IMG/VR virus record: IMGVR_UViG_3300043464_000465
Coordinates: 1-26,047 of that record
Direction: 5' to 3' (one strand)
Length of the DNA: 26,047 bases
Source of the DNA: a virus
Shown: in pieces, positions 1 to 26,047 of the stretch
Numbering within the stretch: the stretch's first letter is position 1
How the letters are laid out: every line of letters begins with the position of its first letter
The notes under the pieces: generated by a model
What the model was told of the DNA's origin: nothing
Database searches by the model: none
What the model saw: only the letters and a program-made list of their open reading frames with translations
Program-made: the position numbers and the translations under genes

Positions 1-271
1 TGGCAAACTCAAGTCCAAAGGATAAATCATCGGGATTGCTTGAATCTAACCATGCTGCCCAAATGTGCATCTCTACACCGTTAGGCTGTAATACTATAAA
101 ACCTTTCTTTTCTGGCAATATCCATAACATAGAGCGTTGCTCGTAGCAGTCGCAATAAATGTCTTCTGCAAGCCACTCTGAATGCCCTTTAGCACGAACC
201 TTCTCAAGACCCATGCGAACCCACCACCAGCAATGGCGCAGTTCGTTAGGTTTTACATACGAGAAGTCCAT
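1..271 (-). CDS. Hypothetical phage protein, partial (C-terminus outside window)
   Basis: The reading frame is open from an ATG at 271 down to the window edge, giving 90 residues without a stop. The A of its ATG is the last base of the TAA of the upstream gene (TAATG), a coupling arrangement used repeatedly in this operon. The visible part begins MDFSYVKPNELRHCWWWVR and carries an HIWAAW stretch near residues 69-74. I recall similar small proteins among tail genes of other podophages, usually unannotated and sometimes likened to GNAT acyltransferases, but no catalytic motif can be confirmed in the fragment. Function unknown. Confidence 0.75.
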   Translation of the reverse strand, partial: MDFSYVKPNELRHCWWWVRMGLEKVRAKGHSEWLAEDIYCDCYEQRSMLWILPEKKGFIVLQPNGVEMHIWAAWLDSSNPDDLSFGLEFA

Positions 272-1044
272 TAGCCAACCACCAAGTATTTGTATGTTTT
301 GTTTGCTACTGAGTTAGCATAATGTGTCAAAGTTGCAGTACCTTTAGATTGTGCGCTAATGTACGGTGATTGTATTGGCGATGCTAATGTCAATGTTACT
401 ACGCTAGACGGTATTAATGGTCTAGCAAACGGTGTTGTTTGTACTGCGTATGCTTCTATATAAGTACCAGTTGCAGCAATTGCTATGCCAAGTTCAATGT
501 AATCACCAGCACTACAGGTAACAAAGAAGTTAGCCACGGCTACTAAATAACCGTCTGAAGAACCGTGCTTTGCTGGCACATCAAATTTACTAGCAGTACC
601 ATCAATATTTACTCCATTTACTTTTAGCCATATAGAAGTTGCATCAATTTGTGTAGTAGTATTTGCTAGTTGTAATGAAAATTGTACATTATAAGTACCG
701 GCATTTCTTACATATATCTTATTTGCTGATAAATATGAACCATCAGCAATATCTGTCGTATTTAATGCAACCGTATAAGCCGTATTAGCTGCTGCAAATG
801 TTTGGTCTGCTGTATTTTGATACGATGCATATGGCACTAAGTTATTGCCGGCTGCTGATGATACAGGAGCTAATAGTATAACTGAGTCATAGCCAATTCG
901 TTCGTCATTAATAGTAGTAGTAGTTGCATTACCAGTTGCTAATGTAACAGTCCCAGTATTGTTTGACTTACCCTCAACCAAATTGTTTACTACCTCGGAT
1001 ATTTCACGAGGCAACGCACCTGCTGGGTTAAGTTTACGATACAT
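271..1044 (-). CDS. Virion protein with a C1q/TNF-like jelly-roll inserted in a small conserved phage protein
   Basis: 257 residues. Residues 1-65 (RKLNPAG, then NNTGTVTL, then SVILLAP) and about 228-257 (SKGTATLTHYANS, ending YKYLVVG) look like the two halves of a short phage structural protein of about 100 residues that I recall from other tail operons. Between them, about residues 68-215 read like a C1q/TNF-type jelly-roll: alternating beta strands, an AGTYNVQFSLQL strand and an AGDYIELGIAI strand. Such domains trimerise and often bind surface ligands, so a receptor-binding or decorating role is plausible but inferred. The gene starts on a TAATG overlap with the gp10-like gene and ends on a TAATG overlap with the next gene. 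Confidence 0.75.
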   Translation of the reverse strand: MYRKLNPAGALPREISEVVNNLVEGKSNNTGTVTLATGNATTTTINDERIGYDSVILLAPVSSAAGNNLVPYASYQNTADQTFAAANTAYTVALNTTDIADGSYLSANKIYVRNAGTYNVQFSLQLANTTTQIDATSIWLKVNGVNIDGTASKFDVPAKHGSSDGYLVAVANFFVTCSAGDYIELGIAIAATGTYIEAYAVQTTPFARPLIPSSVVTLTLASPIQSPYISAQSKGTATLTHYANSVANKTYKYLVVG

Positions 1045-2474
1045 TATCTAGTACCCTGTGGAGTTATATCAATATCAATACCAATTGCATTAGACCAACG
1101 GTCACCACTAGGAATTACTGATAAACGATGATACTTTCCGCTACTCCGTAATGATACACGATTTTCACTATCTGCTGCTGTGTATGAACCTAACTGTGAA
1201 ACTGCGTTTAAAAGCATCCTAGAAGCTATTGCTACGCTACCAGAGCCATTATCTACTATTGGTCGTGCCAATGTAACCAAAGAAGTTACTTCGCTTCCTA
1301 TGTCACCAGTTTCTAATATTGCTGTAGAGTTAGCACCAGTAAAGGTAACTATCCTGTCATCTCTAGCACCAGCAAATAAGAATTTACCGCCAGACCACAA
1401 TGCATCATCTAGCGATGTAGTCAATGTGTCCATATTACCGTATAAATCTAATCCTTCCAATGTCATACCTGCTGATGCAGAACTTGCTACGACATCAACG
1501 TCAGTTGTGCAATATGACCATTTGTTTACTTGCCAGTTGTAAATAAGCAAAGTGTTTTGTGCAAAGTTATCAATAAACTCCCAAACGACAATCTTACGAA
1601 TTGGGTCAATCGTTGATGACATTAAGTTAAGTTTAGATGGGTTGGCATTAGCATAGAACCAAGCATCTACCTTTTGTGTACCTATTGGTGTAACGGTAGT
1701 GCCATCGCATGAGTAAAAGCCATCAGCACCTAAGAAGTAAGTCATGCTGCCGTACTGCACAACAGAACTGCCTTCTACGCAACCAATGTTACGGCTGATA
1801 GTGTCAAACTGAAAGAATAATGGCGAACCAATGTAAGACATACGGACAATGGCACGGTCTAGCAATATAAGACCAAACTCACCACCAGTCATGCCGGTAA
1901 TGTTGCCACCATCAGAAATTATTTGGTAGTCGGATTGTGATGTAGCACCAGACACCCAGTCTGATTCGTCATTAATATCAGACCATTGCACTTTATTTGA
2001 GTTACTACCGCTATCTAAGTTACCGGCTACTACAAAGTCACGAACTACTGTAACGTACTTAGCTATAGGTGCATCTACGCTTAAATCATCAAATGTTGTA
2101 CTTGAGCCAAGTGTGTAGCCTTGCAATTTATTGATGTTGTTAGCACAGATAATCGTGTTGCCAAACTGAGTAAAGTACCATTTAACTACGCTGCTATAAT
2201 TGCCAGTCTTAGACACGTTATCCATGCTTAAATCAGCACCATCTAACTTAAATAGCTTAGTAGCACCACCAGCAAATATATTTGTTGTGGAACTAAACTT
2301 ACCAGCAAATACGTTATTAAGGTTTTCACTAGCAGCAGCAGAGTAATTTACAGCAGTCGGGAATGGGTTGTAGCCTAATGCAGTAGGAACTACATTCTTA
2401 GCCACAGATAAGTTTTGAGCAACACCAGCTAAGTCTGGTGTCCATTCTGTAAATGCTATGCGTTGAGTAGCCAT
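1044..2474 (-). CDS. P22 gp10-like tail/DNA-stabilisation protein
   Basis: 476 residues, close to the roughly 470 of P22 gp10, the head-closure protein that sits under the portal and keeps packaged DNA in. The N-terminus (MATQRIAFTEWTPDLAGVAQ, then VVPTALGYNPFP) is the usual start of this group, in which the protein lists a set-point and then runs into beta-propeller-like repeats. Later blocks such as NKVQWSDINDESDW and FFQFDTISRNIGC fit the same family. The gene lies between fibre genes and starts on TAATG with the stop of the upstream fibre gene. Assignment rests on recalled family pattern and length, not on an alignment. Confidence 0.7.
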   Translation of the reverse strand: MATQRIAFTEWTPDLAGVAQNLSVAKNVVPTALGYNPFPTAVNYSAAASENLNNVFAGKFSSTTNIFAGGATKLFKLDGADLSMDNVSKTGNYSSVVKWYFTQFGNTIICANNINKLQGYTLGSSTTFDDLSVDAPIAKYVTVVRDFVVAGNLDSGSNSNKVQWSDINDESDWVSGATSQSDYQIISDGGNITGMTGGEFGLILLDRAIVRMSYIGSPLFFQFDTISRNIGCVEGSSVVQYGSMTYFLGADGFYSCDGTTVTPIGTQKVDAWFYANANPSKLNLMSSTIDPIRKIVVWEFIDNFAQNTLLIYNWQVNKWSYCTTDVDVVASSASAGMTLEGLDLYGNMDTLTTSLDDALWSGGKFLFAGARDDRIVTFTGANSTAILETGDIGSEVTSLVTLARPIVDNGSGSVAIASRMLLNAVSQLGSYTAADSENRVSLRSSGKYHRLSVIPSGDRWSNAIGIDIDITPQGTR

Positions 2475-3481
2475 TAGCGTAACTCAGCCCAGTATAAAGA
2501 ACCAGTACCACGTATAGCATTTGCTCTATAGGTTGCACCATTTGGAACAATAGCAGTCATGTTATGTATATCATTACCACCACCGCCTACTTGACCAGTT
2601 TGACCAACCAGTACACCACCAACATATAATTCTAATCCACAATCCGCAGCAGTATGAGTAACAGAAAACATAATTGATTTTCCTGTTGAGTTTGTATAAT
2701 CAGTAGAAAATGCTCTGCTTGCTGTTACGTTTTGCCAAGTTTGACCTACACCTATTGCATTTGCAGCACTAGTAGCAGTAGCAGCATTACCTGTTGTGTT
2801 TTGATTCCACGTAGGAACTGTTCCTGTTAATCCACTATATGCAACATTAGTAGCTGTTGCAGCATTGCCTGTGGTGTTCTGATTCCAAGTTGGTACTGTG
2901 CCTGTAAGACCTGAGTAGGCTACATTGGTAGCAGTTGCAGCGTTACCTGTACAAGAACCAGATGAACCAGTTACATTACCTGTTACATTCCCTGTTACAT
3001 TACCAGTCACGTTACCAGTCACAGCACCAGTTAAAGCACCGGCAAAGGCAGTAGCCGTTACAGTACCAGTCACATCTAATGCTGTAGCTGGGTTAGTCTT
3101 GCCTACACCTACTCGGTTGTTTGTAGCATCAACGTATAGCGTATTGGAGTCAATGTTTAAGTTGTTTGGTATTGAGATAGCTGTACCGGTCAATGTTAGC
3201 AAGTCACCAGAAGCATCACCAAGTGTTGTGTTGCCAGTTGTTGATAACGCACCAATTGTCACACCACCAGTAAATGTTGATGTACCAGTAACGGATAAGT
3301 TACCACCTACGGTGAAGTTGTCTGCATCTGTACCGGTTTGTTGGTCTTTAACTTGAGCCATCAATTCACGGATAGCATTATTGATACCAGATGGCGCACA
3401 TCCCTCGGCAATGTCTATGCCACCAATGTCTGTGTTATTGGCTGCCGTAGCACTCCACTCACTAATTTTATTTTTTGCCAT
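2474..3481 (-). CDS. Tail fibre protein with TGNV and duplicated peptide repeats
   Basis: 335 residues. The N-terminus (KISEWSATAANNTDIGGIDI, then INNAIRELMAQ) is the standard phage fibre start that docks to the tail. The middle has four TGNV units (DNA about 2960-3030) followed by two adjacent copies of the peptide GNAATATNVAYSGLTGTVPT and its WNQNTT continuation. The C-terminus (GQTWQNVTASRAFSTDYTNS, then SIMFSVTH) resembles a terminal domain shared by many phage fibres and is the likely host-contact end. A good ribosome site (AGGATAGGA) precedes the ATG. Function as an adhesive fibre is inferred from these patterns. Confidence 0.8.
   Translation of the reverse strand: MAKNKISEWSATAANNTDIGGIDIAEGCAPSGINNAIRELMAQVKDQQTGTDADNFTVGGNLSVTGTSTFTGGVTIGALSTTGNTTLGDASGDLLTLTGTAISIPNNLNIDSNTLYVDATNNRVGVGKTNPATALDVTGTVTATAFAGALTGAVTGNVTGNVTGNVTGNVTGSSGSCTGNAATATNVAYSGLTGTVPTWNQNTTGNAATATNVAYSGLTGTVPTWNQNTTGNAATATSAANAIGVGQTWQNVTASRAFSTDYTNSTGKSIMFSVTHTAADCGLELYVGGVLVGQTGQVGGGGNDIHNMTAIVPNGATYRANAIRGTGSLYWAELR
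2795..3035 (-). repeat. In-gene repeats of the tail fibre
   Basis: This covers the TGNV units (12-base period, about 2960-3030) and two copies of a 26-residue unit at about 2810-2960. The two long copies encode the same peptide but differ at many third positions, so the DNA copies are visibly diverged while the protein is conserved. They are protein repeats, not regulatory DNA. Confidence 0.75.
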
Positions 3482-3482
3482 G

Positions 3483-4310
3483 TTATCCTATCCTATTCCA
3501 AGTATTTGATGATGTTGTTTTTGGTGTCCAGTAATTAGCTGTGTCTTGCGTGTAGCCTTCTAACCAATAATTCTCTACAACGTAGTATTGTGAAACCCTA
3601 TCTGTCCAAGTATTGTCACCTATTGGTGTTGGAATCCATCCGCTACCTAATATATGACCATCAGCAACAATAGTAGTATAGCCAACAATTGCACCACTAG
3701 CACTATATATTGCTACTGCGTTAGCTAACACTATTGCTTGTGCTTCAACACTTGCTACACTTGTTCTAACTCTATTAGCAGAACCACTAACAGTAGCTAC
3801 ACCATCTATTGCTGCATCAAAGAATCTTTCACGATAAGCACTTGCTGCAACACTCGCACTAGCAGTTATGTCTGCTATGCCAGAATAAAGCACACCGCCT
3901 AAACAAGTAACACTCGCAGAGGCATCTATAACACCGCTAGACGTTCTAATTCTTACTGCTTGAGCATTGACATCAGCTTGAGCAGTTATCTCTCCAGCAC
4001 CGCTTAAAATGCGTGTAGGTGATGCCGTTAAAGTTGCTGTTGCTGTTATGTCACCAGAGCCAAATCTAACTCTGTATGCCGTGCCAGTTAAAGTGCCGTT
4101 ACAGGTAACACTAGCGTTTCCTGCTAAAATTCTGTATGCATCAGCCGTTAATGTTGCCGATGCTGTAATTATACCACTTGATGTTCTTACCCTTATACCA
4201 TTTGCGATTACTACTGCGTCTGCCGTAATATCAGCAGCGCCTTCTATGTATCTGATATCGCCATAAGCGTAGCCATATACCCAGTAATCATAGTCTACAT
4301 AATTAATCAT
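3483..4310 (-). CDS. Repeat-rich putative fibre protein
   Basis: 275 residues. Residues about 20-215 consist of roughly nine degenerate units of about 22-24 residues. The pattern is A.R(I/V)R(T/F).SG.I.A.A.(V/L)TA, for example RIRTSSGVIDASASVT and RVRFGSGDITATATLT. Such Ala/Thr/Ser-rich alternating patterns fit a beta-solenoid or fibre shaft. The N-terminus (MINYVDYDYWVYGYAYGD) and the C-terminus (VENYWLEGYTQDTANYW) are aromatic and may be attachment and tip segments. I do not recognise a named family. It lies directly upstream of the tail fibre gene, one base from its ATG, so it is probably made in step with it. Confidence 0.65.
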   Translation of the reverse strand: MINYVDYDYWVYGYAYGDIRYIEGAADITADAVVIANGIRVRTSSGIITASATLTADAYRILAGNASVTCNGTLTGTAYRVRFGSGDITATATLTASPTRILSGAGEITAQADVNAQAVRIRTSSGVIDASASVTCLGGVLYSGIADITASASVAASAYRERFFDAAIDGVATVSGSANRVRTSVASVEAQAIVLANAVAIYSASGAIVGYTTIVADGHILGSGWIPTPIGDNTWTDRVSQYYVVENYWLEGYTQDTANYWTPKTTSSNTWNRIG

Positions 4311-4313
4311 GTA

Positions 4314-4598
4314 CTAACCTAATAAAGCTACTACAACAAAGCCAACCACGCCACCTAGCGTAGTAGCCACCCAATCCCAGAAGTCTGGAGTGTGGATGTC
4401 TTTATGCAGGTAATCATAAATCTCTTTAAGTAGCGCAATAATAGCCACTACTACAATGGAATAAGCCCCGATAAACGGTGTAAGCAATGCTGCTATGACT
4501 AGACCACATATAAAATGCATTTGCTTATCCGCAGGTACTTTGCATGGTATGTATAGTTTAGCTAAGACTGCGTTTACTTTCGCTATCAGGGCTTCCAT
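4314..4598 (-). CDS. Small membrane protein, holin-like candidate
   Basis: 94 residues with a short amphipathic start, then hydrophobic segments at about 28-45 (FICGLVIAALLTPFIGA), 46-58 (SIVVVAIIALL) and 79-94 (LGGVVGFVVVALLG). The DKQMHF and HTPDFWDW motifs recur in small membrane proteins that I recall from phage tail/lysis regions. A lysis-related role (holin or partner) is possible from size and topology, but no endolysin is in the window to support it. AAGAGGA supplies the ribosome site, one base after the preceding stop. Confidence 0.6.
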   Translation of the reverse strand: MEALIAKVNAVLAKLYIPCKVPADKQMHFICGLVIAALLTPFIGAYSIVVVAIIALLKEIYDYLHKDIHTPDFWDWVATTLGGVVGFVVVALLG

Positions 4599-4599
4599 A

Positions 4600-4812
4600 T
4601 TATTCCTCTTTAGGTGCAGTTAAAGACTCTTTAAGCAAGTTTACAAAAGCAGACTTGCCGACTGATAATTGTTCTAGATTAAACTGACTTGTTCCTATCT
4701 TACGGTCTAAGTCTGATATGTGATTGACCATTGCTTGTTGTTGTGGAGTCATGTCTTCATAAACATAATCTACATCGTCAACAGTAATGGTGGTTTTTTT
4801 GGTTTCAGCCAT
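4600..4812 (-). CDS. DUF6447-like small phage protein
   Basis: 70 residues. The pattern ITVDDVDYVYEDMTPQQQAM followed by NHISDLDRKIGTSQFNLEQL matches a small family (recalled as DUF6447) that is common in aquatic phages near tail genes. The second half should be a helical coil. Function is unknown. A clear AAAGGA ribosome site precedes the ATG. Confidence 0.7.
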   Translation of the reverse strand: MAETKKTTITVDDVDYVYEDMTPQQQAMVNHISDLDRKIGTSQFNLEQLSVGKSAFVNLLKESLTAPKEE

Positions 4813-4814
4813 TT

Positions 4815-4870
4815 TGTTTCCTTTATTAAATTAAGCAGCTTCTAAGGCAGCCACTTTAGCCTTTAATTCG
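4815..4870 (-). other. Coding-like tail in the +1 frame after the 108-residue gene
   Basis: Just past the stop of the 108-residue protein, the +1 frame reads NNLPSNELKAKVAALEAA and then TAA. This is a typical coiled-coil ending of phage fibre proteins. It has no start codon of its own, because an upstream in-frame TAA closes it. It could be a frameshifted C-terminus, a decayed extension or chance. Confidence 0.35.
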
Positions 4871-5197
4871 TTACTCGGTAGGTTGTTGCCACGGCAATGG
4901 TTGAATAATTACAGTTGGAGATGCCGATTCATCAATTAATTTTTGCAAGTTTTCTTCTATTTCTGGGCGATTTATGCTTAAATTAATCCATTCCCAAATT
5001 TGGTCTTGCGTTAATTCATTATATGGAGAGAATGGTGCGCCAGATTCATATGTTACAGGAACACTCCCTGAAGTTACTGCTGTACCTTTTTCATCAATAC
5101 CAACACATTGCCAATTAACTTGAAAAACCACATCCACTTCACCAGCCTCTTGAGGATAAGATGGCATTGATACTATAGACCAATTAAAAGTAGTCAT
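4871..5197 (-). CDS. DUF7936-like tail-fibre-associated protein
   Basis: 108 residues. The pattern FNWSIVSMPSYPQEAGEVDV, then VFQVNWQCVG, then FSPYNELTQDQIWEWI, ending in PLPW, matches a small protein I recall beside fibre genes of marine and freshwater phages (DUF7936). Its job is not known; a fibre accessory or chaperone-like role is a guess from position. AAGGAT precedes the ATG. The next 56 bases carry a coding-like segment in another frame, noted separately. Confidence 0.65.
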   Translation of the reverse strand: MTTFNWSIVSMPSYPQEAGEVDVVFQVNWQCVGIDEKGTAVTSGSVPVTYESGAPFSPYNELTQDQIWEWINLSINRPEIEENLQKLIDESASPTVIIQPLPWQQPTE

Positions 5198-5207
5198 ACA
5201 TTAATCC

Positions 5208-7571
5208 TTATAATAAATAACTAATTGCAGCGTTATCATGTTGAGTGGTGTCAATATAAAAAGTAAAGCGAACATATGCAGGGCTAGATGTATTATATAT
5301 AAGCGTACCGCCACTCCAAGATAAAGTTCCTGCCGATATAGAGCCACCAAAATTAGAATTTGTCTGCACGACGCAAGTGCTTACATTATAATTAATTGCA
5401 CCGCCCCCTGTTCGCCAAGCCTGTGCATAACCAATTATTTCTGCTGTATTTGCTGAAACTGCCGACACAGCAAGAATTCTAACTTTTAGAAATACCCCAC
5501 CATTGCTAGAAACGCTACTGACTGTCAATAAGTTTTGATTAAGATTTGAGTCCCCACGGATAACACTCCCCCGTGCTAAATTGGTGGCGTAAACGCCAGT
5601 TTGTTCAAAAACAGTATTAGCTCCGCCATCAGAACGCATTAAATAAGATGGTCTGCCATCACCATCACTTAAAATAATTTGACCGCTTGATGTGCGGATA
5701 TCCAAACCGTATGAATTTCCATCATAGCGACCAACAATAGTGTTTTTACTACCAGTAGTCATGTAGTAGCCAGCACCGTTTCCAATTACTGTATTTAATG
5801 TACCTGTAGTATTGCTAAATAAAGACTCCGAACCAATGGCAGTATTTCTAATGCCAGTATTAGTATTATAAGCTGCTTGATAACCTACTGCTGTGTTCAA
5901 AGATGCTGTAGAGTTATTAGTTAAAGCAGCCGTACCAACAGCTACGTTTTGGCTACCTGTTGTATTTGCCGCTAATGCTCCATAGGAAACACCAGAAATA
6001 TCTCCACCCAAAGCTGTATTTGCAGTCCCTGTTGTATTTGCCCTTAATGCACCAAAACCAACAGATACATGAGATTGACCAGTTGTATTAGACAATCCAG
6101 ACTCTAATCCAATAAATACATTGTTTATACCTGTGGTAGTTGCCGCCCCTGCTTTCCATCCTACTGCTGTGTTGTTAGATGTTGTATTTGATAATAATGC
6201 TTGAAACCCTACAGCAGTATTGTTATTTCCATTAATTAATGCATCAAGTGAACCATTTCCAATTGCTATATTATTAGCACCTGTGGATGTTCTCCATCCT
6301 GCCTCTTTACCAACAAATACATTATCAAAACCAGTTGTAACTGAAAATCCAGAATTTAAACCAACAAATACATTATTTGTACCAGTAGTTAATCCTTCGC
6401 CAGATTGAAAACCTATAGCAGTATTTCCTGCCCCTGTGGTGCTTGTATAAAGAGCTTGATAACCTACTGCGGTGTTACTAGCACCTGTGGTGTTTGAATA
6501 CAGAGATTGATAGCCTACTGCTGTATTATTAGATGCTGTGGTGTTCCCACGCAAAGCCTGCATACCAATTGCAGTATTACTGCTTCCTGTTGTATTATTT
6601 CTTAATGATTCATACCCTACAGCAACATGATATTGCCCAGTTGTATTAGACAACATAGAAACACAACCAAAAGCAGAGTTTGCCGCCCCAGTTGTATTAG
6701 AATAAAGTGCTTGTTGACCAAAAGCTGCGGCAGCATCGCCAGTTGTATTTGTATACCCAGCTTGAAAACCTACGGCTGTATTGCCAGTTGCTGTGGTGTT
6801 GTTTTGCAAAGAGCCGCTGCCAACAGCAACATTTTGTGCGCCAGAAGTTGTAGCATTTAATGAAGCCCATCCAACTGCCGTATTATTTGCAGCAGTTGTT
6901 ACTTGTAATGCCTGTGAACCTACCACAGTATTTTTTGTACCAGCTACTGCTGTTAATGTTCTATCTCCAACGGCTACGTTTTCACCGCTAGTAGTAATTC
7001 CCATTCCAGCCTGATATCCTAAAGCTGTATTAGTTGCACCAGTAGTATTAGCAGCCAAAGCACTCACACCAACCGCAGTATTACTTGCTACAGCACCAGC
7101 ACCCTTACCTACTGTTAGACCTTGGATAGTAGCACCACCAGTTACGGTTAGGTTGCCTGATTCGTTTAGTATAGCTGCTGATGATGTGCCACCATTAACA
7201 GAAAATGAAATTTGATATGCAGATACAATCTCTGTACCAACACCAGTTTTTAATCGTAATCCATAACCACTAGCCGGAGCTAAACTTGCTGAAGGAAAAT
7301 TCAATGTACCTGAATTTACAGTTCCTGTGACGTTCATATTAGTGCCATCAAATGTTAAGTTAGCACTATCAGATAACAAGCCACCTGTTCCAGCATAAAC
7401 AATACGACCTGATGTCAATGCAGATGACGTAACTGTAGAGCCAGCAATCGTACCAAAAGATACGTTATTGCCTGCTTGATATTTATCTGTGTTTAGGTTG
7501 GTAAAGTTATTATCAACCTCGTTCCAAGTAAGCGGACTTCCCTTACCAGCTCTGGTTACAATTGTACTCAT
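5208..7571 (-). CDS. Long tail fibre with YadA-like left-handed roll repeats
   Basis: 787 residues. The N-terminus (TIVTRAGKGSPLTWNEVDNN, then FTNLN) is a common phage fibre start. About residues 160-615 are built from units of roughly 14-27 residues around N(T/N)(A/V)(V/I)G..(A/S)L..NTTG, the signature of the YadA/trimeric-adhesin head roll. The last 150 residues lack the repeat and form a separate, probably globular, tip. The protein should be trimeric and contact the host surface. It is the largest tail gene here and is followed by the small DUF7936-like gene. The repeats may vary by recombination. Confidence 0.8.
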   Translation of the reverse strand: MSTIVTRAGKGSPLTWNEVDNNFTNLNTDKYQAGNNVSFGTIAGSTVTSSALTSGRIVYAGTGGLLSDSANLTFDGTNMNVTGTVNSGTLNFPSASLAPASGYGLRLKTGVGTEIVSAYQISFSVNGGTSSAAILNESGNLTVTGGATIQGLTVGKGAGAVASNTAVGVSALAANTTGATNTALGYQAGMGITTSGENVAVGDRTLTAVAGTKNTVVGSQALQVTTAANNTAVGWASLNATTSGAQNVAVGSGSLQNNTTATGNTAVGFQAGYTNTTGDAAAAFGQQALYSNTTGAANSAFGCVSMLSNTTGQYHVAVGYESLRNNTTGSSNTAIGMQALRGNTTASNNTAVGYQSLYSNTTGASNTAVGYQALYTSTTGAGNTAIGFQSGEGLTTGTNNVFVGLNSGFSVTTGFDNVFVGKEAGWRTSTGANNIAIGNGSLDALINGNNNTAVGFQALLSNTTSNNTAVGWKAGAATTTGINNVFIGLESGLSNTTGQSHVSVGFGALRANTTGTANTALGGDISGVSYGALAANTTGSQNVAVGTAALTNNSTASLNTAVGYQAAYNTNTGIRNTAIGSESLFSNTTGTLNTVIGNGAGYYMTTGSKNTIVGRYDGNSYGLDIRTSSGQIILSDGDGRPSYLMRSDGGANTVFEQTGVYATNLARGSVIRGDSNLNQNLLTVSSVSSNGGVFLKVRILAVSAVSANTAEIIGYAQAWRTGGGAINYNVSTCVVQTNSNFGGSISAGTLSWSGGTLIYNTSSPAYVRFTFYIDTTQHDNAAISYLL
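5726..7091 (-). repeat. Tandem YadA-like repeat block within the fibre gene
   Basis: More than fifteen degenerate copies encode NTAVGYQAL-type strands separated by NTTG turns. Period and spacing vary slightly. The units are translated in one frame throughout, so they are protein-level repeats. Confidence 0.8.
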
Positions 7572-7580
7572 AACTTACCC

Positions 7581-7967
7581 CTAAGAAAGTGTAACTGAAA
7601 GACTGCCAACAGATATTTTAAATATATCGCCAACATCAATTGCTTTTGATGTAGTAAGCGGTGAGTGATACAACAAGTTGCCGGCAGTCAATGCATCACG
7701 AATACCGATAAAGGCTACCGTACCCCATGCTACTGTACATTGTGGGAACTCAATATCAGCACTATTGGTTGATACACCGTTAGAAGGTGCGCCCATAGTG
7801 ATAGCCTGACGAGCATAAGAGCCACCAGATACTTCTGTACCTGTGTCAGCATCGGTTGGGTCACTTGTGTATAGTGCTAAGTAAACTGTTGTTGGTGTTG
7901 TGTAGGCTGTATTGCGTAGCGTTACATTGATTAGAGCATTTTCTAGGTAGTTACTCATTTCGGACAT
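7581..7967 (-). CDS. Conserved phage tail protein of about 130 residues
   Basis: 128 residues. The pattern NYLENALINVTLRNTAYTTP, then VYLALYTSDPTDADTGTEV, then GGSYARQ, then WGTVAFIGIRDALTAGNLLYH marks a family that is very common in phage structural operons, often labelled tail fibre or virion protein without proof. Its beta-rich pattern suggests a small tail or fibre-attachment domain. AAGGAG lies at good distance from the first ATG; the second in-frame ATG (fourth residue) would be too far. It is separated from the adaptor gene by the HNH gene, which looks inserted. Confidence 0.75.
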   Translation of the reverse strand: MSEMSNYLENALINVTLRNTAYTTPTTVYLALYTSDPTDADTGTEVSGGSYARQAITMGAPSNGVSTNSADIEFPQCTVAWGTVAFIGIRDALTAGNLLYHSPLTTSKAIDVGDIFKISVGSLSVTLS

Positions 7968-7972
7968 AATTA

Positions 7973-8452
7973 TTACTCCTTAAATTTATTACTTTTAGTT
8001 AAATTGTCTATTGCTGGTATTACTTGCAAATTTGAAGCTAAATGTAAGCCACTCACTTGCTTTCCTCTTAGTGGAATAATGTGGTCAACGTGATAATTTA
8101 ACCCAACATTATTTAATGCTTTTGCATAAATATATACACATTCAGTTTCAAATAAATCTATTGCACTTGACCAAGATGGTAACCTATTTAATTTTGAAGC
8201 TCTTTTTCTTGATGATTGCTCCAAAACTTTGCTTGGGTTTTTTTGACCCCATTCCCTTACTCTTTTTGCATTATTTTCTTTAAATTCTTGGTTGTCTTTA
8301 TTTCTGTGATAATAATTTTTTGAAGCAATGTTTAATTTTTCTTTATTCTCATCATTCCACTTTTTGCTTGCTGCCAATACTTTTTCTTTATTTTTTTGAG
8401 CATATCTTTTTTGAGCTGCTCGTCTTAATTCTCTTTGATAATCAGTTAACAT
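7973..8452 (-). CDS. HNH endonuclease, homing-type, inserted in the structural operon
   Basis: 159 residues. The N-terminal 90 residues are lysine-rich with repeated NKEK-type helices, probably DNA binding. The HNH core is at the C-terminus: DHIIPL (123-128), HLASNLQVIP (137-146) and a final asparagine and lysine at about 150-153. The coding sequence is clearly richer in A and T than its neighbours, and it splits two structural genes that are often adjacent. It starts on a TAATG with the adaptor stop, so it is translated with the operon. This is a free-standing mobile endonuclease by all appearances; the target site is unknown. Confidence 0.85.
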   Translation of the reverse strand: MLTDYQRELRRAAQKRYAQKNKEKVLAASKKWNDENKEKLNIASKNYYHRNKDNQEFKENNAKRVREWGQKNPSKVLEQSSRKRASKLNRLPSWSSAIDLFETECVYIYAKALNNVGLNYHVDHIIPLRGKQVSGLHLASNLQVIPAIDNLTKSNKFKE

Positions 8453-9072
8453 TATCTAGTAGCTATACTTATTGATATAGGAGAACCTGCATATTCCCCT
8501 TGGTCATCACTTACTGTTAGCGCATTTAAGGCTCTTTCATACAATGCTGCCCATATTTGCAGTCTTGGGTCATTCATAATGTATGTTTCTGCCTCTCCTA
8601 ATGCACCGTAAAGCAACAAGTCAGGACAAGTAGTAGTAAATGCGTTAGTAGTGTTGCCAGTAGTTAAGAATGGTGGTGCTGAATAATATAAAAGCTCTAT
8701 TGTGTAATTGCTGTCTGGTACTGGTGATAATTGAAACTCCTCTGCAAGCACGGTGTATTGATGTGGCAAGCCGGTATCAGTAGTACGAGAGTTACGGAAT
8801 AGTGCGCTAGGTGATAAGTACTCTAGCGATGTTACTGGGTTTGTATTTAAATGAATGTCACGCATCTGCAAAAAGTCTGATGGTAGCTCAATTGTAGAGT
8901 CACCTGCTGTTGCTGTTGTTGTTGCAACCTTCAACATTTGGCGAATACGCAACTCTCTGCGTAAACGTGTTTCAGCAAGCCTGATAAAGTCAGGAATCAT
9001 TGCCGTTAAGTCGCTACGAGCTAAGTAACTAGCAATAGTAGTCTGTAAGTCGGAGTAATTTGTTAGGCTCAT
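8452..9072 (-). CDS. Head-tail adaptor (gp4/SU10-type)
   Basis: 206 residues. Opening pattern: YSDLQTTIASYLARSDLTAM, then IPDFIRLAETRLRRELRIR. Closing pattern: PDLLLYGALGEAETYIMNDP. Both fit the podovirus adaptor family that docks twelve copies under the portal. The protein is mostly helical with a central beta part. It sits two genes after the capsid, the usual place. ATGA overlap with the preceding gene. Structural assignment is recalled from family pattern. Confidence 0.75.
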   Translation of the reverse strand: MSLTNYSDLQTTIASYLARSDLTAMIPDFIRLAETRLRRELRIRQMLKVATTTATAGDSTIELPSDFLQMRDIHLNTNPVTSLEYLSPSALFRNSRTTDTGLPHQYTVLAEEFQLSPVPDSNYTIELLYYSAPPFLTTGNTTNAFTTTCPDLLLYGALGEAETYIMNDPRLQIWAALYERALNALTVSDDQGEYAGSPISISIATR

Positions 9073-9386
9073 ATCCTACCTGCTCTGGTTCTAAATGCTC
9101 TGTTATCGGGGTTGTTTAACCATTCGTTAAATCGTTTCTTATCTATTACTGCAAAGCCTCGTGTTATGCCTTGCTTCTCTAATTCTGCGAAAACTGTGAG
9201 CGGTATAGATGCTACCTTGTTGCCAAATGCATCCTCGCTCCATCTTTTACGTTCGTCTTGAGCAGCGTACTCACGCTTATTCATCTCAAGTATGCCAGTT
9301 ATGTCTTGGCTCTTAGCAATGATTAGTTCATCACCGTTATCTATGAATGATGTATCTGTAATGCCGTTGGATATTATATTGCTCAT
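9069..9386 (-). CDS. Conserved hypothetical between capsid and adaptor
   Basis: 105 residues. The ending WLNNPDNRAFRTRAGRI and the middle SQDITGILEMNKREYAAQ are features I recall in a small protein found at this same place in podophages with P22-like portals. No enzymatic motif is visible. A role in head completion is a guess from synteny. GAGG four bases before the ATG is the ribosome site. Confidence 0.7.
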   Translation of the reverse strand: MSNIISNGITDTSFIDNGDELIIAKSQDITGILEMNKREYAAQDERKRWSEDAFGNKVASIPLTVFAELEKQGITRGFAVIDKKRFNEWLNNPDNRAFRTRAGRI

Positions 9387-9399
9387 AAGACCTCATAAT

Positions 9400-9420
9400 G
9401 GGGGAGAGTTTCCCCTCCCC
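9400..9420 (-). terminator. GC-rich hairpin after the capsid gene
   Basis: GGGGAG (9401-9406) pairs with CTCCCC (9415-9420), or alternatively GGGGA with TCCCC at 9411-9415. No T run follows on the minus strand, so it is not a textbook terminator. It may lower readthrough or protect the capsid mRNA 3' end. Confidence 0.45.
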
Positions 9421-9442
9421 ACATATCTAACTCATTGATTTA

Positions 9443-10387
9443 TCAAGTTAAATCGGCAATAATTCCATGCGCTGCTTCGTTCTTAACTTCCAATGTGTAC
9501 TCTACCAATAGTTGAGTTACATCAGCGTCACCAGTTTTGGCAAGCTCATTAGTTTGGAATGGGCGTAAGTAAGCTACTGAAGCCATTTCTGGGTCTAGTA
9601 AGAATGCTACGTCATCTGAGTCTGAGTTAGGAATGAAACGGTTAGGTACGATAGAGATAGTACCAAAGTCTGAAACAAACACGTCAGCAGCAGCGATGAT
9701 AGATGCTTGTACGTTGCTTGGGATATCTTTGTAACGTGTAGCGATACCGGCAAATGTAGATGCAACTACTTTTTGAGCTGGAGTTACCATCAAGATTGTT
9801 GGTGAACCACCTGCAACATAAGCAGATTGGATAACTGTATTCAAGATAGTTTGAGTAAATGCACGGTCTGTACCAGTTCCACGAGCAGTAGTACCAGATG
9901 CACCAGCAGTACCAGAAGTACCACCAGAGTAGTTGGTATTTAACCATGCTTGTAAGCCACCCAAAGTACGAGCAGTTGTAGCATCACCAGCAGAAGCAAC
10001 TTGGTTGCTTAACAAGATAGCTTCCATGTCACGTTTGATTTCGGCAGAAGCCTTAGCCAATTGGTATGCTTTCTCAGATTTACGACCAGCTTTGTTAACT
10101 GTTTCCAAAGTACCAGAAACTTTAACAGTTTTAGCAGAAATTTGAGTACGGTTACCGATACGAGTAGTAGGTGATAATGTTGCATCAGATGCAGCAGCAC
10201 CCTCAACTACAGCGTTAGAAGTGTTAACAGCAGCCAAGCTGTCTTTTTGCCACTCGTGGTATACGGCAGTAGCAGAAGTCTTACCAACAGATGTCATGAA
10301 TGGAGTATCTGTAGGAGAGATGTTGTAGATTACATTAGCCAAGTCTTCACGTTGACCAATGGCGGTATAGGTTTGATATGTTGCCAT
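9443..10387 (-). CDS. Major capsid protein, SU10/DUF5309 type
   Basis: 314 residues. The start YQTYTAIGQREDLANVIYNI, then SPTDTPFMTSVGK, is typical of the SU10-type HK97-fold capsid family. Further matches are the VEGAAASDATLSPTTRIGNR block and the middle K(A)EIKRDMEAILLSNQ helix. The C-terminal half (YLRPFQTNELAKTGDADVTQ) fits the family end. It follows a scaffold-like gene and has a strong AAGGA ribosome site, as expected for the most abundant virion protein. Codon use is noticeably regular (many AGCAGT/GTAC-type choices on the plus strand), consistent with high expression. Confidence 0.9.
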   Translation of the reverse strand: MATYQTYTAIGQREDLANVIYNISPTDTPFMTSVGKTSATAVYHEWQKDSLAAVNTSNAVVEGAAASDATLSPTTRIGNRTQISAKTVKVSGTLETVNKAGRKSEKAYQLAKASAEIKRDMEAILLSNQVASAGDATTARTLGGLQAWLNTNYSGGTSGTAGASGTTARGTGTDRAFTQTILNTVIQSAYVAGGSPTILMVTPAQKVVASTFAGIATRYKDIPSNVQASIIAAADVFVSDFGTISIVPNRFIPNSDSDDVAFLLDPEMASVAYLRPFQTNELAKTGDADVTQLLVEYTLEVKNEAAHGIIADLT

Positions 10388-10396
10388 GATAATTCC

Positions 10397-11365
10397 TTAA
10401 ATAAAGTTTTCAAAAGCAGAAACCGCATCACGGATTTTGCCTGTTTTTTGTAATTGAGCCATAGCCTTCTTATGCTGGTCAGTATTTGTTGCTGTGTTAC
10501 TGTTACCAGACTTAATAGTCTTAGGCGGTTCACTAACCCTCTTGTTTAGTTGAGGCTTAGATTGTTGTAATTTATCGTACTGCATTGCCTTATACAATGC
10601 CATAACGTGCCGAGCATCACGTACTGCTGATAACTCTTGGTCTGAGAATCCTAAGTTCTTTGCGAATGAACGCAAGTCTGACCTTAGTGCCTCTCCCTTA
10701 ACTGGGTCGCTATATTCCGGTAGTGATTCAGACAATACAGCAGCTTGCTGAGATAGGTATTGTTGCATTCCTTGCTGTTGCTCCGCTTGTTGCATCTCTG
10801 CAATGCGTTGTCTTTCAGCTTGTATTGCGTATAGCTTCTCTTTATTCTGCGACATCTCTGCCACTCGTACAGCGTAACCAATAGGGTCGGACTCTTTTAA
10901 GTAGTCCAAGTCTTCCTGTGGCTGTTGAGAGTTTAGTAACTGCTCCATTGCCTGCAACCGTTCTGCATAAGCATCACGCATATATTTGGCTTCTTCAATA
11001 GCTTTTTGTTCAGCCTCTACTGCTTTTCTTTGCTCTGCTACTTGTTGCGTCTTTTTGGTGTAATCTGCACCTTGTTGCGCTAGTGATTTTAGTTCAGTTA
11101 AGGTTAGTTCTTTATCCTCGCCACCGACTTTAACATTAAATCGTTGTTCGTCTTGGTCTGATACAGACTCCTCTGAGCCATCATCGTCTTGCTCAACTTC
11201 TTGCTCGTTACCACCTTCTTCATTCTCTTGCTCTTGTCGCTCTTCTGCTTGCCCTTCTTCGGGTGCTTCCGATGCATCCATTAAACCTAAGAATGCGTTT
11301 GTTGCTTCATTGATAGTGCCATTACTTTGTGTGTCACTCCCGTTAGGGTTGGTGTCGGTAGTCAT
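10397..11365 (-). CDS. Scaffold-like head assembly protein
   Basis: 322 residues with the features of scaffolds rather than a specific sequence match. There is a glutamate-rich, disordered-looking segment at about 32-75 and a long charged helix/coiled coil at about 88-215 (KTQQVAEQRKAVEAEQKAIE and onward). A basic C-terminal part follows (about 265-322), where scaffolds touch the capsid. It lies between portal-side genes and the capsid, the standard place. GGAG precedes the ATG. Confidence 0.75.
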   Translation of the reverse strand: MTTDTNPNGSDTQSNGTINEATNAFLGLMDASEAPEEGQAEERQEQENEEGGNEQEVEQDDDGSEESVSDQDEQRFNVKVGGEDKELTLTELKSLAQQGADYTKKTQQVAEQRKAVEAEQKAIEEAKYMRDAYAERLQAMEQLLNSQQPQEDLDYLKESDPIGYAVRVAEMSQNKEKLYAIQAERQRIAEMQQAEQQQGMQQYLSQQAAVLSESLPEYSDPVKGEALRSDLRSFAKNLGFSDQELSAVRDARHVMALYKAMQYDKLQQSKPQLNKRVSEPPKTIKSGNSNTATNTDQHKKAMAQLQKTGKIRDAVSAFENFI

Positions 11366-11379
11366 TTAAATCTCCAAAT

Positions 11380-11394
11380 GCTAGTGCGCCTAGC
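11380..11394 (-). other. Short perfect hairpin before the scaffold ribosome site
   Basis: GCTAG (11380-11384) pairs with CTAGC (11390-11394) around a five-base loop, in the 44-base gap upstream of the scaffold gene. It might serve RNA processing or be chance. Confidence 0.25.
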
Positions 11395-11409
11395 CACGTT
11401 TTATAGATA

Positions 11410-11640
11410 CTATAAAATCTTCCAGCGTTTGGCATTAATCTTGCGGTCATCTGCCATGCCAACTATATGAGCCATTACTTCACGGATAGCAGTTAGCTTT
11501 GTGTAAGCATCTTGTCGCTCATCGTAATCATAAAGCGGTGAATTAGCCCACCGTAGCATTTGTAAATCTTCCATCTCTTTAAACACATCCAAGAAGTTTT
11601 GGTCTTGGAGCATATTGTTTGCCCACTCTGATTTGGTCAT
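11410..11640 (-). CDS. Conserved small protein downstream of portal
   Basis: 76 residues, mainly helical and acidic/aromatic at first (MTKSEWANNMLQDQNFLDVF), basic at the end (INAKRWKIL). The ATG follows the portal TAA with no gap (TAAATG), so it is translationally tied to portal. I recall similar small proteins in this spot but no function. Confidence 0.65.
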   Translation of the reverse strand: MTKSEWANNMLQDQNFLDVFKEMEDLQMLRWANSPLYDYDERQDAYTKLTAIREVMAHIVGMADDRKINAKRWKIL

Positions 11641-13791
11641 TTATACACCATAGGTTGTGTTAATATCAAAGTTTTCTTCTATATCTTGTGGTTCAGCCTT
11701 TATACCACTTTTTACCATTTCATTCAAGCTAGTAATGGCTGACATAATAGCGTTAAGCTGCTCTGTCTGTAGTTTACCGTCTGTTGCCTGTGTCTTTAGC
11801 TCAAGCTCCATCTGTTTCAATTGCAACTCGGCTTCCTTAATACGGTAGTCACCTTCCATTTGCATTTGTTTTTGTTGCATCTCTAGTTCTTTACGAGCGT
11901 TATCTACCTGCATTTGCTCACGGTCTAGTTGTAGCTTGGCTTGGTTGGTCTGTGCAGTAAGTTGAGCTTTTTGTTCTTCAACCTTGGCATATAACTGTGC
12001 TGCCTCTGAGTTAGGGTCAGCAGGTGGTTGACTTGCTTGTTGCATTATTTGCTGCTCAACTTCTGGTGTAATGTCATTAATGAATGATGTGGTGTCTTTA
12101 AAGCCAGCCATCTCAATCATACGACCTAGTGTGCTGCGGTATTGCGTTACAGTCACCAATGGGTTGTTAGCACCGTACTTGCCGATGATTTCTTCCTGTT
12201 TAGCCATAATCATTTGTAACATAGCAATCTGCTCTTGGCGGTTACCGTTGCCCAAGCCTACATTGATTGATACATCGTAAAGGTCAGACCATTCACGTGG
12301 GTCATAAGATACCCATTTGCCACGCATACGGATTGTCTTGGCTTGATTTTGGTATTTGCATAGTAGGTGCAAGATGCCACGGAATAGTGATTTAACACCT
12401 GTTTCAGCAAAGATACGAGCCATTAGCTCTAGCTTACCTGCTGACTGTTGCATCATGGCTGCCACGGCTGTTGCTGTAGTGTTCTGTAGCACGTTAGCAT
12501 CAAGACCTTGCTGTAGGTCACTAACACCGGTACGTTTAGCCTGTACACCGTCTAGGTATTCCATCATCGGGAATGACTGACCTGCTGTGTTCTGTACGTT
12601 TAGTTGTGTGACTGCTGCGTTATTCTTAACACGAACAACACCACCGGCAGTAGACGTTAGTAAGTCATCTAGGTTTACTTGACCCTCTACGGCTGTAACA
12701 CGGGCATTGTTTGTTAGGTACAAGTTGTCTAGCATCTGACGTAGGATAGTAGACTTGGTTAGTTGCAAGTCCATTGTCCTGTCGGCTAGTGATTGACCAA
12801 AGAATTTGTGTGGAATAGGAATTGGGCATACAGAGTGGAATGGCACATAGTCGCATTCTTCATTAGACAGTATTGTTTCACCGCCTAGGATAACCCTGCG
12901 TAGCTCTAGCAAGCCGTTGTCGTTAGTATCTACCTTGATGTAGCACTCAAATATCTCAACTTCTTCCATTGATAGGTCGCTGGACTGTGTATAGTCAGGC
13001 AACTCATCACGACCAAAACGAGCTAAACGCTCTGGTGCGTACTCTAAACGGTCATTAGCTGGGATTGTGTCTACGATAGACTTTTCGTAACCCATAGCAA
13101 TCAAGTCACCACGGGCAATCATTCTACGGTGTGCTGTGAATGGTGAGTCCTCAATGGTCTTAGCACGTTTGCTAATTAGGAACTCTTCTGGTGGTACGTT
13201 CTCAATGGCAATACGGCTCTCATCGTTTATCTTTTGTATTGTAATGTTATGCGTATTGTAAGGCATACCATCCATGCCAATGACTATGTCAGTCACTTGC
13301 TTGACGATTTCCCACTCACCGGTCTGCATAATCATGGCTAACTCATCGTCAGTCAGCCCTTTGTATTTTTCCTTAATGGTGTCTTTTTTCTCTTCCCAGT
13401 AGGCTTTAACAACACCGACCTTCTGTAGCAAAGCGTCTTTGAACCAGTTGTGTAGGATTAAGAAGCCATCGTTGTCTTTATAGAATACCCAGTTAGCCAT
13501 GTCACTAGCTTGGTCAGCAAGTTCTTCTTCACCGTCTTTAGTAGGCTCAAAACGGACTGCATCCTCGCATGATGTGAATACACGAATCAATTGTGGCAAT
13601 GCACCATCTACGGCTTCAGCTACCTCACCGGTAACTACTTGGCTGCGACCTTCTGTTTCGTTGCCATAGTGGTCACGGAAGTAGTAGCTCATTGCATCAG
13701 CACGGGCTTGAACCGTATCAGACTCTAAGTAGCCAATAGCGTTATTGATTTCATCAGCAACAAGTGCCTTTAATTCTTCTTGGTTCATCAT
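11641..13791 (-). CDS. Portal protein, P22-like
   Basis: 716 residues from the chosen ATG at 13791, close to the 725 of P22 portal. It is the dodecameric ring through which DNA enters and leaves the head. Family marks include YYFRDHYGNETEGRSQVVTG near the start, LHNWFKDALLQKVGVVKAYW, NVPPEEFLISKRAKTIEDSP and VCPIPIPHKFFGQSLADR. The last 130 residues are a long Gln/Lys/Glu coiled coil, like the barrel of P22-type portals. I prefer 13791 because it gives a TAATG with the terminase stop; an ATG twelve bases upstream (13803) would have its AAGG only one base away. Confidence 0.9.
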   Translation of the reverse strand: MMNQEELKALVADEINNAIGYLESDTVQARADAMSYYFRDHYGNETEGRSQVVTGEVAEAVDGALPQLIRVFTSCEDAVRFEPTKDGEEELADQASDMANWVFYKDNDGFLILHNWFKDALLQKVGVVKAYWEEKKDTIKEKYKGLTDDELAMIMQTGEWEIVKQVTDIVIGMDGMPYNTHNITIQKINDESRIAIENVPPEEFLISKRAKTIEDSPFTAHRRMIARGDLIAMGYEKSIVDTIPANDRLEYAPERLARFGRDELPDYTQSSDLSMEEVEIFECYIKVDTNDNGLLELRRVILGGETILSNEECDYVPFHSVCPIPIPHKFFGQSLADRTMDLQLTKSTILRQMLDNLYLTNNARVTAVEGQVNLDDLLTSTAGGVVRVKNNAAVTQLNVQNTAGQSFPMMEYLDGVQAKRTGVSDLQQGLDANVLQNTTATAVAAMMQQSAGKLELMARIFAETGVKSLFRGILHLLCKYQNQAKTIRMRGKWVSYDPREWSDLYDVSINVGLGNGNRQEQIAMLQMIMAKQEEIIGKYGANNPLVTVTQYRSTLGRMIEMAGFKDTTSFINDITPEVEQQIMQQASQPPADPNSEAAQLYAKVEEQKAQLTAQTNQAKLQLDREQMQVDNARKELEMQQKQMQMEGDYRIKEAELQLKQMELELKTQATDGKLQTEQLNAIMSAITSLNEMVKSGIKAEPQDIEENFDINTTYGV

Positions 13792-15086
13792 TATACGACC
13801 CATGCCTTATTTTGTTGTAATGGTTTAGACCATGTTGTATCTACTTCTACTAACCCTATTGCTAAATACCTAAACGAGTCTGCAAAGTGTGATGACCAGT
13901 CGTGAACTGGCTTATCGTAAAACACGTTCTGCTTCTCGTTAAACTCACGTCTATAGTTACGCAATGCTACTAGACCGTTCTTTGTGTGTTCCATATCAAA
14001 CCAGCATCTAGGCAGCATACGTCTGACTGCTTGAATGCCATCTGCTATAGATAGGCTTGGTGCTACTGTTACGTCTAGTCCAGCTTCCATTAAGACTTCT
14101 AGTCTGCTGCGCCCTGTAGTCATCTCTCTGACTCTTACATCGTGCGGTAGAATCTGCTGACCTTTATCGTAACCGTTGTCACGTAACCAGCTTACATAGT
14201 AATCTAATCCTACTCCGTGGTTCTCTGTGCAATCTATTAGCTGTATCTCTTTACCGACTATCTGCGCTACCCAAATACACGTACTGTCGCTGACACCCAA
14301 ATCCCAGCTACAAACAATCTTTGCCAGTTCGTCTTTAGGAATCTTAGTAACACGCTTCTCGTTATCGGCTTCATGTAATAGTGACCCATAGTAAGCACCT
14401 TCTACTGGTGCGTCAAAGCTACACTCAAACTCTTGCTTGTACTTGTCCTCGCCCATCTCGTTCTTAGCACTAGCCAACTCTTGGGGGTCTAGTATGCCAG
14501 TATCACTAGCCTTAAACTCTAAGAACTTCCAGCCTTCTGTGACCATTGCACGTTCTTTAAACTCTCTAAAGTGATTATTCCCCTTTGGAGTGCCGATAAA
14601 CAAACAGAATCCTTTTCTGTCTGCTAGTGCCGGTCTTACAATCTCATTCCATATCTTTGGGTCTTGGTCACCAACCTCGTCTAGTACAACACCATCAAAG
14701 TATTGTCCACGTAAGCTATCACCGTTCTCTGAACCGTATAAGCTAATACGTCTTCCTAAGAAGTCTACACGCAATTCAGCAATGTTGACTGTAGCACCCA
14801 ATGGTCTTGTATATTCTATAAGGTAATCAAATGCTACTCGTTTAGCTTGTGCATACGTTGGTGCAATATAAGCGTAACGAGGGTTCTTCTGTTCGTTGTT
14901 TAATGCTGCATTAATAAGATGTAGGATAGCTGAAACAGTCTTACCCATACGTCTATGTGCAACTACTACAGTAAAGCGATTATTATTTACCGCTCTATGA
15001 ATATCTAGTTGAGGTTGTCTTGGTCTGTAACCTAAATCTGGTGCTGCTTCCTCAACTTCTTCATACTCTAATACTTCATCAGTCAT
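13791..15086 (-). CDS. terL: Terminase large subunit
   Basis: 431 residues; the ATP-driven DNA packaging motor and headful/cutting nuclease. Visible motifs are a Walker-A-like HRRMGKT (44-50), Walker B VVLDEVGD (133-140), the coupling motif FIGTPKG (163-169), nuclease motif I SWDLGVSDST (260-269), an LPHD (313-316) and an aspartate in DSFRYLAIG close to the end. All catalytic positions appear intact. Its ATG lies eight bases inside the TerS-like gene, and its stop overlaps the portal start. Confidence 0.95.
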   Translation of the reverse strand: MTDEVLEYEEVEEAAPDLGYRPRQPQLDIHRAVNNNRFTVVVAHRRMGKTVSAILHLINAALNNEQKNPRYAYIAPTYAQAKRVAFDYLIEYTRPLGATVNIAELRVDFLGRRISLYGSENGDSLRGQYFDGVVLDEVGDQDPKIWNEIVRPALADRKGFCLFIGTPKGNNHFREFKERAMVTEGWKFLEFKASDTGILDPQELASAKNEMGEDKYKQEFECSFDAPVEGAYYGSLLHEADNEKRVTKIPKDELAKIVCSWDLGVSDSTCIWVAQIVGKEIQLIDCTENHGVGLDYYVSWLRDNGYDKGQQILPHDVRVREMTTGRSRLEVLMEAGLDVTVAPSLSIADGIQAVRRMLPRCWFDMEHTKNGLVALRNYRREFNEKQNVFYDKPVHDWSSHFADSFRYLAIGLVEVDTTWSKPLQQNKAWVV

Positions 15087-15336
15087 TAGGTACGCCTGTA
15101 ATGATTTTCATCACCATAGGAGAGTCTGCATCGCCACTCATCTCTATTGCCTTCAAGTCAGGTAAGACTTTGTCTAATAAAGTTTTTCCGATATTAACTT
15201 GTATTGCTGTTAGCTCAATATCACCATCATAGGCTTTCATTAATCTATTGATGATTGCCGAGGCTTGAATCTTACTTCTTACATCGTCTTGATGTCTACG
15301 ACCCATGGGTCTGCCAGCTAGTTTTTTGTCTTCCAT
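15079..15336 (-). CDS. Terminase small subunit-like
   Basis: 85 residues. The start is basic (GRPMGRRHQDDVRSKIQASA) and is followed by a helix-rich stretch with IELTAIQVNIGKTLLDKVLP, resembling short small-terminase proteins that recognise the packaging site. Its position, directly before and overlapping terL, is the strongest support. AAGGAG is at a good distance from the ATG. Confidence 0.75.
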   Translation of the reverse strand: MEDKKLAGRPMGRRHQDDVRSKIQASAIINRLMKAYDGDIELTAIQVNIGKTLLDKVLPDLKAIEMSGDADSPMVMKIITGVPND

Positions 15337-15379
15337 TGTCTTGTGACTCCTTATAGGTTGGTCACCCTATTGTTGTTAA

Positions 15380-15784
15380 TTATTTCATTCCACTTGCATT
15401 GTAAAAAGGAGATTGACCTTGTGATTGCATTAAATCTCTGTATGCTGCTGCTTTCTTAGCAATAGATGGAGTTATTATCCCTTTTGCTATTGATATTCTT
15501 TCGTACTCGTCTAGCGTAGGAACTACTGTTGGAAAGTCACCTTTTTCATCGCCTATAGAATACTCTGTAACATCATTACCTTTTAACTTACCTTGACCAG
15601 TAAGCAATCCTAGCCAACCAGTAGACTTAGGCATCATCTCGCCACCATACCCAGTTACGTTGCCTTTCTTGTCATATAATTCGTATGACCTTAGACCATA
15701 AGGACTAGGATAGTTTAAAGCATTTAACCCACCTTGTTGAGATGGGTTGCTAAATAATAATCCTAGTATCTGACTATAGTCCAT
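15380..15784 (-). CDS. Virion-associated protein with a recurring phage domain
   Basis: 134 residues. The second half reads MPKSTGWLG, then TEYSIG, then FPTVVPTLDEYE, then a final KKAAAYRDLMQSQGQSPFY. This is a small domain that I have seen in many internal or structural phage proteins (usually STELSIG, PTLVPTL, KSPF). Its function is unknown. Here it stands alone. No strong ribosome site precedes the ATG; the 26-residue gene upstream may provide coupling. Confidence 0.65.
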   Translation of the reverse strand: MDYSQILGLLFSNPSQQGGLNALNYPSPYGLRSYELYDKKGNVTGYGGEMMPKSTGWLGLLTGQGKLKGNDVTEYSIGDEKGDFPTVVPTLDEYERISIAKGIITPSIAKKAAAYRDLMQSQGQSPFYNASGMK

Positions 15785-15787
15785 ATG

Positions 15788-15868
15788 TTACCAATGATGT
15801 ATTGCGTTGATAATTAGAGTAAGGTTAGCGATTACAGCTAACAGTATTATTGCCCAATGGTCGTTCAT
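15788..15868 (-). CDS. 26-residue membrane peptide candidate
   Basis: ATG at 15868 opens a frame of 26 residues, MNDHWAIILLAVIANLTLII and six more, one hydrophobic helix with polar ends. It fills an otherwise empty 99-base gap. No convincing ribosome site. Tiny single-helix proteins are common in phages, but this could be chance. Confidence 0.4.
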   Translation of the reverse strand: MNDHWAIILLAVIANLTLIINAIHHW

Positions 15869-15883
15869 AATCTAATCGCATAA

Positions 15884-16258
15884 TTAATCTTCGGTTTCAA
15901 AGTCTTTACGTTCCCATACAGAGCATAGACGGGAGTTATGGCAAATTAAACTGAGCTTATGACACCATCCTCTCTGAACTTGACCATCATACAGGTCGTA
16001 CTTGTTTAGTGGGATGGCTTCCATAGCCTCAAACATTTCGGGAGTGTTGTCGTAGTATTCGCAGTTACCGCATCGTTGACGTTTGGCTTCTGCTGGTGTG
16101 ATTCGGAACATCTTAGCCATCTTTGCCCAGTACTCGGTATTAGGCAAACTTGGGTTCATAGCTCCTAGAGAATAGTTATCAATGGCATTCTTGGTGTTGT
16201 CAGCAATCTCTTTGGCTGTGCCAATAGTAGTCTTTGTGTCTAACAAACCTCTTGCCAT
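15884..16258 (-). CDS. Putative zinc-binding protein, first gene of the late operon
   Basis: 124 residues. RCGNCEYY (about 62-69) with later GWCHKLSLICHNSRLCSVW (about 97-115) gives at least five cysteines and two histidines placed like a small zinc site. The N-terminus is helical. I do not recognise a family with certainty. It is the first gene after the predicted late promoter and attenuator-like leader. AAGGGA is the ribosome site, directly after the leader's T run, so its translation start sits in the fold-sensitive part. Confidence 0.65.
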   Translation of the reverse strand: MARGLLDTKTTIGTAKEIADNTKNAIDNYSLGAMNPSLPNTEYWAKMAKMFRITPAEAKRQRCGNCEYYDNTPEMFEAMEAIPLNKYDLYDGQVQRGWCHKLSLICHNSRLCSVWERKDFETED

Positions 16259-16270
16259 AGTTATTCCCTT

Positions 16271-16313
16271 AAAAAGTAGGAGGTTCTCGCAACTAGACTA
16301 CCTCGGAGTCTAC
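16271..16313 (-). terminator. Attenuator-like leader of the late operon
   Basis: On the minus strand, GTAG (plus CTAC 16310-16313) can pair with CTAC (plus GTAG 16276-16279), and GAGGT with ACCTC (plus 16300-16304 with 16280-16284). A run of five T (plus AAAAA 16271-16275) follows directly: an intrinsic-terminator layout. A competing perfect hairpin TAGACT/AGTCTA (16294-16299 with 16307-16312) uses the same bases. The T run ends where the ribosome site of the next gene begins. Confidence 0.5.
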
Positions 16314-16390
16314 CCTATCACGTCTGAGGGGCAATGGTTACTTTCTAGCGATGTACAGTCGCTGGAATAAAAGAGTAATGCAGACTCGCA
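16313..16390. other. Upstream structured part of the same leader
   Basis: Two further hairpins are CCCT/AGGG (16313-16316 with 16327-16330) and CTAGCGA/TCGCTGG (16345-16351 with 16359-16365). The second contains a T-G pair that is a wobble only in plus-strand RNA and an A-C mismatch in minus-strand RNA, so the strand is not settled. No known riboswitch class is recognised. Confidence 0.35.
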
Positions 16391-16410
16391 CTACTATAAA
16401 TCGTTACGTG

Positions 16411-16439
16411 ACTTTACCATACTAATCAATCGTGGTCAA
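16411..16439 (-). promoter_or_regulatory. Sigma70-like late promoter
   Basis: On the minus strand TTGACC (16439-16434), a 17-base spacer and TAAAGT (16416-16411) make a good promoter reading into the late operon. The start would be near 16404, giving a leader of about 145 bases. ATATATCAC at 16439-16447 abuts the -35. Confidence 0.5.
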
Positions 16440-16540
16440 TATATCACTTTTAATGGTTTTAACTATGGTAACGTGTCTAAAAAAGAGCATAATTCGTACA
16501 TATACACAATGACGTGTACATAAAACAAAGGAATCTAATC

Positions 16541-16612
16541 ATGTGGACAACACCAGCAGCTACAGAAATGCGTTTTGGCTTTGAAGTAACTATGTACGTA
16601 ATGAACAAATAG
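16541..16612 (+). CDS. pqqA: PqqA, PQQ precursor peptide
   Basis: 23 residues: it begins MWTTPAATEMRFGF and continues EVTMYVMNK. PqqA is the ribosomally made peptide from which pyrroloquinoline quinone, the cofactor of methanol and glucose dehydrogenases, is built: PqqE (radical SAM, with chaperone PqqD) links the glutamate and tyrosine side chains, and PqqB/F/G and PqqC finish the molecule. Here E15 and Y19 form the required E-x3-Y pair. The W2, P5, R11, G13 and F14 positions also follow the family, and the length is typical. AAAGGA (16527-16532) sits eight bases before the ATG. It stands alone, on the opposite strand to the genes on both sides, with no pqqB-E nearby, so host enzymes would have to process it. 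Too short for ordinary gene finders. Confidence 0.9.
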   Translation: MWTTPAATEMRFGFEVTMYVMNK

Positions 16613-16630
16613 TATATAGATTGTATATAC
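16612..16630. terminator. AT-only inverted repeat between convergent genes
   Basis: GTATATA (16612-16618) and TATATAC (16624-16630) form a seven-pair stem with a five-base loop, just between the end of pqqA and the end of the DUF3310 gene. Weakly paired and without T runs, so a terminator role is only suggested by place. Confidence 0.3.
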
Positions 16631-16634
16631 CCAG

Positions 16635-16883
16635 TTATGGAGTTACATTCTTCATAATGTCTTCATGGCTGGGTTCTTGAGAGTACTCAAACTCTATTAG
16701 CATCTCAATAAAATGCATTGCCTTCTTTAAATCCTCCAGACCGTTTTTATTCCTATGCCGACAAAGGTACTTGATTGCAGTAGCTTCTAGGTACGGAATG
16801 TTATTGTAATAGCAAAACTCTGCTGGCTGTATTGCAAAGCCCTTGTAGTGATTGCCACCGTGTTGGATGTCTAGTACGCTCAT
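16635..16883 (-). CDS. DUF3310 protein
   Basis: 82 residues. HGGNHYKGFAIQPAEF, then ATAIKYLCRHRNKNGLEDLK, then KAMHFIEMLIE is the full DUF3310 signature, a small phage family sometimes labelled nucleotide kinase although no P-loop is present. It may act in nucleotide or DNA metabolism; evidence is thin. TAATG overlap with the preceding gene; last gene of the early minus operon. Confidence 0.85.
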   Translation of the reverse strand: MSVLDIQHGGNHYKGFAIQPAEFCYYNNIPYLEATAIKYLCRHRNKNGLEDLKKAMHFIEMLIEFEYSQEPSHEDIMKNVTP

Positions 16884-17485
16884 TACCAGTCACTCGCTGA
16901 CATTGTTGAACCGCTTACGTGGTTCTTAGGTGATTTCATATTAGCCCTGTCTATTGCACGTTGATTCATATATAAGCTACTTAATTTCCTGTCATCAAAA
17001 TTAATTACCCTAGCACCTTCTATCGTTGGTGTATTCTCGCTAACTTTAGTTTTGTATTTCTTAGGTGACACATACTCTAATGCATCCTCGTAGCTCATTA
17101 GCTTAGTAGTGACAAAGCTGTAGTACTTACGTGTGCCGGTGTCGGTAACAACAATGCTTTTCATAAAGCCTCTAGCCATTAAACTCTTAATTGTGTTGGA
17201 TGCAGTATTCTTATCGGCATCTAATTGTTGCTTCATGTCTGTTAAAGTTTTAGGTAATACGCAAAATTCTAGGTATACGTTATATCTAGCAACCATCTCT
17301 TTTGCCAACCTGTCTAGCTTTGCTTCTTGTTGTGCGTATGCCTCTGCGATTCTTTTATCTCTATATGCTTGCTCTGCTGCCTTGGCTTCTTCTTGTGTCT
17401 GATAATTACCAATGTGAATAATCTGACATTCTGAATCCCTAGCTGTTACTACCCATGCATCTACTTTTTTACGAAAAACTATCAT
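16883..17485 (-). CDS. Putative winged-helix DNA-binding protein
   Basis: 200 residues. Residues about 55-125 (LTDMKQQLDADKNTASNTIK, then SLMARGFMKSIVVTDTGTRK, then YYSF) read like a MarR/replication-type winged helix: recognition helix then a beta wing. The first 45 residues (WVVTARDSECQIIHIGNYQT) look like a small beta domain followed by an alanine-rich helix. The C-terminus is basic and probably flexible. It may be a regulator or DNA-mimic partner; target unknown. ATGA overlap with the Ref-like gene. Confidence 0.6.
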   Translation of the reverse strand: MIVFRKKVDAWVVTARDSECQIIHIGNYQTQEEAKAAEQAYRDKRIAEAYAQQEAKLDRLAKEMVARYNVYLEFCVLPKTLTDMKQQLDADKNTASNTIKSLMARGFMKSIVVTDTGTRKYYSFVTTKLMSYEDALEYVSPKKYKTKVSENTPTIEGARVINFDDRKLSSLYMNQRAIDRANMKSPKNHVSGSTMSASDW

Positions 17486-17742
17486 AATAAATTTCTCACT
17501 TTCTCTAATAATTCTATTTCTGTCCCAAATTGGGACTCAAATGCCAATCTACCTGCGTGATAGGCTACACCGTGTCCACCAGTCCTATGATGAGTAGGAC
17601 ATAATGGTATTGCGTTCTTATAATCGTTTCTCATTCCTAGCCCCATCCCTGTGCGTAGGTGGTGTATCTCTGCCGGCATACGACAAATAATGCAGCCAAG
17701 TTCTGCAACACGGTTAAGGTATTGTTTCTCAGCCTTGGTCAT
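17482..17742 (-). CDS. Ref-like RecA-dependent HNH nuclease
   Basis: 86 residues from the ATG at 17742, which lies in the end of ninB. CIIC (17-20), IHH (26-28), IPLCPTHH (45-52) and the GGHGVAYHAG segment follow the Ref family of phage P1, an HNH nuclease that cuts DNA bound by RecA, often found next to ninB in phages. Zinc ligands and the histidine pair appear complete. I rejected the upstream starts because they would lie wholly inside ninB in another frame. Confidence 0.75.
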   Translation of the reverse strand: MTKAEKQYLNRVAELGCIICRMPAEIHHLRTGMGLGMRNDYKNAIPLCPTHHRTGGHGVAYHAGRLAFESQFGTEIELLEKVRNLL

Positions 17743-18097
17743 TAAACACAAATCCAATACTACCAGCCCATATTTCAATATCATTTTGGAATTGAGCCAT
17801 CTCTGCTGTAGAGAGTTTAGTTGTACTCTTAATGACTTCAATCGTTTCACCATTGACTACAGACTGGCTGCGTAAGAACTTCCAACCCATCAACTCATGT
17901 ATCTTATCCGGTGATTCGCCAATGTAATCGCCAATTGCGCCATACAGTTTCCATAAACGTGAGTTTTGTTCTAGGTTACGTGTGTGTGATTTGACTGTTA
18001 CGTTACATACGTAGCCAAGCGATAAATCTAGTGCCTTAATCTTTTCAAATAAGTAAGGCAAGTTACTGCTGCTAATGTTGAAATTCTTAACTTCCAT
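17729..18097 (-). CDS. ninB: NinB recombination protein
   Basis: 122 residues. LEQNSRLWKLYGAIGDYIGE, then HELMGWKFLRSQSVV, then STTKLSTAEMAQFQNDIEIW is the core of NinB (lambda Orf), a dimeric protein that binds single-stranded DNA and SSB and helps RecFOR-type loading in phage recombination. It fits with ERF and SSB elsewhere in the window. Its ATG lies 11 bases inside the preceding gene. Length is slightly under the lambda protein (146) but the domain seems whole. Confidence 0.85.
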   Translation of the reverse strand: MEVKNFNISSSNLPYLFEKIKALDLSLGYVCNVTVKSHTRNLEQNSRLWKLYGAIGDYIGESPDKIHELMGWKFLRSQSVVNGETIEVIKSTTKLSTAEMAQFQNDIEIWAGSIGFVFNDQG

Positions 18098-18278
18098 CTT
18101 TAAACATATCCTTTATCTTTCTGCGTGACTCTTGAGATGTAGCCACTACCACCGTGTCAATTTTGTCTTTTTTTATTTCACCAGTTATAACTCTAGTACC
18201 ATCTGTTGCACGAAACTTACCTGTAAACCCAGCAGCCTTCATGCGCTTAATCCATTCATTACATGAAATCATAGTCAT
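18087..18278 (-). CDS. Small basic hypothetical protein
   Basis: 63 residues when started at the ATG at 18278, which overlaps the preceding stop as ATGA; an upstream start would overlap the previous gene more deeply. The protein is basic and has an ISCNEWIKRMKAAGFTGKFR opening and an SQESRRKIKDMF ending. No family recognised. It overlaps ninB at its end. Confidence 0.6.
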   Translation of the reverse strand: MTMISCNEWIKRMKAAGFTGKFRATDGTRVITGEIKKDKIDTVVVATSQESRRKIKDMFKDGS

Positions 18279-18610
18279 AAACTTAATACTTTTTTTGTTT
18301 CTGTAATAAGTATTTCGCTTTCGCAAAATGTATTCTCACCGTATTGCAGCCATCTTGTTAGCCATTCTTTCACTTGCTTGGTTGTCTGCTTCTCAACATC
18401 AAGCATAGCCCAAGCTGCTTTAGAGTTCTCTGTCATACAATGCAACTCACGATGAGCTACCAACAATTTTTCAATTATCTTTTCTTTAGACAATGAATCG
18501 TAAATGCCCAATCGCTTTGACCTGCAAAACGAACATTCCATTTTGTGGTCGGGATTGTATGTTGAGCAAGAAAAGCCTTCTATTCCGCAGTAATCACATT
18601 TCAAAATCAA
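18275..18610 (-). CDS. Putative zinc-ribbon protein with a TTG start
   Basis: 111 residues. CDYC (5-8) and CSFC (26-29) form a likely zinc ribbon; the rest is helical with a WAMLDVEKQTTKQVKEW stretch. The start codon is TTG, overlapping the preceding TGA (TTGA). It is supported by a strong AAGGAG five bases upstream; no in-frame ATG exists nearby. Function unknown, DNA or RNA binding possible. Confidence 0.6.
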   Translation of the reverse strand: MILKCDYCGIEGFSCSTYNPDHKMECSFCRSKRLGIYDSLSKEKIIEKLLVAHRELHCMTENSKAAWAMLDVEKQTTKQVKEWLTRWLQYGENTFCESEILITETKKVLSL

Positions 18611-19203
18611 ATCAACTCCTTTTGTGGCTTTTCACCAGTTAGTTCATTTAATACAGCTTCAAGCATATGGTCGTATTTACTTATGCCAGAGCCATCAATA
18701 GAATCAGCAAGACCTATCCATTGTGAAACCCTTTGCGCTGTATTTACCCTACCTACGTGAACCCATTTGTCTAACATCTTTGCTGCTTTGCAAGCATTTC
18801 TAGCTTCATCTGAAATTTTGAAGGCATCAGAGCCACCAACAAATACAGCATCAACTTTATTCCAATCAATTGCAAAATCGCCTATGCCATCTTGTAAAAC
18901 CAATGCAACTGGCAAAGGCTTAATAACATCATAAAACTGGTCAAACAATTCTAATGTTCGTCTTGCATCGCCAACAATGTCTGGAGAGCAAACAAATTTT
19001 GGGTATTCATTTTCTTTTGCTTCAGCTACCAATCTTAGCCATGTTTTTTTGTTAAATTGACTAAAGCAGCCATTATCTAATCCATAAACTTTGCCACTTA
19101 AAGCGTAAGCTGTTAGCGGTGTTCTCAATTGACCAAAATTGTAGTTATAGCGTTTAGCATAATCTTCAATTTTAGCCGGTGAGCAATCAAGCATTATTTT
19201 CAC
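18607..19203 (-). CDS. Short TGT-fold protein, DpdA-like
   Basis: 198 residues with the marks of a compact tRNA-guanine-transglycosylase barrel: LDNGCF (42-47) where TGT has its VDSGGF aspartate, SPDIVGD (73-79), FVGGSDAFK (121-129), HVGRVN (149-154) and ADSIDGSG (166-173). I recall phage relatives with exactly the GG...W/FK, GRVN and DSIDG pattern, linked to DpdA proteins that exchange guanine in DNA for 7-deazaguanines. The zinc site of bacterial TGT is absent and the protein is short. No queC/D/E or folE genes are in the window, so any preQ0 would have to come from the host or other phage genes. The start is GTG at 19203; ATG at 19194 is also possible. Confidence 0.6.
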   Translation of the reverse strand: MKIMLDCSPAKIEDYAKRYNYNFGQLRTPLTAYALSGKVYGLDNGCFSQFNKKTWLRLVAEAKENEYPKFVCSPDIVGDARRTLELFDQFYDVIKPLPVALVLQDGIGDFAIDWNKVDAVFVGGSDAFKISDEARNACKAAKMLDKWVHVGRVNTAQRVSQWIGLADSIDGSGISKYDHMLEAVLNELTGEKPQKELI

Positions 19204-19363
19204 TAAATACAGCCTTTACTAAAATGTCCATGTAAGCAGGAATAGTAAACTTGCCAGACTCATACTTGGCAATGCTATCCCTAGTCTTAAACAACTTAGT
19301 GCCAAACTCTTTCTGTGATAAACCTGTTTTACTGCGTAATTCTTTTAACTCTGTGTGTGTCAT
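19187..19363 (-). CDS. Small XRE-type HTH protein
   Basis: 58 residues. MTHTELKELRSKTGLSQKEF, then GTKLFKTRDSIAKYESGK (21-38) is a complete Cro/C1-type helix-turn-helix, with the usual LSQ...F and KYE.GK marks. It is too short for a separate dimer domain. AGAAAGG precedes the ATG, and a strong promoter lies just upstream, so it heads its own transcript with the TGT-like gene (17-base overlap). Likely a regulator of nearby promoters; whether it means lysogeny is not shown. Confidence 0.8.
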   Translation of the reverse strand: MTHTELKELRSKTGLSQKEFGTKLFKTRDSIAKYESGKFTIPAYMDILVKAVFSENNA

Positions 19364-19391
19364 TAATAAACCTTTCTGTCGTTGATGATTT

Positions 19392-19421
19392 ATTATATAT
19401 CACGCTGTATAAAATATGCAA
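19392..19421 (-). promoter_or_regulatory. Promoter of the HTH gene
   Basis: On the minus strand TTGCAT (19421-19416), 18 bases and a perfect TATAAT (19397-19392), about 30 bases before the HTH ATG. The shared ATATATCAC word (19395-19403) overlaps the -10, so it may be an operator. Confidence 0.6.
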
Positions 19422-19424
19422 CAA

Positions 19425-19583
19425 TTACTTAGCTTTTCTTTTGGCTTGCTCTACCGTATCAAAGTAACCTAAGTTTTTATTCATCTTACTAAGACCGTAC
19501 TTAACTCCTGTAGGTGAAAAGTATTTAGCAATAGTCCATGCGCCAGAGCTAATGTGGTACTTGTCCTGCTCAATCCACTTCAT
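19425..19583 (-). CDS. Small basic hypothetical protein
   Basis: 52 residues, starting MKWIEQDKYHISSGAWTIAK and ending with a lysine-rich helix (VEQAKRKAK). The ATG overlaps the preceding stop as ATGA. It resembles small phage proteins with a WTI.K..V pattern that I cannot name. Likely real because it is closely coupled and fills the gap up to the HTH promoter. Confidence 0.6.
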   Translation of the reverse strand: MKWIEQDKYHISSGAWTIAKYFSPTGVKYGLSKMNKNLGYFDTVEQAKRKAK

Positions 19584-19948
19584 GCGTATTTCTCTTTTAA
19601 TTTAAGAACAGCATCGTGCAATGTAATGCGTGAGTTTGGTTCGTGCCATTGTTTTTTCCATCTGTATTTAGATACAAGCGAATTGCCTAGGTCAATCTCG
19701 TCATGGTCTACGTGAGATGTTAAAAATACAAACGACTGTTTTCCTGTTTCGTAACACATATCGCAAAGACGTTCTAAAGCAAGCTGCTGACCAAATGGCA
19801 TTTGTGCATCTAAGTATTTTGTTTCAATAAATATGTATAGCTTATTGTTAAACTCCATAAACGCATCTAAATCCATTGGAGTTATCTTTCCAAATGTCAT
19901 GTTGTCAAAATTGACAATGCTTCTCATATGTTCACGATTGCGTATCAT
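19580..19948 (-). CDS. PD-(D/E)XK-like nuclease-fold protein
   Basis: 122 residues. ITPMDLDAFMEFNNKLYIFI, then ETKY, then GQQLALERL gives D26/D28, E42-x-K44 and a following glutamine, the layout of small phage PD-(D/E)XK nucleases. It may trim DNA during recombination or degrade host DNA. AGGAGA precedes the ATG. The alternative is an inactive structural relative; the E-x-K and aspartates are present, so activity is plausible. Confidence 0.6.
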   Translation of the reverse strand: MIRNREHMRSIVNFDNMTFGKITPMDLDAFMEFNNKLYIFIETKYLDAQMPFGQQLALERLCDMCYETGKQSFVFLTSHVDHDEIDLGNSLVSKYRWKKQWHEPNSRITLHDAVLKLKEKYA

Positions 19949-20411
19949 AATGTTCTCCTAAAACTTCTCTTGCAGCCATAACTGAAGTTTCTGGAAAGTT
20001 CTGTGGATTCTTTAAAATTCGTTTAGCCCATGCATGGTAGTCTGTTTTTGGTTTTAATCGCTCATGTACATATAAAGCCAGCTTATCAGCATGAGCTTTA
20101 TTGCTTTCATGGTCTACTGGTGCAGGTAGCGCCTTAAAGTCTTGTATATTACTTGTAACGCAATGCTTTAAAAACTCATCGCAATTAGGTGCGTATTGGT
20201 ATTTAGCTTCTAATCCAGCTTTAATACGCTCTGCACTAATTCCTGCAAGTTCTGATGACCAAGTAGCCTTTGCGTTTGCTATACCTACGTCTTCACCAGC
20301 TTCGTTCACTTGACCTATCTTAAACTTATCAAAAAAGTTATTACCAAAACGACCATGTAGTCGCATAAAAATACGTTCAACCCATTCTGCTGGTAAATTA
20401 AAAGTCTGCAT
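19932..20411 (-). CDS. Lambda P-like replication protein (helicase loader)
   Basis: 159 residues. VERIFMRLHGRFGNNFFDKF, then AKATWSSELAGISAERIKAG, then LEAKYQYAPNCDEFLKHC follows the pattern of phage replication protein P. In lambda it brings the host DnaB helicase to the O-bound origin. Here it overlaps by 14 bases the gene of an O-like protein, the same order as in lambda. It is shorter than lambda P (233 residues). Assignment from pattern and place. Confidence 0.65.
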   Translation of the reverse strand: MQTFNLPAEWVERIFMRLHGRFGNNFFDKFKIGQVNEAGEDVGIANAKATWSSELAGISAERIKAGLEAKYQYAPNCDEFLKHCVTSNIQDFKALPAPVDHESNKAHADKLALYVHERLKPKTDYHAWAKRILKNPQNFPETSVMAAREVLGEHYDTQS

Positions 20412-21114
20412 TATTATCCCCTACTAATTTAATGTGAGCCGTTTGCTCTGCAATGTACTGTGGCTTAAATACTGAAAGAGCTGCATTTAATGTTGACGCT
20501 TGCTTATCTTGTTTTAACCACGATGCCTCAAATCCTGTCCATCCTCTCTCGCAGCAAATAGTAATTGCCTTATCTGGTGTAATACCTGCTAATGCTGCTT
20601 GCTTACATATTGCGTTAAACATACGCTCAGTTAATGGTGCTGCTCTTTTACTTTTTCTGATAGCTTGATACTCAGTAAATAATTCCGTAGGAATTGGTGG
20701 TATGTATTTAGTTACTGGTTTATGGTTAGTGGTTATTGGTTTATGGTTAGGTGACGGTTCGTCTACGGTTCGTGTACGGTTCGTGCTACCTTCCTTACGT
20801 TTAGCCTCTCTTTCAATCGCAATTTCTTTATTCCTATCAGCTTTAGCGTGATATTCTAAAAGTTCTTGCAGTATTCTGTCCTGCACATATTCACCATCTT
20901 TTGTAATAGTAAAGAACCTACTAAGAACAAACTTAACCGCATCAATCTCAGCTTCTGTAGAAGCCCAAGTCCATTCTATAGCCTGTTCTAATGTTGGGAA
21001 TACTTCACGGTCATAGCACGAATCAATCAAGAGCGTGTACGCTCCGTGTTGCAGCATTGTTAACCTTCCAGCTTTTTTAGCGTAATCGCCTAAATTTCTT
21101 TTGTAATAATGCAT
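20398..21114 (-). CDS. DUF1376 replication protein, lambda O-like
   Basis: 238 residues. The N-terminus YYKRNLGDYAKKAGRLTMLQ, then HGAYTLLIDSCYDREVFPTL, is the DUF1376 (YdaU-type) winged-helix domain that binds DNA in phage initiators. Residues about 108-138 are a flexible linker coded by direct-repeat DNA, and about 140-215 form a C-terminal helical domain (KSKRAAPLTERMFNAICKQA). The arrangement, DNA-binding part, repeat-bearing linker, then protein-contact part, with a P-like gene next, mirrors lambda O. GGAGAAAG precedes the ATG, directly after a terminator-like element. Confidence 0.75.
   Translation of the reverse strand: MHYYKRNLGDYAKKAGRLTMLQHGAYTLLIDSCYDREVFPTLEQAIEWTWASTEAEIDAVKFVLSRFFTITKDGEYVQDRILQELLEYHAKADRNKEIAIEREAKRKEGSTNRTRTVDEPSPNHKPITTNHKPVTKYIPPIPTELFTEYQAIRKSKRAAPLTERMFNAICKQAALAGITPDKAITICCERGWTGFEASWLKQDKQASTLNAALSVFKPQYIAEQTAHIKLVGDNNADF
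20711..20785. repeat. Iteron-like direct repeats inside the DUF1376 gene; candidate origin
   Basis: Two 19-base copies, GTTACTGGTTTATGGTTAG (20711-20729) and one with a single change (20732-20750), lie 21 bases apart. They are followed by three ACGGTTCGT copies (20754, 20765, 20776) with an exact 11-base period. The 11-base units are read in three different frames, so the repetition is kept at the DNA level. Confidence 0.6.
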
Positions 21115-21127
21115 TTGCTTTCTCCAT

Positions 21128-21208
21128 AAAAAAAGCCCTAGACAACACTCTCATCTTTTTTAGGGATGTTGACGGACTGGCTAGTACCAGCAGAGTGTTG
21201 ACTAAGGC
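21128..21208 (-). terminator. Terminator-like three-way-junction element before DUF1376
   Basis: On the minus strand a stem of seven plus nine pairs (plus 21135-21141 with 21202-21208, and 21143-21151 with 21192-21200) is interrupted by one U-U mismatch and followed at once by seven T (plus A 21128-21134). The one imperfect outer pair is a G-U wobble only in minus-strand RNA. Inside are two small hairpins, CTGG/CCAG (21177-21180 with 21187-21190) and CATC/GATG (21152-21155 with 21165-21168). The ribosome site of the next gene follows the T run. Confidence 0.65.
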
Positions 21209-21248
21209 TTACTAGTTGTTCACCGTCAAGTGATGTGATAACTATAAA

Positions 21249-21608
21249 CTAACTTTTACCTTCTTGCAAGTAATTTGTGATTGCGGTTTTAGCTTCATCA
21301 AAACCATAGCAGACAACAGCTAGGTAGTTCATTGAACTAGCTGCTGCCATAAATTCTTTTTGCTTATCAGATACGCTGCCGGTCTTTGCCTTCATCTCAA
21401 TAAACATTCCGTGGTGTTTACTATTAGGAATCATTAAGAATAAATCGCTGACTCCGGAAAGTACTCCCTCTGCCTTTAAATTGACTGCCGTGACTATATG
21501 CCTAGACCCACCGTTAGGGATTGCCCATAGGTGATACTTGTATTGCTTGTATTGCATTCTGAACCATGTGATTAGCATGACCTGTTCTTGGTGTTCTGAT
21601 ATTTTCAT
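21249..21608 (-). CDS. VRR-NUC domain nuclease
   Basis: 119 residues from the ATG at 21608 (a TTG at 21620 is in frame but neither has a clear ribosome site). HEQ..., PNGG (31-34), GVSDLF (52-57), FIEMK (69-73) and Q83 are the VRR-NUC signature, a compact PD-(D/E)XK nuclease that often acts alone in phages on branched DNA. D55, E71 and K73 should be the catalytic set. First gene of the early minus transcript, separated from the rest by the terminator-like element. Confidence 0.85.
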   Translation of the reverse strand: MKISEHQEQVMLITWFRMQYKQYKYHLWAIPNGGSRHIVTAVNLKAEGVLSGVSDLFLMIPNSKHHGMFIEMKAKTGSVSDKQKEFMAAASSMNYLAVVCYGFDEAKTAITNYLQEGKS

Positions 21609-21638
21609 AATTATTTTCAATAAATGTATAAATAATGC

Positions 21639-21692
21639 TTGTATTTATGTTTTATGTATGCCATTATTACACATCGCAGCAAATTATGCGAT
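21639..21692 (+). promoter_or_regulatory. Early plus-strand promoter and operator-like repeat
   Basis: TTGTAT (21639-21644), 17 bases, CATTAT (21662-21667) is a fair sigma70-type promoter toward the plus-strand genes. Just past the expected start, ATCGCA (21673-21678) and TGCGAT (21687-21692) form a perfect inverted repeat that could be an operator. The 115-base gap separates two divergent operons. Confidence 0.45.
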
Positions 21693-21723
21693 TAACTTAA
21701 TAGAAACGGTAAGGAGAAATAAA

Positions 21724-22062
21724 ATGGACTATAACGCAGATTGGTACCCAGCTTGTACACTTGACCCAGACTGGCAAGACCGTGGCAATCATAATGACAA
21801 TACAGAAGAGCGTATTTATGACCACATCACAGATACATTTCAATCATCAGCAAACGATGTATTTTCAATCGTACTAGACTACGCTGACCAAGAAGCTATT
21901 GCACAGACTCTCAAAGCAATGGTTATTGCATACGACAATTCCTTAAACGCAGGTAGAAAAGTAGACCGTGAGCAAAGCGCACAAGATTTCATTGTGTTTG
22001 CTAAATCATTTGCTAACGTATGTATATCTGCTATTGAAAAAGAGGCAGAACAAAATGCGTGA
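21724..22062 (+). CDS. Hypothetical early protein
   Basis: 112 residues, starting MDYNADWYPACTLDPDWQDR and otherwise helical and acidic. The ATG at 21724 has an ideal AAGGAG; frames open further upstream but have no ribosome site and would cross the promoter. No family recognised. First plus-strand gene. Confidence 0.75.
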   Translation: MDYNADWYPACTLDPDWQDRGNHNDNTEERIYDHITDTFQSSANDVFSIVLDYADQEAIAQTLKAMVIAYDNSLNAGRKVDREQSAQDFIVFAKSFANVCISAIEKEAEQNA

Positions 22063-22171
22063 TTACAAAAATTACAAACCTAAAACAGACTTTACACCTT
22101 GGATAGAAGGTACGTGTTTTGTTTTAGCAGTTATATTGTTATCGTTTTTTTACTTGTTGATTGGAGCATAA
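22055..22171 (+). CDS. Small single-pass membrane protein
   Basis: 38 residues: a polar start (MRDYKNYKPKTDFTPWIEGT), then one hydrophobic helix (CFVLAVILLSFFYLLIGA). The ATG overlaps the end of the preceding gene by eight bases. Function unknown. Confidence 0.55.
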   Translation: MRDYKNYKPKTDFTPWIEGTCFVLAVILLSFFYLLIGA

Positions 22172-22172
22172 G

Positions 22173-22364
22173 ATGTCAGTTATTGGTGAAGTAGAATACA
22201 AACAGCATATTGCTGACCTGCAAGCACAATTTACAGAGTTTTTGTATGACCACTACAGCATAGGAAATGGTGAACAGCTTATTCACATACTTGAGCAAGG
22301 TGATGCACTTGAGGCTTTCTTAGACCTTAAAGGCTTACCAGAAGACACAGAGATTGAAATTTAA
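22173..22364 (+). CDS. Small acidic hypothetical protein
   Basis: 63 residues from the ATG at 22173 with GGAG six bases before it; a TTG 12 bases upstream is in frame but less likely. Helical and acidic, with an EALFDL-like ending (LEAFLDLKGLPEDTEIEI). One base after the preceding stop. No family recognised. Confidence 0.6.
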   Translation: MSVIGEVEYKQHIADLQAQFTEFLYDHYSIGNGEQLIHILEQGDALEAFLDLKGLPEDTEIEI

Positions 22365-22374
22365 GGAGAATGAT

Positions 22375-22977
22375 ATGTCAGTTTACAAAAAATTAAACAA
22401 TGCACGATTAGAGCTACAAAATACTAAACTAAGCAAGTCCGGTCACAACAAATTTGCTGGCTACAAATACTTTGAGCTTGGTGACTTCTTGCCAACCATC
22501 AATACCATATTTAGCAATGCTGGCTTGTGTGGTGTGGTTAGCTTTACATCAGACTTAGCAACATTGACTATTACAGACGTTGATGACAATTCACAGATAG
22601 TTATCACTAGCCCTATGGGTAGCGCAGCGTTAAAGGGTTGCCATGAGGTGCAAAACGTAGGTGCGGTAGAAACATATCAACGCAGGTACTTGTGGGTCAC
22701 GGCAATGGAAATCGTGGAGCATGATGCACTTGATGCCACTACTGGAGCAGAGAAACCAGTAATACCAGAACTCAAGTCACCAGAGTACAGCAAGGAAGAG
22801 ATGGACATCCTGCATTCACTAGCTGAAGGCTTTACTGCATTCGTTGCTGACAACAATCATGCTGAAGCCAAGGTAACGTGGGATGCACTTGATAACGAGC
22901 AGAAGTCTGTAATGTGGGGCTTGTTAGATAGTAAAACTAGGTCATCATACAAAAAATATTCTAGTACAAACAAATAG
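22375..22977 (+). CDS. erf: ERF-family single-strand annealing protein
   Basis: 200 residues from the ATG at 22375 (AAGGAG just before). Marks of the family are KSGHNKFAGYKYFELGDFLP near the start (21-40), an ITSPMGSAALKG segment, and GAVETYQRRYLWVTAMEI (96-113), matching the G..xTYxRRY core. ERF proteins form rings on single-stranded DNA and anneal complementary strands, used by phages to circularise or repair genomes. The C-terminal third is acidic and helical, the usual place for contacts with SSB or nucleases. Confidence 0.9.
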   Translation: MSVYKKLNNARLELQNTKLSKSGHNKFAGYKYFELGDFLPTINTIFSNAGLCGVVSFTSDLATLTITDVDDNSQIVITSPMGSAALKGCHEVQNVGAVETYQRRYLWVTAMEIVEHDALDATTGAEKPVIPELKSPEYSKEEMDILHSLAEGFTAFVADNNHAEAKVTWDALDNEQKSVMWGLLDSKTRSSYKKYSSTNK

Positions 22978-22986
22978 GAGATAGTC

Positions 22987-23139
22987 ATGAATAAAATTTT
23001 AATAGCTTTAGCACTACTAGTAGTATCAGCAACAGCATACGCAGCCTGTACAACTCATACATTTATGTCTGGCGGTAAAATGGTAATGTGTACTACTTGT
23101 TGTGATAGTCTTGGCAACTGCAACACTACCTGTTTTTAG
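22987..23139 (+). CDS. Secreted cysteine-rich peptide
   Basis: 50 residues. A clear signal peptide (MNKILIALALLVVSATAYA, cut after residue 19) is followed by a 31-residue mature peptide with six cysteines (21, 35, 38, 39, 45, 49), in a CTTH...CTTCC...GNC.TTCF pattern. I recall similar tiny phage proteins near ERF genes but no function. It would sit in the periplasm, perhaps with three disulfides; host envelope change or superinfection exclusion are possible guesses. GGAG precedes the ATG. Confidence 0.8.
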   Translation: MNKILIALALLVVSATAYAACTTHTFMSGGKMVMCTTCCDSLGNCNTTCF

Positions 23140-23145
23140 GAAAAC

Positions 23146-23421
23146 ATGATGATTATAGAAAAAACTAAAGTAACAATGTCAGAGCAAGATATGCAAGATT
23201 TAATATCTGATGCAGCACGATATAGCTGGTTGCGTGACCATCATGCAAATTATTTACAATCAATTCCTAATTATGCTTCAGATGACATGGAATGTGGAAC
23301 AGAACATATCCAAACAATTATGTTGTGTAATGGTGATGGATGTGCTGAAGAAATAAATGGTGAAGAATTAGATAAAGCAATTGATGATGCAATATTAAAA
23401 GCAACAAGGATAATGCAATGA
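23146..23421 (+). CDS. Conserved small phage protein (RYSWLR type)
   Basis: 91 residues (the second ATG, three bases on, is equally possible; AGGA lies before both). DAARYSWLRDHHANYL and a final EELDKAIDDAIL are features of a small phage family that I know only as hypothetical. Acidic and helical. Confidence 0.7.
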   Translation: MMIIEKTKVTMSEQDMQDLISDAARYSWLRDHHANYLQSIPNYASDDMECGTEHIQTIMLCNGDGCAEEINGEELDKAIDDAILKATRIMQ

Positions 23422-23555
23422 TTATCAAGTCACTATATGGCTTAAAGCCACCCAGCCAAAAAGAGGTGGCAGACCGTGATGCTAAAATAGCACAAGCTAA
23501 AAAACAAATGGGTCACAAATATTTACTTTCAAAACCAATGCCTAGAATTAGGTAA
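23418..23555 (+). CDS. Small basic protein
   Basis: 45 residues, MIIKSLYGLKPPSQKEVADR then a lysine-rich helix. ATGA overlap with the preceding stop. No family recognised; supported by coupling and by the lack of any gap before ssb. Confidence 0.55.
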   Translation: MIIKSLYGLKPPSQKEVADRDAKIAQAKKQMGHKYLLSKPMPRIR

Positions 23556-23572
23556 CAACTAAAGGAACTAAA

Positions 23573-23953
23573 ATGAATTTATTAGCAGCAACAGGTCGCT
23601 TAGGACAAGATGCAAAATTAAGTTACACGGCAAACCAAGATGCAATCTGCAACTTTTCGCTATCATTAACTGCCGGTTATGGTGATAAAGCCACGACCAC
23701 ATGGTTGAACTGTAATCTTTGGGGAAAACGTGCAGAAATACTTGCGCCAATGCTTCTAAAAGGCACACAAATAGGTGTTACAGGCGAGATTAGCTTGCGC
23801 CCATACAAAGGCAAGGATGGCACAGAGAAATCAAGCCTAGAGTGCCGTGTTGGTGACGTAACTTTGCTAGGTGGCAAATCAGAAGGTGGTGCAGCTAAAC
23901 CAGCAGCAAAGGCTGACCCAATGGATGACTTAGAATCAAGTATTCCGTTTTAG
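23573..23953 (+). CDS. ssb: Single-stranded DNA-binding protein
   Basis: 126 residues. The OB-fold is read from MNLLAATGRLGQDAKLSYT, then ICNFSLSLTAGYGDK, then TTTWLNCNLWGKRAEILAPM, then LLKGTQIGVTGEISLRPY. A short Ala/Lys/Gly linker (about 103-114) leads to an acidic tip DDLESSIPF, the tail that binds partner proteins. Length is a little less than host SSB (about 170), the linker being short. Strong AAAGGA before the ATG. It should act with ERF and NinB. Confidence 0.95.
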   Translation: MNLLAATGRLGQDAKLSYTANQDAICNFSLSLTAGYGDKATTTWLNCNLWGKRAEILAPMLLKGTQIGVTGEISLRPYKGKDGTEKSSLECRVGDVTLLGGKSEGGAAKPAAKADPMDDLESSIPF

Positions 23954-23958
23954 CATAC

Positions 23959-23993
23959 AAGGTCGTGTTATGAAACTCAAATGGCACGACCTT
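23959..23993 (+). terminator. Hairpin after ssb
   Basis: AAGGTCGTG (23959-23967) pairs perfectly with CACGACCTT (23985-23993), followed by CTTTTAA. A likely terminator or attenuator, with a weak T run and a 17-base loop. Confidence 0.55.
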
Positions 23994-24026
23994 CTTTTAA
24001 AACCAATAAATTTATGGAGTTTACCT

Positions 24027-24275
24027 ATGTCTAGCAACCCTGTAACTGGAGATAGTCTGGTAAGTAAGATTGGCAGCAAAGAACAAAAAGAAAAGTTTGA
24101 TGAAGGATTTGACCGTATCTTTCGTAAGAAAGACCCAATATGTAATGTGTGTGGCAAGACTTTAAGCACTACGAAAGAATGTGCTTGGACTGGTTGCCAG
24201 CTTAACTGGGATGAAGACCGTATAGACAATATCTCCCAAAATGGGAACGATGGTCTGCACTACGATGACGTTTAA
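24027..24275 (+). CDS. Zinc-ribbon small phage protein
   Basis: 82 residues from the ATG at 24027 with GGAG seven bases before; an in-frame ATG at 23970 lies in the loop of the hairpin without a ribosome site and is rejected. CNVCGKTL and KECAWTGCQLNWDEDRID, then NGNDGLHYDD, match a small phage family known to me only as hypothetical. Four cysteines suggest one zinc. Confidence 0.7.
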   Translation: MSSNPVTGDSLVSKIGSKEQKEKFDEGFDRIFRKKDPICNVCGKTLSTTKECAWTGCQLNWDEDRIDNISQNGNDGLHYDDV

Positions 24276-24361
24276 CGTGAAGCGTTAAAAACATGACTAA
24301 AGCATTCTTTAAACGTGGCAAGCAAATAGCTAAATGGGCAGACAAACAAGGAGAAACTAAT

Positions 24362-24580
24362 ATGCCGTGCCAAGGTGACTGTAATCAAGGAAGGTCGTGC
24401 AACTGTGGGAGTAATAAAGCAGATAGAGCCGTAGTAATTGTAGTAACGTTACTACTTGTCGCTGTAGTTTCTATGGGATTTGGAGTTTATAAACTAATGC
24501 ATGGAACTAAAGGACAAGATTGCGCTGTAAATGTAAAATTTAAAGACTCGTCTGCTACTTATATTGGAACTAGCGTATGA
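24362..24580 (+). CDS. Cysteine-rich membrane-anchored small protein
   Basis: 72 residues from the ATG at 24362, which has GGAG at the right distance; the ATG at 24293 is in frame but poorly placed for translation. The first 16 residues (MPCQGDCNQGRSCNCG) hold four cysteines in the CNQGR.C.C pattern common in phage proteins. One membrane helix follows (about 23-46), then a soluble tail. Function unknown. Confidence 0.65.
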   Translation: MPCQGDCNQGRSCNCGSNKADRAVVIVVTLLLVAVVSMGFGVYKLMHGTKGQDCAVNVKFKDSSATYIGTSV

Positions 24581-24771
24581 CTAAAGACGAAGCATTAAAG
24601 ATGCGAGCAGAGCAAGATGAGCAATGGGAAAAATTAGTTAATCGCAAATGGCAAGGATTAACGGATGAGGAGATACAAGCAATTCGCATAAAAACATTTG
24701 ATGCAGTTGCAACAAATTATGAAACATACCGTGCTATTGAACAAGCATTAAAGGATAAGAATTCAGTTTAG
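24577..24771 (+). CDS. Small conserved hypothetical protein
   Basis: 64 residues. ATGA overlap with the preceding stop. WQGLTDEEIQAIRIKTFD and YETYRAIEQALKDKN resemble a small phage protein I recall as hypothetical. Helical and charged. Confidence 0.65.
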   Translation: MTKDEALKMRAEQDEQWEKLVNRKWQGLTDEEIQAIRIKTFDAVATNYETYRAIEQALKDKNSV

Positions 24772-24969
24772 TCGCTACTATATTGCAAAGTGGTTCAATA
24801 AAGTCGCATATATCACTTTTTTGCGTTTAATTCGTACGAGACAAAAAAGTTTGTGTTGAATAAATGGTTTAAAATTACACACAAGTCTACACTATTAGTT
24901 TAGTTTTGAACTAAAACCTGTTACTTATCGGCAACATAACTGACAGATTGTAAACCATAGGATACAGAT
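24772..24969 (+). promoter_or_regulatory. Intergenic control region
   Basis: 198 bases without a gene. It holds ATATATCAC (24808-24816), the palindrome TCGTACGA (24832-24839) and the inverted repeat TTTAGTT/AACTAAA (24899-24905 with 24909-24915). TTGCAA (24784-24789) with CATATA 18 bases on is a weak promoter candidate. AGGA at 24959-24962 serves the next gene. Confidence 0.4.
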
Positions 24970-25143
24970 ATGAAAATAGAATTGATTGGCGATATAAAAG
25001 ACCACCCAGATGGTAGCGGTATTGCGGAGCTGGACATAGACGAAGAAGGTAAGATGTACTTGATGCAACTAGGCTTTGAAGTTTTGCTTATGCGAGGCAT
25101 TGAGGCAATGAAAGAAGAGTATGCTGATATACCGACCTTATAA
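24970..25143 (+). CDS. Small acidic hypothetical protein
   Basis: 57 residues, MKIELIGDIKDHPDGSGIAE and an ending EVLLMRGIEAMKEEYADIPT. I recall like proteins (beta start, final GIEA helix) in phages beside replication genes, unnamed. AGGA seven bases before the ATG. Confidence 0.65.
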   Translation: MKIELIGDIKDHPDGSGIAELDIDEEGKMYLMQLGFEVLLMRGIEAMKEEYADIPTL

Positions 25144-25258
25144 ACTGCCTAATGGTAAACCTAACTTTGATGGTCGCATGAGGCGATTTAAATCGTTTAG
25201 CAGTAAAAGTAGAGCATTAATTAATTACATTAAAAGAAGGCGAAAATGTACACGTTAG
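25121..25258 (+). CDS. Small very basic protein
   Basis: 45 residues, MLIYRPYKLPNGKPNFDGRM then an Arg/Lys-rich end (YIKRRRKCTR). It starts inside the previous gene in another frame and overlaps the next by 13 bases; AGAAGAG lies before the ATG. It could bind nucleic acid. Confidence 0.5.
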   Translation: MLIYRPYKLPNGKPNFDGRMRRFKSFSSKSRALINYIKRRRKCTR

Positions 25259-25389
25259 ACTACATCTTGTGTTACAAAGAGGCTTTTATACTAGGTATTG
25301 TGGTAGGGTTAATTATATCTACATACTATTCTAAATATGTATATAATAAACAAAAACATAGGAATAAATATGGTAACTCCAATAGATGA
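25246..25389 (+). CDS. Small membrane protein
   Basis: 47 residues with one hydrophobic helix (FILGIVVGLIISTYY, about 14-28) and a basic tail. AGAAGG precedes the ATG. It overlaps the next gene by 20 bases. Function unknown. Confidence 0.55.
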   Translation: MYTLDYILCYKEAFILGIVVGLIISTYYSKYVYNKQKHRNKYGNSNR

Positions 25390-26047
25390 TAAATTAGCGC
25401 AGTACGCTACCAACCGACAATGGGAATACTACTCAAAGTCTTGTGAGCTAGGTTCTAATCGTGCAGCAGCCAAATTCTTTGGTGTAACTGCTACAGTAGT
25501 TGATGTGTCTGTTAGAGGATTAAAGGCTAAAGCAGCACTAGCAGGTTACTCGCCTAATCACGACATGACTAGAGTAGCACCAGAGCCGTTTATAGTTCGT
25601 GGTGTGTCTACCTACTACAATGCTGAAGGTAAGGCTAGTGGGCAATGGGTAAAGAGCCGTATTGATGACAACAAGATGCAGGAGCTTATGCTTCAAGCTG
25701 TTGAGGCAATGAAGGAAGAAATACCTCGCATCTCAATGACAGAGCCTCCACCTTTAGGCAATGACAATCTGCTTAACTGCTACGTAATTACAGATTACCA
25801 CATGGGTATGTTAGCTTGGGATGAAGAATGCGGTGAGAACTGGGATGTAAAGATAGCAGAGGAATTAATTATTAAATGGTTTGCTCAAGCAATACAGCAA
25901 TCACCTAATGCTAATCAAGCCGTGTTTGCCCAGCTATCAGACTTCCTACACTTTGATGGTATGGATGCAGTAACACCAGCATCTAAACATTTGCTAGACG
26001 TAGACTCACGATTTTCAAAATTAGTTCGGTCATCTATACGTGTATTG
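25370..26047 (+). CDS. HTH plus metallophosphoesterase protein, partial
   Basis: 226 residues, open to the window end. Residues about 10-60 (QWEYYSKSCELGSNRAAAKF, then FGVTATVVDVSVRGLKAKA) form a helix-turn-helix of the kind found at the start of phage phosphoesterase-like proteins. From about 140, YVITDYHMGMLAWDEECGEN, then QLSDFLHFDGMDAVTPASKH, then LLDVDSR, follows the D-x-H and (G/S)D pattern of calcineurin-type metallophosphoesterases; the usual GD is SD here. It may act on DNA ends or nucleotides. AGGA seven bases before the ATG. Confidence 0.75.
   Translation, partial: MVTPIDDKLAQYATNRQWEYYSKSCELGSNRAAAKFFGVTATVVDVSVRGLKAKAALAGYSPNHDMTRVAPEPFIVRGVSTYYNAEGKASGQWVKSRIDDNKMQELMLQAVEAMKEEIPRISMTEPPPLGNDNLLNCYVITDYHMGMLAWDEECGENWDVKIAEELIIKWFAQAIQQSPNANQAVFAQLSDFLHFDGMDAVTPASKHLLDVDSRFSKLVRSSIRVL

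Follow-up and report, generated by a model that had tools for sequence, protein, structure and literature searches.

The window, a viral DNA of 26,047 nucleotides (IMG/VR record IMGVR_UViG_3300043464_000465), contains two adjoining arrays of short direct repeats inside an O-like gene of the DUF1376/YdaU family. We infer, with a probability of roughly 0.8, that this region is a phage replication origin and that, like the lambda origin, it lies within the gene for its own initiator. Since the arrays are kept as DNA across many phages, they are very probably the site where copying of the genome starts. In the open-access literature we did not find any paper on a DUF1376 origin; of the five papers there that name DUF1376, not one pairs it with 'origin of replication'.

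Both arrays are read on the minus strand, which is the coding strand of the gene. The iteron array (20754-20784) consists of three 11-bp units (ACGAACCGTNN), with exact copies of ACGAACCGT at 20754-20762, 20765-20773 and 20776-20784, in steps of 11 bp. The coding strand reads AGC ACGAACCGT AC ACGAACCGT AG ACGAACCGT CACCT, and after a further step of exactly 11 bp comes a run of five 7-bp units of the form AACCAWD at 20714-20748 (AACCATA, AACCAAT, AACCACT, AACCATA and AACCAGT). This second array is A+T-rich by inspection and nearly free of G on the coding strand, and a degenerate AACT (20710-20713) stands after its last heptad. An AACC core is common to both arrays, with spacings of 11, 11, 11, 7, 7, 7 and 7, and occurs in all three frames (inside N-H, K-P and I-T codons); neither step, 7 or 11, is divisible by three. 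Scanning the window, we did not find three consecutive heptads anywhere else. The order and phasing of the two arrays were observed directly; that the heptad array is an opening element is likely, the opening itself being inferred.

A sequence-only reading of the window had already described two 19-base repeats with one mismatch and three ACGGTTCGT units with an 11-base period in the linker part of the gene. We located the 19-mers at 20711-20729 and 20732-20750, 21 bp apart. We also confirmed that the three units are exact copies 11 bp apart, that these ACGAACCGT copies do fall in three different reading frames, and that both arrays lie in linker codons. The 7-bp substructure of the 19-mers had been overlooked, together with the AACC that ties the arrays to each other: the in-frame 21-nt period of the 19-mers equals three heptads and therefore conceals a repeat of 7 nt that runs through all three frames.

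The gene (20398-21114, minus strand) encodes 238 amino acids. A Pfam search identified PF07120 at the N-terminus (residues 2-85, 20860-21111, E 2.7e-19) as the sole family, and Phage_rep_O was absent from the initiator. In PHROGs the protein matched 'primosomal protein' (E 2e-37), and residues 128-208 matched 'replication initiation O-like' (E 1.4e-12). The AlphaFold model (mean pLDDT 79.7) begins with a winged-helix-like fold and a long basic helix; residues 79-111 are predicted as one helix, the part that runs on from the DUF1376 domain being residues 86-111 (20782-20859). A disordered stretch, approximately 112-142, is the segment coded by both arrays, and a helical C-terminal domain follows (residues 141-208, 20491-20694). 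No sequence match was obtained for this protein in the PDB, while the top fold match found with Foldseek was DnaD (9a5c_B, E 2.7e-3, probability 0.87, low TM-score). On the strength of the model, the DUF1376 domain is predicted to be a DnaD-like winged helix, and it is likely the part that would bind the iterons, for which there are no binding data. The C-terminal domain is common, at high identity, to relatives that have another N-terminal half and the same P-like gene; it likely contacts the helicase loader, a contact that is inferred.

The next gene (19932-20411, minus strand, 159 aa) had been called P-like, and this received only weak support. Its three best PDB fold matches were all lambda P (9oa1), at a non-significant E of 0.9-3, and in one relative (L061) Pfam Phage_lambda_P scored E 0.031, below the cut-off. 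The product is likely a helicase loader, its P-like identity being weakly supported. Where the gene following DUF1376 has an annotation in named phages, it is mostly that of a helicase (replicative or DnaB-like), a helicase loader, a DnaC-like protein, a primase/helicase or replication protein P. Separately, we noted that the P-like gene is modular, with residues 92-159 recurring at 60-85% identity independently of the N-terminal half (window and L385-L412).

The repeats are far beyond chance. We compared them with 20,000 synonymous shuffles in which the protein was fixed and the codon usage of the window was used. All of the following exceeded the shuffles: periodicity at 11 nt (p = 5e-5) and at 7 nt (p = 9e-4), the three ACGAACCGT units (p = 5e-5) and the number of AACC (8 against a mean of 3.2 expected, p = 1.5e-4). 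Further, we collected 80 viral loci by protein, and the block is kept in 63 distinct sequences, a count that includes the gene of the window. In their heptads N was written AAC in 126/126 cases, P was CCA in 126/126 and T was ACC in 63/63, while outside the heptads of the same genes these codons made up 49%, 43% and 14% of N, P and T codons, respectively. Residues did change: HK (CATAAA) is replaced by QE (CAAGAA) in relatives and AACC stays, and the fifth codon encodes I, L, R or E with A always as its last base. Of 57 relatives, 98% showed a heptad periodicity above that of their synonymous shuffles. For period 11 only 56% of the relatives in the window's subfamily, where the middle iteron is often degenerate, were singly below p = 0.05. 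Among bacterial genomes picked by the DUF1376 N-terminal domain alone, Lautropia prophages with 62-66% GC still write AAT AAC CAA AAA CCA ATA ACC. These counts are not independent, as the sequences are related. The earlier proposal that selection acts on DNA is borne out by the alignment of relatives, in which the repeats are kept and linker residues vary, and by relatives with another N-terminal half, which have another 11-bp repeat in the same position. The arrays are preserved at the level of DNA and not via the protein.

They are also nearly confined to DUF1376 genes. When 2.9 million viral contigs were scanned blindly, at the DNA level, for five AACC heptads, at least 121 places were returned, at least 113 of them in same-strand ORFs; among the matches listed, 110 ORFs had a length of 100 aa or more, and 105 of these were DUF1376. 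In the loci fetched by protein we counted 199 four-heptad stretches in 85.7 kb of DUF1376 genes (84/113 genes) and one in 815 kb of flanking DNA, and there was one array per genome in 7/7 genomes. The consensus AACCAWD is present in four to eight units, and the N-terminal domains found with it have no more than 27-54% identity to one common reference. In 136 AACC genes outside the window's subfamily the heptads are on average 67% A+T, which ranks them at the 91st percentile of the flanking 400 nt on each side, and their coding strand has 5% G, below nearly all nearby stretches. A scan for CCAA heptads did not make a clean control, because 73/121 of its matches are the AACC arrays themselves.

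Relatives with the same gene and no repeats had been named as an outcome that would refute the origin, and this was observed only in part: approximately one quarter of DUF1376 genes are without a four-unit AACC array. Most of those inspected carry another G-poor, short-period array in that place, namely CCAACA hexads (encoding PTPTPT) or AAAC, AACT or ACCC heptads. The hexads are kept even in a gene with 71% GC (L339), and we regard the CCAACA array as a likely alternative opening array. We also observed, in DUF1376 genes of four loci from beta-proteobacterial genomes (L339 among them), CCAACA hexads that come after GCAATGCC/GGCAT-type units spaced by 11 bp. In E. coli K-12, ydaU has only weak, imperfect 11/12-bp repeats; by gene context it lies in Rac, a prophage with an active origin, oriJ (PMC3945230). 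The AACC class is therefore a large part of the DUF1376 family and not all of it. Two other replicons were considered as evidence. Plasmid pSWBY1 with DUF1376 proves nothing, because repM is also present, and a circular 52.8-kb Pseudomonas record with DUF1376 and no other listed replication initiator turned out to be a phage genome, not a plasmid.

The 11-bp array is general, its sequence is not, and the heptads are constant. In the 77 nt before the first heptad of the 136 genes the autocorrelation at period 11 was 0.463, compared with approximately 0.25 at most other periods, 0.32 at period 12 and 0.288 for period 11 in a control stretch. The unit types included GACGTTCAACG, AACGCAATGCG, AATCAGATCTG, AACCCAGTCGGTTA, GGTGATAGGGG-like and the window's ACGAACCGT. 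We observed that iteron type is associated with the N-terminal half of the initiator: the nearest neighbour by this half gave the right type in 93/111 genes, while the nearest neighbour by the C-terminal half did so in 45/102 (chance 0.30). Coarse N-terminal clusters gave no strict match to iteron type, and nearest neighbours show the link better. Natural exchanges occur in both directions. L038 and L051 have the window's C-terminus with different N-termini and upstream repeats, and members of their groups have the same P-like gene as the window; L022 and L026 have a window-type N-terminus and iteron type with other C-termini. Linked inheritance can be behind part of the association.

We propose the following mechanism, all steps of which are inferred. 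Several DUF1376 molecules, each using its winged-helix N-terminal half, would occupy the 11-bp iterons along one face of the helix. The initiator complex would then strain the adjoining A+T-rich, nearly G-free heptad array until it opens, and the invariant AACC units might be read by the initiator or the loader, perhaps as ssDNA, which would keep the bubble open and mark one strand. Finally, the C-terminal domain would bring the helicase by way of the protein that the next gene encodes, be it P-like, DnaC-like or a helicase. A role of the iterons as putative double-strand docking sites is supported by the N-terminal association, without binding data, and the heptads, judged by composition, position and constancy, would likely serve as an opening and strand-capture element. 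Recognition of the heptads as single strands remains a hypothesis. GC skew, which had been suggested as a check, gives no independent support. Its minima lay within approximately 2 kb of the DUF1376 gene in only 3/7 genomes, and in the remaining genomes they fell at the contig end; in the window the minimum coincides with a switch in gene direction. We therefore discarded skew in these seven genomes as uninformative, being confounded by gene direction.

In lambda, iterons and an AT-rich tract lie in the middle of O, and the O protein binds both the iterons and ssDNA of that tract (PMC7466680). The region described here resembles it in position, midway along the initiator gene in the linker that separates the DNA-binding from the loader-binding domain, in the order of iterons followed by an A+T-rich tract (PMC7466680 for lambda) and, probably, in having a P-like gene next to it, the identity of which is weakly supported here. 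It differs in the initiator, which has a DUF1376 domain, DnaD-like in its model, instead of Phage_rep_O. It also differs in the iterons, which are 11-bp direct units of several types; the near-palindromes of approximately 18 bp with hyphenated dyad symmetry found in lambda are not present here. Moreover, the A+T-rich tract is here an ordered 7-bp AACC array common to many phages. DnaD is known to bind a strand-specific repeated ssDNA motif (TnnT) of the opened origin (PMC10201434). The DnaA-trio/DnaD element of Bacillus oriC resembles the present arrangement in that double-strand boxes are followed by a short-period strand-specific array, and the DUF1376 model resembles DnaD; the units here are 7-nt AACC, with hypothetical ssDNA binding, in place of 3-nt trios or TnnT. 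Iteron plasmid origins (RK2, F and P1) likewise place initiator iterons beside an A+T-rich unwinding region. They generally lie outside the reading frame of the initiator and have iterons of approximately 17-22 bp, while here the iterons are 11 bp and in the gene. In RK2 the unwinding region, too, consists of repeats, and these are bound as ssDNA (PMC5043065). With somewhat less than even confidence, we suggest that the heptad array is a general ssDNA recognition element of a large, unrecognised class of DUF1376 origins. The N-terminal domains would choose their own iterons, and a 7-nt (or 6-nt) G-free array would be a common code for opening and helicase loading on a fixed strand, comparable to DnaA-trios.

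Other explanations of the arrays have to be weighed. They could be merely protein repeats in a flexible linker (NHKPITTNHKPVT), the likeness in DNA following from the amino acids; in favour of this are the in-frame 21-nt period and the disorder that the model shows for this region. This explanation is already contradicted and can hardly be maintained: it is rejected by the synonymous shuffles, the absolute codon choice holds in the heptads only, steps of 7 and 11 do not fit codons, and residues change while AACC stays. Moreover, the high-GC Lautropia prophages keep the AACC block and the 71% GC gene keeps its CCA ACA repeats.

If the arrays instead serve the DNA, they might do so as an operator or a partition (centromere-like) site of the DUF1376 protein. 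Repressor and partition systems, too, can have tandem sites of 7 bp and 11 bp, and a tracking of iteron type with the N-terminal half would fit such sites as well. We nevertheless consider this improbable, as the arrays are in the middle of the gene beside an A+T-rich, G-poor tract, the next gene in named phages mostly encodes a helicase, loader or primase, and no partition gene was tied to the arrays in the loci read. Still less probable is that the heptads are mainly a recombination seam for swapping the DNA-binding and helicase-loading halves of the initiator. Module boundaries do fall at the heptads, the window, L038 and L051 joining the same C-termini to different N-termini, and an Erf-like annealing protein is encoded nearby. 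However, for such a seam similarity would suffice, with no need for a codon-kept 7-nt lattice between N-termini 27-54% identical, and the phased 11-bp arrays would be left unexplained. An origin within the initiator gene remains our preferred reading.

Apart from the arrays, we observed conserved leaders upstream of DUF1376 genes. In the window, the 5' leader (21115-21240, minus strand) folds strongly (z -3.8), with an 18-bp stem, an inner hairpin, a 7-bp pseudoknot (TTGACGG/CCGTCAA) and a T-run just before the start codon. It is also found upstream of the gene in ten relatives. Across an alignment of 12 relatives nearly all base pairs persist despite many two-sided changes, the pseudoknot appearing as TTGGCGG/CCGCCAA, TTGGAAG/CTTCCAA or TTGGTGG/CCACCAA. 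No Rfam match was obtained for this leader, which is a candidate for a regulatory RNA of a new kind, or for an attenuator, of the initiator gene. Another conserved leader, unrelated to the first (approximately 110 nt before the DUF1376 start, GAAACACGGCTAGG...CCGAAAAG...CTGCCG..GTTTC) is present in twelve other loci, directly after a -10-like TATAAT/TACAAT and with a variable but self-complementary hairpin. It is probably another structured leader RNA, of phages that share one DUF1376 N-terminus. Elsewhere in the window, 2474-3481 and 5208-7571 encode long protein repeats (GNVTGNVTG; NTAVGxxAL-type) and are likely tail or fibre-type genes.

DUF1376 is still listed in Pfam as of unknown function, and many phages and prophages carry it, Rac of E. 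coli K-12 among them. The present finding supplies this family with a putative function, together with a predicted binding site and a predicted origin position that can be read from sequence alone, as AACC heptads preceded by an 11-bp array. A domain of unknown function thereby becomes a testable initiator-origin system, origins can be located in many uncultured phages, and the matched natural swaps offer a way to find the determinants of iteron specificity.
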